A stretch of 64,000 bases of DNA from Pyxidicoccus parkwaysis. GTDB lineage: Bacteria; Myxococcota; Myxococcia; Myxococcales; Myxococcaceae. Numbering within the stretch: the first letter of the stretch is position 1; every line of letters starts with the position of its first letter. The notes under the pieces are model-generated. The model had not been told where the DNA came from. It was given only the letters and a program-made list of their open reading frames with translations, and ran no database searches. The DNA lies in assembly GCF_017301735.1 (NCBI RefSeq), contig NZ_CP071090.1, forward strand, positions 7,740,001 to 7,804,000, written 5' to 3'. Positions 1 to 64,000 of the stretch are shown piece after piece. The translations under genes and the position numbers were made by a program.

Positions 1-96
1 GACGATGCGCGCGGGACGCTCCCCTGCCCTCGCGCTGAAGGGCAGCAGCAGGAGCATCGACAGGACGGCCACGAGGGGGCGGTGCGACGACGGCAT
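1..96 (-). CDS. Secreted protein, N-terminal part only (gene runs off the window start)
   Basis: Only the first 32 codons are present. The ATG at 94-96 opens a typical Sec signal peptide: a short polar start (MPSSHR), a hydrophobic core ending in LLLLPF, and an Ala-Arg-Ala cleavage motif at about residues 22-24, followed by GERPARIV. The product is therefore probably exported, with no lipobox cysteine. The frame stays open to base 1. No strong Shine-Dalgarno sequence is seen before this ATG. It lies downstream of selD on the same strand, separated by the 62-bp duplicated segment. Function cannot be judged from this fragment. Confidence 0.6.
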   Translation of the reverse strand, partial: MPSSHRPLVAVLSMLLLLPFSARAGERPARIV

Positions 97-174
97 ACCG
101 GAGACAGATGCTAGCGGAGGGGGGCCACCAGAGCGAAATCCGGGCCGGCGCCAGAGGCGGGACGTTCAGCCGAG

Positions 175-298
175 GACGTCGGTGCAGGGGCGGTCCACTG
201 GAGACTGTGCGACGAAGCAGCAGGCGCTCAACCGATGACGTCGGTGCAGGGGCGGTCCACTGGAGGCTGTGCGACGAAGCAGCAGGCGCTCAGCCGAT
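175..298. repeat. Two tandem 62-bp copies at the 3' end of selD
   Basis: Bases 175-236 and 237-298 match at 60 of 62 positions. The right-hand copy overlaps the last codons and stop of selD. The left copy carries the same tail out of context, so that on the minus strand Thr-Asp-Val-Ile-Gly-stop recurs after the real Asp-Val-Ile-Gly-stop. A degenerate further trace of the junction lies at about 165-180. This looks like a recent slippage or tandem duplication in non-coding DNA. The rest of 97-289 shows no gene. Confidence 0.9.
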
Positions 299-1348
299 GA
301 CGTCGATGCCGGGGCGCCCCGCCCGCACTTCACCGATGAGCGCGGCGTCCACGCCCGCCGCCTCCAGCGCCTTGAGCGCCTTCAGCGCATGGCGGGCAGG
401 CACGCTGGCCAGGAGGCCGCCGTTGGTCTGCGCATCCGCGAGCACCCACTGGATGTGCTCGGGCAGCCCGTCCGGGAAGCGCACCTTCTTCTTCACGTGC
501 GTGAGGTTCGACTTGGTGCCACCGGGCACCACACCCTGCTCGGCCAGCGCGGCCACCTCGGTGATGAGCGGGATGCGCTCCAAATCCAGCGCCGCGCGCG
601 TCTTCGCGCCCTGCATCATCTCCAGCAGGTGGCCCAGCAGCCCGTAGCCCGTCACGTCCGTGAGGGCGTTCACCTTGAACTTCCCCGACGCGAACACCTC
701 GCCCGCGGCGCGGTTGAGCGCGGACATCACCGCCACCACGCGCTTGGAGAGCTGCTTCGACGCCACGCCCCGCTTGATGGCGGTGGTGGCGATGCCCGAG
801 CCCAGGGGCTTGGTGAGGAAGAGAACGTCCCCCGGCTTCGCGCCCGCGTTGGTGAGGACCTTCTTCGGGTTCACCACACCGGTGACGGCCATGCCGTACT
901 TCGGCTCCGGGTCCCTCACGCTGTGGCCGCCGAGGATGGGGATGCCCGCCTCGTCCGCCTTAGACTGGCCGCCGGCCAGAATCCTCGACAGCACCTTCAG
1001 CGGCTGACCGTCCGGGAAGCCCACCAGGTTGAGCGCGAAGAGCGGGCGCGCGCCCATGGCGTAGATGTCCGACAGGGCATTCGCCGCGGCGATGGCCCCG
1101 AACTGGAACGGGTCGTCCACCACGGGCGGGAAGAAGTCCACCGTCTCCACCACGGCCAGGCCGGGCGTGAGGCGATAGACGGCCGCATCGTCGTTGGTGG
1201 CGAAGCCGACCAAGGCGTGGGGACTGTGAGCAGTCTTCAGGTGGCGCAGGACCTGCGCCAGATCCGCGGGCCGCAGTTTCGCCGCTCAGCCCGCGCAGTG
1301 ACTCAATTCGGTGAGGCGCTTCGGCTTCACCGGCTGCTCGTCCGCCAT
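290..1348 (-). CDS. selD: Selenide, water dikinase (selenophosphate synthetase), itself a selenoprotein with in-frame UGA
   Basis: SelD makes selenophosphate from selenide and ATP, the selenium donor for selenocysteine and selenouridine synthesis. The product is 352 residues, close to the 347 of E. coli SelD, if the UGA at 1286-1288 is read as selenocysteine 21. The context is L-S-H-C-A-G-U-A-A-K, which aligns with E. coli Y-S-H-G-A-G-C17-G-C-K20, so Sec occupies the catalytic Cys17 position and K24 the catalytic lysine. Downstream family motifs follow: TNDDAAVY, VDFFPPVVDDP, GGHSVRDPEP, LTDVTGYGLLGH and DAQTNGGLL. The ATG at 1348 has AAGGGGAG about 7 bases upstream; an in-frame ATG at 1369 is a weaker alternative. 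A caller treating UGA as stop would start at 1213 and lose the active site. A stem-loop lies just after the UGA. It needs SelA, SelB and tRNA-Sec, none of which is in this window. Confidence 0.93.
1242..1288 (-). promoter_or_regulatory. Sec codon UGA and bacterial SECIS-like hairpin in selD
   Basis: The UGA is at 1288-1286 (minus strand). Twenty-five bases further on, a perfect 8-bp stem spans 1260-1242: UGGCGCAG, loop GUC, CUGCGCCA. The apical loop lies 34-36 nt after the UGA and begins with G. Published bacterial SECIS rules (SelB-binding hairpin inside the reading frame, loop 16-37 nt downstream, G at loop position 1 or 2) are met, near the far limit of the distance. SelB binding is inferred, not shown. 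Confidence 0.78.
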
Positions 1349-1372
1349 GGTGCTCCCCTTCCCCGTCATGAA

Positions 1373-1429
1373 GCGGCCCTGCGAGAGGGCCGCGAGTGTC
1401 CGTTAGATGCGGCCCCGCGAGAGGGCCGC
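1373..1429 (-). terminator. Tandem pair of GC-rich hairpins between the FHA gene and selD
   Basis: A 36-bp unit is repeated. Each copy has a perfect 7-bp stem GCGGCCC / GGGCCGC with a 7-base loop (1373-1393 and 1409-1429). They lie 10-66 bases after the FHA-gene stop and end just before the selD ribosome-binding site. No U-tract follows, so they may attenuate or process the transcript rather than terminate it outright. Confidence 0.55.
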
Positions 1430-1438
1430 GAGTGTCTG

Positions 1439-2380
1439 TCAGACCTTGCGCACGTAGTCGCGCTTCAGGAGCTGCGCGACCGCTTCCGCCGTCACCACGT
1501 CGTCCGCGTCCGCGCGGTCCAGCACCGCGCCGAAGGTGCCGTAGTTGTGCACCAGTTGGAGCACGTCGAGCATCTCCGGCGACAGCTCCTTGAGCGGCGG
1601 CGTCAGCGGCATGGCCAGCGCCAGCGGCGCGTCGAGCGCCGGCAGGCTCGGCTGCAGGCGCTTCATCTCGTCCAGCTGGCGGAGCGAGTCCATCAGGAGC
1701 GCCTCGGTGGACGAGTCCAGCTCCACCATGAACTCCTGGTTGTCCGCCGGGCGCAGCTCGAAGTCGCCCTGCTCCCAGGTGATGATGCGGTTGAAGCTCT
1801 TCTGCGGGCCCAGGTTGTGGTTCTCGTTGATGACCGCGTAGTACACGCGGCCCTGGCGCAGGTAGATGCGGCCTTCCTGGTCGCTGTTGACCACCAGCAC
1901 GCCGTTCTTCTTGGACGTGTGGAAGAGCTGGAGCAGGTCCGGGAGGGGAATCTCTTCAATCTTCCCCGTCATGGAGCTGGCCTTGTTGGTGGTGCGCGCG
2001 GCCTGGGCGGCGGCGGCCTCCTCCAGCTTCTGCTTGGCCATGCTCTCGTCGACGTTGGCGCCTTCCGCGCCCTGGTGGACGAGCTTGAGGATGGAGGTGC
2101 CGATGAGGATGCGGTCCCCCTCCTTCAGCCGGGCCTGCTTCACCTTCTCGCCGTTGACGAAGGTGCCGTTGGTGGAGCCCAGGTCCTCGATGGTGATCTT
2201 CCCGTCGCTGAAGCTGATCTTCGCGTGCTTGCGGGAGACCATGTCCTCGACGAGGACCATGTCCAGCTCGCTGGAACGGCCGATGACAATCTGCTTGTCC
2301 ACCTTCAGCGGGAACTCTCCACCCTGGTACTTCCCGGAGATGAACTTGAGGGCGTAGGTCTTTTGGGTGTCCATGATCAT
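1439..2380 (-). CDS. FHA domain plus DUF4388 (PATAN-like) protein
   Basis: The 313-residue product has an N-terminal forkhead-associated domain at about residues 5-100. It carries the phosphothreonine-binding signature GRSSELD, SRKHAKI and LGSTNGTFVNG, so it probably binds a Ser/Thr-kinase target; myxobacteria have many such kinases. A DUF4388 segment follows at about 140-240 (GKIEEIPLPDLLQLFH, then a GRIYLRQGRVYYA strand region), common in myxobacterial regulators. The ATG at 2380 shares its A with the TGA of the upstream TPR gene (TGATG), so translation is probably coupled; a second in-frame ATG is at 2374. The product looks cytoplasmic, with no signal peptide. The partner kinase is unknown. 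Confidence 0.85.
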   Translation of the reverse strand: MIMDTQKTYALKFISGKYQGGEFPLKVDKQIVIGRSSELDMVLVEDMVSRKHAKISFSDGKITIEDLGSTNGTFVNGEKVKQARLKEGDRILIGTSILKLVHQGAEGANVDESMAKQKLEEAAAAQAARTTNKASSMTGKIEEIPLPDLLQLFHTSKKNGVLVVNSDQEGRIYLRQGRVYYAVINENHNLGPQKSFNRIITWEQGDFELRPADNQEFMVELDSSTEALLMDSLRQLDEMKRLQPSLPALDAPLALAMPLTPPLKELSPEMLDVLQLVHNYGTFGAVLDRADADDVVTAEAVAQLLKRDYVRKV

Positions 2381-3102
2381 CAACCTGCCTGCTCCGGCGT
2401 GCCCGGGTCCTTCACCAGGTTGAGGTACATCTGCGCGCTCTTGTTATCAGGGCTGCGCGCCAGCACGTCCTCCCAGACCCGCACCGCCTCTGCCCGACGC
2501 CCGGCCGAGTACAGCGCCACGCCGTACTGGATACGGCCTGGGATGAAAGATGGGTTCTGCGCGATGACCTGCTCGTACTCGACGATGGCCGCCTCGTTGT
2601 CTCCCGCGTCACGCAGGGCATTGCCCAGCTTGAGGCGGATGTCCACGAACTGGGGGCAAAGCCCGAGCGCTCTCCGGTACTCTTCGATGGCCTTCGCCCA
2701 CGCGCCGCTGGAGGCGTAGACGTCTCCAATCTCGCCGTACATGTTGGCGATCTTCTTCTCGACGTAGGGGTCCAGCTCGCCAGGTCCGCTCTTCTGCTGG
2801 GAGAGGGCGGCCTGGTAGACCTCCTTCGCCTCGGCGTACTTCCCCATGTCGTTGTAGATGACGGCCAGGTTCAGGGCCGCCTCGGTATACGCGGGGTTGA
2901 GCTTCAGCGCGGACTCGAAGGCTCGCTGCGCCCGGGCGAACTGGCCCTGGTCGTGGTAGATGATGCCGAGCATGTTGAATACGTCCGCGAAGGTCGGATT
3001 CTGCTCGACAATCTTCGCGAGGTATTGCTCGGCCTGCGCGTACTGCTTCTTCTCGAAGTAGCCGCGCCCGAGGGTCAGTAGCTGCTTGAGGGGCTCTTCC
3101 AT
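2380..3102 (-). CDS. Tetratricopeptide-repeat protein
   Basis: The 240-residue protein is made almost wholly of TPR units: AEQYLAKIVEQNP, ARAQRAFESALKLNP, AEAKEVYQAAL, AIEEYRRALGLCP, AIVEYEQVIAQNP, AEAVRVWEDVLARSP. There is no signal peptide or membrane segment, so it is a likely cytoplasmic scaffold. Its stop overlaps the start of the FHA/DUF4388 gene by one base, which suggests the two act together. Upstream spacing to the next gene is 41 bases. The partner protein is unknown. Confidence 0.85.
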   Translation of the reverse strand: MEEPLKQLLTLGRGYFEKKQYAQAEQYLAKIVEQNPTFADVFNMLGIIYHDQGQFARAQRAFESALKLNPAYTEAALNLAVIYNDMGKYAEAKEVYQAALSQQKSGPGELDPYVEKKIANMYGEIGDVYASSGAWAKAIEEYRRALGLCPQFVDIRLKLGNALRDAGDNEAAIVEYEQVIAQNPSFIPGRIQYGVALYSAGRRAEAVRVWEDVLARSPDNKSAQMYLNLVKDPGTPEQAG

Positions 3103-3143
3103 GAATCGGCCCGAACGGGGGCCCTGCCTCCGAGGCGGCTAGC

Positions 3144-3848
3144 CTACATGAGCCCGGGCGAAAACAAGAATTCATCCCCACGAAGCGTGAGCGACAGTTG
3201 TCGCTCCCCTCGGGTATCCACAGGTCGCGACGGCAGTGCGCCCTGCAACCGCCAGTGTTCCGTGACGATGGCGTCGTCCCGCTCCAGCCGGACGTACCAG
3301 GCTTCCGCCCGGTAGCCGCGCGCGCGCATCTGCCGCAGCTCCTCCCACTCGGGGCCTCCCACACCGGGAGTGCCGGGCGCCGCCAGCCGCGCCAGTGCGT
3401 CCGCGTCCGCCGCCTGCAGCGCCCGGCGCCGGGACTCCAGCGCCGTCACCACGGCCAACAGTCGCGGAGCCGCGGTGCGCTCCGGCACCCAGTCCCCGTC
3501 GCGCCGGACGAAGGGCACCCGCTCCACCCCGTCGGTGCCGACTTCGGTGCGCCCCAGGGTGCCGTCGAAGTCCAGCGTGGCGAAGGCCTCGGCCCGCTCC
3601 CCGTCCGGCGCCACCGCCACGGTGATGCGCGCGAAGCGGTGCCGGCGGGACTTGAGGGGTACGTCGGAGCCGGGGACGGGCAGGGAGAGCCCCTCGACCT
3701 CGGTCTCCTTCAGGGCGGTGATGATTTCCGCCTCGGGGCCGGCGGCCGCGCCGAGAAAGCGCGGGGCGAAGACGGCCAGCGCTCCGCCCAGGGCCAACAG
3801 GACGATGAGGGCGCCGCCGAAGCGGCTCCACTCCTCGGTGGTCTTCAC
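3144..3848 (-). CDS. Membrane-anchored hypothetical protein
   Basis: The 234-residue protein has a single N-terminal hydrophobic segment at about residues 12-32 (GGALIVLLALGGALAVFAP) and a soluble remainder that is probably periplasmic. No known domain is recognised; the middle has a SNARE-like or NTF2-like alternation of strands (ARITVAVAPDGERAEAFATLDF). The GTG start at 3848 overlaps the stop of the BamD-like gene by 4 bases (GTGA), so the two are very likely co-translated and may share an envelope function. Confidence 0.75.
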   Translation of the reverse strand: MKTTEEWSRFGGALIVLLALGGALAVFAPRFLGAAAGPEAEIITALKETEVEGLSLPVPGSDVPLKSRRHRFARITVAVAPDGERAEAFATLDFDGTLGRTEVGTDGVERVPFVRRDGDWVPERTAAPRLLAVVTALESRRRALQAADADALARLAAPGTPGVGGPEWEELRQMRARGYRAEAWYVRLERDDAIVTEHWRLQGALPSRPVDTRGERQLSLTLRGDEFLFSPGLM

Positions 3849-4627
3849 GAGCCCAGCATGCGCTGGGCCCGCTCCGCGGCGGGCGTGCCGGGCAGGCGGC
3901 GCAGCACCTGGCGCAGCGTCTCCTCCGCCTTCTTCGGGTCATTCAGCTTCACGTAGGCGTTGTGCAGGTCGAAGAGGGCCGTCTCCTCGTACTTCGTGCC
4001 CGGGTAGCGGCGCAGCAGGCCCTCCAGGCGCTGGGCCACCGCCTTCCAGCGCTCGCGCTTCTGGTAGAAGCGGGCCACGTAGAGTTCGTGCTCCGCCAGG
4101 CGCCGGCGGGCCTCGTCCGCCTGGGCCTTGGCGTCGTCGGCGTACTCGGACTTCGGGTACTGGCGGCGGAAGTCCTCCATGGCCAGCAGCGCGGCCTGGA
4201 TTTCCCCCTGGTCCTTCTCCTCCGAGGGCGGCAGGGCGAAGAACTCCGAGGGGTAGTCCTCCACGTGCGTGAGGGCGGCGCGATAGGCGGCGTAGTCCAC
4301 CCGGGGGTGCGTGGGGTGGAGCTTGATGAAGGAGTCGTACTGCTCGCGCGCCTCCGGCCAGGCCTCGCGAGCGAAGTCCACGTCCGCCAGCCTGAGCTCG
4401 GCCTCGCGGGCCGCGTCCTGGTAGGGGAACTTCGCGCGGACGTACTCGAAGTACTTCTGGGCCTTGAGGAGGTCCTTGTTCTCCATGGCCTCCTCGCCGA
4501 GCCGCAGATTCTCGTCGGCGGAGCTGGCGTAGTTGGGCTCGCCGGCCTGCCCCGAGGACAGGGAGGCACAGCCGGAGGTGAGGAGCAGGGCGGCGGTCAG
4601 GAAGGCGACGACGGAACGCATCGCCAT
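3845..4627 (-). CDS. Outer-membrane assembly lipoprotein, BamD-like TPR protein
   Basis: The 260-residue lipoprotein has signal peptide MAMRSVVAFLTAALLLTSGC with lipobox LTSGC at residues 16-20, then TPR-like helices with the BamD pattern: A-QKYFEYVRAKFPYQD, AREQYDSFIKLHPTHP, LLAMEDFRRQYPKSEYADDA, RYPGTKYEETALFDLHNAYVKL. The length fits BamD (about 245 in E. coli). BamD helps insert beta-barrel proteins into the outer membrane. The start at 4627 has GGAGG nine bases upstream; an in-frame GTG at 4630 and ATG at 4621 are alternatives. Myxobacteria have several YfiO-like TPR lipoproteins, so this could be a paralogue. Confidence 0.75.
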   Translation of the reverse strand: MAMRSVVAFLTAALLLTSGCASLSSGQAGEPNYASSADENLRLGEEAMENKDLLKAQKYFEYVRAKFPYQDAAREAELRLADVDFAREAWPEAREQYDSFIKLHPTHPRVDYAAYRAALTHVEDYPSEFFALPPSEEKDQGEIQAALLAMEDFRRQYPKSEYADDAKAQADEARRRLAEHELYVARFYQKRERWKAVAQRLEGLLRRYPGTKYEETALFDLHNAYVKLNDPKKAEETLRQVLRRLPGTPAAERAQRMLGS

Positions 4628-4631
4628 CACG

Positions 4632-5156
4632 CTATTCCTCCGGACCGGAGGGGTCCAGTGAAGGTTCACCCAGCAGCCGGTGGATGACATCCTCGGCGAA
4701 GCCCCGGCTGTCGAGGAGCCTTCCGGCGCGGGCCCGCTCCTTCGCGTCGAGCGGACGGCCGAGCAGCCCCTTCCCCTCCAGCACCGCGCGCGCGGCGGCC
4801 AGGGCGTCGAAGCCCTCCGTGCCGCTCGCCTGCGCGAGGCCCTGACGGGCGGCGTCCTCCGAGAGCCCATGGGCCTCGAGGCGCTGGAGCACGGCGCGCG
4901 GGCCCAGCCGGCCCTTGCGCAGCAGCGCGGCGGCGCGCTCCTGGGCGAAGCGCGCGTCGTCGAGGTAGCCCCAGCCCATCACGCGGGAGAGGGCCTCCTC
5001 GCGGACCTTCTCCGCGAAGCCCTTTCGCACGAGGGCCGCGTCCAGTTCCTGTCGGCTGCGGGAGCGCACCGAGAGGAGCTTGAGGCAGGCGTCGGTGGCG
5101 CGACGGACGGCGTCAGGCCCGACGTCGCCGGGGGGACTGTCATCCTCCGGATGCAT
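4632..5156 (-). CDS. recX: Regulatory protein RecX
   Basis: The 174-residue product has three-helix RecX repeats: LKLLSVRSRSRQELDAALVRKGF, ALSRVMGWGYLDDARFAQ and LLRKGRLGPRAVLQRLEAHGL. RecX binds RecA filaments and limits their activity in recombination and SOS induction. The ATG at 5156 was chosen because the RecX core begins about 25 residues later and the upstream extension would start with a rare TTG. It is not next to recA here. It precedes the BamD-like gene by 4 bases on the same strand and is divergent from the gene at 5192. Confidence 0.85.
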   Translation of the reverse strand: MHPEDDSPPGDVGPDAVRRATDACLKLLSVRSRSRQELDAALVRKGFAEKVREEALSRVMGWGYLDDARFAQERAAALLRKGRLGPRAVLQRLEAHGLSEDAARQGLAQASGTEGFDALAAARAVLEGKGLLGRPLDAKERARAGRLLDSRGFAEDVIHRLLGEPSLDPSGPEE

Positions 5157-5191
5157 GGCGGGATACGTAGCATGTGGTAACAGGCCCAACC

Positions 5192-5929
5192 ATGCACCCC
5201 GTCCTCGCCCGCTTCCTCGCCGCTGATGCCGCCCGGGAGACGCTCCGCAAACAACAGTCCGGTGAAGCCCTCTCCCCCGAGGAGCAGGTGTTCATCGACG
5301 CCGCCAACGCGCACCCGAAGCACCGGGGGGTGCTGCTCGGCGTGGGCGGCCGCGCCCTGTCGTCCGATGCGCAGGCATCGCTGGTGCTGCTGGCCGCGCA
5401 CGCCGCGGCGCGCGCCCTGCGTGAGGACACCGAGCTGGCCGAGCCCACGCGCAAGGCGCGCGAGGCACTGGCCGAGGAAGGTGCAAGCGACGAGGAGGCG
5501 GACGCCTTCATCGCTTCGATTCTGCTGGAGGAGGCCTTCGGCTACGAGCAGGAGGTGGACTCCTTCGACGGCGAGTACGTGAAGGAGGCGCTGGGCGAGG
5601 TGCCCGCGCTGGCGGCGCTCACCAAGGAGGCGGTGGACGCGCTGTTCCTCGCGTTCGTGAAGGGCGCCGCGACGGACGCGGAGCGCAAGGTGCGCGAGGG
5701 CATGGCGCGCGCGCTGTTCGACATCGCGTGGTCCGAGGGCCCCGCGCCCATCAACCCCGAGCACATGGAGGCGCTGCTCGACGCGGAGGTGGTGGACCGG
5801 CCCGAGGAGGAGCAGGAGGCGAAGGTGCACGCCACCGCGCAGCTCCTCCAGGCACTGTCGAAGGAAGGCCTCGTGGGGCCGCTGCGCCTGTCGCGGCTGC
5901 GCGCGCTGCTGGGCGAAGAAGACGCTTGA
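5192..5929 (+). CDS. Conserved hypothetical protein
   Basis: The 245-residue, acidic and helix-rich protein has no signal peptide, membrane segment or recognised domain. It is Ala- and Glu-rich (AHAAARALREDTELAEPTRKAREALAEEGASDEEA) and reads like an all-alpha fold. The ATG at 5192 was chosen; the frame also contains an earlier GTG at 5174 that would overlap the short divergent promoter region. Only 35 bases separate it from recX on the other strand. The function is unknown. Confidence 0.75.
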   Translation: MHPVLARFLAADAARETLRKQQSGEALSPEEQVFIDAANAHPKHRGVLLGVGGRALSSDAQASLVLLAAHAAARALREDTELAEPTRKAREALAEEGASDEEADAFIASILLEEAFGYEQEVDSFDGEYVKEALGEVPALAALTKEAVDALFLAFVKGAATDAERKVREGMARALFDIAWSEGPAPINPEHMEALLDAEVVDRPEEEQEAKVHATAQLLQALSKEGLVGPLRLSRLRALLGEEDA

Positions 5930-5943
5930 GCGGCGGAAGCACA

Positions 5944-6022
5944 CGCGCGGCCACCGCTCAGCGGGTCAGCAACCGCTGAGCGTCGAGGCCGCGCGACGCT
6001 GGGGGCCGGGAGCACCGGCCCC
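5944..6022. terminator. Strong bidirectional hairpins between convergent genes
   Basis: Two stem-loops are seen. The first spans 5944-5995: outer arms CGCGCGGCC / GGCCGCGCG and perfect inner arms CGCTCAGCGG / CCGCTGAGCG around an 8-base loop. The second, 6002-6022, has arms GGGGCCGG / CCGGCCCC. They sit between the ends of the converging genes at 5929 and 6037. No long T-run follows. Confidence 0.65.
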
Positions 6023-6036
6023 GCTACGGCAGCAAC

Positions 6037-7431
6037 TCAGAAGCGCTCAATCTGGAAGTCGTCATCCCCACCCGCCGCAGGCGCGGGGGCTGGAGCGGGA
6101 GCAGGCGTCGGCGGAGGACGCGCGGCGGGCGCGGGAGGACGCGCGGCCGCAGGGGCCGGACCGGCGGGACGCGCCACGGGCGCCGGAGCCCCCGGACGCA
6201 TCGCCTGGGCCACCGGAGCCGGCGTGGGCGGAGCCGCCGCAGGAGCCGGGGCCGGAGCCGCCGCAGTGGGCGCGCCCTTCTGCGCGAAGGAGGCGGAGCC
6301 CGGAATGGGCCGCGCCTCGCCGGGCTTCGCGTCGAAGTTGTCCCACTTCGAGTCCGACGTGCCGCTGATGCCGGAGAAGCGCAGCGCGAAGTCGTCCGGA
6401 TTCGTCGCCTGACGGTGGGCCTCCTCGTACGTGACGAGCCCCTGGCGCACCAGGCTCATCAGCGACTGGTCGAAGGTCTGCATCCCGTACGAGTCCGTGC
6501 CCTGCGAAATCGCGTCGTGGATTTCCTTCGTGCGGTCCTTGTCCTCGATGAGCTCGCGCACGCGCGCCGTGACGCGCAGCACCTCCACCGCGGCCACGCG
6601 GCCCTTGCCGTCCGCGCGCGGCACGAGGCGCTGGCTCACCACGCCCTTGAGCACGCTCGCGAGTTGCAGGCGCACCTGCTTCTGCTGGTGCGGAGGGAAC
6701 GCGGACACGATGCGGTTGATGGTCTCCGTCGCGTCCAGCGTGTGCAGCGTGGACATCACGAGGTGGCCCGTCTCCGCCGCGTGGAGCGCCGTCTCAATCG
6801 TCTCGTGGTCACGCATTTCGCCCACGAGGATGACGTCCGGGTCCTGGCGCAGCGCGCTCTTGAGGGCCTGCGCGAAGCTCATCGTGTCCACGCCCACCTC
6901 GCGCTGGTTCACGATGGAGCGCTTGTCGCGAATGAGGAACTCGATGGGGTCCTCAATCGTCATGATGTGGCTCGTCTCATTGGCGTTGATGTGGTCGATC
7001 ATCGCCGCCAGCGTGGTGGACTTGCCGGAGCCCGTGGTGCCCGTCACCAGCACGAGGCCGCGCTCCTCGCCGCAAATCTTCGCGAGCACCTGGGGCAGCA
7101 GCAGGTCCTGCATCGTCATCACCTTGAAGGGGATGACGCGGAGCACCGCGCCCACCGTGCCGCGCTGCTGGAAGACGTTCACGCGGAAGCGGCCGAGGCC
7201 GGGGACGCCGTACGCGAGGTCCACCTCGTTGCTCGCCTTGAACTTCTCCTTCTGGAACTCGTTCATGATGCCGAAGGCCATGCGCGCGACCTCCTCCGGG
7301 GGGAGGCGGCGCCCGTCCTTGAGCGGCACCAGCGAGCCGTCCACGCGGAACATGGGCGGAAGGCCGGCCTTGAGGTGAATATCGGAGGCACCGCCGCGCA
7401 GGGCGATCTGCAGAATCTCGTTCAGTTCCAT
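6037..7431 (-). CDS. PilT-family type IV pilus retraction ATPase with Pro/Ala-rich C-terminal tail
   Basis: Residues 1-370 are a full PilT-type hexameric motor: N-terminal GASDIHLKAG, Walker A GTTGSGKST at 131-139, Asp box TIEDPIEF, Walker B-like LRQDPDVILVGEMRDHETIETAL and His box HLVMSTLHTLDA. The family retracts type IV pili and drives twitching (S) motility. Residues 375-455 are an unusual low-complexity tail of Ala, Pro and Gly ending GGDDDFQIERF; canonical PilT stops near 345-370. Myxobacteria carry several PilT paralogues, so I do not assign pilT itself. It is transcribed alone, away from other pil genes, behind the converging hairpins. Confidence 0.88.
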   Translation of the reverse strand: MELNEILQIALRGGASDIHLKAGLPPMFRVDGSLVPLKDGRRLPPEEVARMAFGIMNEFQKEKFKASNEVDLAYGVPGLGRFRVNVFQQRGTVGAVLRVIPFKVMTMQDLLLPQVLAKICGEERGLVLVTGTTGSGKSTTLAAMIDHINANETSHIMTIEDPIEFLIRDKRSIVNQREVGVDTMSFAQALKSALRQDPDVILVGEMRDHETIETALHAAETGHLVMSTLHTLDATETINRIVSAFPPHQQKQVRLQLASVLKGVVSQRLVPRADGKGRVAAVEVLRVTARVRELIEDKDRTKEIHDAISQGTDSYGMQTFDQSLMSLVRQGLVTYEEAHRQATNPDDFALRFSGISGTSDSKWDNFDAKPGEARPIPGSASFAQKGAPTAAAPAPAPAAAPPTPAPVAQAMRPGAPAPVARPAGPAPAAARPPAPAARPPPTPAPAPAPAPAAGGDDDFQIERF

Positions 7432-7500
7432 GAGCGTCCCGGATGGTAGCAGAGGCCTTCGGCCTCATGCGATGGGACCCCGCTGACCCCGAAACGACAA

Positions 7501-7532
7501 CGGCGGAGGCCCTCGAAAGAGGACCCCCGCCG
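7501..7532 (-). terminator. Terminator of the rplM-rpsI operon
   Basis: The hairpin has arms CGGCGGaGGcCCTC and GAGGaCCcCCGCCG closed by a GAAA tetraloop, 30 bases after the rpsI stop on the minus strand and followed there by TTGTCGTTT. A second small hairpin GAGGCC-TTC-GGCCTC lies at 7452-7466, just before the pilT-like start. The rest of 7432-7561 shows no gene. Confidence 0.72.
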
Positions 7533-7561
7533 CTGGGAGACAACCAAGCAGCCGAGTGGGC

Positions 7562-7963
7562 TTAGCGCTTGGAGAACTGGAACCGGCGACGCGCGCCCGG
7601 CTGGCCGTACTTCTTGCGCTCGACCGCGCGAGCATCGCGGGTGAGGAAGCCGGCCTTCTTCAGCGCCGGACGGAACTCCGGGTTGAAGGAGCACAGCGCA
7701 CGGGCAATGCCGTGACGGATGGCGCCGGCCTGGCCGGAGAGACCGCCACCCTTCACGTTGACCGTGATGTCCAGCTTGCCCTTCTGCTCGAGAATATCGA
7801 GGGGCTGGTTGAGGACCATCTTCGAGGTCTCACGACCGAAGTAGGCGTTGAGCTCGCGACCGTTGACGGTGACCTGGCCGGTGCCGGGACGAATCCAGAC
7901 GCGGGCGGTGGCCTCCTTGCGGCGGCCGGTGGCGTAGAAACCGAGTTCCTGGTGGATGGGCAT
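7562..7963 (-). CDS. rpsI: 30S ribosomal protein S9
   Basis: The 133-residue protein matches S9 throughout: [16 protein letters not shown] near the start, [31 protein letters not shown], and the conserved basic C-terminus [19 protein letters not shown], whose last residues reach the P-site tRNA in the small subunit. It lies 15 bases downstream of rplM, the universal bacterial pair, so one transcript makes both. A clear stem-loop follows. Confidence 0.98.
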
Positions 7964-7978
7964 GGACGTTGTCTCCCT

Positions 7979-8425
7979 TTACGCCTCGACCTCAAACGCG
8001 GCCGGCTTCTGGGCGGCGTGAGGGTGGGTGTCACCTGCGTAGACCTTGAGCTTCGTCATCATCTGGCGGCCGAGCGCGTTACGCGGAAGCATGCGGCGCA
8101 CGGCGTTGATGATGATGTCCTCGGGGTGACGCTGGCGGAGCTTCTCCAGGTTGGTGATCTTGAGGGCACCGGGGAAACCGGCACGGGGATGCCGGTAGTA
8201 CATCTTGTCCTTCTCCTTCGTGCCCGTCACCTTCACCTTGTCGGCGTTGATGACGATGACATGGTCGCCCGTGTCGATGGACGGCGTGTAGATGGCCTTG
8301 TGCTTGCCCTTGAGCAAGGTGGCAATCTGGCTCGCCGCGCGGCCCAGCACCTTGTCGGACACGTCAATGACGTGCCACTGGCGCTTGATGTCCCCAGCCT
8401 TCGCGCTGTAGGTCTTCTGCGACAT
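7979..8425 (-). CDS. rplM: 50S ribosomal protein L13
   Basis: The 148-residue protein is L13, an early-assembly protein of the large subunit. The ATG at 8425 begins MSQKTYSAK; WHVIDVSDKVLGRAAS, GDHVIVINADKVKVTG, YYRHPRAGFPG and RRMLPRNALGRQMMTKLKVY are family hallmarks. GGAG lies about 10 bases before the start. The frame is open further upstream but that part is unlike L13. It is first gene of the rplM-rpsI operon, with a promoter seen at 8541-8569. Confidence 0.98.
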   Translation of the reverse strand: MSQKTYSAKAGDIKRQWHVIDVSDKVLGRAASQIATLLKGKHKAIYTPSIDTGDHVIVINADKVKVTGTKEKDKMYYRHPRAGFPGALKITNLEKLRQRHPEDIIINAVRRMLPRNALGRQMMTKLKVYAGDTHPHAAQKPAAFEVEA

Positions 8426-8540
8426 TTCTTTGCACTCCAGACTTCTCGCGGCCGCCGTGTGCATGCCAGGGGCCGCTGCTCGTGCCAAACCAACCGCGGG
8501 TCCGTCGTGAAAACTCCACGCTGGCCCGGAAAGGCCGACC

Positions 8541-8569
8541 GTCCTAGTGGGTGTGGAGGATCAAGTCAA
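8541..8569 (-). promoter_or_regulatory. Sigma-70-type promoter for rplM-rpsI
   Basis: On the minus strand TTGACT (8569-8564) is followed after exactly 17 bases by TAGGAC (8546-8541), about 115 bases upstream of the rplM start. The -35 box matches the consensus at five of six positions; the -10 box is weaker. This leaves a leader of over 100 bases that could carry a ribosomal-protein control site, although no specific fold was identified. Confidence 0.6.
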
Positions 8570-8652
8570 GGTCGGTCCACACCTCCCGCCCGGATTCCCC
8601 GTCCCACCTACTCCCACATGCTTGATATGGGGGGCCGGCGAGGGGCGCTCCC

Positions 8653-10728
8653 CTACCCGGCCGCTCCTCCGGACCGCCCGGGAGTGGGCCCCGCGGAGCC
8701 TCCCGGCGGGGGCTTCTTGAAGCGTTCCTTCAGGTTGGCGAAGAAGTTCTTCTCCTCCGTGGTGGGCGGACCCTGACGCGGTGCTTCCAGGTCCATCTTC
8801 TCCACCACCTCCTCCGGCAGGTCCTCCAGGAAGCGGGAGGGCGTGCGGGGCACCTCCTTGCCGCGCTTGGTCCGGACGTTGGTGCGGGTGAGGTACAGCA
8901 ATTCCTTGGCGCGGGTGATGCCCACGTAGCAGAGGCGCCGTTCCTCCTCGATGTTCTGCGGCTCGCCCTGCATGCCGCCGTGGGGCATCAGGTCCTCCTC
9001 CATGCCAATGAAGAAGACGAGCCGGTACTCCAGTCCCTTGGAGGCGTGCACCGTCATCAGCGTGACGCGGCGGTGACCGCCCGGCACCTCCTCCTCTTCC
9101 TGGCGCGTGTCCAGGCTGAGGCGGTTGAGGTACGTGAGGAGGCTCGCCTTGGGGCCCTCGCGCTTCTCGAAGTTCTCCAGCGAGTTGATGACCATGTCCA
9201 CGCTCTTGAGCTTCTTGTCCGCGATGGTGGAGGACGTGGCGTGGGCGCGCGTGGCCTCGGCGAAGCCAATCTCTTCCAGCAGCTTGCGCGTGGCGGTGGC
9301 GAGCTGCCCGTGCTCGTACGCGGCCCGGTAGCGCTCGATCATCTCCACGAACTCGAGCACCTTGCCGCCGGCGCCGGGCGGGAGGTCCTCGTAGTCGCCG
9401 GCCTTGCGCATCACCGTCCACAGCGTGACGCCCTCGCCGCGCGCGTGGACGGCGAGCCGCTCCATCGTCACGTCGCCAATGCCGCGCGAGGGCACGTTGA
9501 CGATGCGCAGGAGCGAGATTTCGTCCAGCTTGTTCACGATGACCTTGAAGTACGCGATGACGTCCTTCACCTCGCGCCGGTCGAAGAACTCGCTGCCGCC
9601 CACCACCTCGTAGGGGATGTTCTTCTCGCGCAGCATCTCCTCCACCGGGTGGGCCTGGCCGTTGGTGCGGTAGAGCACCGCGATTTCGTCCGCGGGGACA
9701 CCCAGTGACATGTGCTTCTGGATTTCATGTGCGACGAAGCGGGCCTCCTCCTCGTCGTTGGGGCAGCTCACCACCTTCACCCTCGGGCCGCCCTTGCGGT
9801 CGGTCCACATCTGCTTGGCCTTGCGCTCGGGATTCTTGGCGATGACGGCGTTGGCCGCGTCCAGCACCATCTGCACGGAGCGGTAGTTCTGCTCCAGCCG
9901 TACCTCCTTCCCTCCCGGGAAGAAGCGGTCGAAGTCGAGGATGTTGCGCACCTCGGCGCCGCGCCACGAGTAGATGCACTGGTCGTCGTCACCCACCGCG
10001 CACACGTTGCGCTGCTGGCCGGCCAGAAGCTTCAACAGCTCCAGCTGCGCGATGTTGGTGTCCTGGAACTCGTCCACCAGGAGGTAGCGGAAGCGCTGCG
10101 TGTACTTGGCGTAGAGGTCCGGGAACTCGCGCAGCAGGCGCGTGGGGAGCAGCAGCAGGTCATCGAAGTCCACCGAGCCCTGCGCCTTCAACGCGAGCTG
10201 GTAGTCCGGGTACACGAGGTGGGTGATGAGGTCGTAGTCGTCACCGATGCCCTCGGGCTTGGGCTGGGGCACCTGGCCGGAGTTCTTCGCCTTGGAGATG
10301 AGCGTGAGCACCTTGCGCGCGTCGAAGGCGCGGTCGTCGATTTTGTGCTCGCGCATGGCGCGGCGGATGTTGGCGAGCTGGTCGCCCATGTCCGCGATGG
10401 CGAACTTCTTCGGCCAGCCGAGGCGGTGGATGTCCTCGCGGAGCACCTCCGCGCCGAAGGCGTGGAAGGTGCACACCAGCACGCCCTGGGCGCGCGGGCC
10501 GGCCATGTGGACCAGGCGCTCCTTCATCTCCGTCGCCGCCTTGTTGGTGAAGGTGACGGCGAGGATGTTGCGGGCCATGAGGTGGCCCGGCCGCTCGTTG
10601 AGCAGGTGGACGATGCGGTGGGTGATGACGCGAGTCTTGCCGCTGCCTGCGCCCGCCAGCACGAGGAGCGGTCCCTGGAGGGTCACCACGGCCTCGCGCT
10701 GCGGAGGGTTGAGCTTCGAGAGGTCCAT
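8653..10728 (-). CDS. UvrD/PcrA/Rep-family ATP-dependent DNA helicase
   Basis: The 691-residue protein is a superfamily 1A 3'-5' helicase. Motifs in order: Q-motif LNPPQREAV, Walker A AGAGSGKT, LAVTFTNKAATEM, LVDEFQDTN (motif II), GDDDQCIYSWRGA (motif III), QNYRS, LMTVHASKGLEYRLVFF and EERRLCYVGITRAKELLYLT. Such enzymes act in excision repair, mismatch repair and removal of proteins from DNA. The ATG at 10728 (MDLSKLNPPQ) fits the family start exactly; the frame extends upstream but without similarity. The C-terminus ends in a short Pro/Gly tail. Whether it corresponds to PcrA, Rep or UvrD cannot be told by eye. A GC hairpin spanning its stop (about 8633-8662) may end the transcript. Confidence 0.93.
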   Translation of the reverse strand: MDLSKLNPPQREAVVTLQGPLLVLAGAGSGKTRVITHRIVHLLNERPGHLMARNILAVTFTNKAATEMKERLVHMAGPRAQGVLVCTFHAFGAEVLREDIHRLGWPKKFAIADMGDQLANIRRAMREHKIDDRAFDARKVLTLISKAKNSGQVPQPKPEGIGDDYDLITHLVYPDYQLALKAQGSVDFDDLLLLPTRLLREFPDLYAKYTQRFRYLLVDEFQDTNIAQLELLKLLAGQQRNVCAVGDDDQCIYSWRGAEVRNILDFDRFFPGGKEVRLEQNYRSVQMVLDAANAVIAKNPERKAKQMWTDRKGGPRVKVVSCPNDEEEARFVAHEIQKHMSLGVPADEIAVLYRTNGQAHPVEEMLREKNIPYEVVGGSEFFDRREVKDVIAYFKVIVNKLDEISLLRIVNVPSRGIGDVTMERLAVHARGEGVTLWTVMRKAGDYEDLPPGAGGKVLEFVEMIERYRAAYEHGQLATATRKLLEEIGFAEATRAHATSSTIADKKLKSVDMVINSLENFEKREGPKASLLTYLNRLSLDTRQEEEEVPGGHRRVTLMTVHASKGLEYRLVFFIGMEEDLMPHGGMQGEPQNIEEERRLCYVGITRAKELLYLTRTNVRTKRGKEVPRTPSRFLEDLPEEVVEKMDLEAPRQGPPTTEEKNFFANLKERFKKPPPGGSAGPTPGRSGGAAG

Positions 10729-10762
10729 TGCGCGCGCGCCCTGGATACCCTTTGATTCGTTT

Positions 10763-11323
10763 GTGCGCGACCCCTTCCATCGGCTCCTCGCCGTTTTTCT
10801 CGCGCTCGGCGTGGGCGCGGGTTGCCTGAACAACGCCAGCGCCCCGGTGGAGGTGGCACCCTCCGTCCCGGCGGCGAGCGCGCCCTGCGTGTACTTCAAG
10901 CAGCTGTCGCCCTTCCTCCCAGAGGCACTGGAGGGCTTCACCGTGGCGCGCACCCAGGGCTCCACGGGGAAGTATGGAGAGGTGTCCGTCTCCGAGGCCG
11001 AGCGGCTCTACACGCGAGGTGAGGGCCGAGAGGTGAAGGTGCGCATCGTGGACACCACGATGGGCGGGAAGATTGGACAGGCCATCCGCGAGGCGGCGGA
11101 CCGGGCCAAGGGCAAGTCCCCGAGCGACCCGGCGGCCCCCATCCACTGGGACGATGCCGTGGGCTTCGTGAGGTACGACGCGGAGGAGTCGCTCGCCGAG
11201 GCGAACCTCCTGGTGGGAGACCGCTACGTGGTGGCCGTCACCAGCCGGGGCTTCCCCGGCACGGTGGAGGTGCGGCGGGTGGCGCGAGGCATCGACCTGG
11301 CCGGGCTGGCCCGGCTGCAGTGA
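10763..11323 (+). CDS. Hypothetical lipoprotein
   Basis: The 186-residue product starts with GTG at 10763 and a lipoprotein signal (RLLAVFLALGVGAGC; cysteine at about residue 20). The mature part has no recognised domain and looks like a mixed alpha/beta domain with KVRIVDTTMGGKIGQAIREAAD and an RYVVAVTSRGF strand. It is divergent from the helicase gene with only about 34 bases between, and is followed 28 bases later by the cysteine-repeat gene on the same strand. Confidence 0.7.
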   Translation: MRDPFHRLLAVFLALGVGAGCLNNASAPVEVAPSVPAASAPCVYFKQLSPFLPEALEGFTVARTQGSTGKYGEVSVSEAERLYTRGEGREVKVRIVDTTMGGKIGQAIREAADRAKGKSPSDPAAPIHWDDAVGFVRYDAEESLAEANLLVGDRYVVAVTSRGFPGTVEVRRVARGIDLAGLARLQ

Positions 11324-11351
11324 ACCCCGACATGGGCAAGGAGTGTCCCTG

Positions 11352-11846
11352 GTGGTGAAGGAGAAAGGAACGCGTCCCCAGGTGGACCCGCTCGCGGAGG
11401 AGAAGGCTGCGCGAGCGGTAGTGGCCACGCTGGGCAAGCGGGAGTTCCTGGAGCAGTTCCAGAAGCTGGCCAAGAGCTACGCGGCGGACCCGGGCAACCC
11501 CGGCTCGTACGCGTGCGAGGGCTGCCAGCGCTGCGCCAACTGCATGTTCTGCAAGGACTGCGACAGCTGCTTCCAGTGCACCCACTGCACCCGGTGCGAG
11601 CTGTGCAACAACTGCTCGCACTGCGTGGAGTGCAAGAGCTGCCACGCGTGCGCCTACTGCGTGCAGAGCGAGAACTGCACCAGCAGCGCGTACCTGGTGC
11701 TGAGCCGCAACCTGCAGGACTGCAACTACTGCTTCGGCTGCGTGGGCCTGGCGAAGAAGGACTTCCACATCCTCAACGTCCCCTTCCCCCGGACGGAGTA
11801 CTTCAAGGTCGTCGGGCGGCTGAAGAAGGAGCTGGGGCTTCCGTAG
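11352..11846 (+). CDS. Protein with sixteen cysteines at every third residue (CxxCxxC array)
   Basis: The 164-residue protein has a plain charged N-terminus (about 50 residues), then an unbroken array in which cysteine recurs every third residue 16 times: C-E-G-C-Q-R-C-A-N-C-M-F-C and on to C-H-A-C-A-Y-C. Five more cysteines follow (CVQSENC, DCNYCFGC). The C-terminal part, KKDFHILNVPFPRTEYFKVVGRLKKELG, is ordinary. No signal peptide is seen, so it should be cytoplasmic and reduced; metal binding or a stacked left-handed solenoid are inferences. GTG at 11352 is preferred because AAGGAG lies 8 bases upstream; GTG at 11343 or 11355 are alternatives. I do not recognise a named family with certainty. 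Confidence 0.8.
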   Translation: MVKEKGTRPQVDPLAEEKAARAVVATLGKREFLEQFQKLAKSYAADPGNPGSYACEGCQRCANCMFCKDCDSCFQCTHCTRCELCNNCSHCVECKSCHACAYCVQSENCTSSAYLVLSRNLQDCNYCFGCVGLAKKDFHILNVPFPRTEYFKVVGRLKKELGLP

Positions 11847-11868
11847 CCCGGTTGCAGGAGTTTCGCGG

Positions 11869-13056
11869 CTACAGGGCCCTTACATAGAGGGCCTTGAGGT
11901 ACTCGGTCTCCAGCAGGCCGCCGAGCACCGGGTGGTCCAGCCCGGCGCCGCGGCGCTCCAGAATCTGCACCGGCCGCTTCGCGTCCGCGGCGGCCTCCAG
12001 CACCATCTCCTCGAAGCCGGCGCGGTCCAGCTTGCCGGAGCAGGAGCAGGTGACGAGCAGCCCGTCCGGCTTGAGGCAGCGCAGGGCGCGCAGGTTCAGC
12101 TCGTGGTAGGCGCGCAGCGCGGTGGCCAGGCCCTCGCGGCGCTTGGCCAGCCCCGGCGGGTCCAGGACGATGGTGTCGAAGCGCCGGCCCTCCGAGTCGA
12201 AGCGGTGCAGCACGTCGAAGGCGTTGGCGTTATCCACGGTGACATTGGTGCGGCCGTTGGCCTCGGCGTTGGCCTTCGCGCGCGCGGCGGCCTTCGCGTC
12301 CTGCTCCACCGCGAGCACCGAGGTGCAGTTTCGCGCGAGCGAGAGCGCGAAGCCGCCGTGGTAGCTGAAGAGGTCCAGGCCCTCGCCGCGCGCCAACTCT
12401 CCGGCGCGCAGGTGGTTGTCCACCTGGTCCAGGAAGGCGCCCGTCTTCATGTCGCCGAGGAGGTCCACCTCGAAGCGATTCTCGCCCTCATGATAGGTGA
12501 ATCGGGCTTCACCTTCGCCGTGGAGGAGGCGCGCCTCGCGGGGCAGGCCCTCGAAGTCGCGACCGGAGCCGTCGTCGCGGGCGACGACGTGGGTGGCGCC
12601 GGTGAGCTCCGCCAGCATGCGCGCCAGCATCTCCTTGCGCGCGTCCATGCCCTCGGAGAGCGTCTGCAGCGTGAGGCCCTTGCCGTAGCGGTCCACGAAG
12701 AGGCCGGGCAGCAGGTCCGCCTCGCCGTGCACGAGGCGCAGGCCGTCCCGGCCGGACAGCGGGGCGCGGCGCGCGAGCGAGGCCTCCAGCCGGCGGCGGA
12801 AGAAGGTGTCATCCACCTTCTCCTCTGCGGGCCCCTTGCGCGTGAGCAGGCGCAGCGCCAGCGGCGAGCGGCGGGCGTAGAGCGCCTGGCCAATGGGGTT
12901 GCCCTGCGAGTCCACCACGAGCACCACGGCGCCGGGGCCCTTCACGTCGGGCGGGGCGGCCAGCTCGGTGCGGTACAGCCAGGGGTTGCCCCGGCGGAGC
13001 GACTTGGCTCCCTTCGGGGTGGTGCGAGCCACGGGGAGCGCTGCTTGGGGGGGCAT
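11869..13056 (-). CDS. RlmI-like class I SAM-dependent rRNA (cytosine-C5) methyltransferase
   Basis: The 395-residue protein has an N-terminal PUA-type region (LRRGNPWLYRTEL... GQALYARRSPLALRLLT), a central RlmI/YccW region (GLRLVHGEADLLPGLFVDRYG, then LLGDMKTGAFLDQVDNH) and a Rossmann methyltransferase with GLDLFSYHGGFALSLA (SAM-binding), the FDTIVLDPPGLAK catalytic loop and VTCSCS. E. coli RlmI, which methylates 23S rRNA C1962, is 396 residues. The substrate here is inferred from family membership. It follows the TPR/metallopeptidase lipoprotein gene by 7 bases on the same strand. Confidence 0.88.
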   Translation of the reverse strand: MPPQAALPVARTTPKGAKSLRRGNPWLYRTELAAPPDVKGPGAVVLVVDSQGNPIGQALYARRSPLALRLLTRKGPAEEKVDDTFFRRRLEASLARRAPLSGRDGLRLVHGEADLLPGLFVDRYGKGLTLQTLSEGMDARKEMLARMLAELTGATHVVARDDGSGRDFEGLPREARLLHGEGEARFTYHEGENRFEVDLLGDMKTGAFLDQVDNHLRAGELARGEGLDLFSYHGGFALSLARNCTSVLAVEQDAKAAARAKANAEANGRTNVTVDNANAFDVLHRFDSEGRRFDTIVLDPPGLAKRREGLATALRAYHELNLRALRCLKPDGLLVTCSCSGKLDRAGFEEMVLEAAADAKRPVQILERRGAGLDHPVLGGLLETEYLKALYVRAL

Positions 13057-13063
13057 CGGGCTT

Positions 13064-14296
13064 TCACTCCAGGCCGCGCGCGGCCAGCTCTTCGTCGTCC
13101 TCGCCGCGAAGGTGCCCGATTTCGTGGAGCAACGTCACGCGAATCTGCTCGCGCAGCTCGTCCGGCGTCCGCACCGCGCGCGCCAGGTTGCGCCGGTAGA
13201 GCACCACGGAGCGGCACGGCGTCTCCGTGCCGTCACAGGGCTCGTTCAGCGGGGGCCCCCGGAAGAGGCCCAGAATCGTGGGCGACAGCGGGGGCTGGTT
13301 GGCCAGCAGGTCCGCGTCCGCGGGCAGCTCCTCGGCGCTGACGGGCACGCCCGCCAAATCCCCGCGCATGTCGGCGGGCAGCGCGGCCACGGCGCGGGCC
13401 ACGTCGGCGCGGAACTCCTCCTCCGAGGGCAGCGGCGGCGCGGGGAAGTCCTCCGGCGCCAGCTTCCGGGCCTTGTCGAAGTGGGTCTGCGCCAGCTTCC
13501 ACTTGCCCTCGCGCTCCATCAGCAGCCCGAGGTGCTGGTGCGCGTGCGCGGCGCGCTCCTCGTCGTCCACCAGCGCGGAGAAGGCCGTGCGGGCCTCCGC
13601 GAAGCGGCACAGCTCGAAGAGGGCGAGGGCGCGCTCATAGAGGGCCTCCTTGTTGCCCGGCTCGCGGGCCAGGACGATGGCGGCGCGCGCGAGGGCCTCC
13701 TCGGACTGGCCCAAGTCATTGAAGGCCATGGCCGCCACCAGCGCGAGGTGCGGCACCAGCTCCGGCGGCGTGTTGGGCTGGGACAGGCCGCGCTCGGCGT
13801 AGAGGGCGCCCAATTCGTCGCGCTCACGCGTGGAGGGCAGCTGCACCGCGTACAGGTGCGCCGAGCCGAGCAGCGCGTCCGGGTCTCCCGGGTCGATGGC
13901 GAGCGCGCGCGCATAGGCGAGCTGCGCCTCGGCTTCGCGGCCGAGGGCGGCGAGGGCGACACCGCGCTCGGCGTGGGCGGCGGCGAGGTCCGGCTCCAGG
14001 GCGGCGGCCTGCGCGGCGCAGGACAGGGCCTCCTCGAAGCGGCCGTCGTCGAAGTAGCGGCGCGCGGCGTCCAGCGGGGCGGCGCCGTCCGCGCGGCACA
14101 CCGCGAGCGGCTGCACCCGGTGGGTGGCGTCCCCCGGAATCATGGAGGGCGCGTCACCGGAAGCTGACGGCTGTGTGGCGGAGGCGCCCGCCGTGGACGT
14201 GGCCTGGGCCCCCGCGTCCGGCACGGCTGGGGCCGGAGCGTTCCGTTTGCAGGCAGACAGGAGGAGACAGAGGGCGAGCAGACCGCGCCGCGACAT
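13064..14296 (-). CDS. TPR lipoprotein with C-terminal zinc-metallopeptidase (HExxHxxGxxD) motif
   Basis: The 410-residue protein begins [16 protein letters not shown], a lipoprotein signal with lipobox LLSAC at residues 12-16, then a Ser/Ala/Pro linker. TPR-like repeats run from about 70 to 260 ([62 protein letters not shown]). The end carries [18 protein letters not shown], fitting the HExxHxxGxxD zinc site of the small 'metallopeptidase family' (DUF1025-type) domain. This fusion of an exported TPR scaffold with that domain, normally a short free-standing cytoplasmic protein, is notable. Start ATG 14296 was chosen for the signal peptide. Proteolytic activity is unproven. Confidence 0.78.
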
Positions 14297-14379
14297 GGGC
14301 CGCCAGGGTACGGCATCACTCCGTGGGCGTGAAGCGCGGACGTGCATGCCCGCCCGGCAGGCGGCATCCTTGGAGGTCT

Positions 14380-14961
14380 ATGCGAGACCTGATTCTGGCG
14401 TCGACGTCGAGCGCCCGGCGGGCCCTGATGAACGGGCTGGGCATCCCCTATCGCACCGAGGCCCCGGGCGTGAACGAGGACGTGTCCCCCCACCTGTCCG
14501 CCGAGGAGGCCGTGCTGGAGCTGGCGGCGCGCAAGGCCCGCGCGGTGCAGGACCGCAACCCGGGCGCGTGGGTGCTGGGCGCGGACCAGCTGGTGGAGGT
14601 GGGCGGCGAAATCCTCACCAAGCCCGCGGACAGGGATGCCGCTCGCCGACAGCTCGGCAAGCTGCTCGGGCGCACGCACGACATCCACACCGGTGTGTGC
14701 CTCGTGGGGCCGGGCGGCCACATCACCGAGGTCGTGGAGCGCGCGCGGCTCACCTTCTTCCGCGTGTCCTCCGACGAGCTGGAGCGCTACCTGGATTTGG
14801 AGGAGTGGCACGGCTGCTGCGGCAGCTACCGCGTGGAGGGCGCCGGGCAGGCGCTGCTGGAGCGGCTCGAGGGAGACCGCTCCAACGTGCAGGGCCTGCC
14901 CATGGTGGCCGTGGTGCGCCTCTTGCGGCAGGCGGGCTTCCCGTTCTTCGAGCGGCGGTAG
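14380..14961 (+). CDS. maf: Maf-family nucleoside triphosphate pyrophosphatase
   Basis: The 193-residue protein has the Maf signature: start [30 protein letters not shown] (catalytic Asp region) and [17 protein letters not shown] near the C-terminus. Maf proteins hydrolyse dTTP/UTP or modified nucleotides and have been tied to septum inhibition. The ATG at 14380 follows GGAGG (14372-14376). The canonical GAYxxEGxG element reads GSYRVEGAG, as in the YceF-like subfamily, so substrate specificity is uncertain. It converges on the DHH gene. Confidence 0.88.
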
Positions 14962-15048
14962 TCAGCGCCGCACGATGGCCGTGGTACGGCAGGCCCGGCT
15001 CCCCTTCCCTTGCTGGGAGCTTGGCCTCGCGCCGCGGCGTCCGGCGCC

Positions 15049-16011
15049 TCAGCCCGCGGTGGACAGCTCCGCGAGGATTTCGGCGTACGCGGCGCGGGCC
15101 TTGTCGGCCTGGTCCGCCTTGAAGCTGGCCGCGGCGACGACGGGGTGCCCGCCTCCGCCGTAGCGGCCGGCAATGGCGGCGAGGTCGTGCTTGCGCAGCT
15201 CGGGCTTCCACGGGTTGGAGCCCAGCGACACCTTGGCGCGCGAGGCCCCCTTCCCCACCCACAGCGTGTAGCGCGCGTTCGGGTAGAGGGCGTAGGCGAT
15301 GAACTTGTTGAGGCTGTCCACGCCCTCGTCCACCAAATCGAAGAAGACGACGCCGCGCTCGTAGCGGGCCTTCGCGCGCACCAGGTCGATGTGGCCGCGG
15401 TGACGCTCCAGCAGCGGGGCCAGCGGCGTGGCGATGAGCGGCGACGCGGCGATGTCCGCGAGCGACTCCGTCTGCATGCGGCGGATGACCTCGGGGATGA
15501 GGGCCGGGTCCTTGTTGGCCTCCAGCACCGTCATGATGCGCAGCGCGGGCTCCTCCAGCGCGACGGCCATCTGCGGCGTGGGGAACTGCGCGCCGTCGAT
15601 GATTTCCGCCCAGTGGATGAGGTCCGCCATGGGCGAGGCGTCCCAGCCGAAGCGCTCCTTCGCCACGTCCGCGAGGTACTTCGTGCAGCTCTTGCGGTGC
15701 GCGTCGTGGAACTTGCGGCCACTGGTATCCGCGCGGAAGTGCGCCTCGTCGCCGGGCTGCTGGAAGGCCGAGACGTGGTGGTCGAACCACCAGGTGAGCC
15801 TCGGGTCCTGGCTGTAGCGGAAGTCGACGATGACGTTCTCCTCGCCGGTGAAGACGGCCGCGTCGATGCCCTCCGCGCCCGGCTTGTGCGCGAGCCCCAG
15901 GTACCGGAAGTCCGCGTCCGGGCGGATGCGCTCCCGGTAGAAGCGCGAGAAGACGGCCGCGCTGGCGGCGCCGTCGAAGCAACTGTCGTGGAAGAGGACC
16001 TGGACGTTCAT
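15049..16011 (-). CDS. DHH-family phosphoesterase
   Basis: The 320-residue protein begins NVQVLFHDSCFDGAASAAVF, a DHH-type first motif (HxxxDxDG-like, here HDSCFDG), followed by VIVDFRY and the family motif WWFDHHVSAF at about residue 78. The C-terminal DHHA1-like half ends RYGGGGHPVVAAASF, the GGGH substrate-binding motif. Relatives include nano-RNases and cyclic-di-AMP phosphodiesterases of the NrnA/RecJ group. The HDSCFDG variant means the exact substrate cannot be assumed. It is a single gene between converging maf and a 392-base spacer. Confidence 0.85.
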   Translation of the reverse strand: MNVQVLFHDSCFDGAASAAVFSRFYRERIRPDADFRYLGLAHKPGAEGIDAAVFTGEENVIVDFRYSQDPRLTWWFDHHVSAFQQPGDEAHFRADTSGRKFHDAHRKSCTKYLADVAKERFGWDASPMADLIHWAEIIDGAQFPTPQMAVALEEPALRIMTVLEANKDPALIPEVIRRMQTESLADIAASPLIATPLAPLLERHRGHIDLVRAKARYERGVVFFDLVDEGVDSLNKFIAYALYPNARYTLWVGKGASRAKVSLGSNPWKPELRKHDLAAIAGRYGGGGHPVVAAASFKADQADKARAAYAEILAELSTAG

Positions 16012-16403
16012 GGCGTCGCTCCCTTACCGCAACGCGACTTCCACGTCAGGGCGCCCTCGAATCCCACTCGGGAGCATGACCCTCCAGTCCGAGAGCACGG
16101 GCTCGGGGTGGGGTGACGGCGACCTGTGCGACGGACGCTTTTCGGCAGGTGACAGAAGCTTGACTGTTGAACGAAACGTCGAGCGTCTGGCGGCGAGCTG
16201 AACGAAAAAGCTCGACAGAACGGAACATCACCCCATGGGACGGGTTTTGGTTTCACCCGGCGTGTTTCGGAAACCCGCTATGCGACAGGGGAAACGTAGG
16301 CCATGGCACACCGTGCAGGTAGGCGAGCCGCTGGCACTTCGCCTGCATGTGTCAGACCCCCGGTGTACTCACCCGTGCAGTCGCGGCGCGGTGGGAGGAA
16401 CAC
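16012..16403. other. Intergenic region with candidate promoter elements
   Basis: No credible gene was found. The tract around 16158-16230 is less GC-rich than its surroundings and contains TTGACT (about 16160) and two related words, TGAACGAAACGTCGA (16168) and TGAACGAAAAAGCTCGA (16199), which could be binding sites. It serves the divergent DHH gene and the small gene at 16404. No complete promoter could be assigned with confidence. Confidence 0.4.
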
Positions 16404-16646
16404 ATGGCCAAGAGGACGACACGCAAGAGCGGGGCGCTCACCCGGCAGGGCCGAAGGGTGATGCCGTCGCTGCGGCGGACCGCCCAGCGGGCCCGGGCAG
16501 TGGCGGAGAAGGCCCACCTCACGGTGGGAGAGGTCATCGCGGCGGCCTTCGACACCTCCGGCGGGGAGCTGGGGGAAGTCATGGAGCTGGTGACCTCGCC
16601 GCAGATGACCCGGGCGCTGGGGCGCCGCATCATCCTGGAGGGCTAG
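16404..16646 (+). CDS. Small basic hypothetical protein
   Basis: The 80-residue protein starts at ATG 16404 with GGGAGGAA seven to ten bases upstream, a good ribosome-binding site. The N-terminal 35 residues are very basic (KRTTRKSGALTRQGRRVMPSLRRTAQRARA); the rest is a compact helical segment (KAHLTVGEVIAAAFDTSGGELGEVMEL). It could bind nucleic acid, but that is a guess from charge alone. It stands alone, flanked by spacers of about 390 and 336 bases. Confidence 0.7.
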   Translation: MAKRTTRKSGALTRQGRRVMPSLRRTAQRARAVAEKAHLTVGEVIAAAFDTSGGELGEVMELVTSPQMTRALGRRIILEG

Positions 16647-16896
16647 GCCCTCCCCTTCCCCCTCCTGCCGCTCCCGGATGATGGGACGCGGGCGGGAGGG
16701 AAGTGTGTCTCCCGTCACCGTCAGCCGCCGCCCGCGTGAGTCCGGATGCCGGCGCTGATTCGAAGGATGGGGTCGTCCGTCGGGATGCCGACGCCGACGG
16801 AGAAGTTCCCACCACACACTGCTCGGAATCTCCGGCACCGGAGCGCGGCTGCCGGGGCACGGGCTCGTGGCCGGATGGACACGGCACATGCGTGAA

Positions 16897-16930
16897 GGCC
16901 CGCGTCCGGCTTGGTGCCGGAACGCGGGCC
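16897..16930 (-). terminator. Hairpin downstream of the beta-propeller lipoprotein gene
   Basis: Arms GGCCCGCGTCCGG and CCGGAACGCGGGCC (one bulged base) with a 7-base loop lie about 52 bases past the stop of the minus-strand gene, and also downstream of the plus-strand small gene. No T-run follows. The remainder of the 336-base spacer 16647-16982 shows no gene. Confidence 0.6.
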
Positions 16931-16982
16931 CTGGGCTTCAGGACGTCCCGTGCGCGATGCGCACGGTGTCCGGCATCCGGGA

Positions 16983-18497
16983 CTACTTGGGCTGCCAGCG
17001 CGGCCGGTGGTCGTCACCAGCGCTGGTCTGGATGGTGAAGCCACCCTTCGGGTGGACGATGGCATCCACGCCGGAAGCCGGCAGTCCCGTGGCCGGGTCG
17101 ATCTGCTGGATGTAGAGCTGGCCTCCCTTCACGTACGCGAGGAAGCGGCCATCCGGCGAGAACGACGGGAGCGTGCCGCCTTCGACGAAGGAGGCCTCGG
17201 CCGCCGCGCCCTCACCCGTCGCCGAGTTGATGCGACGGACGAAGATGATGTTGCCGGGCCGGCCCGCGCACGGCGTGCTGCCGCCGCCGCAGAGCTCCGG
17301 AGTACCGCTCGTGGGATTGAAGAAGTAGGCCCGGACGTAGGCGGCCAGCGTCCCATCCGGAGACCAGATGGGGTTGGCGATGTACGAGTCGATGCTTCCT
17401 CCCGTGGCGCTCTCGGTCGTGAAGTCCGCAATCATCTGCACCGTGCCGCCCGTGACGGGAACCAGGAAGAGCGAGGTGTCGAAGCCCGCGGGCTTCGTCG
17501 CATCCTTCCGGAGGAACAGCAGCTGGTTGTTGGTCCGGTTGTAGTGCGGCTGCTCCGCGGTTTCTCCGGAGCTCGCGATGGGCGTGGTCGCACCGCCAAC
17601 GGTGAGCACCGACAACCCCAGCGTGGCCGTGCTGAACGCGAACGACTTCCCGTCGCCAGCCCAGTCGGGGAACGTCCCGCTCTGCGTGGCCTCCGCCACC
17701 GAGCCACCGTCCGTCGGAACCAGGGAGATGCCCGACGAGCTGCCACCCGCGCGGCGCACGTAGAGAATGGACGGGCCCGGCTCCCACTCCATGTAGCGGA
17801 ACTGCTCGGTGCTGCCGGTGCCGCCGTCCGCGAGGACCGTCGCCTGATTTTCCACGAGCGGGACGTCGCGCAGGACCAGCTCACCCGCCTTGTTCCCGGA
17901 GTTCGTGCCCGTCTCGACGGAATCCTGCGCGAACGCGATGCGCGCGCCGCTCGGGCCCCAGCGCGGATAGCGGCTGCTCGTGCCGGTGTCCGTCAGCGGC
18001 ACCATGCCCGGCGTGTCGTAGCGCATGATGAGGGCGTGGGGCTCTCCGCCCGTGTCCGCCGTGGCGGTGACGGCCACGTACATGGCCTGGCACAGGGACG
18101 GCGTCCCCTCGCAGCGCAGGCCCTGCTGGCAGTCCATCGACGAGACGCACGCCTCACCCTTGGGCACACTCATGCTGCCCGCGTCGGTGCCGGCATCCTC
18201 CATCATCGTGCCCGCGTCGGTGCCGGCATCCACCGGCATTCCCGCGTCGGTACCCGCATCTACCGGCGTGCCCGAGTCCTCCTCACCCGTCCCCGCGTCG
18301 GTCCCCGCGTCCTCCGCGGGCGTCGCCAGCGGGCGCTGCTCGCACTTGTTGTCCGCGTTGCAGACCCACTCCTGTCCCTGGGGCGGCTGCCCATTGTCGT
18401 TACGGCAGTCGAATGCATCGGTACACTCATCCCCACAACCCGTCGTGAGCACCCACAGCGCGCAGCACAGCGCGCTGACAACGACTCGCTTGGTCAT
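16983..18497 (-). CDS. WD40-like (PD40) beta-propeller lipoprotein with DAGTDAG linker
   Basis: The 504-residue protein has a lipoprotein signal (MTKRVVVSALCCALWVLTTGC, cysteine 21), a cysteine-containing segment, then a linker of repeated Asp-Ala-Gly-Thr-Asp-Ala-Gly words (about residues 62-110; coded at roughly 18180-18320). The mature domain has TolB/PD40-type blades: SSRYPRWGPSGARIAFAQD, GTFPDWAGDGKSFAFS, ANPIWSPDGTLAAYVRA, LPSFSPDGRFLAYVKGG. It is probably anchored in the outer membrane or on the cell surface, with the linker as a spacer. The cargo or partner is unknown. It is a single gene, divergent from tatD. Confidence 0.85.
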   Translation of the reverse strand: MTKRVVVSALCCALWVLTTGCGDECTDAFDCRNDNGQPPQGQEWVCNADNKCEQRPLATPAEDAGTDAGTGEEDSGTPVDAGTDAGMPVDAGTDAGTMMEDAGTDAGSMSVPKGEACVSSMDCQQGLRCEGTPSLCQAMYVAVTATADTGGEPHALIMRYDTPGMVPLTDTGTSSRYPRWGPSGARIAFAQDSVETGTNSGNKAGELVLRDVPLVENQATVLADGGTGSTEQFRYMEWEPGPSILYVRRAGGSSSGISLVPTDGGSVAEATQSGTFPDWAGDGKSFAFSTATLGLSVLTVGGATTPIASSGETAEQPHYNRTNNQLLFLRKDATKPAGFDTSLFLVPVTGGTVQMIADFTTESATGGSIDSYIANPIWSPDGTLAAYVRAYFFNPTSGTPELCGGGSTPCAGRPGNIIFVRRINSATGEGAAAEASFVEGGTLPSFSPDGRFLAYVKGGQLYIQQIDPATGLPASGVDAIVHPKGGFTIQTSAGDDHRPRWQPK

Positions 18498-18619
18498 AAA
18501 GCCCCTCCGAAGTACCAGGGGGCCGCGTATAGCTTCATCACTCCGGGCCGCGGCGGGTTTGGTGCGCGGCAATGACAACCGTGTTCCTGATTGAACGGCC
18601 AACCACCACTGCGTGCTCA

Positions 18620-19417
18620 ATGATAGACACCCACTGCCACCTCGATGCGACACGCTTCGACCTTGACCGCGGCGCCGTGCTCGAGCGCGCCTGGGCCGCG
18701 GGCCTCCACGGCATCGTGATTCCCGGCGTCGGCCCGCATGACTGGGAGCCCCTGCTCGAGCTGTCCCGGAACGACGCACGCCTCCAGGTGGGCCTCGGCA
18801 TCCACCCGCAGCTCCTTCCGGAGATGCCGCCCGAGGAGGACGAGGCCGTCCTGGAGCATCTCGACGCCCTGCTCTCGAAGGGAGGCTCTGCGGCCGTGGG
18901 CGAGTGTGGCCTCGACGGCCCCTCCCTCCCCGGCGCTCCACTGGAGCGACAGGTGCACGTGCTGCGGCGGCACCTCGCGCTGGCGCGCAAGCACGGGCTG
19001 CCGGTGCTGATGCACTGCCACCGGCTGCACCCCGCGCTCATCGACCTGTTCAAGCAGGAGGAATTGCCCGAGGCCGGCGTGCTCATGCACAGCTACAGCG
19101 GCGGCGTTGAATTGGCGCGCTTCTACCTCCAGAAGGGCTGCCACTTCTCCTTCGCCGGGCCCGTCACGTGGGCGGAGGCGCGCAAGCCGCTGGACGCGCT
19201 GCGGGCCATTCCCCTGGAGCGGCTGATGGCGGAGACGGACGCCCCGGACCAGGCGCCCACGCCGCACCGGGGAGAGCGCTCGGAGCCGGGCTACCTGCCC
19301 CGCATCATCGAGGGCATGGCCCGCGTCCGGGGCGAGCCCGTCGACGTGGTCGCCCAGCAGACGACCGAGAACGCGCGTAGGCTGTTCCGGGAAGCTTTCC
19401 CCCCGCCTTCGCGGTAG
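18620..19417 (+). CDS. TatD-family metal-dependent hydrolase (DNase)
   Basis: The 265-residue protein opens with MIDTHCHLDATRFD, the TatD metal-binding start motif HCHLD, which fixes the start at 18620 although an ATG at 18572 is in frame. Further hallmarks: GLGIHPQ, AVGECGLD, PVLMHCHR, LMHSYSGG and METD-like MAETDAPDQAP. TatD proteins are Mg-dependent 3'-5' exonucleases of single-stranded DNA and RNA with proofreading roles. One oddity is GECGLDGPS where most have GEIGLDY. It is followed 27 bases later by tcdA in the same direction, so probably co-transcribed. Confidence 0.9.
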   Translation: MIDTHCHLDATRFDLDRGAVLERAWAAGLHGIVIPGVGPHDWEPLLELSRNDARLQVGLGIHPQLLPEMPPEEDEAVLEHLDALLSKGGSAAVGECGLDGPSLPGAPLERQVHVLRRHLALARKHGLPVLMHCHRLHPALIDLFKQEELPEAGVLMHSYSGGVELARFYLQKGCHFSFAGPVTWAEARKPLDALRAIPLERLMAETDAPDQAPTPHRGERSEPGYLPRIIEGMARVRGEPVDVVAQQTTENARRLFREAFPPPSR

Positions 19418-19444
19418 GCGAGCGTCGCGTTATAGAGGACCGCC

Positions 19445-20332
19445 ATGAACACGCAGCCGACCGTCACCCCCGAGACCGAGACTCCGCCCGCCTCCCCGGC
19501 CGCTCAGGCCCCGGGGGACAACTCGCTCGCCCGTCCCTTCAAGCTCTCCCGGCGCTTCGACCGCACGGGCCGGCTGCTGGGTGACTCCGCGATGGAGCGG
19601 CTGGCCAACGCGCGCGTGGTGGTGTTCGGCCTGGGCGGCGTGGGCAGCTACGCGGCGGAGGGCCTCGTGCGCAGCGGCATCGGTCACCTGACGCTGGTGG
19701 ACCACGACGACGTGTGCGTCACCAACACCAACCGCCAGCTCCACGCGACGGTGAAGAGCGTGGGCAAGAGCAAGGCGGAGCTGATGGGCCAGCGCTGCCA
19801 GGAAATCAATCCGCAGGCGAAGGTGACGGCGCTGCGCGAGTTCTACCGCGAGGAGGTGGCCGAGCAGATGCTCCAGGCCGGCCAGTACGACTTCGTGGTG
19901 GACGCCATCGACAACGTGAAGGCGAAGCTGCACCTCTTGCACCGCTGCGTGACGCTGGGCATTCCGGTGGTCAGCTCCATGGGCGCCGCGGGCCGGCTGG
20001 ACCCCACGGCCATCCGCGTGGAGGACCTGTCCGAGACGCACATGGACCCGTTCGCCAAGGACATCCGCAAGCTGCTCAAGCGCAAGCACGGCGTGGAGAC
20101 GGACCGGCACACCGGCATCACCGCCGTCTACTCCATCGAAGCGCGGCGGATGCCGGTGGCGCTCCAGTACGACGACGCCACCGACGGCTTCCTCTGCGTG
20201 TGCCCGCAGGACAACGACTTCCACACGTGCGACCACCGCACGCAGATTGACGGCAGCGTGGCCTTCGTCACGTCGTGCTTCGGCATGAATGCCGCCGGCG
20301 TGGTGGTGCGGCGGCTGGCGTCGGCGCGGTAG
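19445..20332 (+). CDS. tcdA: tRNA threonylcarbamoyladenosine dehydratase
   Basis: The 295-residue ThiF/MoeB-family protein has KLSRRFDRTGRLLGDSAMERLANARVVVFGLGGVGSYAAEGL (Rossmann ATP-binding glycines), GHLTLVDHDDVCVTNTNRQL, and a C-terminal CVCPQDNDFHTC segment. The RFxRTxxLxG start and VCxTNxNRQ motif are typical of TcdA (CsdL), which cyclises t6A37 to ct6A in tRNAs that read ANN codons. The first 30 residues are a Pro/Thr-rich extension. It is downstream of tatD and converges on the nuclease gene, with stop codons abutting at 20332/20333. Confidence 0.88.
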   Translation: MNTQPTVTPETETPPASPAAQAPGDNSLARPFKLSRRFDRTGRLLGDSAMERLANARVVVFGLGGVGSYAAEGLVRSGIGHLTLVDHDDVCVTNTNRQLHATVKSVGKSKAELMGQRCQEINPQAKVTALREFYREEVAEQMLQAGQYDFVVDAIDNVKAKLHLLHRCVTLGIPVVSSMGAAGRLDPTAIRVEDLSETHMDPFAKDIRKLLKRKHGVETDRHTGITAVYSIEARRMPVALQYDDATDGFLCVCPQDNDFHTCDHRTQIDGSVAFVTSCFGMNAAGVVVRRLASAR

Positions 20333-21310
20333 TCAGGCCACCTGCTGCTGGCGCTGCTGCGCCAGCTCCGCCACGGCGGCCTCGCGGCCACACGGACGGC
20401 GGAAGACGCAGCGCGCGCAGGCGGACAGCTCCTCCGTGGGCGGGAAGGCGGACGCGTCCAGCGGCGTGTTGGTGGCCGGGTCCTTCAGGAGCGCGCGCAT
20501 CTTCGCCACGCTGCCCTCGAAGTGCCGGTGGAAGGACTCCATTGCCGCCGGGTCCACCGTCACGTCCTGTTCCTTGCCCTCGTTGAGGTACACCAGCGAG
20601 GCGCGCACCTTCTCCACCGGGACGCGGTAGCGCTGCGACACGTAGAGCGCGTAGCCGAGCACCTGCTCGTCGTACCCGTCCCGCGCCTTGCCCGTCTTCC
20701 AGTCCACCACCACCGTGGTGCCGTCCGCGTCCACGAAGGCGAAGTCCGGAATGGCGAACACCTTGAGGCCATCCAGGGTGAAGTGCGCGAAGTCGAAACC
20801 CGCGTCCACCTCCAGCCACTGCTGCGGCTTCAGGCCCTTGGCAATGACCGGCCAGCGCGAGGCGAAGAACCACGCGAGCGCGCCGCGCACCGTCTCCCAG
20901 TTCTGCTTCCAGGCCTCGTCCGGCACCACGTCGCCGTACTCGTGCTCCACCAGGCCGGTGAACTGCTTGCGGTACTTCGCCGTCCAGTACCCCTTGCCGC
21001 GCGAGTGACGGAAGTCGTCCTGCATCAGCTTGCGGGCCCGCGCCTCCACCACCGCCGGGTCCACCACCCGCCCCGCCTGCCAGTCCAGCAGCACGTCCTT
21101 GATGCTCTCGTGCACCACGCTGCCCGCCCAACTGAAGCGGTTGGCCAGCTTCTTCAGCACGTACAACTCCCGCACGTCCTTCGCCGCGTCCGCCTCCCAC
21201 CCGCCCCAGGAGCGGTAGTAGTAGAGGTAATACGCACGGAGACACTCGGAGAACTTCTCGTGACGGCTCTTGGACCAGGAGAAGTCGTTGCTGAGGGTGG
21301 GACGCCGCAT
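20333..21310 (-). CDS. PD-(D/E)XK nuclease with Cas4/AddB-like four-cysteine Fe-S pattern
   Basis: The 325-residue protein has the RecB-family nuclease core: WAGSVVHESI (motif I His), FAIPDFAFVD and VVVDWKTGK (D and D-x-K catalytic acids/lysine at about 185-208), and DEQVLGYALYVS (QxxxY). Cysteine 23 (SECLRAYYLYY) together with the C-terminal CARCVFRRPC pattern makes the four-cysteine iron-sulphur layout of Cas4 and AddB. No helicase domain and no cas genes are nearby, so this is a free-standing family member of unknown role, probably DNA repair. Start ATG 21310; divergent from the SDR gene. Confidence 0.85.
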   Translation of the reverse strand: MRRPTLSNDFSWSKSRHEKFSECLRAYYLYYYRSWGGWEADAAKDVRELYVLKKLANRFSWAGSVVHESIKDVLLDWQAGRVVDPAVVEARARKLMQDDFRHSRGKGYWTAKYRKQFTGLVEHEYGDVVPDEAWKQNWETVRGALAWFFASRWPVIAKGLKPQQWLEVDAGFDFAHFTLDGLKVFAIPDFAFVDADGTTVVVDWKTGKARDGYDEQVLGYALYVSQRYRVPVEKVRASLVYLNEGKEQDVTVDPAAMESFHRHFEGSVAKMRALLKDPATNTPLDASAFPPTEELSACARCVFRRPCGREAAVAELAQQRQQQVA

Positions 21311-21433
21311 GGAAGCGGTGCATCCTAGGCGTTTGCCTGCTCGTCAAGAAAGAGAACAGGCGAGGAAACGAGCGCCCGTCTTGCGGTGAAAGACACTTGG
21401 GCTACTGAACCATACGGGTAAGGTGCTCGCGTC

Positions 21434-22252
21434 ATGAAGACCCAACCCTTCAAGGGCCGGACGGTCCTCATCACGGGGGCTTCCGCTGGAATCGGTCGGG
21501 CGGCGGCGAAGCGGTTCGCGGCGGCGGGCGCGGATGTCGTCCTCGCGGCCCGGCGCACGGCGGAGCTGGAGGACGCGGCGGGTGAAGTGACGTCACTCGG
21601 CGTGAGGGCCCTGCCGGTCCGCTGCGACGTGACGCGCGCCGAGGACGTGGAGCGGCTGATGCGCGAGACGGAGGCCGCCTTCGGGGGGCTGGACGTGCTC
21701 GTCAACAACGCGGGCCAGGGGCTCTACGGGCCGCTGGAGGCGATCAGCGAGGCGCAGCTGCGGCAGGTGTTCGAGCTGAACGTGTTCGCGCTGTGGCGGG
21801 TGACTCGCGCGGCGCTGCCGCTGTTGCGCAGGCGGGCGGGGGCGCAGGTGATGAATGTCAGCTCGGTGCTGGGGCACCGGGGGCTGCCGCTGTTGGGCGG
21901 CTACTGCGCGTCCAAGGCCGCCGTGAATGCCATGACGGACTCGCTCCGTGCGGAGCTGGCCGCCGAGGGCATCCGTGTGCTTCTCGTGTCCCCGGGCCTC
22001 ACGGAGAGCGAGTTCCGGGAGAATCGCCTGCACGCGGAAGGCTGGAGGCAGGAGGCCATTCCGCTCAAGGCGATGTCCGCCGAGGAGGTCGCCGACGCCA
22101 TGGTGCGCGCGAGCCTGCGCGGGCGCCGCGACACGGTGCTCACGCTTCCGGGCTGGGTCATGGTGATGGCCAACCGGTGGGTGCCTGGACTGTTCGACCG
22201 CGTTGCCCGCCGCATGGCGGCCGCGCCGAAGCTGACGAGAAAGGACTCATGA
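21434..22252 (+). CDS. Short-chain dehydrogenase/reductase
   Basis: The 272-residue classical SDR has cofactor motif TGASAGIG at 15-22, NNAGQG, catalytic Ser in MNVSSVLGH and YCASK at the active-site Tyr/Lys. RXXR around AARRTAEL suggests NADP(H). The C-terminal region MVMANRWVPGLFDRVARRMA is hydrophobic and amphipathic and could touch the membrane. The substrate is unknown. Its TGA overlaps the mutY start by 4 bases (ATGA), so the two genes are co-translated, although no functional link is obvious. Confidence 0.88.
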   Translation: MKTQPFKGRTVLITGASAGIGRAAAKRFAAAGADVVLAARRTAELEDAAGEVTSLGVRALPVRCDVTRAEDVERLMRETEAAFGGLDVLVNNAGQGLYGPLEAISEAQLRQVFELNVFALWRVTRAALPLLRRRAGAQVMNVSSVLGHRGLPLLGGYCASKAAVNAMTDSLRAELAAEGIRVLLVSPGLTESEFRENRLHAEGWRQEAIPLKAMSAEEVADAMVRASLRGRRDTVLTLPGWVMVMANRWVPGLFDRVARRMAAAPKLTRKDS

Positions 22253-23670
22253 GTCTCCGCGGTCCCCGTACGAAGCGGGCCGGGTCCGAGCACGGCCTGG
22301 CCTCCGATGTTCCTGTCGACTCCGCCGGTCCGAAGCGACGGGCGAAGGCCACGGCGCCGCGCACGGGCGTTGCCGCGTCCGCGTCTCCCGAGGCAGTGCC
22401 TCGTGCGAAGGGCAAGACGACGCGCCCTGGCGTTGCCGCGGCCGCTTCTCCCGAGGCGGTGCCTCGTGCGAAGCGCGGCGCTCCTTCCGCACCGGCGCTC
22501 CGCGTGGAGGACAGCGCGCTCCCAGTTGCCGCCGCACCGGCCCGCCGTGCGAAGCGCGCCGCTCCCGCGCCCACCGTCACTCCGGCTCCCGCGCACCTCG
22601 CCGCCGTGCGTGGGCCGCTGCTCGGCTGGTACGACCGCAACAAGCGCGACCTGCCGTGGCGCCGCACGAAGGACCCGTATGCCATCTGGCTGAGCGAGGT
22701 CATGCTCCAGCAGACGCAGGTCTCCACCGTCATCCCCTACTGGGAGCGCTTCCTCACGCGCTTCCCCACGGCGCTCGCGCTGGCCGCCGCGCCGCTGGAT
22801 GACGTGCTCGCCGGATGGAAGGGGCTCGGCTACTACAGCCGCGCTCGCAACCTGCACCGCGCCGCGCAGGAGGTGGTGTCCCGCTTCGGCGGCCGCCTCC
22901 CCGCCACCGCCGAGGAGCTCCTCACCCTGCCCGGCTTCGGCCGCTACACCGCAGGCGCCGTGGCCTCCATCGCCTTCGGTGAGGAAGCCCCGCTCGTCGA
23001 CGGCAACGTGGCTCGCGTGCTGTCCCGCCTCTTCGAGGTGGAAGGCCTCCCCGGAGACCGCGAGCGCGAGGCCACGCTGTGGCACCTCGCCACCGCGCTG
23101 GTGAAGGGCGAGCGCCCCGGTGACTTCAACCAGGCCCTCATGGAGCACGGCGCCACCGTGTGCCGGCCGGAGAGCCCGCTGTGCCTCCTGTGTCCCGTGC
23201 GCGACGCGTGCCTCGCCTTCCGCAAGGGACGCGTGGATGAATTGCCTCCCGCCAAGGTGCGCGCCACGCCGAAGAAGCTGACGCTGGCGCTCGCCGTATG
23301 GCCGCACGCGGGCACGCTCCTCTTCGCGCGCCGCGCGGACGCGGGCCTCTTCGGTGGCCTGTGGGAGCTGCCCGCCGCCGAGGTGGACGAGGACCTTCCC
23401 GCGCCCGAGGCCGCCACGAGGCTCGCGGCCGCGCTGGGCACGGAGGTGAAGCTGGAGGGCGCGCTCGGCACGGTGAAGCGACAGCTCACCCACCGGGACC
23501 TCACGCTGCGCCTGCTCCGCGTGTCCGGCCCCCAGCGCCCCACGCGCACGCCCGCGTTCCAGGAGCTGCGCTGGTGCACACCCGACGAGGCCTCCGCGCT
23601 CGGCATGAGCACCGCCATGCAGCGCGCGCTGGACACCGCGCTCGCGTCGGGGGTGCTGCGCGGCGGCTGA
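22249..23670 (+). CDS. mutY: A/G-specific adenine DNA glycosylase with N-terminal extension
   Basis: MutY removes adenine mispaired with 8-oxoguanine. The glycosylase core starts near residue 115: LGWYDRNKRDLPWRRTKDPYAIWLSEVMLQQTQV (catalytic Glu region), the HhH LPGFGRYTAGAVASIA, LVDGNVARVLSR with the catalytic Asp, and the [4Fe-4S] cysteines CRPESPLCLLCPVRDAC (C-x6-C-x2-C-x5-C). A NUDIX-like C-terminal domain follows, which senses 8-oxoG. At 473 residues it is about 120 longer than E. coli MutY; the extra part is an N-terminal Lys/Ala/Pro-rich tail with imperfect repeats (SPEAVPRAK twice). The ATG at 22249 overlaps the SDR stop. Confidence 0.92.
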   Translation: MSLRGPRTKRAGSEHGLASDVPVDSAGPKRRAKATAPRTGVAASASPEAVPRAKGKTTRPGVAAAASPEAVPRAKRGAPSAPALRVEDSALPVAAAPARRAKRAAPAPTVTPAPAHLAAVRGPLLGWYDRNKRDLPWRRTKDPYAIWLSEVMLQQTQVSTVIPYWERFLTRFPTALALAAAPLDDVLAGWKGLGYYSRARNLHRAAQEVVSRFGGRLPATAEELLTLPGFGRYTAGAVASIAFGEEAPLVDGNVARVLSRLFEVEGLPGDREREATLWHLATALVKGERPGDFNQALMEHGATVCRPESPLCLLCPVRDACLAFRKGRVDELPPAKVRATPKKLTLALAVWPHAGTLLFARRADAGLFGGLWELPAAEVDEDLPAPEAATRLAAALGTEVKLEGALGTVKRQLTHRDLTLRLLRVSGPQRPTRTPAFQELRWCTPDEASALGMSTAMQRALDTALASGVLRGG

Positions 23671-23731
23671 CGTTGCGCCAGTGCCCCTGTCCTTCACCCG
23701 ACAGAGACCCGTACAGCCTGTTGCTCCGAGA

Positions 23732-23749
23732 ACCCCTGTCCCAGGGGGT
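23732..23749 (+). terminator. Small hairpin after mutY
   Basis: ACCCCTG, loop TCC, CAGGGGGT lies 62 bases past the mutY stop and ends 71 bases before the next start. It is followed by CGCTTTCGC rather than a true T-run, so this is a weak candidate for ending the SDR-mutY transcript. Confidence 0.4.
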
Positions 23750-23820
23750 CGCTTTCGCGCGCGCGCACCCGAACCCCACACTCCGCGCGTCCAACCTCAC
23801 TGGAGGAGGAAGCTCCCCCC

Positions 23821-24048
23821 ATGGCACGCAATACCGCCAACAAGCAGACGCCCCACACGGAACCGGCCAGCATGCACGCGCGAACTCACAGCACCGAGCC
23901 CGCGACGTCGGCCCACCGCAACAACCCCACGCACGAGCAGATTGCCCGGCGCGCCTACGAAATCTTCCTCGCCCGCCGCGGCTCGCCCGGCAATCCCGAG
24001 CAGGACTGGTTCCAGGCGGAGCGCGAGCTCAGGCTCGGCCGCCAGTAG
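23821..24048 (+). CDS. Small DUF2934 protein
   Basis: The 75-residue protein has a polar, Thr/His-rich N-terminus (about 35 residues) and a DUF2934 segment, IARRAYEIFLARRG, then GNPEQDWFQAERELR. DUF2934 is a short helical domain of unknown function, frequent in soil bacteria and often linked to stress genes. The ATG at 23821 has GGAGGA 11 to 16 bases upstream. It converges on the MetE-like gene with 9 bases between the stops. Confidence 0.82.
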   Translation: MARNTANKQTPHTEPASMHARTHSTEPATSAHRNNPTHEQIARRAYEIFLARRGSPGNPEQDWFQAERELRLGRQ

Positions 24049-24057
24049 TCCTCCCCT

Positions 24058-25152
24058 TCAGTGGGGATTGGGCGTCTGGCGCGCCGCGGGACGCTCCGCC
24101 TCGAGCGCCCCCCGCAGCCGCCGCTGCGCCGCCTTCAGCTCCTCCAGGATGCGCTCGGCGTCCACCACCGAGCGCATCGCCAGCCCGCATGCGGGCGTCA
24201 GCACCACCGTGGACACCACCTGCGGGAAGGTGAAGCCGCTCGGCAGCGCCGCCTTCAGCGTCGCCTCCACCGAGTCCACCAGCTCCCCCACCTCGTACGA
24301 GGACGCCAGGTCCGTGGGGACGATGCCCAGGCTGAGCGTCGCGCCCGACGCGAGGAAGCGCTCCAGCGCCTCGCGCTCCTCCACCATGGCGTCCAGCGAC
24401 AGCCGCACGTCCAGCGACAGCAGGTCCGGCTGCACGTCCAGCAGCGCGCCCCAGTCCGTGTTGCCGCAGCAGTGCACGCCCACCAGCGCGCCCTCTCGTT
24501 GCAGCGCCACCACCAGCAGCTTCAGTTCCTGCAGCGCCAGCAGGTGCCGCGCATTCGTGCGCTGGAAGGCGTAGAGGCCGGGCTCGTCCAGGTAGAACAG
24601 CGGCGTGGTTCCCGCGCGCCGCAGCGCCTTCACCATGGCCAGCGAGCGCGCCAGCCCCAGCCGGAACATGGCCTGGTCCAGCCCCGGCACCTCCAGCGCG
24701 GGCTGCCCCGACGAGGTGCGCGTCACCGAGCGCACCGTGAAGGGCCCCGCCAATTGCGCCTTGGCGAAGGCCAGCTTCCGCGTCTCCACCTCCCACAGGA
24801 AGGGACGCCACGCACGGCAGCCCTCGGGCGAGGGCTCGTACGCCTCCAGCGTCCCCGAGGACAGCGCCGCGTCCAGCCGCGCCTCGAAGTCCGTGCGCCC
24901 CGCCTCCCAGGCCAACAGGTCCACCGTGCACAGCCCCTCGGCGTCGAAGGACAGGCCCGGCAGGCCCTCCAGGGCCGCGGGAATCATCAGCTCGGACGGG
25001 TGGCCCACGGGGAGCTGCGGCAGGAAGGGGATGTCCTGCGCCAGCGCGGCCTGGAGGCCCAGCTCCACCTGGGTGTGCGGCAAACTCCCGACTCCGGTGG
25101 TGGCGCAGGCGGGGAGAAGCTGGACGGCTCGGCGGATGTTCGGCGCGCTCAT
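24058..25152 (-). CDS. MetE/UROD-like methyltransferase-fold protein
   Basis: The 364-residue protein resembles the C-terminal, catalytic half of cobalamin-independent methionine synthase and the related archaeal MetE-like and uroporphyrinogen decarboxylase folds: ATTGVGSLPHTQVELGL at the start, FLDEPGLY-like FYLDEPGLYAF, VHCCGNTDWGALLD (His-x-Cys zinc ligand candidate), LGIVPTDL and VVLTPACGLAMRS (third cysteine). No N-terminal MetE half is present. Methyl transfer to homocysteine or to a corrinoid is possible, but unproven. The ATG at 25152 was chosen because MSAPNIRRAVQ leads into the fold; upstream sequence in the same frame is unlike the family. Confidence 0.72.
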   Translation of the reverse strand: MSAPNIRRAVQLLPACATTGVGSLPHTQVELGLQAALAQDIPFLPQLPVGHPSELMIPAALEGLPGLSFDAEGLCTVDLLAWEAGRTDFEARLDAALSSGTLEAYEPSPEGCRAWRPFLWEVETRKLAFAKAQLAGPFTVRSVTRTSSGQPALEVPGLDQAMFRLGLARSLAMVKALRRAGTTPLFYLDEPGLYAFQRTNARHLLALQELKLLVVALQREGALVGVHCCGNTDWGALLDVQPDLLSLDVRLSLDAMVEEREALERFLASGATLSLGIVPTDLASSYEVGELVDSVEATLKAALPSGFTFPQVVSTVVLTPACGLAMRSVVDAERILEELKAAQRRLRGALEAERPAARQTPNPH

Positions 25153-25285
25153 GCCCTGCACTCTAACCGCTCGCCCCTCCCCGCGGGGCTGCCCGGCATC
25201 CCCCACGTGCCGGGTTCCGGACCTCCCTCGCCGGCACCATGGTTTCCCGGGTGAGCCCGCAGGTGGCCTTGGGAGGAGTGCGGTG

Positions 25286-25888
25286 ATGACGCGACACGTT
25301 TGGCGGGCGGGCACCCTGACGGCGGCGCTGCTGGCCGCACCCGCGCTCGCGAAGGGCGCCAGCACGGCGAGCCCGGCGCTCCAGCCGGCCCCCGGCTTCG
25401 GAGCTCCCGGGCTGACGGTGCACTCCGGACTGCTCCACTACACCGGCAGCCTCGGCGAAGAGACGAAGGTGGGCACCTACCTCGACATCCTGGCGGAGGC
25501 GACACTCTTCCCGCTGCTCGGCGTGGAGGCCGGCTACGAGGGCTCCGCCAATGGCTTCTCGGAGAGCAACGTCGGCACGCTGTGGCGGCACAACGCGAGC
25601 GTGCTCGCCAAGTTCGGCCCCACGCTGGGCGGCCACTGGAAGCCCTACGTCGGCGCGGGCGTGGGCCTCAGCTACCTCGACACCAGCGGCGAAGCGGACC
25701 AGCAGCCCTTCACCAACGACTGGGCGCCGGAAGTCCCGCTCGCGGCTGGCGTCGAGTACCGCTTCTACGGCGTGACGGCGGGCGCGCGCGCCACGTACCG
25801 CGTCCTCATCGGCGATGACGTCGGCAGTGGCCCCTACTACGAGGGCGATATCCTCAGCGCGGGAGTCAGCCTGGGCATGCGCTTCTAG
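25286..25888 (+). CDS. Outer-membrane beta-barrel protein
   Basis: The 200-residue protein has a Sec signal peptide (MTRHVWRAGTLTAALLAAPALAKG, cleavage after ALA) and a mature part of alternating amphipathic strands typical of the OmpA/OmpW-like small barrel group: GLTVHSGLLHYTGSLG, LGVEAGYEGSANGF, GGHWKPYVGAGVGLSYLD, PLAAGVEYRFYGVTAGARATYRV, ending in LSAGVSLGMRF with the C-terminal phenylalanine that BAM recognises. GGAGG lies 9 bases upstream of the ATG; GTG at 25283 is also in frame. The ligand or role is unknown. Confidence 0.82.
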   Translation: MTRHVWRAGTLTAALLAAPALAKGASTASPALQPAPGFGAPGLTVHSGLLHYTGSLGEETKVGTYLDILAEATLFPLLGVEAGYEGSANGFSESNVGTLWRHNASVLAKFGPTLGGHWKPYVGAGVGLSYLDTSGEADQQPFTNDWAPEVPLAAGVEYRFYGVTAGARATYRVLIGDDVGSGPYYEGDILSAGVSLGMRF

Positions 25889-25939
25889 CCACGCGCGGGC
25901 CCACTCCGCCGCGACAGGGTGACGCCGGAGCTCGGAAGC

Positions 25940-26677
25940 TCAGAAGCGTCCCGTCAGTCCGAGCGCGCCTCCGTGCGAGGACATCCCCACCGTGGGCGTC
26001 CACCACACGCCGGAGTCATGAGCGGCCGCGAGCGCGCGCGGCTGGGCCGAGGCCGACGTCATCTCGTAGGTGATGATGGATGTGGTCAGCGGAAGCGCGA
26101 GGAGCAGGAGGGCCGCGTCGTCTCCGGCGACATCGGTCAGGTACAGGCCCGTGGCCGCGCCTCCCGCCAGCAAGCCCAGCCCCAGCGTGGGCAGCAGGCG
26201 TCCGCGACCTTCCAGCATGGAACCAGCGCCGTATACGCCCAGCGCGGACCCCAGCGACCAACCCATGATGCCTCCCGCCACCAGGCCCGAGGCGTCACAG
26301 GTGTCACCGGCGCAACCCCACGCCGCGTTTCCCAGGGGGAGCATGGCCATCACGCCCACGAAGCCGCCTCCCACGCCCGCCACCGCGCCGCCCATGGCCT
26401 CCATGACCACGCGCCCCGCCACCCGCCCCGGTGGGTCCGGCTTCCACTGCGCCTCCGTCACGGCCTCGGCGGAAGGACGCGCCTCGTCGCGGACAGGCAC
26501 GTCCCTCACGTCCGCGTCCCGCGTGCCCCTTACCTCCGCGTCTCGCGCGGCCTTCACGTCAGCGTCCCTCGCGTCCTCCACCTCGATGAGCGGAGGAGGC
26601 AGGAACTCGCTGGACTGGGCCCACGCCAGGCACGGGCACAGCGCGAGGACGAACAGCACGACACGAATGTCAGACAC
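25940..26677 (-). CDS. Exported hypothetical protein with glycine-rich hydrophobic segments
   Basis: The 245-residue product starts at GTG 26677 with a Sec signal (MSDIRVVLFVLALCPCLAWA, cleavage before QSSEF). A charged segment follows with repeats of Arg-Asp-Ala-Asp/Glu-Val (about residues 35-70). The rest holds several Gly/Ala-rich hydrophobic stretches (AVAGVGGGFVGVMAML, LVAGGIMGWSLGSALGVYGAG, LGLGLLAGGAATGLYL, AALLLLALPLTT), resembling glycine-zipper membrane segments, and ends in LGLTGRF with a terminal aromatic. It converges on the beta-barrel gene. No family was recognised. Confidence 0.68.
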   Translation of the reverse strand: MSDIRVVLFVLALCPCLAWAQSSEFLPPPLIEVEDARDADVKAARDAEVRGTRDADVRDVPVRDEARPSAEAVTEAQWKPDPPGRVAGRVVMEAMGGAVAGVGGGFVGVMAMLPLGNAAWGCAGDTCDASGLVAGGIMGWSLGSALGVYGAGSMLEGRGRLLPTLGLGLLAGGAATGLYLTDVAGDDAALLLLALPLTTSIITYEMTSASAQPRALAAAHDSGVWWTPTVGMSSHGGALGLTGRF

Positions 26678-26770
26678 GGCGGTTCTCCGGTGGGGTGTCG
26701 TCCCTCTCGGCCAGAAGGAGCGCGTGGACGGAAAATGCAGCTTCCGCGCCACGCCCTGCCAGCCACCTTT

Positions 26771-29700
26771 TCACGTCACGGAGAAGTACGAAGCCTGCGG
26801 GTGGTGGAAGACGATGGCGGACACCGAGGCCTCCGGCTCCATCATGCAGCCGTCGGTGAGCTGCACGCCGATTTCCTCCGGCCGCAGCGCGGCGAACAGC
26901 TTCGCCTGGTCCTCCAGCCGGGGGCATGCGGGGTAGCCGAAGGAGTAGCGCTTGCCCGGGTACTCCGCGCGGAAGCGCTCCAGCATCGTCATGTCCGGAC
27001 GGTCCGGCGTGCCCCACATGCTACGCAGTTGCGTGTGCAGCAGCTCCGCGTAGCCTTCCGCCGTCTCCAGCGCGAGCGCCTGCACCGCGTGCATCTTCAG
27101 GAACTCGCCCTTCGCCTTCAGCTCCTCCGCCAGCTCGCGGATGCCCGCGCCCGCGGTGACGACGAACATGGCCACGTTGTCGCGCGGCGCGCCGCCGCTG
27201 CCGTCGAGGGGCTTGAGGTAGTCCGCCAGGCACAGCCCGCCCTCGCGGTCCTGCCGGGGGAAGTCGAAGGACGCGGACTCCTTCCCGGTGCGCCCGTCGA
27301 AGAGCACCACGCGGTTGCCGTCGCTGCCCGCCTGGAAGAACTGGAAGACGGCGCGCGCGTGCATGACGCCGCCGCGCAGCGTGCCCTTCAGCTCCTCCAC
27401 CGCCTCCTTCAGCGCCAGCGCCTTGCGCCCCTCCTCCGTCTTCGCGAGGTCCGCCTCCGCCGGCGTGCCCAGCGCGCGCGACGAGGAGCGCAGGCCCAGG
27501 TGACGGCCGTACAGCATCACCGGGTTGATGAACTTCCAGATGTGGTCCAGCGGCGTGTTCGTCAGCACGTGCCGCTCCCAGTCCGGCGCGGCCGGCACCG
27601 TCTCCAGCACCTGGATGTCGGCGCTGCGCGAGCGCGACACCGGCGCCGTCGCGGCCGGGCGCTCCTTCACCTCCTGCGCCAGCTTCTCGCGGCGCGCGGC
27701 CAGGTCACCGCGCAGCTTCTCGTGCGAGCCGGGGTCCACAATCTGCTTCGCCAAATCCAGGCCGCTCATCGCGTCCTGCGCGTAGGCCACCGTGCCGCCG
27801 CCGTAGGCCGGGGCGATGTTGCGGTCCACGAAGTTGCGGCTGAGCGCCGCGCCGCCCACCAGAATCGGCGTCTCCACGCCCGCGCGCCTCAGGTCCTCCG
27901 CCGTCGCCACCATCTGGTGCGCGCTCTTCACCAGGAGGCCCGACAGGCCGAGGATGTCCGGCCGGTGCTCGCGCACCGCCTGCACGAGCTGCTCGGGCGG
28001 CACCTTGATGCCGAGATTCACGACCTGGAAGCCGTTGTTGGCGAGGATGATTTCCACCAGGTTCTTCCCGATGTCGTGCACGTCGCCCTTCACCGTGGCG
28101 AGCACCACCTTGCCGCGCATGGCCGCCTGGGCCTTGCTCATGTGCGGCTCCAGGAAGGTCACCGCGGCCTTCATCGACTCGGCGCTCTGGAGCACCTCCG
28201 CGACAATCAGCTCGTTCGCGGCGAAGAGGCGACCCACCTCGTCCATGCCCTTCATCAGCGGGCCGTTGATGATTTCCAACGGCGTGTACTTCTTCATCGC
28301 CTCATCGAGGTCCGCGGTGAGGCCGTCGCGCGTGCCCTCGATGATGTAGCGCTGGAGCCGCTCCTCCAGCGGCAGGCTGCTCACCGCCGCGCGGGCCGGC
28401 TTGCGCTCGCGGAAGTGCGCGGCGAAGGGCGTCACCGGGTCCGTGCCCCGGTTGTAGAGCAAATCCTCCGCCAGCTTGCGCTCTTCCTCCGGCAGCGAGG
28501 CGTAGCGCTCCAGCTTCTCGGAGTTGACCAGCGCCATGTCCAGGCCGGCCTGGACGCAGTGGTACAGGAAGACGGAGTTGAGCACCTCGCGGCCCGCGGT
28601 GGGCAGGCCGAAGGACACGTTGGAGATGCCCAGCACCGTCTTGCAGCGCGGGAAGCGCTGCTTGATGAGGCGCACGCCCTCAATCGTCTCCACCCCGCTG
28701 CCCGTGTACTGCACGTCACCCGAGGCGCACGGGAAGACGAGCGGGTCGAAGTACAAATCCTCCGGCTTCATGCCGTACTTCTTCGTGAGCAGCTCGAACG
28801 AGCGCTCCGCCACCTCCAGCTTGCGCTGGCGCGGCACGGCCATGCCCACCTCGTCGATGCAGCCCACCACCAGCGCCGCGCCGAAGCGGCGCGCCAGCGG
28901 CACCACCTTCTCGAAGCGCTCCTCGCCGTCCTCCAGGTTGACCGAGTTGATGATGGCCTTGCCCTGGCTGTACGTGAGCGCCATCTCGATGACGCGCTCG
29001 TCGGTGGAGTCAATCATCAGGGGCACGCGCACCTTCTTGACGACCACCTCCAGGAAGCGGCGCATGTCCTCCAGCTCTTCGCGGTCCGGGTTGGCGAGGC
29101 AGATGTCGATGACCTGCGCGCCCCGCTTCACCTGCGCGCGGGCAATCTCCGACGCGTCGTCGAGCTGCCCCGCGATGATGAGCTCCTTGAACTTCTTGCT
29201 GCCGATGACGTTGGTGCGCTCACCGACGATGAGCGGACGCTCGTCCTCCTTCACCTCCACGTAGTCCACACCGGACAGCGAGGCGCGCGGCCGGGGCGTG
29301 GAGTGGCGCGGCTTCAGGCCCTTCACCGCCTTCGCCAGCGTCTCGATGTGGCCCGCGTGCGTGCCGCAACAGCCACCCACCACGTTGAGCCAGCCCTGCT
29401 CACAGAAGCGCGTCAGCGAGCGGGCAATCATCTCCGGCGTCTCGAGGTAGCGGCCGTTCTCGTCCGGCAGGCCCGCGTTGGGCACGCACGAGACGGGGAA
29501 CGGGCTCATCGAGGACAGCGAGCGGATGTGGTCCGTCATGAAGTCAGGGCCCGTGGCGCAGTTGAGCCCGAGGTACAGCAGGTCCGCGTGCTCCAGCGAC
29601 GCGGCCAGACTCTCCACGCTCTGACCCGCGAGCATGGTGCCCATGGGTTCAATCGTGCCGGACACCGCCACCGGCAGCGCATGGCCCAGCTTGCGGAAGG

Positions 29701-30292
29701 CCTTCTCGATGCCGAGCAGCGCCGCCTTCACGTTGCGCGTGTCCTGCGCCGTCTCCACCAGCAGGTAGTCGGAACCGCCGAGCGCGAGCCCCTCGGCCTG
29801 CACGGCGAAGTTCTCCACCAGCTCTTCGAATGTCACGCCGCCGGTGACGCTGATGGCCTTGGTGGTGGGGCCGATGGAGCCCGCCACCCAGCGCATGCGG
29901 CCGTCCTTCGCCTCGGCCGCGGCGGCGGCGTTGCGCGCGAGCCGGGACGCCACCTCGTTGATTTCGAGCGCCTTGTGCCCGAGGCCGAACTCGTTGAGCA
30001 CCAGCGGCGTGCCGCCGAAGGTGTCCGTCTCCGTCACGTCCGCGCCGGCCGCGAAGTAGCGCGCGTGGATGCTCTCGATGATGTCCGGCCGGGTGAGGAC
30101 GAGGTTCTCGTTGCAGCCCTCGTACTCCGCGCCGCCGAAGTCCGCCGCCTTGAGGTCATGGCTCTGGAGCAGCGTGCCCATGGCGCCGTCCAGCACCAGC
30201 ACGCGCTCGCGCATGGCGGTGCGCAGCGCCTCCACGCGGCGGCCGTTCTCACCAGAAGGGGGAGGCAATGCGGCGGGCAGGTGGCTCGTCAT
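26771..30292 (-). CDS. metH: Cobalamin-dependent methionine synthase
   Basis: The 1173-residue protein has the full four-module layout of MetH (1227 in E. coli). Homocysteine domain: VLVLDGAMGTLLQ, zinc cysteines in GLNCATGP and VGGCCGTHAGH (about residues 242 and 307). Folate domain: VGERTNVIGSKKF and VQYTGSG. Cobalamin domain: ATVKGDVHDIGKNLV, whose His (about 737) is the lower axial ligand. Reactivation (SAM-binding) domain: YPGKRYSFGYPACP near the C-terminus. It makes methionine from homocysteine and methyl-folate. Start ATG 30292 overlaps the stop of the ArsR-methyltransferase gene by 4 bases. The C-terminal domain means it needs SAM and a reductase to recover from cob(II)alamin. Confidence 0.96.
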   Translation of the reverse strand: MTSHLPAALPPPSGENGRRVEALRTAMRERVLVLDGAMGTLLQSHDLKAADFGGAEYEGCNENLVLTRPDIIESIHARYFAAGADVTETDTFGGTPLVLNEFGLGHKALEINEVASRLARNAAAAAEAKDGRMRWVAGSIGPTTKAISVTGGVTFEELVENFAVQAEGLALGGSDYLLVETAQDTRNVKAALLGIEKAFRKLGHALPVAVSGTIEPMGTMLAGQSVESLAASLEHADLLYLGLNCATGPDFMTDHIRSLSSMSPFPVSCVPNAGLPDENGRYLETPEMIARSLTRFCEQGWLNVVGGCCGTHAGHIETLAKAVKGLKPRHSTPRPRASLSGVDYVEVKEDERPLIVGERTNVIGSKKFKELIIAGQLDDASEIARAQVKRGAQVIDICLANPDREELEDMRRFLEVVVKKVRVPLMIDSTDERVIEMALTYSQGKAIINSVNLEDGEERFEKVVPLARRFGAALVVGCIDEVGMAVPRQRKLEVAERSFELLTKKYGMKPEDLYFDPLVFPCASGDVQYTGSGVETIEGVRLIKQRFPRCKTVLGISNVSFGLPTAGREVLNSVFLYHCVQAGLDMALVNSEKLERYASLPEEERKLAEDLLYNRGTDPVTPFAAHFRERKPARAAVSSLPLEERLQRYIIEGTRDGLTADLDEAMKKYTPLEIINGPLMKGMDEVGRLFAANELIVAEVLQSAESMKAAVTFLEPHMSKAQAAMRGKVVLATVKGDVHDIGKNLVEIILANNGFQVVNLGIKVPPEQLVQAVREHRPDILGLSGLLVKSAHQMVATAEDLRRAGVETPILVGGAALSRNFVDRNIAPAYGGGTVAYAQDAMSGLDLAKQIVDPGSHEKLRGDLAARREKLAQEVKERPAATAPVSRSRSADIQVLETVPAAPDWERHVLTNTPLDHIWKFINPVMLYGRHLGLRSSSRALGTPAEADLAKTEEGRKALALKEAVEELKGTLRGGVMHARAVFQFFQAGSDGNRVVLFDGRTGKESASFDFPRQDREGGLCLADYLKPLDGSGGAPRDNVAMFVVTAGAGIRELAEELKAKGEFLKMHAVQALALETAEGYAELLHTQLRSMWGTPDRPDMTMLERFRAEYPGKRYSFGYPACPRLEDQAKLFAALRPEEIGVQLTDGCMMEPEASVSAIVFHHPQASYFSVT

Positions 30293-31185
30293 GATGGCTT
30301 GACTCCGGTCAGCAGGAAGACGCGGAAGGGACTGGCCCCGTCGCGCGTGTGCGTCTCGCGGGTGGGTGACGTGAAGCCGGCCTCCCGCAGGGCCGCTTCG
30401 AGGAATTCGGGCGCGAAGCCCAGGTGCTTGTGGCCCAGCCGCTCCAGCACCCAACGCTCGTCGTGCGGCATCAACTCCAGTACCACCAGCCGGCCACCCG
30501 GCTTGAGCAGGCGGGCGGCCTCGGCCAGCACCGCCGCGGGGGACTCCACGTGGTGGAGGCTCTGCGAAATCACCACGAGGTCCATCCGCCCCGCCTTCAG
30601 CGACAGGCGGTGCAAATCCTCGCGCAGGAAGGTGATGTTGGAGCGCTCTTCCCGGCTGGCGCGCTCACGGGCCTGCTGGAGCGCGTCCGCGTTCTGGTCG
30701 ATGGCCCACACGTGCCGCGCCCACCGCGCAATGGCCACGCTCAGCACGCCGGTACCGCAGCCGAAGTCCGCCACGTTCAGCGGCGGCAGGAGTGACGCCA
30801 GCGCCCCGGCCCACAGGAACCACGACTGGCCCGGCTCCAGGAGCCGCTCGTTGAGCGCCTGTCTGTCTTCCCGCGCGCGCAGCAGGTCCTTCAGCCGCGC
30901 CGAGTCCCCCGCCGCGTCCTCCGCCTCGCGCGCCAGCCGGATGAGCGGCCAGCGCGTGTCCGCCTCTTCCAGGGCCAGCGAGTAGTAGCTGAAGCCCGCC
31001 TGCCGCTCCTCGCGCAAGAGGCCCAGCCCCTTGAGCTTGCCCAGGTGGTGCGAGACGGACGACTGCGCCACCCCGACGAGGGACACCAGCTCCGTCACGT
31101 TCAACGGAGCCTCGGCCACCAGCCGGAGGATGCGCAGGCGCGTCGGGTCTCCGAGCACGCGGAATGACTGGGACAGCTCTTCCAT
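30289..31185 (-). CDS. ArsR-type winged-helix regulator fused to a SAM-dependent methyltransferase
   Basis: The 298-residue protein has an ArsR helix-turn-helix at residues 1-85 (VLGDPTRLRILRLVAEAPLNVTELVSLVGVAQSSVSHHLGKLKGLGLLREERQ) and, from about 125, a class I methyltransferase: LNVADFGCGTGVLSVAIARW, HVWAIDQNADAL, MDLVVISQSLHHVESP, LLKPGGRLVVLEL. The cysteine metal sites of classical ArsR are not seen. Such fusions are known next to methionine-cycle genes. The 4-base overlap with metH suggests it controls its own operon, perhaps by sensing SAM or SAH; that is an inference. Start ATG 31185; a palindrome lies 6 bases upstream. Confidence 0.88.
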   Translation of the reverse strand: MEELSQSFRVLGDPTRLRILRLVAEAPLNVTELVSLVGVAQSSVSHHLGKLKGLGLLREERQAGFSYYSLALEEADTRWPLIRLAREAEDAAGDSARLKDLLRAREDRQALNERLLEPGQSWFLWAGALASLLPPLNVADFGCGTGVLSVAIARWARHVWAIDQNADALQQARERASREERSNITFLREDLHRLSLKAGRMDLVVISQSLHHVESPAAVLAEAARLLKPGGRLVVLELMPHDERWVLERLGHKHLGFAPEFLEAALREAGFTSPTRETHTRDGASPFRVFLLTGVKPS

Positions 31186-31191
31186 ATCGCC

Positions 31192-31211
31192 GCATCAACA
31201 TACATCGATGC
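31192..31211. promoter_or_regulatory. Candidate operator upstream of the ArsR-methyltransferase/metH operon
   Basis: The 20-base imperfect palindrome GCATCAACATACATCGATGC has 5-bp perfect arms (GCATC / GATGC) and begins 7 bases before the regulator's start codon, in the divergent spacer shared with the patatin gene. Its size and position suit autoregulation by an ArsR-type dimer. No experimental or comparative support is available here. Confidence 0.4.
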
Positions 31212-31281
31212 ACTGACAGAGGCCAGCGCTCCCTAGACGCATCGCGTTGCCTGTTTCCGGACAGTGGCGTACATCCTGAGA

Positions 31282-32160
31282 ATGGCCTCTCCCACCCTGC
31301 ACCAACTCCTCGACGGCAAGCGATTCGGCCTGGTCCTCTCCGCTGGCTACTTCGGCTTCTATGGGCACGCCGGCTTCCTCAAGGGGCTGGCGGCCTCGGG
31401 GCTCAAGCCCCAGGCGTACGCGGGCACGTCCGCCGGAGGCATGGTGGCGGCGTACGCGGCGGCGGGCATTCCCGTGCACGCGATTGAGGAACTGGTGCTG
31501 CGGCAGACGCGCGCCAACTTCTGGGACCCGGACCCGATTGGCGCGGTGCTGAACGCGGACTCGGTGGGCCACGGCATGACGGGCCTGCTCAAGGGCGAGC
31601 GCTTCCGCAGCCTGCTGGAGGACACGCTGTCGGTGCGCACCTTCGAGGAGCTGCCGCACCCGCTCCTGCTCGTGGCCTCCAACCTCACGCTGGGGCGGCA
31701 CGAGGTGTTCACCTCGGGCGAGCTGGCCCCGCGAGTCCACGCCACCTGCGCATACCCGGGCCTGTTCCGCGCGGTGCCGCTGGAGGGGAACCTGTACTGG
31801 GACGGTGGCCTCGTGGACAAGGCGCCCGCGCTGTCGCTCCACGAGAGCGCGGTTGGGAAGGATTTGGACGCCATCCTCGTGCACTTCCTGCCCAGCCGGA
31901 CGCGCAAGGTGGTGGGCGGGCCCATGGCGTATGCGCAGGGACTGGCGTCGGGCTCGGCGGCGCTCCGGAGAGACCACTTCCGGCTCCAGCTCACGGTGCT
32001 GGAGGCGCGGAAGGTTCCCGTCTACGTCGTCGTGTCCAACCTGCCGCCGGTGACACCGACGACGATGGAGCGCGGCTTCGACGCGCTGGACCAGGCGCGC
32101 CTCGCGGCGGAGCGCGCGCTGGCCCGGCCTCCGGTGCCCTTCGAGCAGGCGGAGTGGTGA
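31282..32160 (+). CDS. Patatin-like phospholipase
   Basis: The 292-residue protein has the patatin Ser-Asp dyad: nucleophile Ser50 in GTSAGG (G-x-S-x-G) and Asp174 in DGGLVD, with the oxyanion-type glycines in LVLSAGYFGFYGHAGFLKGL near the N-terminus. The order and spacing match the RssA/YchK bacterial group. It has no signal peptide, so it is presumably cytoplasmic or exported by another route. The ATG at 31282 was chosen; a GTG at 31264 is in frame. It is divergent from the methionine regulator, and its stop is 14 bases from the converging kelch gene. Confidence 0.87.
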   Translation: MASPTLHQLLDGKRFGLVLSAGYFGFYGHAGFLKGLAASGLKPQAYAGTSAGGMVAAYAAAGIPVHAIEELVLRQTRANFWDPDPIGAVLNADSVGHGMTGLLKGERFRSLLEDTLSVRTFEELPHPLLLVASNLTLGRHEVFTSGELAPRVHATCAYPGLFRAVPLEGNLYWDGGLVDKAPALSLHESAVGKDLDAILVHFLPSRTRKVVGGPMAYAQGLASGSAALRRDHFRLQLTVLEARKVPVYVVVSNLPPVTPTTMERGFDALDQARLAAERALARPPVPFEQAEW

Positions 32161-32173
32161 GGCGCTTCACGCC

Positions 32174-34819
32174 TCAGGGGATGTAGAGCTCCGCGCTCGC
32201 GTCGTCGGTGCCGCCCGTCACGAGCACCCTTCCGGTGGGGAGCAGCAGCGCTCGGAGCCCCGAGGCGCGCACGCTCCGGGGACTTCCCGTGGGCATCCAG
32301 GCGCTCGTGGCCGGGTCGTAGATTTCCGAGGTGGGGTTGGGGCGCGTCGAAGAACTTCCTCCCGGCTTGGTAGTCCCTCCGGACGCCAGCGTCCTTCCGT
32401 CGGGGAGGAGCACGGCCACGTGGTCATGACGTCCAGAAACCATGAAGCCTCCCGCGTTCATGCTGCCCACCTCGGTCCACTGACCTGTCTCCGGGTCATA
32501 GAACTCGGCGTTGGCAAATGACTCCGAGCCCAGCAACGGATTGCTCGTGCCAGGCAGGACGCGGAATCCACCGGTCATGAGCACCTGACCCGAGAGGAGC
32601 ATCGTGGCCGTGTGGATGCTCCGGGGCCGGTGCATGGCGGCCGTGGAGCTCCAGGTGCCAGCCTCCTCGTCGTAGAGCTCAGCGGTAGCGAGGTAGGAGG
32701 TTGAGCTGCTGTAGGTGGAACGACCGGTCTGCCCACCGGCAACCAGTACCTTGCCCGAGCGCAACAATGTCGCCGTATGGTTGATGCGTGCCGTGGCCAT
32801 GCTCGCCGTGTAGGTCCAGCCTCCAGAGCTCGGCTCGTACAGCTCTGCCGCCGCAAGGCCATCCAGTCCGCCGGTGACCAGCACCGCGTTCGAACGCAGG
32901 AGCGTCGCTGTGTGGCCGCTCCGGTTCAGGTTCATGGTTCCGCTCGTGGTCCAGGTCCCAGCGTCCGGGTCATACAGCTCCGTGGGCGCATTTTCCTCCG
33001 TGCCCCCCGTCACGAGCACCTGCCCCGAGGACAACAGCGTGGCCGTGTGACTCTCACGAGGCACGGCCATGTCACCCGTTCGCGACCAGCTCCCGGTAAT
33101 CGGGTCGAACAGCTCCGCGGTGGCGAGTCGTGCACCACTGGCGTCCACCCCGCCGGTGAGCAGTATCCGGCCGGAGCGGAGCAGCGTCATCGTGTGGCGC
33201 TTGCGAACCGAGCTCATGTTGGCAGCGCTCTTCCAGACCCCCGTGCCCGGCTCGTAGCGCTCCACGTTTGCCACGCCCCCTCCCAGGACCACCGCATCTC
33301 CCTGGGGGAGCGAGATGGCCACATGCCCCGTATGTGTCGCCGCCATGCTCGGTGTGGAGCTCCACACATCGCGTTCCGGGTCATACAGCTCCGCTGTCTG
33401 CAGCGCGCTGCCATAGGTGCCACCGGCAACAAGCACCTTGCCCGAAACCAGGATGCAGACGCCCTGGCCGGAGCGCCCCGGAGGAGCCATGGCATGGATG
33501 GAGGACCACGTGCCCATCGACGGGTCATAGAGCTCTCCCGTGTTCAGCGTCGTGCTGACACCCGTCCCACCGAGCACCAGCACCATTCCCGAGCGAAGCA
33601 CGGTGGCCGAGTGCCCCGCGCGCCGGGCCTGGGCCATGGGCCCCGTCGAGGACCAGGTGCCCGCGCTCGGGTCATACAGCTCGGCGGTGGCGAGCGCCTC
33701 GGAGAGGGGAGCTCCCCCGGAGCCGAAGTAATACCGGGTACCTCCAGTGGCCAGCACCTTCCCCGTGCCCAACACGGTCAGCGTGTGGCGCTGGCGGGCT
33801 GTGAGCACGCCGCCCGTTGCGGTCCAGGTGTTCGAGGTCGGGTCGTACAGCTCCGCCGTGCCCAGCGAGGGGATGGACCCGGAGCCTCCGGCCACCAGGA
33901 CCTTCCCGGAGCTCAACCGAACGGCCGCGTGCTCGTATCGGCTCGCGGTCAGGGCGCCCGCCGGAGACCAGGTGCCCGTGCTCGGGTCATAGAGCTCCGC
34001 GGACGCCAACGAGCCACTGCTGGAGTAGCCGCCCGCAACCAGCACATCACCGTTGAGCAGCAGCGTCGCGCTGTGGGAATGGCGAGCCGTCGCCATGCTG
34101 CCGGTAGCGGTGACGGTGCCGGTGGCAGGGTCATACAGCTCCGCGGAGGCCAGGGCCGTGCCCGATTCGCGGCCGCCCACCACCAGGATGCGGCCGTTAC
34201 TCAGCACCGTGGCGGTGAAGTTGTCACGGACCGCCGCCAGCGTCCCCGCCGGCTTCCACGCCGGACAGTCGGGCACCCCACCCACGAGGAAGCGGTACGA
34301 GCTGGAGGGCCCCAGCGAGTTGGTGATGGTCGCCGTGACGAAGGGCGGCGCCCCGGTAGGGAGGCAGTCCGGCGCGGTCCACTGGACACTGCTCGTGGTG
34401 GCGCCGTCTTCCTGGGTGCCCAGCGTGCCGGACGTGGCGGACCACTCGAAGCGCAGGCTGCCCGCCGGAGGCGTCTCCGTGGTGACCAGGAACGTCAGCG
34501 AGCCTCCGCCCCGCGTCATCGGCGTCACGGGCTTTGCGCCCGTCACGCGAGGTGGGCCGCCCGCGTCCGGATTGCCCGCGTCCGGATTGCCCGCGTCCGG
34601 ATTGCCCGCGTCCGGATTGCCCGCGTCCGGATTGCCCGCGTCCGGATTGCCCGCGTCCGGATTGCCCGCATCCGGAACTTCACCGCCTCCATCGCCCCTC
34701 CCGCAGCGCTCGGGGTATTGCGCGCAGAGCTTCTCCTTCTCCTGGTCGAAGTCGGCGCAGCCCGTGCCCAGCACCACCACGAGCGAGGCCAGCGTGGCCA
34801 GCAGCGCGTGCGTCCTCAT
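32174..34819 (-). CDS. Kelch-repeat lipoprotein with NPDAG tandem linker
   Basis: The 881-residue lipoprotein has signal MRTHALLATLASLVVVLGTGC (cysteine 21), a short acidic part, then eight Pro-Asp-Ala-Gly words (seven exact NPDAG), and an Ig-like strand region (about 90-190). From about 195 on there are 13 kelch-type blades, each with a version of AELYDP-x-x-GTW and a preceding VLVAGG or VLVTGG strand, enough for two beta-propellers. It is probably displayed on the cell surface. Its ATG overlaps the stop of the gene upstream by 4 bases. No enzyme signature was seen; protein or carbohydrate binding is the likely role. Confidence 0.88.
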   Translation of the reverse strand: MRTHALLATLASLVVVLGTGCADFDQEKEKLCAQYPERCGRGDGGGEVPDAGNPDAGNPDAGNPDAGNPDAGNPDAGNPDAGNPDAGGPPRVTGAKPVTPMTRGGGSLTFLVTTETPPAGSLRFEWSATSGTLGTQEDGATTSSVQWTAPDCLPTGAPPFVTATITNSLGPSSSYRFLVGGVPDCPAWKPAGTLAAVRDNFTATVLSNGRILVVGGRESGTALASAELYDPATGTVTATGSMATARHSHSATLLLNGDVLVAGGYSSSGSLASAELYDPSTGTWSPAGALTASRYEHAAVRLSSGKVLVAGGSGSIPSLGTAELYDPTSNTWTATGGVLTARQRHTLTVLGTGKVLATGGTRYYFGSGGAPLSEALATAELYDPSAGTWSSTGPMAQARRAGHSATVLRSGMVLVLGGTGVSTTLNTGELYDPSMGTWSSIHAMAPPGRSGQGVCILVSGKVLVAGGTYGSALQTAELYDPERDVWSSTPSMAATHTGHVAISLPQGDAVVLGGGVANVERYEPGTGVWKSAANMSSVRKRHTMTLLRSGRILLTGGVDASGARLATAELFDPITGSWSRTGDMAVPRESHTATLLSSGQVLVTGGTEENAPTELYDPDAGTWTTSGTMNLNRSGHTATLLRSNAVLVTGGLDGLAAAELYEPSSGGWTYTASMATARINHTATLLRSGKVLVAGGQTGRSTYSSSTSYLATAELYDEEAGTWSSTAAMHRPRSIHTATMLLSGQVLMTGGFRVLPGTSNPLLGSESFANAEFYDPETGQWTEVGSMNAGGFMVSGRHDHVAVLLPDGRTLASGGTTKPGGSSSTRPNPTSEIYDPATSAWMPTGSPRSVRASGLRALLLPTGRVLVTGGTDDASAELYIP
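34561..34680. repeat. 15-bp tandem repeat (8 units) coding NPDAG
   Basis: Seven perfect copies of CCGCGTCCGGATTGC run from 34561 to 34665, with a diverged eighth at 34666-34680. On the minus strand each unit codes Asn-Pro-Asp-Ala-Gly in the kelch lipoprotein linker. Identity at the nucleotide level points to recent slippage; copy number should vary between strains without breaking the frame. Confidence 0.95.
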
Positions 34820-35697
34820 GGCAGCCTCCCGGACACCATGGCCGAGCTCCCATCGGCGCCCATGCTCACGGAGACACGCCCCGTGGGCGCGCCGAGGAGA
34901 TACATCCCCGCCGCCACTCCGAGCCCGAGCACGCCCGCGCCCACCAGTCCCACGCCCGCCGTCTGCAACGTGCGGCCGCGCGAGACGCTCCGGTCGATGG
35001 CCTCCGACGTGTTCAAGGACGCGTCCGCGTTGCGCAGCTTCGACAGCTCTCCTCGGGACAGGGCCCAGGACACGCCACCCGCGACAGCGAGCGCTCCGCC
35101 GACAATTGCGGGCCAGTGGGCCCTGGAGCGCAGCGAGGGCTCCGAGTGCTGCTCGGGCGTGAGTGGAAGCGGCGCACCGGCGCGGGTCACCATGTTCACC
35201 GAGGGCTTGGACGCGGACACGGGTGCGTCCGGGGGCGGGGCCTGCGCCAGCGCGGGCTTCGCGGGTTCCTCGCGTGGAGCGTCCGCGGGTGTCGCCGCTG
35301 GCGCGGGCTCTCCCTTGGCCAGGCTGCGCTTGACGTCCTGGCGCAGCGACTCGAACTGGCGCGCCAACTTGGGCGACACCTTCACCGGCAGCCGTGCCTC
35401 CGGCTGGAGGAACAGGGCGGACTTGAAGGCCGCGGCGGCCTGCTCCGTCCGGCTCATCTCCGCGCGGATGATGCCCTCCCAGAGCGACAGCGCTACGTCG
35501 TCCTCGAGGCCGCGAGACAGGCGCCGCGCCGTGGCGAGCTGCTCCAGCGCGCTCTCGAACTCCAGGTCCTCATAGAGGCGCCCGATGGAGACGAGGTAGG
35601 GCCGCACCTCGGGACTCGGCGCCGCGAAGCCCTCCAGAGGCACGATGAAGAGAAGGACCCCACAGAGGACCCTTCCCAACGCTAGAGCTGAACGCAT
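34816..35697 (-). CDS. Exported TPR-like protein with C-terminal membrane segments
   Basis: The 293-residue protein has a signal peptide (MRSALALGRVLCGVLLFIVPLEGFA), a helical TPR-like part (PYLVSIGRLYEDLEFESALEQLATARRL, AAAAFKSALFLQPEA), a Pro/Ala-rich stretch, and two hydrophobic segments (about 195-213, IVGGALAVAGGVSWAL, and about 247-268, VGLVGAGVLGLGVAAGMYLLG). This layout (exported TPR, Pro linker, two C-terminal helices) is common in myxobacterial envelope proteins. Its stop overlaps the kelch lipoprotein start by 4 bases, so the two are made together and may work as a pair. Confidence 0.75.
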   Translation of the reverse strand: MRSALALGRVLCGVLLFIVPLEGFAAPSPEVRPYLVSIGRLYEDLEFESALEQLATARRLSRGLEDDVALSLWEGIIRAEMSRTEQAAAAFKSALFLQPEARLPVKVSPKLARQFESLRQDVKRSLAKGEPAPAATPADAPREEPAKPALAQAPPPDAPVSASKPSVNMVTRAGAPLPLTPEQHSEPSLRSRAHWPAIVGGALAVAGGVSWALSRGELSKLRNADASLNTSEAIDRSVSRGRTLQTAGVGLVGAGVLGLGVAAGMYLLGAPTGRVSVSMGADGSSAMVSGRLP

Positions 35698-36144
35698 GCA
35701 ATCCCCCGGCTGACCCGAGCCTCGTAACACACGGCGCACCACCCCCGACAATGCACTTTCGTGCCGACATGGATGGGCCAGGCCCTCGCGGCCAGCGTTC
35801 CATCATGGCCCGTTGGGTCCATGTCGCGAGGGCTGTGACTTCCCGCATGCCGAGCCGCGCACGAGGACGCGCCCTTGTGGCCGACGGTCCACCGCGATGC
35901 CGAGAACCTGGATGCGCGGGCCGCCACTCCACACCTGCACGGACTCGCGCGAGTCCGGACACCCCGTGACGTCCTGGAGTCGCCCGGGTTCCATGTCACG
36001 TATCAAACAATATCCATACACCAACAAGGATTCGATGACAGACCAGAAATGCAAGATGTCCGCGTGATTCGCGCTCCCTTCCGGGCAGGGCCCGGCGGGG
36101 TGGCGAAGCACGGCCGTCCCCTTCTCGAAGTGGAGGCAGTCAAC
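35698..36144. other. Divergent intergenic region upstream of the subtilase
   Basis: No convincing gene lies in these 447 bases. The tract 35985-36065 is clearly AT-richer than the rest of the window (ATCAAACAATATCCATACAC) and is the likely promoter zone for the subtilase gene; no exact -35/-10 pair could be fixed. Open frames crossing this stretch lack a ribosome-binding site. Confidence 0.5.
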
Positions 36145-37749
36145 ATGACGATGTCGTCCTTCCTGTCGATGCGTCCCCTGCGTGGCGCACTGCTGTCCCT
36201 CTCGCTGCTGGCGCTGGCGCCCGCAGCTGTCGCGGCACCCAAGCTTGAGCCGCGCGGGCTCGCGGACAAGCACACCGGCCGCGAGCTGGCCGCGGACACG
36301 TACGTGGAGCGCATCGTGGTGAAGTTCCACGAGGGCAGCCGCGTGCGCCTGCGTGACAACCGCCTGGTGCCGCTCGCCTCCGAGCGTGCGGAGGCGGAGC
36401 GCTCGCTGCTGGCCGGCCGTGGCCTGAGCGACGCGCGTCTGCGCGCGGATACCGCCTCGGTGGAGTCCCTGCTGGCGCGCGCGCCGCGCATCGGCGCACC
36501 CGCGCGCCTGTTCGACGAGGCCGAGCCCGTGCTGGAGGCGCGCAAGGCCACCGGTGAGGCGAAGAGCGGAGTGCAGCTCGCGGACCTGAACCTCTACTTC
36601 GAGGTGCCGCTGTTGCCGGGCACCACGGCCGGCGCCGTGGCGGACCTGGTGGGCGAGCTCAACCGCCTGGACGGCGTCGAGGTGGCCTACGCCGAGCCCC
36701 CGCCCGAGCCGGCCATGGTGAACTTCGGCATGGACGCGGCGGTGCGCAGCCTGCTGGCCGCGGCGGACATTCCGCCCACCACGCCGCTGTACCAGTCCAA
36801 CCAGGGCTACCTGAAGGTGGCGCCCGGCGGCATCGACGCCAACTACGCGTGGACGGTGACGGGCGGCAACGGCGCCAACGTGAAGGTGGTGGACATCGAG
36901 GGCGGCTGGCGCACCACGCACGAGGACATGCCGGCGATGTTCTACACGGGCGGCACGCAGTACGCGGACCTCGCCTGGCGCAACCACGGCACGGCGGTGC
37001 TGGGGGAGATTGCCAGCGTGTCCAACGCATACGGCACCACGGGCATCGCGAACGCGGCGCGGGTGGGCATCGAGGGCGTCGCGTCGCAGAGCACCGCGAG
37101 CGCCATCTCCAAGGCGGCCACGGCGGCGGGCCTGGGCGGCATCATCCTCATCGAATTGCACGCGGGCGGCCCGTCGGACGGCACGGCGTGCACGTGCAAC
37201 ACCAGCCAGTGCGACTACATCGCCATGGAGTACTGGACGGCGAACTACGACGCCATCCGCACGGCGACGGCCAACGGCGTCATCGTGGTGGAGGCGGCGG
37301 GCAACGGCAGCGCCAACCTGGACGCCGCCGCGTACGGCAACGCCTTCAACCGCAGCGTGCGGGACTCGGGGGCCATCATCGTGGGCGCCAGCACGGCCAC
37401 CACGCGCGTGCCCATGTGCTGGACCAACTACGGCAGCCGCGTGGACGTGCACGGATGGGGTGAGCAGGTCTACTCGCTGGGCTACGGCAACCTCTTCGGC
37501 TCCGCGAATGGCGAGGACCAGTACTACACGTCCTCGTTCAGCGGCACGTCGAGCGCCTCGCCCATCATCGTCGGCGCCGCCGCCAGCGCGCAGGGTGTGG
37601 CCCTGGCCAACGGCCGCCGCCTGACGAGCGTGCAGATGCGCGGCCTGCTGCGCAACAACGGCACCGCGCAGGCGGCCAGCTCACTGCAGATTGGCCCCCT
37701 GCCTGACCTGCGCAAGGCGATTCCCAAGGTGATTGCCGGGCAGTACTGA
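36145..37749 (+). CDS. Secreted subtilisin-like serine protease (S8)
   Basis: The 534-residue protein has a Sec signal peptide (about residues 1-32, ending LALAPAAVAAP), a pro-region of about 200 residues and a subtilase domain: catalytic Asp250 in KVVDIEGGW, His281 in WRNHGTAVLGEI, Asn387 in EAAGNGS (oxyanion hole) and Ser469 in FSGTSSASP. The Asp and Ser contexts differ from the classical D-S/T-G and GTSMAxP. Cysteine pairs (CTCNTSQC) suggest disulfides. The ATG at 36145 has GGAGG 8 bases upstream. The likely role is predation or nutrient scavenging outside the cell. It is a single gene ended by a strong hairpin. Confidence 0.9.
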   Translation: MTMSSFLSMRPLRGALLSLSLLALAPAAVAAPKLEPRGLADKHTGRELAADTYVERIVVKFHEGSRVRLRDNRLVPLASERAEAERSLLAGRGLSDARLRADTASVESLLARAPRIGAPARLFDEAEPVLEARKATGEAKSGVQLADLNLYFEVPLLPGTTAGAVADLVGELNRLDGVEVAYAEPPPEPAMVNFGMDAAVRSLLAAADIPPTTPLYQSNQGYLKVAPGGIDANYAWTVTGGNGANVKVVDIEGGWRTTHEDMPAMFYTGGTQYADLAWRNHGTAVLGEIASVSNAYGTTGIANAARVGIEGVASQSTASAISKAATAAGLGGIILIELHAGGPSDGTACTCNTSQCDYIAMEYWTANYDAIRTATANGVIVVEAAGNGSANLDAAAYGNAFNRSVRDSGAIIVGASTATTRVPMCWTNYGSRVDVHGWGEQVYSLGYGNLFGSANGEDQYYTSSFSGTSSASPIIVGAAASAQGVALANGRRLTSVQMRGLLRNNGTAQAASSLQIGPLPDLRKAIPKVIAGQY

Positions 37750-37758
37750 GTGACGGCC

Positions 37759-37788
37759 CGGGCCCGCGTGCTTCGTCGCGCGGGCCCG
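37759..37788. terminator. Bidirectional terminator hairpin
   Basis: Perfect 10-bp arms CGGGCCCGCG and CGCGGGCCCG with a 10-base loop, 10 bases after the subtilase stop and 10 bases from the converging CoA-binding gene stop. No T-run follows, as is usual in such GC-rich DNA. Confidence 0.68.
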
Positions 37789-37797
37789 ACGGCTGCT

Positions 37798-38241
37798 TCA
37801 GCGCTTCCCGTAGCGCCGGTGGTCCACCATGAGGCAGCGGTCCTGCACCACCTGGATGCCCGCCTTCGCCAGCTTCTCCGCCGCCGCGTCGTTGCGGATG
37901 CCGGACTGGAACCACACCGCCTTGGGCTTCTTGGCGATGATGTCGTCCACGTGCGCGTCGATGTCCTGCGGCCGGCGGAACACGTCCACCAGGTCCAAAT
38001 CACCGGGCACGTCCGTAAGCCGCCGGTACACCGGCTTGCCGAGGATGTGCGTCACGTCCGGGTAGTAGACGGGCACCGGCACCACGTCCACGCCGGCCTT
38101 CGCGAGGTAGTCCGGCACGTAGTAGGCCGGCTGCCCGGACTGCTGCTCCGTCTTGATGCCCAGCACCGCCACCCGCCGAGCGCCCTGCACCAGGCGCTCC
38201 ACGCCCGCTTCGTCCTCCACGAGGTTCTGTTCCCAGCTCAT
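37798..38241 (-). CDS. CoA-binding (YccU-type) protein
   Basis: The 147-residue protein is a single Rossmann-like CoA-binding domain: RRVAVLGIKTEQQSGQPAYYVPDYLAKAGVDVVPVPVYYPD, then LVDVFRRPQDIDAHVDDIIAKKPKAVWFQSGIRNDAAAEKLAKAGIQVVQDRCLMVDHRR. The WxQxG(I/V) and DRC(L/M)xxDH motifs are hallmarks of the family; the exact biochemical role is unknown. Start ATG 38241 overlaps the upstream lipoprotein stop by 4 bases. Confidence 0.87.
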   Translation of the reverse strand: MSWEQNLVEDEAGVERLVQGARRVAVLGIKTEQQSGQPAYYVPDYLAKAGVDVVPVPVYYPDVTHILGKPVYRRLTDVPGDLDLVDVFRRPQDIDAHVDDIIAKKPKAVWFQSGIRNDAAAEKLAKAGIQVVQDRCLMVDHRRYGKR

Positions 38242-39173
38242 CGCGCCTCCTCCTGAAGTCCCTTCGCTCGCGACTCCGTGGTGACGGTCCACAATGCCCC
38301 CGCCACCGTCGCCTTCACAGTCAGCTCCCGGCTTACCGGGATGAAGCGGCCCCGCGTCACCACCTGCTCGCCCCCGCACGTCACGCCGGGCGTGAGCTGG
38401 GGCCGTCCCGCCGTCGTCCACGCGTCCGTCAATTCCTCGGGAGCGTCCGCCGGCAGCGCGTCCAGGCAGCGCAGGCTCAGCACCAGCGCGTCACCGTACT
38501 CCGTGTCGCGCGTGCCCTGCACCGTGCGCTCCAGCACGTACGCCACCTGCGTCTCTCCCACCGGCAACACGTCCACCGCCCAGATGCGCTGCCCCTCCGT
38601 CAGGTTGCGCCGGAACAGGCCCGAGTAGCGCGCCTCCCACTCGCGGCGCGTCCGCGTCTCCAGGGCCTCCGGAGAGAAGAAGCGCTCCAATTCGGGCGCG
38701 CTCACGCCCGGGGGCAGCACCTGGTGCAGCGCCTCCAGCGCGGACTCGGGTGCCTCCAGCTTCACGAAGGTGCCGTCCGCGGCCAGCTTCACGCGCAGGG
38801 TGAAGCGCGCGAGCACGTCGTCCACGTAGGTGTCCACCTCGCTCCCAACAGCCGTGCCTCCATCCACCGAGACCGCCGGGCCTCCGCGCACCAGCCGCGA
38901 GCGCGGCACCACCTGGGCCAGCAGCCATCCGCCTTCCGACGGCGTGAAGCGCGTCTCCGTGGTCAGCTCCGCCTCTTCGTGCGCGGACGCACCGCCGCGC
39001 TCCACCGTGCTCACGGCGCGCACGGTCTCCGTCAGGACGCGGTCCACGGGAGGCTGGAAGTCGAGCCGCACCGGCGGCGGCCGCGTGGCCGTGGGGACCA
39101 TCGGCGGCGGCGCCCTTCGACAGGCGGCAGTCGTGGACAGCATGAGACAGCTCAGCAGGAGGCCTGGACGCAT
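38238..39173 (-). CDS. Hypothetical lipoprotein
   Basis: The 311-residue protein begins MRPGLLLSCLMLSTTAAC, with lipobox TAAC and cysteine 18. It has no recognised domain; the body alternates strands and helices (TVRAVSTVERGG, FTLRVKLAADGTFVKLEAP, ERFFSPEALETRTRREWEARYSGLF, VTRGRFIPVSRELTVKATVAG) and could be a two-domain binding fold. An ATG at 39224 in the same frame would add a basic 17-residue N-terminus; neither start has a clear ribosome-binding site. It overlaps the CoA-binding gene by 4 bases. Confidence 0.7.
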   Translation of the reverse strand: MRPGLLLSCLMLSTTAACRRAPPPMVPTATRPPPVRLDFQPPVDRVLTETVRAVSTVERGGASAHEEAELTTETRFTPSEGGWLLAQVVPRSRLVRGGPAVSVDGGTAVGSEVDTYVDDVLARFTLRVKLAADGTFVKLEAPESALEALHQVLPPGVSAPELERFFSPEALETRTRREWEARYSGLFRRNLTEGQRIWAVDVLPVGETQVAYVLERTVQGTRDTEYGDALVLSLRCLDALPADAPEELTDAWTTAGRPQLTPGVTCGGEQVVTRGRFIPVSRELTVKATVAGALWTVTTESRAKGLQEEAR

Positions 39174-39240
39174 GCGCTCGCGCACGCTGGCAGAAAGCGC
39201 CAGCGCCCGCGAGCGGTTCCTCATCCAACGGCCCGGTACT

Positions 39241-39558
39241 TCACGGGTGCCGCGTGTGGCCGTCGGGCGCGTTCTCCACCAAATCCCGCCCGATGTTGCG
39301 CCGGTCCCTGTCCACCCCATCGTCGTCCTTCAGCCAGGGCGCGCCGAACCGCCGCGCCGCCTCGGCCAAATCCCGCATCACGTGCTCGCGTGACGCGTAC
39401 TCCGTCCGCGGCAGCGACTTGAGGACGTTGATGATGTCGACGGGAGCGCCGTTGTCCTCCGCGGCCCGAACGATCTGCTCTCGCTCCGCGGGGTAGTCCA
39501 CCGAATCGAGGTGCGAGGTGATGGAGAGCCCGGGGTCTTCCGCGAGTCCGTATGCCAT
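39241..39558 (-). CDS. Small DUF2795-domain protein
   Basis: The 105-residue protein has a DUF2795 core at about residues 22-75: YPAEREQIVRAAEDNGAPVDIINVLKSLPRTEYASREHVMRDLAEA. The domain is short, helical and of unknown function, widespread in soil bacteria. The C-terminal 30 residues are charged and probably disordered. The ATG at 39558 has AAAGGCAG upstream. It lies 67 bases before the lipoprotein gene on the same strand and is divergent from the YiiX-like gene. Confidence 0.8.
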   Translation of the reverse strand: MAYGLAEDPGLSITSHLDSVDYPAEREQIVRAAEDNGAPVDIINVLKSLPRTEYASREHVMRDLAEAARRFGAPWLKDDDGVDRDRRNIGRDLVENAPDGHTRHP

Positions 39559-39755
39559 CGCGACTCTGCCTTTCTGCCCGGACGCAGCGGCCCGGGCGCA
39601 GTGCTTGGTAGGAACAAAATGGGGATGCCCCGTGCGTGAAACCACCCGCGGCGCACCCGTCCCACCTCCTGCCCGGCCAGGGGGCCAGCCGCCTTTGCCT
39701 CTTCCCGAGGTAGAGTGCTCGCCGCAGCCCCTGTTTCCGCCGGAGCCCCATTCCC

Positions 39756-41357
39756 ATGCCCGCCGCCTCTGCCCTGGTCGCCTGGCTTGCGCTCGCCAGC
39801 ACGCCCGCCGTCCCGCCAGCCACGCCCACTCCTTCCGCTGCCCAGACCGCCGCCGCGGACGTCTACGCGCTCGACGACGAGGCCTTCGTCGCCCAGGCCC
39901 AGCGGGACCTCGCGCAACTGGAGCGCTACGCCAACGGCCTGCGCGGCCTCCAGGAGTCCGTGAAGCAGGCGCGCGCCGTCTACCTCCAGAAGCAGAGCGA
40001 GCCGTACTCGCCGGACCAGAAGCGCCTGCTGCTCACGACGTGGGCCGCCTTCTTCGACTACATCGTCTCCACCGAGGTCATCCGTCAGCGCTACTGGGAC
40101 TTCGTGAAGGTGCCCTCCCTCACGCAGCCGAAGAAGCACGCCTGGGGCTTCCTTCTCACCCACGGCGCGCTCACCACGGAGCTCGCGCACGGCCTCACCT
40201 ACGCGGACCTCACCGGCGGCAAGAAGCAGTTGGAGGTCCTCCTCGACGAGCCCTCTCCCGAGTACGGCCTGCCCCCGCGCGCCTTCGCCCGCTTCAAGGA
40301 GAAGGTCATCCACGTGGCCACCACCACGCAGCTGATTACGGGTGATGGCTACAAGGAACAGCTCCGTCCCCTGCTGACCAAGGCCGGCGCGCTGGACGCC
40401 CCGCGCGTGCCGTGGGTGCTGCAGGAGATGAAGGAGAACAGCAAGGTGGCCAAGGGGCTGCTCATGAAACGCGGCGCCACGCTCTTCGCGAAGGCGGCGG
40501 CGGACATCACCGCGGACAGCGCGCAGCGCGCCTTCTTCCCCGTGCAGGCCGCCGTGGCCGAGTGGATGGGCGACACGCGCGTGCACCGCATCGGCCAGCC
40601 GCTCATCACCCGCGAGCAGGTGTTCGCCGTGCTCAAGCGCATGGAGCCCGGCGACATCATGGTGGCCCGGCAGAACTGGTTCCTCTCCAACATCGGCCTG
40701 CCGGGCTTCTGGCCGCACGCGGAGCTGTTCATCGGCACGCCCGAGGAGCTCGCCGCCTACTTCGACACGGACGCGGACGTGAAGGCCTGGGTCGCCACCC
40801 TGCCCGGCAAGCCCGCCTCCTTCACCGAGCACCTGGCGAAGACGTTCCCCACCAAGTGGACCGAGTACACCGGCAAGGACGCGCACGGAGACCCCATCCG
40901 CATCATCGAGTCCATCAGCGAGGGCGTGTCCTTCACCGGCCTGGAGCACGGCATGCGCGTGGACTACCTCGGCGTCATGCGCCCGCGCCTGTCCAGGCTG
41001 GAGAAGGCCCGCGCCGTGCTGCGCGCCTTCACCTTCCAGGGCCGCCCCTACGACTTCAACTTCGACTTCTTCTCCGACCAGACGCTCGTGTGCACGGAGC
41101 TGGTGTGGAAGTCCTACGCGCACTCCTCGGAGATGAAGGGCCTGGACGTCCCCCTGGTGGACGTGGCCGGCCGGCGCACGCTGCCCGCCAACGAGCTGGT
41201 CCGCGTCTTCGACGCCGAGTTCGGCCGGGAAGACAGGCAGCTCGACTTCGTGGCCTTCCTGGACGGCCGGGAGGCAGAGGGCAACGCGAGGGAGGCGGAC
41301 GCGTCCGCATTCCGTTACAGCTACCGCCGGGCCAAGTGGGACATCGCCCAGGAGTAG
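39756..41357 (+). CDS. YiiX/YebB-like NlpC/P60-superfamily cysteine hydrolase, exported
   Basis: The 533-residue protein has a signal-like N-terminus (ALVAWLALASTPAVPPATP), a long helical region (about 35-300) and a permuted papain-fold domain: PGDIMVARQNWFLSNIGLPGFWPHAELFIG with His321, and FNFDFFSDQTLVCTELVWKSY with Cys446. In permuted members of this superfamily His precedes Cys, as here. Such enzymes cut amide bonds in peptidoglycan or lipids; the substrate is not known. Five predicted features make it odd: the large N-terminal helical part exceeds the usual YiiX length of about 200. The next small gene begins 8 bases later and is probably co-transcribed. Confidence 0.8.
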   Translation: MPAASALVAWLALASTPAVPPATPTPSAAQTAAADVYALDDEAFVAQAQRDLAQLERYANGLRGLQESVKQARAVYLQKQSEPYSPDQKRLLLTTWAAFFDYIVSTEVIRQRYWDFVKVPSLTQPKKHAWGFLLTHGALTTELAHGLTYADLTGGKKQLEVLLDEPSPEYGLPPRAFARFKEKVIHVATTTQLITGDGYKEQLRPLLTKAGALDAPRVPWVLQEMKENSKVAKGLLMKRGATLFAKAAADITADSAQRAFFPVQAAVAEWMGDTRVHRIGQPLITREQVFAVLKRMEPGDIMVARQNWFLSNIGLPGFWPHAELFIGTPEELAAYFDTDADVKAWVATLPGKPASFTEHLAKTFPTKWTEYTGKDAHGDPIRIIESISEGVSFTGLEHGMRVDYLGVMRPRLSRLEKARAVLRAFTFQGRPYDFNFDFFSDQTLVCTELVWKSYAHSSEMKGLDVPLVDVAGRRTLPANELVRVFDAEFGREDRQLDFVAFLDGREAEGNAREADASAFRYSYRRAKWDIAQE

Positions 41358-41365
41358 GCACGCAT

Positions 41366-41641
41366 ATGACGGAGCAGGTGGCCGAGGAGATGCTGGAGCT
41401 GTCGTCCCAGCTCTTCGAGCGGATGATTTCTCAACAACAGGCCAAGGTGATGCGGCTCGCCCGCGAGGCCGTGCCCAACATCACTCCCGAGGAGCTTCGC
41501 AACCCCCACGACTTCCCGCAACTCAAGGAACACCCTACATTTGAGTTCGAGGATGGAATCCTGTCGGGGCTGATTTCGGCCCAGGTGGCGTTGCGTGCGG
41601 AAATCAAGGGACGGCTGCCACTTGCTCCGCCTGCAATCTGA
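41366..41641 (+). CDS. Small hypothetical protein
   Basis: The 91-residue acidic, helical protein (MTEQVAEEMLELSSQLFERM, then LTREEL-like ITPEELRNPHDFPQLKEHP, and GLISAQVALRAEIKG) has no signal peptide or known domain. It begins 8 bases after the YiiX-like stop with a GGAGTAGG-type site upstream, so it is the second gene of that transcript. Confidence 0.72.
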   Translation: MTEQVAEEMLELSSQLFERMISQQQAKVMRLAREAVPNITPEELRNPHDFPQLKEHPTFEFEDGILSGLISAQVALRAEIKGRLPLAPPAI

Positions 41642-41695
41642 CGGTCGCCTGCCTGCCTTTGCCGTCAGGCCCGTCGTGGGTTACTGGTTCCGCCC

Positions 41696-42550
41696 GTGAG
41701 CATCCCCTCTGGATTCAGCCCACCGCTGGCCCGCGAGCGCCTGGTGTCGGCCCTCGCGGCGGAGCCGCCCCGGTTGGATTTGGCGGCGCTCGCCATCGCC
41801 ACGTTGGACCGGCCCGCGTTGGATGCTCCCGGCTGTCTGCACATGCTGGACGTGCTGGCGTGCCGGGTGCAGGTGGAGGCGGAGCGGCTCAAGGACAAGG
41901 GCGAGGCGCTGGCGCCCCTGCGTGCGCTGCGCCACGTGCTGGCGGACATCGAGGGGTTTCGCGGCAACGAGGAGGACTACCACTCGCCGGAGAACAGCTT
42001 CCTGGACCAGGTGCTGGAGCGGAAGGTGGGCCTGCCGATAACGCTCTCCGTCGTCTACCTGGAGGTGGCGAGGCGTGCGGGAATCTCTCTGTATGGCGTG
42101 CCCTTTCCCGGACACTTCCTGGTGGCGCACGACGCGGGGGACCACAAGCTCGTCATGGACCCGTTCCACCACGGGGACATCCTCACCGAGCACGGGTGTG
42201 AGGAATTGCTCAAGCGCGTGGCGCCGCAGCTCAAGTTCGACCGGGCCATGCTGGCTCCCGCGCCGGTGGAGCTGATTACGTACCGCATGCTGTCCAACCT
42301 GCGGCGCGTGTACCTGGGCCGCGAGGAGACCGAGCGCGGGCTGGCGGTGGTGGATTTGCTGCTGCTGCTCGCGCCGGACCACCCGGGAGAGCTGCGCACG
42401 CGCGCGGCGCTGTTGACGAACCTGGGTGCGTACCGCGCGGCGCTGAAGGACGTGGAGCGGTGCCTGGAGCTGTCCCCCGAGGCGCCGGACCGCGACAGGC
42501 TGGAGCTGACGGCCCGCGAGCTGCGCGAGCGCGCGTCCCTGCTCAACTGA
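41696..42550 (+). CDS. SirB1-family transglutaminase-like/TPR protein
   Basis: The 284-residue protein matches the SirB1 (YchA) family: an N-terminal helical part, then FRGNEEDYHSPENSFLDQVLERKVGLPITLSVVYLEVARRAGISLYGVPFPGHFLVAH (transglutaminase-like core with the GLPITL and PGHFL motifs), VMDPFHHGDIL, and a C-terminal TPR pair (LLLLLAPDHPGELRTRAALLTNLGAYRAALKDVERCLELSP). The family lacks proven protease activity and has no clear catalytic cysteine here. It uses GTG at 41696. The NUDIX gene follows 44 bases later on the same strand. Confidence 0.85.
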   Translation: MSIPSGFSPPLARERLVSALAAEPPRLDLAALAIATLDRPALDAPGCLHMLDVLACRVQVEAERLKDKGEALAPLRALRHVLADIEGFRGNEEDYHSPENSFLDQVLERKVGLPITLSVVYLEVARRAGISLYGVPFPGHFLVAHDAGDHKLVMDPFHHGDILTEHGCEELLKRVAPQLKFDRAMLAPAPVELITYRMLSNLRRVYLGREETERGLAVVDLLLLLAPDHPGELRTRAALLTNLGAYRAALKDVERCLELSPEAPDRDRLELTARELRERASLLN

Positions 42551-42594
42551 AGACAGACGCCGGGCCCGTCTTCGCGGCCCGGGAGGAAGACTTC

Positions 42595-43158
42595 ATGTCC
42601 CAGACGGTGAAGCCCTGGCTGCGACTGCGCCGGGGATTGGAATTCGACTACCGCGTCCTCAAGGTGCGCGAGGACCGCTGGGCGGACCCGCGTACGAATC
42701 AGGAGCAGTCCCGCGTGCTCGTGGACTGCTCGGACTGGGTGAATGTCATCGCGGTGACGCCGGATGACAGGCTGGTGCTGGTGCGGCAGTTCCGCTTCGG
42801 CACGCAGACCACCACGCTGGAGGTTCCGGGCGGCATGGTGGAGCCGGGTGAGGACCCGGCGGCCGCGGCGGCGCGCGAGCTGGAGGAGGAGACGGGCTAT
42901 GTGCCGGGCCGCGTGGTGCCGCTCGGCGCGGTGCACCCGAACCCGGCGCTGCAGCCCAACCGGTGCTTCAGCTACCTCGCGCTGGACTGCGTGAAGCAGC
43001 ACGCGGGACGGCAGGACGAGGGCGAGGACATCGCGGTGGAGCTGCACCCGCGCGCGGACGTTTCAAGGCTCATCCTGGAAGGACACATCAGCCACTCGCT
43101 GGTGGTGGTGGCCTTCTTCCTGGAGCGGCTGCGCGCGGAGGCTGGAGGCGCGAAGTAG
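42595..43158 (+). CDS. NUDIX hydrolase, ADP-ribose pyrophosphatase type
   Basis: The 187-residue protein has a complete NUDIX box, GMVEPGEDPAAAAARELEEETG (G-x5-E-x7-R-E-x2-E-E-x-G), at about residues 80-102, preceded by VNVIAVTPDDRLVLVRQFRFG and followed by HPNPALQPNRCFSYLALDC. The RQFR and P-rich loop are typical of ADP-sugar pyrophosphatases; the exact substrate is inferred. The ATG at 42595 has GGGAGGAAGA 6 to 15 bases upstream. It converges on moaC with 10 bases between. Confidence 0.88.
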   Translation: MSQTVKPWLRLRRGLEFDYRVLKVREDRWADPRTNQEQSRVLVDCSDWVNVIAVTPDDRLVLVRQFRFGTQTTTLEVPGGMVEPGEDPAAAAARELEEETGYVPGRVVPLGAVHPNPALQPNRCFSYLALDCVKQHAGRQDEGEDIAVELHPRADVSRLILEGHISHSLVVVAFFLERLRAEAGGAK

Positions 43159-43168
43159 GCGCGGGGCT

Positions 43169-44197
43169 TCACCTGCTCCGCTTCTTGCGCTTGCCTTCGG
43201 TGACGATGGTGGTCAGGGCTTCTCGCAGCCCTTCTTCGTCTCCAAGGCGATTGCTCCGTCCGCGCCGCGAAGGGGAACTGGGTGGCGTGGCCGCCCTGCC
43301 CTGCTTCGCACCGCGTACGGCCGAAGCTTTGCTACTTGCAGCGCCAGCACCTCGCGGGCTCTTGTCATTCGCCGCACCAGCACCTCGCGGGCTGGGAGCG
43401 GGTGCCGAGCCAGCACCGCGTTGGCTCTTGTCATTCACCGGGCCAACGCCACGCGGGCTCTTGCCGTTTGCCGAGCCAGCACCGCGTGGGCTCTTGTCAC
43501 TCGCCGAGCCAGCACCGCGTGGGCTGGAGGCAGACGCAGAGCCAGCACCGCGTGGGCTGGAGGCAGGCGCAGAGCCAGCACCTCGCGGGCTCTTGTCATT
43601 CGCCGCACCAGCGCCGCGAAGGCTGGGAACGGACGCCATCGTGCCGCCGAAGTCCAGCTCGGGCTCGGGCCCCGGGTCCGGGTGGACGAGCTCGGCCTTG
43701 CCGCCGTGCTGATGACGAGGCGCCTCCGGAGCCGGGCGCGCACCGCGTGGACTCGGAGCCTGCTTCTCGGGCGTACGCTTCCACGTGCCGGAGCGGCCAC
43801 CGGCCTTGTGCTCGAGCTGCACGGCCTCCAGCACCATGCCGCGGTCCACGCTCTTGCACATGTCATAGACGGTGAGCGCCGCCGCGCACGCCGCCGTGAG
43901 CGCCTCCATCTCCACGCCCGTGCGGTCCACCGTCTTCACCTGCACGCGGACCGACAGCCCCGCCAACTCCGGCGTGAGCGTCACCTCCACGCCCGCGAGC
44001 GCAATCGGGTGGCACAACGGAACGAAGTCCGGCGTGCGCTTGGCGGCCATGATGCCCGCGAGCCGCGCCGCCGAGAGCACGTCCCCCTTCTCCACCTTCC
44101 CCGCGAGGATGCGCTCCCGAGTCTCGGGCAGCATGCGCAGGCGCGCGGTGGCGACGGCGATGCGCTCCGTCTTGGGCTTCTCACCCACGTCCACCAT
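43169..44197 (-). CDS. moaC: Cyclic pyranopterin monophosphate synthase with long repetitive C-terminal tail
   Basis: Residues 1-145 are a full MoaC, which with MoaA makes cPMP in molybdenum-cofactor synthesis: MVDVGEKP, VEKGDVLSAARLAGIMAAKRT, PLCHPIAL, GVEMEALTAACAAALTVYDMCKS and GGRSGTWKR; the conserved Lys, His, Glu and Asp residues are all there. The family normally stops near 160. Here about 195 extra residues follow: a linker, nine tandem 11-residue units of the type S-P-R-G-A-G-x-A-x-x-K (192-290), and a basic end (GKRKKRSR). A GTG at 44203 is an alternative start. It lies 2 bases after the stop of the PLP-enzyme gene. Confidence 0.9.
   Translation of the reverse strand: MVDVGEKPKTERIAVATARLRMLPETRERILAGKVEKGDVLSAARLAGIMAAKRTPDFVPLCHPIALAGVEVTLTPELAGLSVRVQVKTVDRTGVEMEALTAACAAALTVYDMCKSVDRGMVLEAVQLEHKAGGRSGTWKRTPEKQAPSPRGARPAPEAPRHQHGGKAELVHPDPGPEPELDFGGTMASVPSLRGAGAANDKSPRGAGSAPASSPRGAGSASASSPRGAGSASDKSPRGAGSANGKSPRGVGPVNDKSQRGAGSAPAPSPRGAGAANDKSPRGAGAASSKASAVRGAKQGRAATPPSSPSRRGRSNRLGDEEGLREALTTIVTEGKRKKRSR
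43328..43624. repeat. Nine 33-bp tandem repeats in the moaC tail
   Basis: Nine in-frame units of 33 bases encode 11-residue repeats SLRGAGAANDK, SPRGAGSAPAS and variants. Copies differ mainly at the last four codons, while the block coding Arg-Gly-Ala-Gly is nearly constant. This is a minisatellite inside a coding sequence. Confidence 0.9.
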
Positions 44198-44199
44198 CT

Positions 44200-45384
44200 T
44201 CACTTGCGCACCACCTTCGCCACCGCGCCGAGCAGGTCCTCGACGATGTCGTCCGGGTCCTCCAGCCCCACGGACACGCGGATGAGGTTCTCCTGGATGC
44301 CAGCCGTGGCGCGCTCCTCCGGCGTCATGCGGCGAGCGCTCGCGCTGGCCGCGTGCATCACCAGCGTGCACACGTCCCCGAGCGACGGGCCCGGCCTGCA
44401 TGTCTTGAGGCCCTCCAAAAAGCGCATCCCCTCCGGCCGGCCAAAGCCCTTCACCTCGAAGGCCACCATGGGGCCGCCGCCCGTGAGCAGCTCCTTCGCC
44501 ACCGCATGGTCCGGGTGCGAGGGCAGCCCCGGGTAGATGACCCGCTCCAGCAGCGGCGAGTCCGACAGCCGCCGAGCCACGTGCGCCGCGTGCTCCGCAT
44601 GGGCCTTCATGCGCACCGGCAGCGTGCGAAGGCCGCGCAGCGTGAGCCACGCCTCGAAGGGCCCCAGCACATCACCCGCGAGGATGCGCGCCGAGCGCAG
44701 GGGCGCAATGCGCGCGGCCGAGCCACTCACCGTGCCGCCCAACGCGTCACTGTGCCCGTTGAGCCACTTGCTGGTGGACTGCACCGCGTAATCCGCGCCG
44801 AACTCCAGCGAGCGCTGGCCCGCGGGCGACGGGAAGGTGGCGTCCACGACGAAGGTGGCGCCCACCTCGTGGCTCACCTTCGACAGCACGCGCAGGTCCG
44901 GCACGCGCAAGAGCGGATTGGTGATGCTCTCCGCCAGCACCATGCGCGGGCGCAACTCGCGGATGCGCTCGGGCGTGCGCGCGTCCGTCATCAGGAGCGG
45001 GTGCAGCTCCACGCCCAGCGTGGCGCACAGGTTCTTGTAGAGCAGGCGCGTGACGCCATAGCCATCCGCCGGCATGACGAGCCTGTCCCCCGGCTTGAAG
45101 CCCTGTGCGTCGAAGACGGAGCGCAGCGCGGCCATGCCGCTGGCGTACGCCACGCACGCCTCGGTGCCCTCCAGCGCGGCCACTGCCTCTTCCAACAGCG
45201 TCGTGTTGGGCGCGCTGATGCGGCCGTAGGCGTAGTCCTTCCCGTCGAGCGCGCCGTCCAAATCGTCGCTGCTGTCGAACCAGTTCACCGCCGCGGGGTA
45301 GATGGCCGGAGCGACGGGCACCGCCTTGCTCCCCGTCAGCCGGCTGCCGGCATGCACCGCCACCGTCTTCTGCTTCGTGCTCAT
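44200..45384 (-). CDS. PLP-dependent Cys/Met-metabolism enzyme (cystathionine gamma-synthase family)
   Basis: The 394-residue protein is a fold-type I PLP enzyme: AVHAGSRL near the start, YAYGRISAPNTTLLEEAVAALEGTEACVAYASGMAAL, LAESITNPLLRVPDL, FVVDATFPSPAG and the PLP lysine in QSTSKWLNGHSDALGG. The family includes cystathionine gamma-synthase, gamma-lyase and O-acetylhomoserine sulphhydrylase; they cannot be told apart by eye. It starts 93 bases upstream of the trxB hairpin and its stop lies 2 bases before moaC, so the pair is probably one transcript although the pathways differ. Confidence 0.88.
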   Translation of the reverse strand: MSTKQKTVAVHAGSRLTGSKAVPVAPAIYPAAVNWFDSSDDLDGALDGKDYAYGRISAPNTTLLEEAVAALEGTEACVAYASGMAALRSVFDAQGFKPGDRLVMPADGYGVTRLLYKNLCATLGVELHPLLMTDARTPERIRELRPRMVLAESITNPLLRVPDLRVLSKVSHEVGATFVVDATFPSPAGQRSLEFGADYAVQSTSKWLNGHSDALGGTVSGSAARIAPLRSARILAGDVLGPFEAWLTLRGLRTLPVRMKAHAEHAAHVARRLSDSPLLERVIYPGLPSHPDHAVAKELLTGGGPMVAFEVKGFGRPEGMRFLEGLKTCRPGPSLGDVCTLVMHAASASARRMTPEERATAGIQENLIRVSVGLEDPDDIVEDLLGAVAKVVRK

Positions 45385-45414
45385 GGGATGGTTGGGTCCT
45401 TGCTTCGAATGGCA

Positions 45415-45442
45415 AGGCCGGCCCGAAGGTGCGGGCCGGCCT
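45415..45442 (-). terminator. Terminator after trxB
   Basis: Perfect 11-bp arms AGGCCGGCCCG and CGGGCCGGCCT around a 6-base loop, 35 bases past the trxB stop on the minus strand and before the PLP-enzyme gene start. It is followed on the minus strand by TTGCCATTCGAAG. Confidence 0.72.
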
Positions 45443-45477
45443 CGAAGTGCATCGCCGGTGTCGCGAGACGCTGAGAG

Positions 45478-46440
45478 CTACTCGCCGTGCTCGATGAGCC
45501 AGCGCTCGGCGTCGATGGCCGCCATGCAGCCGGTGCCGGCGGCGGTGATGGCCTGGCGGTAGTAGCTGTCCTGCACGTCACCGCAGGCGAACACGCCCTC
45601 GATGTTGGTGCGCGTGCTGCCCGGCACCGTCTTGAGATAGCCGCCCTGGTGCGTCTCCAGAATGCCCTGGAACAGCTCCGTGTTCGGCGTGTGGCCGATG
45701 GCGACGAAGAGGCCCGTGACGTTGAGCAGCTTGCTGTCACCCGTCTTGAGGTTGCGCACCACCGCGCCCGTCATGCCCTTGGGCCCGCCGACGACTTCCT
45801 CCACCGCCGAGTCCCACATGAAGGAAATCTTCGGGTTCTGCTTCGCGCGCTCCTGCATCACCTTGGACGCGCGCAGCGTGTCGCGGCGGTGGACGAGCGT
45901 GACGCTCTTGACGATTTTCGCCAGGTACGTGGCCTCCTCCATGGCCGTGTCGCCGCCGCCCACTACGATGACGTCCTGGTTCTTGTAGAACGCACCGTCA
46001 CACGTGGCGCACGCGGACACGCCCCGGTTCTTGTAGGCGTCCTCGCCCTTGATGCCCAGCCACTTGGCCGTGGCGCCCGTGGAGATGATGACCGTCTCCG
46101 AGAGGTAGCTCACGCTCTCGCCCTCGATGCGGAAGGGGCGCTTGGAGAAGTCGACCTTCACGACGTTCTCCATGTGGATGACGGTGCCGAAGCGCTCGGC
46201 CTGTTTCTGGAAGCGGTCCATCAGCTCCGGGCCGGTAATGGCCTCCGGGAAGCCGGGGTAGTTCTCCACGTCCGTCGTAATCATCAGCTGTCCGCCGGGG
46301 ACGCGCTGCGGATGGTCCAGCGTGGGGCCACCGGCGAACACGACGGGCTGCAGGTTGGCACGCGCGGCGTAGATGGCCGCCGTGTAGCCCGCCGGCCCCG
46401 AGCCGATGATGGTCACCTTGTTGAGTTTCTCCTCCGCCAC
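45478..46440 (-). CDS. trxB: Thioredoxin reductase
   Basis: The 320-residue flavoenzyme has FAD motif VTIIGSGPAGYTAAIYAARANL, active-site pair Cys144/Cys147 in SACATCDGAF, NADPH motif VIVVGGGDTAMEEA with VHRRDTLRAS, and C-terminal GVFACGDVQDSYYRQAITAAGTGCMAAIDAERWL. It matches E. coli TrxB (321 residues) in layout and keeps thioredoxin reduced. The GTG at 46440 is preferred, with GGGAGGACCAG just upstream. It is divergent from the cNMP-binding gene by 72 bases. Confidence 0.95.
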   Translation of the reverse strand: MAEEKLNKVTIIGSGPAGYTAAIYAARANLQPVVFAGGPTLDHPQRVPGGQLMITTDVENYPGFPEAITGPELMDRFQKQAERFGTVIHMENVVKVDFSKRPFRIEGESVSYLSETVIISTGATAKWLGIKGEDAYKNRGVSACATCDGAFYKNQDVIVVGGGDTAMEEATYLAKIVKSVTLVHRRDTLRASKVMQERAKQNPKISFMWDSAVEEVVGGPKGMTGAVVRNLKTGDSKLLNVTGLFVAIGHTPNTELFQGILETHQGGYLKTVPGSTRTNIEGVFACGDVQDSYYRQAITAAGTGCMAAIDAERWLIEHGE

Positions 46441-46512
46441 CTGGTCCTCCCTGTCCTGTTGGAGCCGCGAAGGTACCAGAGCCCTCCGGCCACGTGATAC
46501 GAAGCTGGCCTC

Positions 46513-46971
46513 ATGGATGCCGCCATCCTCAAAAAGGTTGCGCTGTTCGAGGGTTTGACCCAGGGCCAGCTCGCCAAGGTGGCGCAAATCGGCCACTCCC
46601 GGGACTTCCCAGCGGGCGCCTACCTCTTCCGCGAGGGGGAGGCCGGCCAGGAGATGTACGTCATCGAGAAGGGCAAGGTTCGCATCTCCAAGACGGTGCC
46701 CGGCATCGGCGAAGAGGCGCTCGCCATCCTCGAGCCCGGGCAGTATTTCGGAGAGATGGCGGTAATCGAGGACTCGCCGCGCTCGGCGGACGCCATCGCC
46801 CACGTGAGCTGCACGGTGTGGGTCATCGAGCGGTCCAAGCTGGACCAGCTCATGTTCACCGACAAGGACCTGGCGTACGTGCTGCTCTGGACGTTCGTCC
46901 GCACGCTCAGTGAGCGGCTGCGCGAGACGAACGACAAGATAAAGGCCTTCTTCGCCATCTCCCGCTTCTGA
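46513..46971 (+). CDS. Cyclic-nucleotide-binding domain protein
   Basis: The 152-residue protein is one cNMP-binding beta-roll: LKKVALFEGLTQGQLAKVAQIG, AGAYLFREGEAGQEMYVIEKGKVRISK, LEPGQYFGEMAVIEDSPRSADAIAH (the phosphate-binding cassette with FGE and RSA, although the consensus R-[ST]-A is present as R-S-A), then a C-terminal helix (YVLLWTFVRTLSERLRETNDKIK). No DNA-binding helix-turn-helix follows, unlike CRP/FNR, so it is a receptor module without its own output. Binding of cAMP or cGMP is inferred. A stem-loop follows the stop by 9 bases. Confidence 0.88.
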   Translation: MDAAILKKVALFEGLTQGQLAKVAQIGHSRDFPAGAYLFREGEAGQEMYVIEKGKVRISKTVPGIGEEALAILEPGQYFGEMAVIEDSPRSADAIAHVSCTVWVIERSKLDQLMFTDKDLAYVLLWTFVRTLSERLRETNDKIKAFFAISRF

Positions 46972-46979
46972 CGTCCCGC

Positions 46980-47000
46980 GCCTCTCACGCCCCGAGAGGC
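46980..47000 (+). terminator. Terminator after the cNMP-binding gene
   Basis: GCCTCTC / GAGAGGC arms with a 7-base loop, 9 bases past the stop. No T-run is seen downstream. The remaining spacer to radC (47001-47132) shows no gene. Confidence 0.58.
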
Positions 47001-47132
47001 CGTGTGGTGCGTGCATGTCCGTCCGGAAGATGGGCCGCCGTGTACGAGTCGGGACGGGTGGGAGGAGGACTCCCGAGGTAGAGCGGGCAGGCACGCACGT
47101 TGCTTTGTCTCCCACCCGTGGAGGTGGGCGGG

Positions 47133-47897
47133 ATGGAGCAGGCAGCGGAGGCAGCGTGGGCGGGCGGCGGGTTGGTGCGGGCGCGAGGGGTGGTGGGCGT
47201 GGAGGAGTCGCGCGAGCGCCTCTTCCGGTTGGGGGCGGAGGCGCTGACTGAGTCAGAGCTGCTGTGCGTGGTGTGGGGCCCGGGGCCGCGCTCGCCCGGG
47301 CCCTTGCAGCTGGCGGGCACGCTGCTGGCGCGGAGCGGAGGCCTCAAGGCGCTGGTGCAGGAGGAGCCGCTGGCGCTGAGTCTGATGCCCGGCGTGGGGC
47401 CGGTGCGGGCCGCGCAGGTGCTGGCGGCGCTGGAGCTGGGACGGCGCGCGCAGCGCACGGTGGAGACGCGGCCCAAGCTGCGCACGCCGGAGGAGATTCA
47501 CGCGTACCTGGCGCCAAAGCTGGGGGCCATGCGGCGCGAGGTCTTCCACGTGCTGTGCTTCAACGCGCGCAACGTGCTGGTGCATGACGCACGCGTGGCG
47601 GAGGGCACCATGAATGCGTGCCCGGTGGACCCGCGTGAAGTCTTCGCCGCGGCCCTCACCTCGCGCGCCACCGCCATTGTCCTCGCGCACAACCACCCTT
47701 CGGGAGACCCGGAGCCGAGCATCCAGGACGTGGGGCTGACGCGGCACCTCATCTCCGCGGCGCAGCTGCTCAACATCAAGGTGCTGGACCACGTGGTGGT
47801 GGGGGACGGCGGCTACGTGTCGATGATGGAGCGGGGGCTGTTCCCGGACGCCGGGTGGGAGGCGAAGCGATGGAGCGCGAATGGGGGCGGCGGATGA
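47133..47897 (+). CDS. radC: RadC-family JAB/MPN-domain protein
   Basis: The 254-residue protein has an N-terminal helical domain with an HhH-like SLMPGVGPVRAAQVLAALELGRRA and the RadC JAMM metalloprotease motif E-x(n)-H-x-H-x10-D: His186, His188 and Asp199 in AHNHPSGDPEPSIQD. The family was once linked to repair but its role is unproven. Early residues (WAGGGLVRARGVVGVEESRERLF) are unusual: the standard LPxxERPRERL segment is altered to VVGVEESRERL. The ATG at 47133 has GGAGG 8 to 12 bases upstream. Confidence 0.88.
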   Translation: MEQAAEAAWAGGGLVRARGVVGVEESRERLFRLGAEALTESELLCVVWGPGPRSPGPLQLAGTLLARSGGLKALVQEEPLALSLMPGVGPVRAAQVLAALELGRRAQRTVETRPKLRTPEEIHAYLAPKLGAMRREVFHVLCFNARNVLVHDARVAEGTMNACPVDPREVFAAALTSRATAIVLAHNHPSGDPEPSIQDVGLTRHLISAAQLLNIKVLDHVVVGDGGYVSMMERGLFPDAGWEAKRWSANGGGG

Positions 47898-47952
47898 GGG
47901 TGGACGCGGTGCAGAGGCGGTCGGACGAAGCGCGGGTGAACGGAGGTCGCGG

Positions 47953-48207
47953 ATGATGGTCGGCGCGGTGGGGGCGTGGAGCGCGGTGCAGGTGGAGCTG
48001 TTGGAGGAGGCGCGGGCGCAGGTGGTGCGGCTGGACACCGGGCAGGCATGCACGGTGGAGCGGTGGGCACTGCCGGCGGGAGTGCGCGAGGGGGACGTGG
48101 TGGTTGACGGCCGGCCGGAGCCGGAGCGGACGGCGCTCCGGGTGCGGGAGGTGGCGCGCAAGCGGGCGCTGCTGGCGGTTCCCGTCCCCCCGGGGCTCGA
48201 CCTGTGA
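47953..48207 (+). CDS. Small DUF3006-like protein
   Basis: The 84-residue protein has the DUF3006 pattern: VQVELLEEARAQVVRLDTGQACTVERWALPAGVREGDVVVDGRP, with the L-P-x-G-V-R-E-G-D-V core. DUF3006 proteins are short beta-rich proteins of unknown role. The ATG at 47953 follows GGAGG by 6 bases; a second ATG is at 47956. It sits between radC and recQ in the same direction, with spacers of 55 bases on each side. Confidence 0.7.
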   Translation: MMVGAVGAWSAVQVELLEEARAQVVRLDTGQACTVERWALPAGVREGDVVVDGRPEPERTALRVREVARKRALLAVPVPPGLDL

Positions 48208-48262
48208 GGTGGGGTGGTGCGCCGGCGACGTTTCCGTTGACGGCCGGACGAGGATGGTGAAC

Positions 48263-50332
48263 ATGCGCGCGATGCCAGTGGCCCTGCCCTACCTCGAAGA
48301 AGCCCAGCAGGGGCTGGTTCGCCACTTCGGCCTGACGCAGTTCAGGCCGGGGCAGGCCCAGGTCATCTCCTCGGTGATGAGCGGGCGCAACACGGTGGTG
48401 GTGATGCCCACCGGCGCGGGCAAGAGCCTCTGCTACCAATTGCCCGCCACGCTGCTGCCGGGGCTGACGCTGGTGGTGTCACCGCTGATTGCGCTGATGA
48501 AGGACCAGGTGGAGGCGCTCACCGCGCGCGGGATTCCGGCCACCTTCATCAACTCGTCGCTGACGGATTTGGAGCGCGCGGAGCGGATGCGCCGGCTGCG
48601 CGCGCGTGAGTACAAGCTGCTGTACGTGGCGCCCGAGCGCTTCCGGAGCCAGAGCTTCCTGGAGACGGTGACCTCGCTGGGCGTGGACCTGTTCGCCGTG
48701 GACGAGGCGCACTGCATCTCGCAGTGGGGCCATGACTTCCGGCCGGACTACGCCCTGCTGGGCCAGGTGCGAAAGCGCCTGCGCCCGCCGCGCACGGTGG
48801 CGCTGACGGCCACGGCCACGCCCGAGGTGCGCGCGGACATCCAGCGTGTCCTGCTGATGAAGGACCCGCAGGAGTTCACCGAGGGCTTCGACAGGCCCAA
48901 TCTCTTCCTGGGCAAGCAGGAGGTGGGCGGGGACTCGGACAGGTACGAGGCGTGCGGACGGCTCGCGGCGTTGGGGGGCAGCGGCATCATCTACTGCTCC
49001 ACGCGGCGCGCGGCGGAGGGCATCTTCTCCGAGCTGCACGGCAAGGGCCTGAAGGCGGTGCTGTACCACGCGGGCATGGAGGACGACGCGCGGCGCCGGG
49101 CGCAGGACACGTTCATGTCCACGAAGGACGCGGTGGCGGTGGCCACCAACGCGTTCGGCATGGGCATCGACAAGCCGGACATCCGCTTCGTGGCCCACGC
49201 CAACATCCCCCGCGCGGTGGAGGCGTACTACCAGGAGATTGGCCGCGCGGGCCGCGACGGCGGCGAGGCGCGGGCGGTGCTGCTGTTCAACCACTCGGAC
49301 GTGTACACGCAGGAGCGGCTCATCCAGAGCAGCCACCCGTCCGAGGCCGTCTTCGGAGACGTGTGGAACGTGCTCCAGTCGGTGGAGGAGTTCGAGCGCG
49401 GCGTGTACGCGTTGGCGGGCACGGTGAACGCCAGCGAGTTCGAGGTGTCCGCGACGCTGCGGATTATGGAGCGCGAGGGGAAGATTGAGCGCGGCGGCCG
49501 CGGCGAGGGTGAGCACGGAATCACCCTGACGGAGAAGGCGCTGGCCGCGCACCCGCATGCAGCGGACGCGCAGCGGCTGCTCAAGTCACTGCTGGAGACG
49601 TTCCCCGTGGGGCGGCAGGCCACCACGGAGCTGCCGATTCTGGCGCGGCGCACGGGGCTGTCGGTGGACGAGGTGCGGCACGCGCTGGGCCTGCTGGAGA
49701 AGTCCGGCGCGGCGCGGGTGCGGCGGCCCTTCGCCGGGCGCTCCATCCGCGCGCTGGAGCGGGTGCCCTTCCGCGAGCTGGGGCTGGACTTGAGCCGCGT
49801 GCGCGAGCAGGAGCGGCAAAATCTCCAACTCCTCCGGCGGATGACGGAGTACGCGTACGCGGACCGGGACAAGCGGTGCCGGCGCTCGGCGATTCTGCGG
49901 TACTTCGGGCAGCAGGACGCGGGCGCCTCGTGTGGCAGCTGTGACGTGTGTGCGCCGGAGAAGATGCCGTCGCTGCTCGCCGCGCCTCCGGGGGCGTCCC
50001 GGCCGCGTGCCTCGTCCTCGGCGTCCATGCCGGTGACGAGCTACAGCGAGCTGGCCTCCACGGAGCTGCGCCGCTGGCGGAAGGATTTGGCGAGGGACTT
50101 GGGCGTGGCGCCCTTCATCATCTTCAACGACGCCACACTGCTGGGGCTGTCCGCGGCGCTGCCCATCGACCGGGAGGGCTTCCTCTCCGTGAAGGGCACG
50201 GGCGAGAGCCGCTGGGAGCGCTTCGGGCCCAAGGTGGTGGAAATCTGCCTCATGGCGCGCGCGGCGGGGCACGAGCCGCAGGCAGTGCCGGCAACGCCGC
50301 CCCGGGTGAGGAAGTCCCGGCGCTCGGCCTGA
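48263..50332 (+). CDS. recQ: ATP-dependent DNA helicase RecQ
   Basis: The 689-residue protein has RecQ layout: motif 0 FGLTQFRPGQAQVI, Walker A MPTGAGKSLCYQLPA, DEAHC in AVDEAHCISQWGHDFRPDY, VALTATATPEV, VAVATNAFGMGIDKPDIRFVAH, YYQEIGRAGRDGG, a zinc site (C-x16-C-x2-C-x2-C in KRCRRSAILRYFG... CGSCDVC), a winged-helix region and a C-terminal HRDC domain (YSELASTELRRWRKDLARDLG). RecQ unwinds recombination and replication intermediates. The start at 48263 is favoured by GAGG nine bases upstream; in-frame ATGs also lie at 48254 and 48272. Confidence 0.95.
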   Translation: MRAMPVALPYLEEAQQGLVRHFGLTQFRPGQAQVISSVMSGRNTVVVMPTGAGKSLCYQLPATLLPGLTLVVSPLIALMKDQVEALTARGIPATFINSSLTDLERAERMRRLRAREYKLLYVAPERFRSQSFLETVTSLGVDLFAVDEAHCISQWGHDFRPDYALLGQVRKRLRPPRTVALTATATPEVRADIQRVLLMKDPQEFTEGFDRPNLFLGKQEVGGDSDRYEACGRLAALGGSGIIYCSTRRAAEGIFSELHGKGLKAVLYHAGMEDDARRRAQDTFMSTKDAVAVATNAFGMGIDKPDIRFVAHANIPRAVEAYYQEIGRAGRDGGEARAVLLFNHSDVYTQERLIQSSHPSEAVFGDVWNVLQSVEEFERGVYALAGTVNASEFEVSATLRIMEREGKIERGGRGEGEHGITLTEKALAAHPHAADAQRLLKSLLETFPVGRQATTELPILARRTGLSVDEVRHALGLLEKSGAARVRRPFAGRSIRALERVPFRELGLDLSRVREQERQNLQLLRRMTEYAYADRDKRCRRSAILRYFGQQDAGASCGSCDVCAPEKMPSLLAAPPGASRPRASSSASMPVTSYSELASTELRRWRKDLARDLGVAPFIIFNDATLLGLSAALPIDREGFLSVKGTGESRWERFGPKVVEICLMARAAGHEPQAVPATPPRVRKSRRSA

Positions 50333-50341
50333 GGCGCGGCG

Positions 50342-50722
50342 CTAGCGTCCGCCCGCGCGCCGCCATGCACGGCGCGCCACGAAGAGGCGGAGCCCGCCCA
50401 TGATGGAGCCCACCACCAGCGCGAGCAGGAAGATGACGAGCACGGTGGTGACGCCGAAGATGATGCGCACGCCGAACTCGGTGACGCGGCCGCTGAAGTA
50501 GGCCTCGCGCAGCGGGTCCATGGCGCCCACCAGCTCCAGCGCGCGGGCAGGGAGCGAGTCCAGCGACAGGGACAGCCGCTGGAGGAAGCGCGTGGGGTAC
50601 ACCCGCAGCGCCAGCTCCACGCCGAAGCCCAGCACGAGGTAGAGCAACGAGAGCAGGAAGGCATTGCCCCACATGATGCGAAGCAGCGGGGCGGCCTCGG
50701 GGCGAGGTGGAGAGGACTTCAC
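50342..50722 (-). CDS. Small membrane protein
   Basis: The 126-residue protein has two hydrophobic segments, about 20-40 (NAFLLSLLYLVLGFGVELAL) and 85-110 (IIFGVTTVLVIFLLALVVGSIMGGL), separated by an amphipathic helix, and a basic C-terminus (ARRAWRRAGGR). No family was recognised. The GTG start at 50722 lies one base after the TAG of the giant TPR gene, so the two are translationally linked and may act together at the inner membrane. It converges on recQ with 9 bases between. Confidence 0.72.
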   Translation of the reverse strand: MKSSPPRPEAAPLLRIMWGNAFLLSLLYLVLGFGVELALRVYPTRFLQRLSLSLDSLPARALELVGAMDPLREAYFSGRVTEFGVRIIFGVTTVLVIFLLALVVGSIMGGLRLFVARRAWRRAGGR

Positions 50723-50723
50723 G

Positions 50724-53700
50724 CTATCTGGCCGCCTTCTTCTTGAGCACGGGCAGCGCCTTCTTCACGCGCGCCGCTTCCGGTGAGCCTCCCGCCAGCC
50801 GCAGGAAGGCTTCGTAGGACTCCACCGCGCGGGGCAACTCCGCCGACTCGCGCACCAGCACGTCCGCCAGCGCCAGGTGGGCCAGGCCGTCCGTGGGCTC
50901 CAGCTCCACCGCCTTCGCCAGCGCCGTCTTCGCCTCGTCCTCCTTGCGCTGCTTGAGCGCCACCATGCCCAGCGCCAGATAGGAGCGGCCCTCGTACGGC
51001 GCCAGCCGCACCGCCTCGTCCGCCGCGGTGCGCGCGTCCTTCACCGCGCCCGCGCCGAGCAGCACCCGCGCCATGGTGGCCTGCGCGAAGGCCTTGTCCC
51101 AGACGGTGGGCGCGCGGGCCGCCAGGTCCTCCAGCGTCCGCGCCGCCGGGCGTCCACCCGAGGGGAGCTGCACGTAGAGCTCGCCCACGCGGCCACAGGT
51201 GGCGTCCGGCCCCTCGCGGCGGGCGGCGGCGAAGGCCGCGTCCGCATTGTCCACGTTCCCCTGGCGCAGGAAGGCGTGGGCAATCTCGCAGAAGGTGTCC
51301 GGGTCCTTCGGGTCCAGCTTGTTGGCGCGCTCCAGCGAGGCGAAGCCGCCCTTCCCGTCTCCGGCGGCGAAGAGGATGGCGGCGCGCAGCCGGTACGCCT
51401 CCGCGTCATCCGGCGCCAGCTTCACCGCGCGGCCCACCGCACCGTCCGCCTCCTTGCGGCGGCCGGCGTGGTACAGCGCCAGCGCGAAGCCCTTGTGCGC
51501 CCCGGCGCTGCCCGGGTTCTCCAGCTGCCACGCCTCGAACTGCTTGAGGGCCTCCGGCGTGCGGCCCAGGGCCAGCAGCGTGCGGCCCAGCGCGTCGCGA
51601 GACTCGCCGTGCGCGCCGTTGCGCTCCACCGCCTGCGTCAGCGGCTTGAGGGCCATGTCCGGCAGCCCGCGCGCCAGCAGCAGCCGCCCCAGCGAGCAGG
51701 ACGCCTCGTAGTCGCGCGGGTCCTTCTGCGCCTCCTCGAACTGGGCCTGCGCCTTGTCGAAGGCGCGCTCGCGCCAGTACACCTGCCCCAGCGCCAGCCG
51801 CATGTCGTTGCGCGGACGCTTGGACGCGGCCAGGGCCTTCTCCAGCAGCTCGCGCGCCTGGGGCGCGTTGCCCTCGGCGGCGTCGGCCAGGGCCAGCCAC
51901 GAGACGGCCTCCGGCGGGTAGCGGTCATTCACGCGCGTGCGCGCCAGCTCCGCGCGGGCGCGCTTCCAGTCACCGAGGCGCGCGTAGGCGGCGCCGCGCA
52001 CCAGGGCCACCTTGCGGCCCCCGTCCGCGTCCAGACGCGTCAGCACGTCGCGCTCGCGGTCTCTATCCAGCAGGGCCCGGCCCAGGCCCTCGCGGGCCTC
52101 GTCGCTCTTGGGCTGCAGCTTGAGGGCGGCCTCGTAGGCGGCCTGCGCCGCGTCCAGCTTGCCCGCGGCGCGGCTGGCGGCGCCGAGCGCGAGCTGGAAG
52201 TCGAAGGCCATGGGCCCCTGCGCGCCCTTGCTCAGGAGGGCGCGGGCCTCGTCGTGCTTGCCTCGGGCGGAGAGCAGCTCGCCATGGATGAGCTGCTGGC
52301 GCCCCTTGAGCGAGGCCGGCAGGTTCGCGTCGTCCGCGAGCGGCGCCACGTCCGCGAGCGCCGCGTCCAAATCCTGGTCCAGCGCGAGCCGCGCCTCGGC
52401 GAGGCCGATGCGGGCGGCGGGGTGCTCGGGGGACTTCTTGCGGGCGCGCTCGAACATCTCGACGGCCTGCGCGAAGTCCTCGGAGGCGAGGTAGTAGTCA
52501 CCCAGCGCCACCAGCGCGCGCACGTTGGCGGGCGAGGCGCGGAGGGCGCGGTCGAAGCGCTCCAGCGCCTTCTTCTCGTCCTTCGCCGTCAGCAGGAGGC
52601 TGCCGGCGAGCGCGTGGACCTCGGTGCTGTCCTCGGTGGAGGACAGCAGCGCGCGGCGGGCGGGCTCGCGGCCCCGGTCATCCGCCACCAGCACGTTGGT
52701 GGCGAGCACCAGCCCCGGCGAGCCCTCCTTCACGCCCGGCTTCTCCAGCGCCTCCAGCGCCTGGCGCCGGTCGTCGGGAGACATGCCGTGGTCCGCGAAG
52801 AGGAGCGCGTGCGTCCAGGCGGTGAGCGCCCAGGCGCGGCTGCTGCTCTCGTCCATCTCGTGCGCGAGCTGGAGCTGCTTCAGCGCCGAGTCCAGTGAGG
52901 CTCGCGTGTCCTGGAGCGTGAGGTCGTCGGCCCGGGCCAGCGCCTCGTTCAGCGTCTGGCCGCCGTTGTCCGAGTTGATCTTGATGAAGCCGATGATGAC
53001 GATGGCGAGCACCAGCACCGCCACCACGCCGCCGGCAATCTTCACGCCGTGCCGGGCGATGAAGGAGTTCTTCGCGGCCTCGCGCGCCAGCTTCTCGCGC
53101 AGCTCCTTCTCGTAGGCGGCGGTGAGCGCCTCGGTGTCCGGCGCGGGGGCCTTCGCCTTCGCGGCGACGGTGGGCGAGGCCGCCGTCGCGTCCGGGATGT
53201 CATCGAGCAGCGAGCGCTTGCCACCCGACGGGCGCACCGGCGAGGCCGCGCGCGCGGCGACGGGGTTCTGCCCGGTGGGCTCGGGAGGCGGCAGGTCGCC
53301 GAGGAGCCCGCCTCCAGCGGCGGGAATCGTCGGCTTGGCGGTGGTGAACTCGCCGGAGAGGAGCAGCGGCAGCTCGCTGGTACCCTCGGGAAGGGCGGCC
53401 TGGAGCGCGTCCGAGGAGTCACCGGAGGAAGCCGTGTCCGAAGAGGACGCGGTTCCGTCCTCGGAGGCGCCCGGTGTTTCGGAGGAAGCCGAGGCGCCGT
53501 CGCCCGTGGGCGAGTCCTCGTCGTCGAGCGAGAGGTCCAGGCCCGGGAGCTGGGTGTCCGGCGTAGGCCGCAGCACCGGGACCTGACGGTTGATGAGACC
53601 GAGCGAGGACGCCACGTCGCCCGTGGCACCATCGGTTCCGACGGGAGCATGCTCCCCCGTGGCCGCGCGGCCGGACAGGCCCGAGTCACCGGCACCGCTG

Positions 53701-54602
53701 TCCAAGTCGATGCCCGTATCGAGCGCGCCATCGGTGCCCGCACGTCCGCCGGCATCCTCGCCGCCAGCGGCACCGCGTGCGCCCGCCCCGGCCGCGCCGT
53801 GGGCAGCAGTGCCACCTGCCCCATTCGCGCGAGGACTGCTCGCATCAGCCCCGGCCGTGCCACGACCCGACGCACCACCCGCGCCAGCCGCACCCGGCCC
53901 GCTCGTGTCGGCCGCGCCACTGCCGGATGGACCGCTCGCTGAGGCTCCACCCGCGCGCTGGCCACCCGCCTCGGCCGCGCCAGTCGCCTTGCGCGCACCC
54001 GCCTCGCCACCCTCGGCCGGCTTCAGCTTCGCGGCGTCACCGAGCGCCGCGGCCCGCAGCCTCGCGGCCGCCTTGGGCGCCGCCGCGGCAGCCGCCTCCT
54101 GCGCGCCCTCCCCTTCCGCCTCCGCGGCCTCGCCCTCCTTCGGGGACTTCGTCTTCTCCAGTCCCATCAGGTCCGCGAACACCGGAGCGGGCCCGCCCGC
54201 CAGCGCCTGCTGTGCCTGCTCCAGCCACAGCTTCACGCGCCCGTCATTGGGCTGCAGCGCCACGGCCTTGCGCAGAATCGGCAGCGCCGAGCGGTACAAC
54301 CCACGCTGCAGCAACACCTCGCCGATGAGGTTGTACGCGTAGGGGTTGTCCTTCTCGATGCTGATGGCCTGGTCGAACTGCTCCATCGCCTCCGCGGGAC
54401 GCCCCAACTGGATGAGCGCCTTGCCCCACAACACCCGTCCCACAGTAGACGTGGGGTGGTGGGAGATGCCCTGCCCGCAGACCTCGATGGCACGCGCCGC
54501 GTCCCCCTTTTCAAGGAGGGCCTTGGCCAGCTCGACGAAGACGGAAGAAGTAGGGTCCTGCCGGAGGAGCTGCTCGTATCGCTCCACCATCGACTTGGCC
54601 AT
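50724..54602 (-). CDS. Giant single-pass TPR protein with disordered linker
   Basis: The 1292-residue protein has three parts. Residues 1-140 are cytoplasmic TPR units (ERYEQLLRQDPTSSVFVELAKALLEKGDAARAIEVC). Residues 150-500 are a low-complexity Ala/Gly/Ser-rich linker with acidic patches. One transmembrane helix lies at about 515-537 (VKIAGGVVAVLVLAIVIIGFI), then about 20 TPR repeats fill the periplasmic C-terminus (residues 550-1290). A trans-envelope scaffold is the plain reading; myxobacterial motility and secretion machines use similar proteins, but this one is not named with confidence. The start at 54602 begins MAKSMVERYEQLL. A small membrane protein gene follows after one base. Confidence 0.87.
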   Translation of the reverse strand: MAKSMVERYEQLLRQDPTSSVFVELAKALLEKGDAARAIEVCGQGISHHPTSTVGRVLWGKALIQLGRPAEAMEQFDQAISIEKDNPYAYNLIGEVLLQRGLYRSALPILRKAVALQPNDGRVKLWLEQAQQALAGGPAPVFADLMGLEKTKSPKEGEAAEAEGEGAQEAAAAAAPKAAARLRAAALGDAAKLKPAEGGEAGARKATGAAEAGGQRAGGASASGPSGSGAADTSGPGAAGAGGASGRGTAGADASSPRANGAGGTAAHGAAGAGARGAAGGEDAGGRAGTDGALDTGIDLDSGAGDSGLSGRAATGEHAPVGTDGATGDVASSLGLINRQVPVLRPTPDTQLPGLDLSLDDEDSPTGDGASASSETPGASEDGTASSSDTASSGDSSDALQAALPEGTSELPLLLSGEFTTAKPTIPAAGGGLLGDLPPPEPTGQNPVAARAASPVRPSGGKRSLLDDIPDATAASPTVAAKAKAPAPDTEALTAAYEKELREKLAREAAKNSFIARHGVKIAGGVVAVLVLAIVIIGFIKINSDNGGQTLNEALARADDLTLQDTRASLDSALKQLQLAHEMDESSSRAWALTAWTHALLFADHGMSPDDRRQALEALEKPGVKEGSPGLVLATNVLVADDRGREPARRALLSSTEDSTEVHALAGSLLLTAKDEKKALERFDRALRASPANVRALVALGDYYLASEDFAQAVEMFERARKKSPEHPAARIGLAEARLALDQDLDAALADVAPLADDANLPASLKGRQQLIHGELLSARGKHDEARALLSKGAQGPMAFDFQLALGAASRAAGKLDAAQAAYEAALKLQPKSDEAREGLGRALLDRDRERDVLTRLDADGGRKVALVRGAAYARLGDWKRARAELARTRVNDRYPPEAVSWLALADAAEGNAPQARELLEKALAASKRPRNDMRLALGQVYWRERAFDKAQAQFEEAQKDPRDYEASCSLGRLLLARGLPDMALKPLTQAVERNGAHGESRDALGRTLLALGRTPEALKQFEAWQLENPGSAGAHKGFALALYHAGRRKEADGAVGRAVKLAPDDAEAYRLRAAILFAAGDGKGGFASLERANKLDPKDPDTFCEIAHAFLRQGNVDNADAAFAAARREGPDATCGRVGELYVQLPSGGRPAARTLEDLAARAPTVWDKAFAQATMARVLLGAGAVKDARTAADEAVRLAPYEGRSYLALGMVALKQRKEDEAKTALAKAVELEPTDGLAHLALADVLVRESAELPRAVESYEAFLRLAGGSPEAARVKKALPVLKKKAAR

Positions 54603-54691
54603 GTGCGCTCGCGGCTCCGGTACTCGGGAGGGGAGCCGGACCATACCACCGCGCTCGTCCGTCGATGCAGGCGGGTGATACCGTCTCGGAC

Positions 54692-55108
54692 GTGAATCGC
54701 CTGCCTGCCCTCCTCCTCGTGCTCGTCCTCGGGGCGTGCGCAACCGCATCCAAGAAATCCAGCCTGGAAGCACTCAAGCCCACGGTGGAGAGCTTCCACC
54801 AGCTCATCCGCTGGAAGGACTACCGCTCCGCCGCCAGCCTCCTCGTCCAGGAGCGTCGCGAGGACTTCCAGCGCGCGCGCGTCCGCCTCAACGATGACGC
54901 GGACCTCTCCGTCACCGACTACGAAATCGAGGACGTGAAGCTGTCCGACGACGGGCAGCGCGCCACCGTGCACAGCCGCATCCAGTGGATGCGCCTGCCG
55001 TCCGCCTCCGCGCGCACCGCCCTCGTCACCTCGGAGTTCGTCCTCCGGAACGGGGCGTGGCTGCTGGAGCGACAGGTCGACGGGCCCTTCGACGGCGAAT
55101 TGCCGTAG
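54692..55108 (+). CDS. Small hypothetical lipoprotein
   Basis: The 138-residue lipoprotein starts at GTG 54692 with lipobox LVLGAC (NRLPALLLVLVLGAC) and a mature part that looks like a single NTF2-like or cystatin-like domain: ALKPTVESFHQLIRWKDYRSAASLL, DLSVTDYEIEDVKLSDDGQRATVHSRIQWM, TSEFVLRNGAWLLERQ. It is divergent from the giant TPR gene with about 89 bases between, and followed by the 71-bp repeats. Confidence 0.75.
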   Translation: MNRLPALLLVLVLGACATASKKSSLEALKPTVESFHQLIRWKDYRSAASLLVQERREDFQRARVRLNDDADLSVTDYEIEDVKLSDDGQRATVHSRIQWMRLPSASARTALVTSEFVLRNGAWLLERQVDGPFDGELP

Positions 55109-55121
55109 CAAGGTGCCCAAA

Positions 55122-55334
55122 AAGAAACCGCCCACCGTCTCGGGGCCGGCCGAGACGGTAGGCGTCGGGAGTCCCCCAATGGGACGCCCTACAAGAATCC
55201 GCCTACCGTCTCGGGGCCGGCCGAGACGGTGGGCGTCGGGAGTCCCCCAATGGGACGCCCTACAAGAAACCGCCTACCGCCTCGGGGCCGGCCGAGACGG
55301 TAGGCGTCGGGAGTCCCCCCATGGGACGCCCTGA
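55122..55334. repeat. Three tandem 71-bp units, each with a long hairpin
   Basis: Copies start at 55122, 55193 and 55264. Each contains the palindrome CCGTCTCGG-GGCCGG-CCGAGACGG (one arm base differs in copy three), extendable to about 15 bp with CGCCTACC / GGTAGGCG. Differences among copies fall as C/A mismatches or a T/G wobble in the outer stem. A second small arm pair GGCGTC / GACGCC lies in each copy. The array is between converging genes and does not stay in one reading frame, since 71 is not a multiple of three. Confidence 0.93.
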
Positions 55335-55597
55335 CAGGGTGGCATTGAGGGAGCGCTGTACTCGGGCCCGCGCTGCCTCGCCGTTTCGTGGCTTTCCTAG
55401 AGCAATGCGAATGCCAGCCCCCATGCGAGGCATTGGAGGCCGGCGGCCCATTGGAGATTCAAGGGTTTGCAATCCCAGACGCCCGGACGCCCGCCTGCCC
55501 TCCTGCCCGGGTCCTGACATCGCTGTCAGTGCCCCAAGCAGGAGGCGTCACGCCAGGCGCGACACGGATGTCAGGGCACTCTCGGACTTTCCCGTCG
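55335..55597. other. Non-coding stretch with a small hairpin
   Basis: No gene was seen. A hairpin CTGACA-TCGC-TGTCAG (55514-55529) lies about 70 bases downstream of the minus-strand epimerase stop and may end that transcript; a nearby copy of the word TGTCAGGGCACT (about 55570) is related to it. Codon bias typical of genes in this window is absent. Confidence 0.5.
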
Positions 55598-56545
55598 CTA
55601 CTCGCCGAGCACGGAGCGGATGGTGTCCCGCATGGAGTGGCGGGGCTTCCAGCTCACGTCATTCACCCAGCGCTTGCCGTCCACGGCACATAGGAACTGG
55701 ATGTGGTCCAGCTCCGGAGGCGGGAAGTTGGACAGCCGGTACTTGAACAGCGTGCGCAACAGGGGCCGCGCCACGGGGTGCGGCACGGGGATGGGGGTGT
55801 TGCCCAGCTCGCGCATCACCGCGGACAGGGGCACCTCGCCGGGGCCCACCACGTTGTAGACGCCCTTGGGCTCGGGGCGCAGGGCCTCCACCATGGCGCG
55901 CGCCACGTCCTCCACGTGGATGAGCTGCACCATGGGGTCGAAGCCGGCCATCACCCACGGGCGGCGCAGGCGCAGGTAGTTGGAGGGTGCGTTCTTGATG
56001 GTGGGCCCGACGATGTGGACGGGGCGCAGAATCACCGTCTCGATGTCGGGGTGCTTCCAGAAGAAGCCATGCGCGAGCATGTCCACTTCGATGAGGTCCC
56101 TCACCCCGGAGAAGCGGCTGGCCGCCATCAGCGGCGCGTCCTCGGTGAGGAAGTTGGAGTTGTCCGGGCTGGGGCCGTAGACGTTGGCCGAGGACAACAC
56201 CACCACCTTCTTCACGCCGTACTTCGCGCAGTACTCCAACAGGCGCGTGGTGCCCACGACGTTGAACGAGTGGTGCTCCTCCTCGCTCATCCGCGGGTCA
56301 TGCATGATGCCCATGTGGATGACGGCCTTGACGTCATTCTTCCGGAAGACGTCCTCCGCCTTCTTCTTGCGGAGGTCCAGCTCGTACATCTCCACGTCCT
56401 TCGGCCGGCCCACGAAGGGGCGCCGGTCGATGCCGATGATGCGCTCGTGCTTGTGGAGCAGCTTGGCGAGCGCGCGGCCCAGGTTGCCGCTGATGCCGGT
56501 GACGACGACGGCGGGCCGCGTGTGGCTGCTGGAAGAGGTGCTCAC
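55598..56545 (-). CDS. NAD-dependent epimerase/dehydratase (extended SDR)
   Basis: The 315-residue protein has the extended-SDR start AVVVTGISGNLGRALAKLL (TGxxGxxG variant TGISGNLG), IDRRPF, and KVVVLSSANVYGPSPDN. The active-site Y-x-x-x-K motif is not plainly present where expected (SRFSGVRDLIEVD), so it may be a non-catalytic or differently built member. The C-terminal half, VQLIHVEDVARAMVEALRPEPKGVYNVVGPG, is typical of the sugar-nucleotide group. The GTG start at 56545 overlaps the acyltransferase stop by 4 bases (GTGA). Confidence 0.8.
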   Translation of the reverse strand: MSTSSSSHTRPAVVVTGISGNLGRALAKLLHKHERIIGIDRRPFVGRPKDVEMYELDLRKKKAEDVFRKNDVKAVIHMGIMHDPRMSEEEHHSFNVVGTTRLLEYCAKYGVKKVVVLSSANVYGPSPDNSNFLTEDAPLMAASRFSGVRDLIEVDMLAHGFFWKHPDIETVILRPVHIVGPTIKNAPSNYLRLRRPWVMAGFDPMVQLIHVEDVARAMVEALRPEPKGVYNVVGPGEVPLSAVMRELGNTPIPVPHPVARPLLRTLFKYRLSNFPPPELDHIQFLCAVDGKRWVNDVSWKPRHSMRDTIRSVLGE

Positions 56546-57396
56546 CAGAACACCCCCCGGCGCTCCTTGAGCCCCTGGTGCAGCATGGATTGGATGGCGG
56601 CCTTCACGGTGCGGACCTTCTTGTCCAGCTCGCTGTCCTCGTCATCCGGGCGTCCGGTGAAGCGCAGCGGGTCTCCGAAGTAGATGCGGTACTTCGTGGG
56701 CAGGGGAATGGGCAGCCCTGTCGGCGTGACGGGGAAGGACGGGAAGCCGAGCAGCTTCGCCACGGGCTTGAGGTCCATCAGCGCGGGGGCCTGCTCCTCG
56801 GCGCCCACCACGGCGATGGGGATGATGGGCGTGCGCGTCTCCAGCGCCAGCCGCATGAAGCCCAGGCCGAACTCCTGGAGCTGGTAGCGCTGGGGCCACA
56901 GTTTGTTGATGCCGCGCGTCCCCTCGGGGAAGACGAGGATGGCCTCCTCCGCGTCGAGCAGCCGGCGGCAGTTCTCCGGAGTGCCCACAATCTGCCCCAC
57001 GCGGGCCATGAAGGTGGACACATAGGGCAGCGAGGGCACCCACTTCTCCACCATGCTGCGGATGGCGCGCGGGGGGCTCGCCTCCAGCATCATGGAGACG
57101 CCAATCATCGCGCCATCCAGTGGCACCTGTCCCGAGTGGTTTGAGACCAGCAGCACGCGGCCGGCGGGCACCTTCTCGATGCCGAACGTCTCCACACGGA
57201 AGTAGTTCCGGTAGAGCCACACGAAGGGCGCCAGGGCGGAGAGGCTGTAGTCGAGGCTGAAGCCGAACGGGTCCACCCCGTACTCGTTCTCCGGGCGGGC
57301 GAGCGCCAGCAGCCGATGCTTCTGCTCGTCGGTGGCCAGGCGGTCCGTCCAGTCGCGCAGGCCCTTCTTCACTCGGTCGGTGAGACGCTCCAGCAT
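56542..57396 (-). CDS. Lysophospholipid acyltransferase (PlsC-like)
   Basis: The 284-residue protein has acyltransferase motifs VSNHSGQVPLDGAMI (His87; the Asp is at +7 rather than the +5 of the classical H-x4-D), the phosphate-binding ILVFPEGTRGINK and TPIIPIAVVGAEEQAP. The H-x6-D spacing occurs in some actinobacterial and myxobacterial members. It probably moves an acyl chain to a lysolipid or related glycerol acceptor at the inner membrane. Together with the overlapping SDR gene it forms a two-gene operon; a hydrolase gene runs divergently. Confidence 0.85.
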   Translation of the reverse strand: MLERLTDRVKKGLRDWTDRLATDEQKHRLLALARPENEYGVDPFGFSLDYSLSALAPFVWLYRNYFRVETFGIEKVPAGRVLLVSNHSGQVPLDGAMIGVSMMLEASPPRAIRSMVEKWVPSLPYVSTFMARVGQIVGTPENCRRLLDAEEAILVFPEGTRGINKLWPQRYQLQEFGLGFMRLALETRTPIIPIAVVGAEEQAPALMDLKPVAKLLGFPSFPVTPTGLPIPLPTKYRIYFGDPLRFTGRPDDEDSELDKKVRTVKAAIQSMLHQGLKERRGVFW

Positions 57397-57505
57397 ATGG
57401 GGGCTCTTTACACCACCCGCCCCGACTCCGGGAGGGACGGAGTACGCTTGCAGTCACGTCCGGCTCCACCAGTGGACGAAGCGCGCAGGCCCAGGAGGTG
57501 GTGCG

Positions 57506-58159
57506 GTGACGTCCGCGGTGGTCCGGGCCCCAGCCCCACTGCTCGCGCCCGTGGAACAGCGGGCGCCGGTGCTGCTCGTCCACGGCATCGACGACGACGC
57601 GAGCGCCTTCGACGCCATGCGCGCCCGGCTCGAGCGCGAGGGCTGGGTGCATCTCCAGGCCATCTCCCTGCGGCCCAATGACGGCTCGGAGGGAATCCCC
57701 GTGCTGGCCCGGCAGGTGGCGCACGAGGCCGAGGCGCTGCGCGCGCGCACGGGCGCCCGGCGCGTGGACGTGGTGGGCTTCAGCATGGGGGCGCTCGTCT
57801 CGCGCTACTGGCTGCAGGTGCAGGGCGGACGGCTGGTGGTGCGCCGCTACATCTCCATCTCCGGGCCGCACGCGGGCACGCGCCTGGCGTGGCTGCGCCG
57901 GGGCCGGGGCGTGCGGCAGATGCGGCCCGGGAGCCCGCTCCTGCGCTACCTCCAGAGCGAGCGCCGTCCCTGGGGCGAGGTGGAGGCGCACAGCTTCTGG
58001 ACGCCGTGGGACTTGACCATCTTCCCCGCCTCCAGCTCGCGCCTGCGCGGCGCCTGTGAGCGCACGTTCCCCGTGCTGCTGCACCCGTGGATGATTCGGG
58101 ATGCGCGCGTCATCGACGCGGTGGTGGACGTGCTCGGCTCCCCCGCCGTGGCCCGCTGA
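57506..58159 (+). CDS. Alpha/beta hydrolase (lipase/esterase type)
   Basis: The 217-residue protein has VLLVHGIDDDASAFDAMRARL (oxyanion-hole HG), and the nucleophile elbow GFSMGALVSRYWL (G-x-S-x-G). It resembles the lipase class 2/PGAP1-like hydrolases (a triacylglycerol-lipase fold), with HPWMIRDARVIDAVVDVL holding the likely catalytic His. The GTG at 57506 has GGAGG upstream by about 9 bases. It is divergent from the acyltransferase gene and ends 6 bases from the deacetylase stop. Confidence 0.8.
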   Translation: MTSAVVRAPAPLLAPVEQRAPVLLVHGIDDDASAFDAMRARLEREGWVHLQAISLRPNDGSEGIPVLARQVAHEAEALRARTGARRVDVVGFSMGALVSRYWLQVQGGRLVVRRYISISGPHAGTRLAWLRRGRGVRQMRPGSPLLRYLQSERRPWGEVEAHSFWTPWDLTIFPASSSRLRGACERTFPVLLHPWMIRDARVIDAVVDVLGSPAVAR

Positions 58160-58165
58160 TGCGGC

Positions 58166-59104
58166 TCACAGCGTGGCGGAGAGCCGCCCGGCCGCGTCGC
58201 GCAGCGTGACGACGTCGCACTCCGCCTTCAGCCAGCCAAAGACCTCGCGCAGCCGGGCCATCTTCCGGGCAGCGCTCACGCGCAGGTCCCGCTGCTGCCG
58301 CACCAGCTCGGGGGGAATCCCGTCGGCCGCGTCGAGCACGTCCACGCCGTGCAACTCGAAGTTGAAGAAGGCGTCCTTGCGGCACGCGCGCCAGGCCGCG
58401 CGCAGGGCGGACAGCGGCAGCGTGGTGGCGAAGGTGCCGATGAACGGGAAGCGCACGCCCGGCGTCACCGCCATGGGCAATTCCAGCACCGCGCCCGAGC
58501 CGCGCTGGTACGGCCTCGCCGGGTCCGGCCGGTAGGGCACGCGGGGCGCCAGCAGCACGCGCGGCGTGTCCAGCACGGAGCGGGACGGCCGCCCCAAAAG
58601 CGCCAGCGTCCCCATCACCGCCGCCTTCGCCGCGTAGTACGGCGCGGCGGGAAAGGCGGACGAGCCATACAGGTAGCCCTGCTCCACCGTGGCCGCGTAC
58701 AGGTCCGCGTTCAGCGTGTAGCCCGGAGCGCGGAAGCCCACCGGCCGCACGCCCGTGGCCGCGAGAATGGCGGCGTCCGCGCGGGCCAAATCCTCGCGGA
58801 TGGCGGGCAGCCCCCGGCGCGTGAGCGCGTAGTCGTGCGCGTACGTGTGGCTGGCCACCTCGATGCCGGCCTCGTGCGCGGCGCGCATCCCCGCCGCGGC
58901 GCCCGGGTCCGACTCCAGGTCCTCACCGATGGCGAAGAAGGTGCCCGGCACGCCCAGGCCGTCCAGCAGCTCGCGGAAGCGCGGCACCGCCACGGCGTGC
59001 ACCAGCGTGCGGGCGCGCGCGTCGAGCAGCGACTCCGGCAGGCCGTGGATGCGGCAGTAGTGCGGCAGCGAGTCGAGGTCGACGGAGATGGACGCCAGCC
59101 GCAC
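58166..59104 (-). CDS. Polysaccharide deacetylase (NodB-like)
   Basis: The 312-residue protein has the NodB-fold motifs: SVDLDSL (catalytic Asp pair near the start), VPGTFFAIGEDLE, EVASHTYAHDY (metal-binding H-x3-H), and GFRAPGY (motif 3). It lacks a signal peptide, so it acts on a cytoplasmic or membrane-bound glycolipid rather than on exported chitin. The GTG start at 59104 lies 6 bases after the glycosyltransferase stop. With the GT2 and FAD oxidoreductase genes it forms one minus-strand operon, probably for a lipid-linked sugar. Confidence 0.87.
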   Translation of the reverse strand: MRLASISVDLDSLPHYCRIHGLPESLLDARARTLVHAVAVPRFRELLDGLGVPGTFFAIGEDLESDPGAAAGMRAAHEAGIEVASHTYAHDYALTRRGLPAIREDLARADAAILAATGVRPVGFRAPGYTLNADLYAATVEQGYLYGSSAFPAAPYYAAKAAVMGTLALLGRPSRSVLDTPRVLLAPRVPYRPDPARPYQRGSGAVLELPMAVTPGVRFPFIGTFATTLPLSALRAAWRACRKDAFFNFELHGVDVLDAADGIPPELVRQQRDLRVSAARKMARLREVFGWLKAECDVVTLRDAAGRLSATL

Positions 59105-59110
59105 GGTGCC

Positions 59111-59821
59111 TCACGTCCCGCGGATGCGGATGACGTAGACCAGCTTGCCCACGTTCTTCAGCACGTTGGGCACGCGCTTGAAGAGGTGGATGGACGGCTG
59201 GCGCTTCTCGTGGAGCTGGATGGGAATCTCCATCACCTTCAGCCCCTCGCGCCAGGCGCGGATGACGAACTCGCTGGCGAACACGTCCATGTCCACCACG
59301 CACTTGTGGATGACGGGCAGCAACGCCTCGCGGCGGAAGGCCTTGAGGCCGTGCGTGTCCGTGCCCTTGAAGCCCAGCGCCACCTTCAACAGCTTGTTGT
59401 GCACGCGCGTGGCCGCCCGGCGCACGAGGGGACGCTGGTCGCTGGCGCCCTTGGCCGCCTTGGAACCGACGACCATGTCCGCCTCGCCCCGCTCCAGCCG
59501 CGGCAGCGCCGCGTCGTAGAAGGTCAAGTCGCAGAGGTCGATTTCGTCGCAGATGACGTACGTGCCCTTCGCCAGGAGGATGCCGGCCTTCAGCGCGGAG
59601 CCGTAGTTGGGCCGCTCCGAGTGGAACCAGCGCAGGCGCGGGTTCTTCGCGCACATCTCTTCCAGGATGCGCGGCGTGGCGTCCCTGGAGCCGTTCTCCG
59701 CGAAGATGATTTCGTAGTCGAGCCCGCGCGCATCCAACCCCTGGCGCAGCTCCTCCGCCGCCGAGGCGATGATGGACTCCTCGTTGTAGACCGGGATGAC
59801 GACGGACAGGTGGGGGGCCAT
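59111..59821 (-). CDS. Family 2 glycosyltransferase
   Basis: The 236-residue protein is a soluble GT-A fold: LSVVIPVYNEESIIASAAEEL, IIFAENGSRDATPRILEEM, YGSALKAGILLAKGTYVICDEIDLCDL (metal-binding acidic DxD-like stretch) and MVVGSKAAKG. It resembles polyprenyl-phosphate mannose/glucose synthases (DPM1 group) that charge a lipid carrier. No transmembrane segment is seen. Donor and acceptor are unknown. It lies 39 bases downstream of the FAD oxidoreductase gene and 6 bases before the deacetylase gene. Confidence 0.87.
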   Translation of the reverse strand: MAPHLSVVIPVYNEESIIASAAEELRQGLDARGLDYEIIFAENGSRDATPRILEEMCAKNPRLRWFHSERPNYGSALKAGILLAKGTYVICDEIDLCDLTFYDAALPRLERGEADMVVGSKAAKGASDQRPLVRRAATRVHNKLLKVALGFKGTDTHGLKAFRREALLPVIHKCVVDMDVFASEFVIRAWREGLKVMEIPIQLHEKRQPSIHLFKRVPNVLKNVGKLVYVIRIRGT

Positions 59822-59860
59822 GGAATTGGGTCCCTCAGATATGGGGCGGCAAACGGGCCG

Positions 59861-61174
59861 TCAACCGTTCAGCGTCCGGGCACAGGCCCGGCCCGCGAGG
59901 ATGGCGTCCTCCATGGAGGAGTACTCCCACTGCCCGTAGCGCCCGGCGATGAGGATTCCGGCGTGCTCCAGGAAGCGGAGGATCTCCGCCTTCGCGGGTC
60001 CGTACGCGTCGTCATAGAGGACGTACGCGTGCGGAATCTCCCGCGCCTGGGCGAAGAGGACGTCGTCAGCGGAGTGGATCATCTGCGAGCGCACCAGGTC
60101 CTCCACCGCGTACTTCTCCGCGGTGGCGGGGGCCAATTCGCCGTGGTGGCTGTACTCCACGTAGAAGGTGGACGTGTCCGGCGGCGCCAGCGGCGCGTAG
60201 ACGGCGGACGGCGAGCCGATGCGGTACGTGTGGAACTCCGGCTCCGGCAGGTAGATCCAATGCCAGGGCTGGCGGTTGGCCCCGCGCGCGGCCACGGCCA
60301 CGTAGGTGACGGTGGTGGCGCGCAGCCGCTTCGCCGCGGCGGTGACTTCCTCCGGCACGCCCGCGCCGCCCTTGGCCAGCAGCGCCACCAAGCCCGGCAG
60401 CGAGATGCTGGACACGAGGCCCGAGTAGCCCAGCACGCGCCCGTCGGACAGCGTCACCTTGCGCGCCTTCCAGTCGATGGCGGTGGGCTCGGTATGGACG
60501 CTGAGCTCGCCGCCCTGGAGGTTGCGCTGCATGGCGCGGGCGAGGCTCTCGATGCCGCCCTCGCGCGGGTAGAGGAACGAGGCGTTGTAGCCCACGGCGT
60601 CGCTGCCGGCGCCCAGCGCTCCGTCCACGACTTCCTTCAGGTTGGGGCGGGGCACGAAGCGGCCCACCCAGGCGGCGGACAGCTCGCGCGGGTGCACCGT
60701 CCAGAGCTTCTGGTTGTAGGGCACCATGAAGTTCTTCGCGAAGCCCTCGCCCATGTAGCGGAGGATGAACTCCTCGAAGTTCTTCGGCTCGCGCTCGCGC
60801 AGCGCGCGGCCCTTCTCGCCGTAGATGGCCTCCACGTAGCCGGTGAGGTTCTCCGCCACCACGTCCGGCGGCAGGCCGTGGGTGTTGACCTGGTACGGGA
60901 AGCGGGTGAACACGCCGCGCGTGAAGATGCCCGCCTTGCGCTGGATGCGGACCATCTGCCCCGGCAGCCAGACGGTGTTCACCAGGTCCTGGATCTCCGG
61001 GTCCCTCAGGTGGAGCCAGTGCCCGGTGGGGTCGAAGTAACACCCATCGATGACCTCGGTCTTGATGAGGCCCCCGACGCGGTCCGACTTCTCGATGAGA
61101 CGCCAGGGCTTGCGGAGGAAGTGGGCGGTGGACAGTCCCGCGAGTCCCGCGCCAAGGATGACGATGGGTTCCAT
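59861..61174 (-). CDS. FAD-dependent oxidoreductase of the UDP-galactopyranose mutase/protoporphyrinogen-oxidase type
   Basis: The 437-residue flavoprotein has the FAD-binding start IVILGAGLAGLSTAHFL, a second motif VGGLIKTE, and TGHWLHLRDPEI and FPYQVNTHGLP, reminiscent of UDP-galactopyranose mutase; YREGGIESLARAM-type REGGIESLAR is also a hallmark. It ends AGRYGQWEYSSMEDAILAGRACA, the usual C-terminal FAD contact. Association with a GT2 and a deacetylase supports a sugar-modifying role, but the substrate is not certain. It is first gene of the three-gene minus operon, divergent from the GYF protein across a 239-base spacer. Confidence 0.83.
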   Translation of the reverse strand: MEPIVILGAGLAGLSTAHFLRKPWRLIEKSDRVGGLIKTEVIDGCYFDPTGHWLHLRDPEIQDLVNTVWLPGQMVRIQRKAGIFTRGVFTRFPYQVNTHGLPPDVVAENLTGYVEAIYGEKGRALREREPKNFEEFILRYMGEGFAKNFMVPYNQKLWTVHPRELSAAWVGRFVPRPNLKEVVDGALGAGSDAVGYNASFLYPREGGIESLARAMQRNLQGGELSVHTEPTAIDWKARKVTLSDGRVLGYSGLVSSISLPGLVALLAKGGAGVPEEVTAAAKRLRATTVTYVAVAARGANRQPWHWIYLPEPEFHTYRIGSPSAVYAPLAPPDTSTFYVEYSHHGELAPATAEKYAVEDLVRSQMIHSADDVLFAQAREIPHAYVLYDDAYGPAKAEILRFLEHAGILIAGRYGQWEYSSMEDAILAGRACARTLNG

Positions 61175-61413
61175 GACGGGGCGGGTCTACCACCTCCGCC
61201 CCGGGGAGGGGGCAACGAACGCACGACGCTCACCGACGGGTGGACAGAGCCCTCGCCCGCCCGGCTGGGAGGACAAGGGAGGGTTCGTTCTGGCATCGAC
61301 ATGCGCGTTCTTTCCGGGCTGGAAACTGCTCTGCTACCCTGCGCGCACCGCGAAGGCGCTCCGCAGCCCGCTCGCGAGCCATTCGCGCCTGTCGGTCCTG
61401 TCGAAGGAACCCC

Positions 61414-64000
61414 ATGAAAGTCTCCTGCCCGTCTTGCCAGACGAACTACAACATCGATGACAAGCGGATCCCCCCCGGTGGCGCCAAGCTCAAGTGCGCC
61501 CGGTGCCAGACGACCTTCCCCATCAAGCTCGAGGCCGTGAGCGCTCCGGCGCCGGCCGCGCCGCAGGCTCCCGCCATTCCGCTGCCCGGCGCCGCTGCCC
61601 CGCAGGCCGCGGCCATCCCGCTGCCCGGCGCCGCGGCGCCGCACTCCGCCGCGATTCCGCTGCCCGGCGCCGCGCCGGACCCGGACGCGTTCGCCTTCGA
61701 TGACGGCGCCACCGCCGTCACCTCCGCCGCGGCCATTCCGCTGCCGGGCAACGCCGCGCCCTCCGCCGGTGCCATTCCGCTGCCGGGCAACTCCGCGCCG
61801 CACTCCGCCGCGATTCCGCTGCCGGGGAGCGCGAGCGCCGCCATCCCGCTGCCGGGTGCCGCCTCCTCGTACGGCGATGCCATTCCGTTGCCGGGTGCCG
61901 CCTCGTACGAGGACGCCATTCCGCTGCCGGGCGCCGCCTCGTACGGGGACGCCATTCCGCTGCCGGGCGCCGCCTCGTACGGGGACGCCATTCCGCTGCC
62001 GGGCGCCGCGCCCGAGGCGGACGCGTTCGCCTTCGATGATGGCGCCACCGCCGTCACGTCCGCCGCCGCCATTCCGCTTCCGGGCGTCGCGGCGCCCCGC
62101 TCCGAGGCCATTCCGCTGCCGGGCGCGGCCTCGCCCATGGACTCCTTCGGCGAGTACGACGACGCCCCGCCCGCGGTGGACAACCGGGACGCGACGCGCG
62201 TCGTCCGCATCCCCCTGCCGAGCGACGCGTACCGCGAGCCGCCTCCGTCCACGCACGCCTACGGCACCAGCGACGAGGTGCAGGGCACCGCGCGCGACTT
62301 CGACTTCTCCGAGGAGCCGCCGGCCCCGGTGGACGTCCCGGCCGAGTCCTACGGCGCCCCGGGCGTGCCCGGCACCGCGCGCGACTTCGACTTCTCCGAC
62401 GACGCGCTGCCCGTCCCCGCCCAGCCGCAGCCCGCGGCGGATCCGTTCGCTTTCGACGTGGAGACTTCGAGCAGCGAGGCCCAGGCCTTCGCCCTGCCGC
62501 CCACGCCCAACCGAGCGCAGGCGCCGGACTTCGGCGCCCCGGCCGGTGAGGACCCGTTCGCCCTGCCGCCTCCGCCCGCGTACGCGCAGCCGGCCGCCGG
62601 GGAGGATCCGTTCGCCCTGCCGCCTCCGCCCATGTCGTCCGAGGCGGATCCGTTCGCCCTGCCGCCTCCGCCCGCGTACGCGCAGCCGGCCGCTGGCGAG
62701 GACCCGTTCGCCCTGCCGCCTCCGCCGGCCGCCGCGCCATCGTTCGACTTCGGCGAGTTGCCGTCCCCCGCCGGCGCGGATCCGTTCGCCCTGCCCCCGC
62801 CGCCCGCGGCCATGGACTACTCGGACCTGCCGGCCCCCGCGGCTCCGGCCATGGACTTCTCGGACCTGCCCGCGCCGGCCGCGCCGCCTCAGGACCTGTC
62901 CTTCGACTTCGCCGAGCCCCCGCCCGCGGCCTCCGCGCCCTCGGCGGATCCGTTCGCGCTGGACTTCGCGCCCCCGCCGGCCGCGCCCGCGCCGGACTTC
63001 AACCTCGACTTCGCCGAGCCTCCGCCGCCCGCGTCCGCCGCCCCCGTCAACCCGACGGTGGACTTCGGTGACGTGGACTTCGGCTCGCCGCCGCCCCAGG
63101 CCTCCGCGCCCGCCGGCATCCCCGACTCGCTCGAGTTCGACCCCACCGCGCGGCCCGCCGACGACCTGGAGGCAGACCTCTCCGAGCCGCTGCCGCCCCC
63201 GCCCAACGCCGGCCCCGCGGACGGCCTGGAGATGCTGTCGTTCATCGACGACGCCGGGAAGGACGCGGGCGCCAACGCCGGCGCCAAGGTGCGCCGCTTC
63301 CACGTGCGCCGCCGCTCGGGCAAGGTGTTCGGCCCGTTCGACGAGGGCGTCATCGTCAAGATGCTGGAGGACGGCCAGCTCCTCGGTAACGAGGACGTCT
63401 CCACGGACTCGGAGACCTGGTCCGCCATCGGCACGGTGAGCACCTTCGCCGCCGCCATCCAACGGCTCATGGAGGGCCCCGCCAAGGTGGTGGCTCCCAC
63501 CGCGGCTCCGACGGTGGCCGCCGCCGAGGCCCCGCGCGCCGAGGCCGCTCCGGCCAGCATGAAGCGCCTGGAGCAGCTCTACGAGGGCCGCATGGCCGGC
63601 GTGGCCGTGGTGGACCGCAGCGGCGTCCAGGAGAAGTGGAAGAAGCGCATCCCCATGATGGTGGCCGCCGGCATCGGCGTGGTGGTGCTCGGCATCGGCG
63701 TGGGCATGGAGTTCGGCTCGCGCTACGGCGCCTATGGCCGCCGCGCCCTCTTCCCCGCCAAGGTCTCCGCCGGCTCGCCCCAGGCGAAGCAGGTGGACGA
63801 CGCCCGCCAGGCGCTGCTCCAGGACACCTTCGCCAGCTACAAGCAGGCCTACAGCCTCAGCAGCCAGGTGCTCGCGACGGGCGAGTACCCAGCTGTGCGC
63901 TCGTTGTGGTGCCAGTCCGTCTCCTACCTGCAGCGCCGCTACGCCGCCGCGGACATGAACGACATGTCCCGCTGCGTGGAGGCGATGCCGGACATCGCGC
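61414..64000 (+). CDS. Zinc-ribbon / IPLPG-repeat / GYF-domain / transmembrane protein, 3' end outside the window
   Basis: At least 862 codons are open to the window end. Residues 1-36 are a zinc ribbon (Cys5, Cys8, Cys28, Cys31; MKVSCPSCQTNYNIDDKR). Residues 55-237 hold thirteen I-P-L-P-G motifs (a fourteenth reads IPLPS), residues 380-464 five exact D-P-F-A-L-P-P-P-P blocks, and 460-600 a Pro/Asp-rich acidic region. A GYF_2-type domain follows at about 626-690 (FHVRRRSGKVFGPFDEGVIVKMLEDGQLLG), then one TM helix at about 746-766 and the start of a periplasmic part. AAGGA lies 8 to 12 bases before the ATG. This resembles the myxobacterial gliding protein GltJ/AgmX in domain order, but the neighbours are not glt genes, so it is more safely a paralogue. 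Confidence 0.83.
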   Translation, partial: MKVSCPSCQTNYNIDDKRIPPGGAKLKCARCQTTFPIKLEAVSAPAPAAPQAPAIPLPGAAAPQAAAIPLPGAAAPHSAAIPLPGAAPDPDAFAFDDGATAVTSAAAIPLPGNAAPSAGAIPLPGNSAPHSAAIPLPGSASAAIPLPGAASSYGDAIPLPGAASYEDAIPLPGAASYGDAIPLPGAASYGDAIPLPGAAPEADAFAFDDGATAVTSAAAIPLPGVAAPRSEAIPLPGAASPMDSFGEYDDAPPAVDNRDATRVVRIPLPSDAYREPPPSTHAYGTSDEVQGTARDFDFSEEPPAPVDVPAESYGAPGVPGTARDFDFSDDALPVPAQPQPAADPFAFDVETSSSEAQAFALPPTPNRAQAPDFGAPAGEDPFALPPPPAYAQPAAGEDPFALPPPPMSSEADPFALPPPPAYAQPAAGEDPFALPPPPAAAPSFDFGELPSPAGADPFALPPPPAAMDYSDLPAPAAPAMDFSDLPAPAAPPQDLSFDFAEPPPAASAPSADPFALDFAPPPAAPAPDFNLDFAEPPPPASAAPVNPTVDFGDVDFGSPPPQASAPAGIPDSLEFDPTARPADDLEADLSEPLPPPPNAGPADGLEMLSFIDDAGKDAGANAGAKVRRFHVRRRSGKVFGPFDEGVIVKMLEDGQLLGNEDVSTDSETWSAIGTVSTFAAAIQRLMEGPAKVVAPTAAPTVAAAEAPRAEAAPASMKRLEQLYEGRMAGVAVVDRSGVQEKWKKRIPMMVAAGIGVVVLGIGVGMEFGSRYGAYGRRALFPAKVSAGSPQAKQVDDARQALLQDTFASYKQAYSLSSQVLATGEYPAVRSLWCQSVSYLQRRYAAADMNDMSRCVEAMPDIA
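61576..62124. repeat. IPLPG-coding tandem repeats
   Basis: Thirteen irregularly spaced in-frame repeats of ATT/ATC-CCG-CTG-CC(C/G)-GGC plus flanking Gly/Ala/Ser codons lie in this stretch of the GYF-protein gene. Around 61880-62000 the repeats become nearly exact 39-bp copies (Ala-Ala-Ser-Tyr-Gly/Glu-Asp-Ala-Ile-Pro-Leu-Pro-Gly), a sign of recent expansion. Confidence 0.9.

Follow-up and report, generated by a model that had tools for sequence, protein, structure and literature searches.

A gene that begins near the end of the analysed stretch of the Pyxidicoccus parkwaysis genome (64,000 nucleotides, hereafter the window) encodes a 1540-residue protein in which an array of IPLPG motifs and a divergent GYF_2-type domain precede a single transmembrane (TM) helix and a row of TPRs. 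The array beside a presumed proline-binding domain suggests that the protein sticks to itself and so builds a cluster at the membrane. As the best explanation, which we put forward tentatively and hold to be short of probable, the protein would be an inner-membrane scaffold whose GYF domain grips the [IV]PLPG motifs of its own or of a sister chain, thereby clustering a periplasmic TPR rod.

Results

Domain order of the protein

The window covers positions 7740001-7804000 of a 13.2 Mb genome that consists of one contig. The frame opened by the ATG at 61414 on the plus strand (preceded, by eye, by an AAGGA just 5′ of it) stays open to the end of the window, as the first-pass annotation had stated, and closes just past it at a stop at 66036 in window coordinates (locus L005, 415-5037). 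Its features, all on the plus strand, are as follows.

61414..64000, +: coding sequence, first 862 codons of 1540; the frame runs on to the stop at 66036
61414..61521, +: MJ0042-type zinc ribbon, residues 1-36, CxxC-CxxC (PF13717, E 2.6e-15; TIGR02098, E 4.7e-10)
61576..62124, +: 13 IPLPG, residues 55-237, at steps of 10-13 residues plus two steps of 27 (motif count, shuffles, genome-wide count)
62551..62805, +: five DPFALPPPP blocks, residues 380-464 (motif count; DPFA in 20 of 41 orthologous linkers)
63223..63252, +: conserved GLEMLSFIDD, residues 604-613, just before the GYF domain (38 of 41 orthologues have an FID- or LEMLF-type motif)
63295..63471, +: GYF_2-type domain, about residues 628-686 (profile comparison and alignment)
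63649..63711, +: single transmembrane helix, about residues 746-766 (hydropathy)
63712..64000, +: start of the presumed periplasmic part; the TPRs come after it, past the window end
about 64111-66018, past the window, +: about 18 TPRs, about residues 900 to 1535 (Pfam TPR families, best E 1.8e-48)

The protein thus reads, from its N-terminus, zinc ribbon, proline-rich linker (to about residue 620), GYF_2-type domain, one TM helix and TPRs up to the C-terminus. The zinc ribbon, with both CxxC pairs, scores 56.5 bits against PF13717 (cut-off 30.3), and hydropathy peaks at 2.2 at residue 746; both elements had been recognised in the first-pass annotation, whose counts of 13 IPLPG and five DPFALPPPP we reproduce exactly, a sixth DPFAL lying beyond the five blocks. 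We put the number of TPRs at about 18 because 41 aligned C-terminal parts (a set that overlaps only in part with the 41 linkers counted below) share a conserved Ala every 34 residues between positions 924 and 1511. The C-terminus of GltJ is TonB-like, and a TonB-like end had also been guessed for the sequence past 64000; that guess was rejected, Pfam TPR families being found there instead.

From the TM helix to the C-terminus the orthologues measure 785-835 aa in 40 of 41 cases and 1031 in L083. We place the N-terminal half in the cytosol and the TPR half in the periplasm with some reserve. The charge bias across the helix favours N-inside in only 27 of 41 sequences and is tied or opposite in the rest, so that the assignment leans chiefly on the zinc ribbon and on ZitP as a precedent, the zinc ribbon of that protein lying in the cytoplasm according to the available text of PMC5182065. 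A periplasmic disulfide was rejected as evidence on topology, Cys833 and Cys854 not being conserved in the alignment of 41.

A recurrent [IV]PLPG motif in the linker

The linker of this protein holds 13 [IV]PLPG motifs where shuffled versions hold a mean of 0.02, and its 13 IPLPG copies are written in 7 different DNA spellings. For comparison we took the linkers of 46 orthologues, namely our own gene, 40 fetched stretches and five of nine named loci; the other four named loci, cut by contig ends, were left out, as were the full-length stretches of the remaining genome matches. We then set aside five of the 46, since L060, L065 and L078 run off their contigs, L070 has its fourth zinc-ribbon Cys replaced and L081 has GPL for GPF (the readable parts of L060, L065, L078, L070 and L081 hold 0, 0, 2, 1 and 6 [IV]PLP). 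The 41 linkers retained contain 320 [IV]PLP against 2.4 in shuffles, spread over 35 of the 41 and exceeding all 300 shuffles in 33 of them; the longer [IV]PLPG is found 280 times against 0.3, in 29 of 41. PPG[FWYMLI], by comparison, occurs once where shuffles predict 10.1. PPG followed by a hydrophobic residue is the ligand type of eukaryotic GYF domains, and PPGF is the ligand of the plant protein PSIG1, as given in the accessible passages of PMC5657617.

The enrichment persists when each genus contributes one linker (five of the genus labels having been assigned by ourselves): 163 [IV]PLP are then counted against a mean of 1.24 and a maximum of 6 in 500 shuffles, with the motif present in 22 of 28 genera and 9 of 13 families. 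In this set the residue before PLP is mostly V (100) or I (63), and the residue after it mostly G (141). Linker length varies between 115 and 770 aa among the 41 orthologues and the number of [IV]PLP copies between 1 and 23 among the carriers, the number rising with length (Spearman 0.85); the ASYGDA spacers between the motifs repeat as well. Six of the 41 orthologues (L072, L073, L074, L079, L083 and L084) keep the GYF domain and have no [IV]PLP; L072, L073 and L074 carry one, three and one copies of LPPIG.

Within the genome the array is, as far as our searches reach, apparently confined to this gene. The DNA pattern RTBCCSYTSCCSGG, which stands for the common codons of [IVM]P[LF]PG and leaves rarer codons uncovered, matches 57 times against 28 for the reversed control: 12 matches fall in this gene (the thirteenth copy, with its CTT codon, escapes the pattern), two in the gene at L110, and the other 43 are single, their frames unchecked, the nearest two lying 1.1 kb apart. 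A protein homology search of the genome with the array returned no other place better than E 0.037.

Two further observations concern the linkers. An acidic-x-T-R-[VA]-like motif recurs in the linkers of zinc-ribbon proteins (L005 and its orthologues, L093, L110), including 15 of the 41 orthologous linkers, and is possibly a candidate phosphorylation site. In several draft assemblies breaks fall within the linker repeats (the start of L038, L011, L043 and contig ends), and the first letters of L038 and L011 resemble what we take to be an adapter; annotated proteins at such breaks may therefore be truncated.

A divergent GYF_2-type domain

Pfam reports no GYF domain for the 861 in-window residues at E<=1, nor for the full 1540-aa protein at E<=0.01, and the isolated domain reaches only 14.3 bits (E 0.036) against PF14237, below the curated cut-off of 25.8 bits. 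PF14237 is matched at E<=1 by 26 of 28 family members, the best at 2.5e-7, these 28 having been hand-picked from 36 non-redundant segments to form alignment A1; when the resulting GYF profile is compared by hhalign with three GYF-type domains encoded elsewhere in the genome, that of GltJ included, the probability is 96 (E 4.4e-9), and two of those three domains exceed the PF14237 cut-off. The label ‘GYF_2-like’ originally given to the domain is therefore right, with the proviso that the domain is divergent. The only solved structure returned by the profile at E<=1 is AgmX/GltJ 7z3c, at a non-significant E of 0.84, and AlphaFold2 modelled the domain with low confidence (mean pLDDT 40.6 and 49.2, from alignments of 10 close sequences).

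The GYF block, residues 635-659, is the best-conserved block of the aligned C-terminal parts, with 73% mean identity over the 41 sequences against 35-60% in the other blocks, and G658 and E660 are identical in 41 of 41; part of the high conservation of GPF comes from the procedure itself, since the segments were picked with GP[FYM] (G640-P641) as anchor. In the accessible passages on PSIG1 (PMC5657617), W570 and Y575 bind the ligand. By eye, in our own alignment, these positions are taken here by Met650 and Gln655, so that a proline cradle is not evident. A LEMLSFIDD- or LEMLF-type motif (LEMLF in one family) precedes the domain in 38 of 41 orthologues and is thus kept more widely than [IV]PLP (35 of 41).

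Searching the genome with the GYF profile at E<=0.01 gives a single further match, a weak one, in L098 (487-1902, minus strand; G000:C1 ~137873). This is a 472-aa frame in which a GYF_2 match of 26.3 bits is accompanied by PilZ (E 8.9e-16) and by a DnaJ match under the cut-off.

Distribution and gene neighbourhood

With a 283-residue query comprising the GYF domain, the TM helix and the stretch before the TPRs, a threshold of E<=1e-4 gave relatives in 143 of the 195 Myxococcota genomes; 142 of these have a single match, and G067 has a second, short one. The 52 genomes with no match include 12 from one family (f2) of the same order. Named carriers include Pyxidicoccus, Citreicoccus and Myxococcus xanthus AM003, whose contig starts inside the linker and shows six [IV]PLP.

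Downstream of the gene lie serS (Seryl_tRNA_N, E 9.2e-21; tRNA-synt_2b, E 2.1e-39) and then a deaminase gene, by its look tadA. The serS cluster recurs at 23 of the 43 loci compared, some of which are too short to show it, and among the genes kept it adjoins this gene in 22; as a clue to function this recurrence is of little help. Judged by eye, the recurrent neighbours included no glt gene that we recognised.

Relation to GltJ

GltJ/AgmX of Myxococcus xanthus likewise has an N-terminal MJ0042-type zinc ribbon, a GYF_2 domain and a single TM helix (that of GltJ judged by eye). The first-pass annotation had drawn this likeness; it holds for the parts and fails for membership. Against NF033761 the 861 in-window residues score 17.3 bits, over residues 1-60 only, where the cut-off is 450. 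In a whole-genome search this gene reaches 21.6 bits and the GltJ orthologue, at G000 1877913, 892.5 bits. We therefore rejected GltJ orthology. That GltJ, a 742-aa frame with its GYF domain about 120 residues after the zinc ribbon, has, unlike the protein studied here, no [IV]PLP and no Pfam TPR. The idea that the full gene might be the GltJ orthologue within a glt cluster is accordingly contradicted, GltJ lying elsewhere and serS and the deaminase gene downstream, and the earlier statement that the surrounding genes are not glt genes agrees with these two neighbours and with the inspection by eye of the others.

A GltJ-like match (NF033761, E<=1e-30) is present in 147 of the 195 genomes and exceeds the curated cut-off in 94. 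Both genes are present in 127 genomes, this gene only in 16, a GltJ-like match only in 20 and neither in 32, counts that are blurred by incomplete genomes, by shared descent, which inflates the overlap, and by GltJ paralogues among the matches. This gene and gltJ are separable, although those factors make the picture less sharp. A link to gliding receives no support from the downstream neighbours, and the co-occurrence is incomplete.

The G1 and G2 gliding clusters include TPR proteins, none of them with the present plan in the text available from PMC3169522; GltJ is named among the MglA effectors in the accessible part of a review (PMC12288465), and the zinc ribbon of AgmX, when tested in Caulobacter, was not polar (PMC5182065, available text).

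As a separate observation, a 117-aa frame (L115 from 1086 onward and L104 1518-2174; G000:C1 ~11644100) has a zinc ribbon nearly identical to that of GltJ and is followed just after by a TIR-domain frame (TIR_2, E 2.7e-15); it has the appearance of an incomplete copy of gltJ next to a TIR gene.

Other zinc-ribbon proteins and known systems

ZitP of Caulobacter crescentus resembles the protein in having a zinc ribbon followed by one TM helix, and its zinc ribbon recruits the polar client PopZ; it differs in its 245 residues and in the DUF3426 that follows the helix, and GYF or TPR are not mentioned in the available text (PMC5182065). In our protein Pfam places TPRs, not DUF3426, after the helix. 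PSIG1 is similar in that a GYF domain and its own ligand motif share one chain, with possible intramolecular self-inhibition; unlike our protein it is eukaryotic, and its GYF domain, with a ligand-binding Trp and Tyr, has PPGF as ligand (PMC5657617, accessible passages).

The same genome encodes a paralogue (L112) that shares the zinc ribbon, the proline-rich linker, a TM helix (by eye) and TPR; unlike our protein it has 1024 aa, no GYF match and no [IV]PLP. Among seven other zinc-ribbon proteins of the genome, the five counted (two short ones were not) hold 0, 0, 5, 0 and 0 [IV]PLP. The protein with five is L110 (1554-4073; G000:C1 ~578553-581072), which combines a zinc ribbon, a proline-rich linker, a TM helix by eye and a sub-cut-off DUF3426 match, and so has a ZitP-like plan, here within a myxobacterium. 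Its family, present in 53 of the 59 genomes of the bacterial family, served as a control: in 21 members (L110 itself and 20 orthologues from the 53 genomes with a match), any [IV]PLP is found in 5, L110 included, amounting to 11 copies against 1.3 in shuffles. The number of [IV]PLP per chain is far lower in the L110 family than in our protein, and not zero. The idea that [IV]PLP is a general feature of zinc-ribbon proteins was not upheld, four of the five others counted and all but 5 of the 21 L110-family members having none. A further zinc-ribbon protein, L111 (872-3136, minus strand), has many NATQTFGAV repeats in the linker before its hydrophobic helix.

Discussion

We propose that the protein is a bitopic inner-membrane scaffold, encoded in most Myxococcota genomes searched, whose GYF domain would grip [IV]PLPG in place of the ligand read by the canonical aromatic residues that it lacks. 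Such a reading is argued for by the retention of domain and motif together over much of the phylum, by the apparent restriction of the array, as far as searched, to this gene, and by the replacement of the PPGF-binding residues, which matches the almost complete lack of PPG ligands. Since our searches met the array in this gene alone, the GYF domain would usually bind the protein's own linker, either in cis (a closed form) or in a neighbour (an open, clustered form). With one binding domain against 1 to 23 ligands per chain, branched clusters could form at the membrane, the length of the linker setting reach and valency. As in ZitP, the zinc ribbon might recruit or sense a client in the cytosol; the TPR rod might present an envelope partner. 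The binding of the GYF domain to the protein's own proline motifs, raised in the first-pass annotation, is a candidate interaction, supported indirectly by the co-occurrence in 35 of 41 orthologues and by the presence of the array in one gene; the main weaknesses of the proposal are that six orthologues have the GYF domain without [IV]PLP, that an aromatic cradle is missing and that binding is deduced from sequence. The related GYF domain of GltJ, in a protein without [IV]PLP, also speaks against self-binding, as do L060 and L065, whose readable parts lack the motif; the low-confidence AlphaFold2 models and the mixed charge bias across the helix weigh on the same side.

Another protein might equally well dock on the PLPG array. 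The array would then act as a multivalent strip for a different cytosolic protein of polarity or the cytoskeleton, with the GYF domain binding, for instance, the GLEMLSFIDD-type motif or a partner, a possibility that we take seriously while considering it rather doubtful. It would account for the GYF domains kept without [IV]PLP, for the wider retention of the FID/LEMLF motif beside the domain (38 orthologues against 35) and for the missing aromatic ligand residues; yet among the zinc-ribbon and GYF proteins of the genome we see no candidate reader of [IV]PLPG, and array and GYF domain stand together in one gene in 9 of 13 families. We regard as improbable that the linker is a low-constraint disordered tether along which [IV]PLPG, devoid of a binding function, was spread by repeat slippage. 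The variation in copy number, its dependence on linker length and the repeated ASYGDA spacers would suit such an origin, but 9 of 13 families show these residues again, between different flanks and with Val and Ile exchanged before PLP, and the 13 copies of this gene use 7 DNA spellings; slippage alone would hardly arrive at the same peptide in unlike linkers, although one ancestral array is possible.

That the protein works alongside GltJ, as a component of the Agl-Glt gliding machinery or as an adaptor for it, seems to us slightly more improbable still. The zinc ribbon, GYF domain and one TM helix are common to both proteins, the only solved structure matched by the GYF profile (not significantly) is that of AgmX/GltJ, and the two genes coincide in 127 of 195 genomes; against this, 16 genomes have this gene with no GltJ-like match at E<=1e-30 and 20 show the reverse, and no glt gene was recognised by eye among the recurrent neighbours.

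Returning to the self-binding scaffold, its furthest-reaching form would be a subtype of bacterial GYF domain whose ligand is new, namely the [IV]PLPG array of its own chain: a switchable, self-crosslinking membrane condensate joined through one helix to a periplasmic TPR rod of fixed length, old within the Myxococcota and tuned by the length of the array. Taken as a whole we judge this unlikely. The open literature that we searched (GltJ/GYF, zinc ribbon, TPR, the motif and M. xanthus; subscription papers, including the work on 7z3c, lay outside its scope) contained no description of this protein and no ligand motif for a bacterial GYF domain. The IPLPG/VPLPG papers listed were unrelated by title, as were those on M. 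xanthus with TPRs and a zinc ribbon, those on CD2BP2 and PPG-binding GYF domains were eukaryotic by title, and in the available text on zinc ribbon, GYF and Myxococcus the GYF passages concerned other systems.

A domain and its candidate ligand lying in one gene over much of a phylum offer a direct peptide to test, and M. xanthus is a ready laboratory host in which to study the scaffold. A widespread envelope scaffold present once per genome would, if true, provide a lead on how myxobacteria organise their inner membrane.
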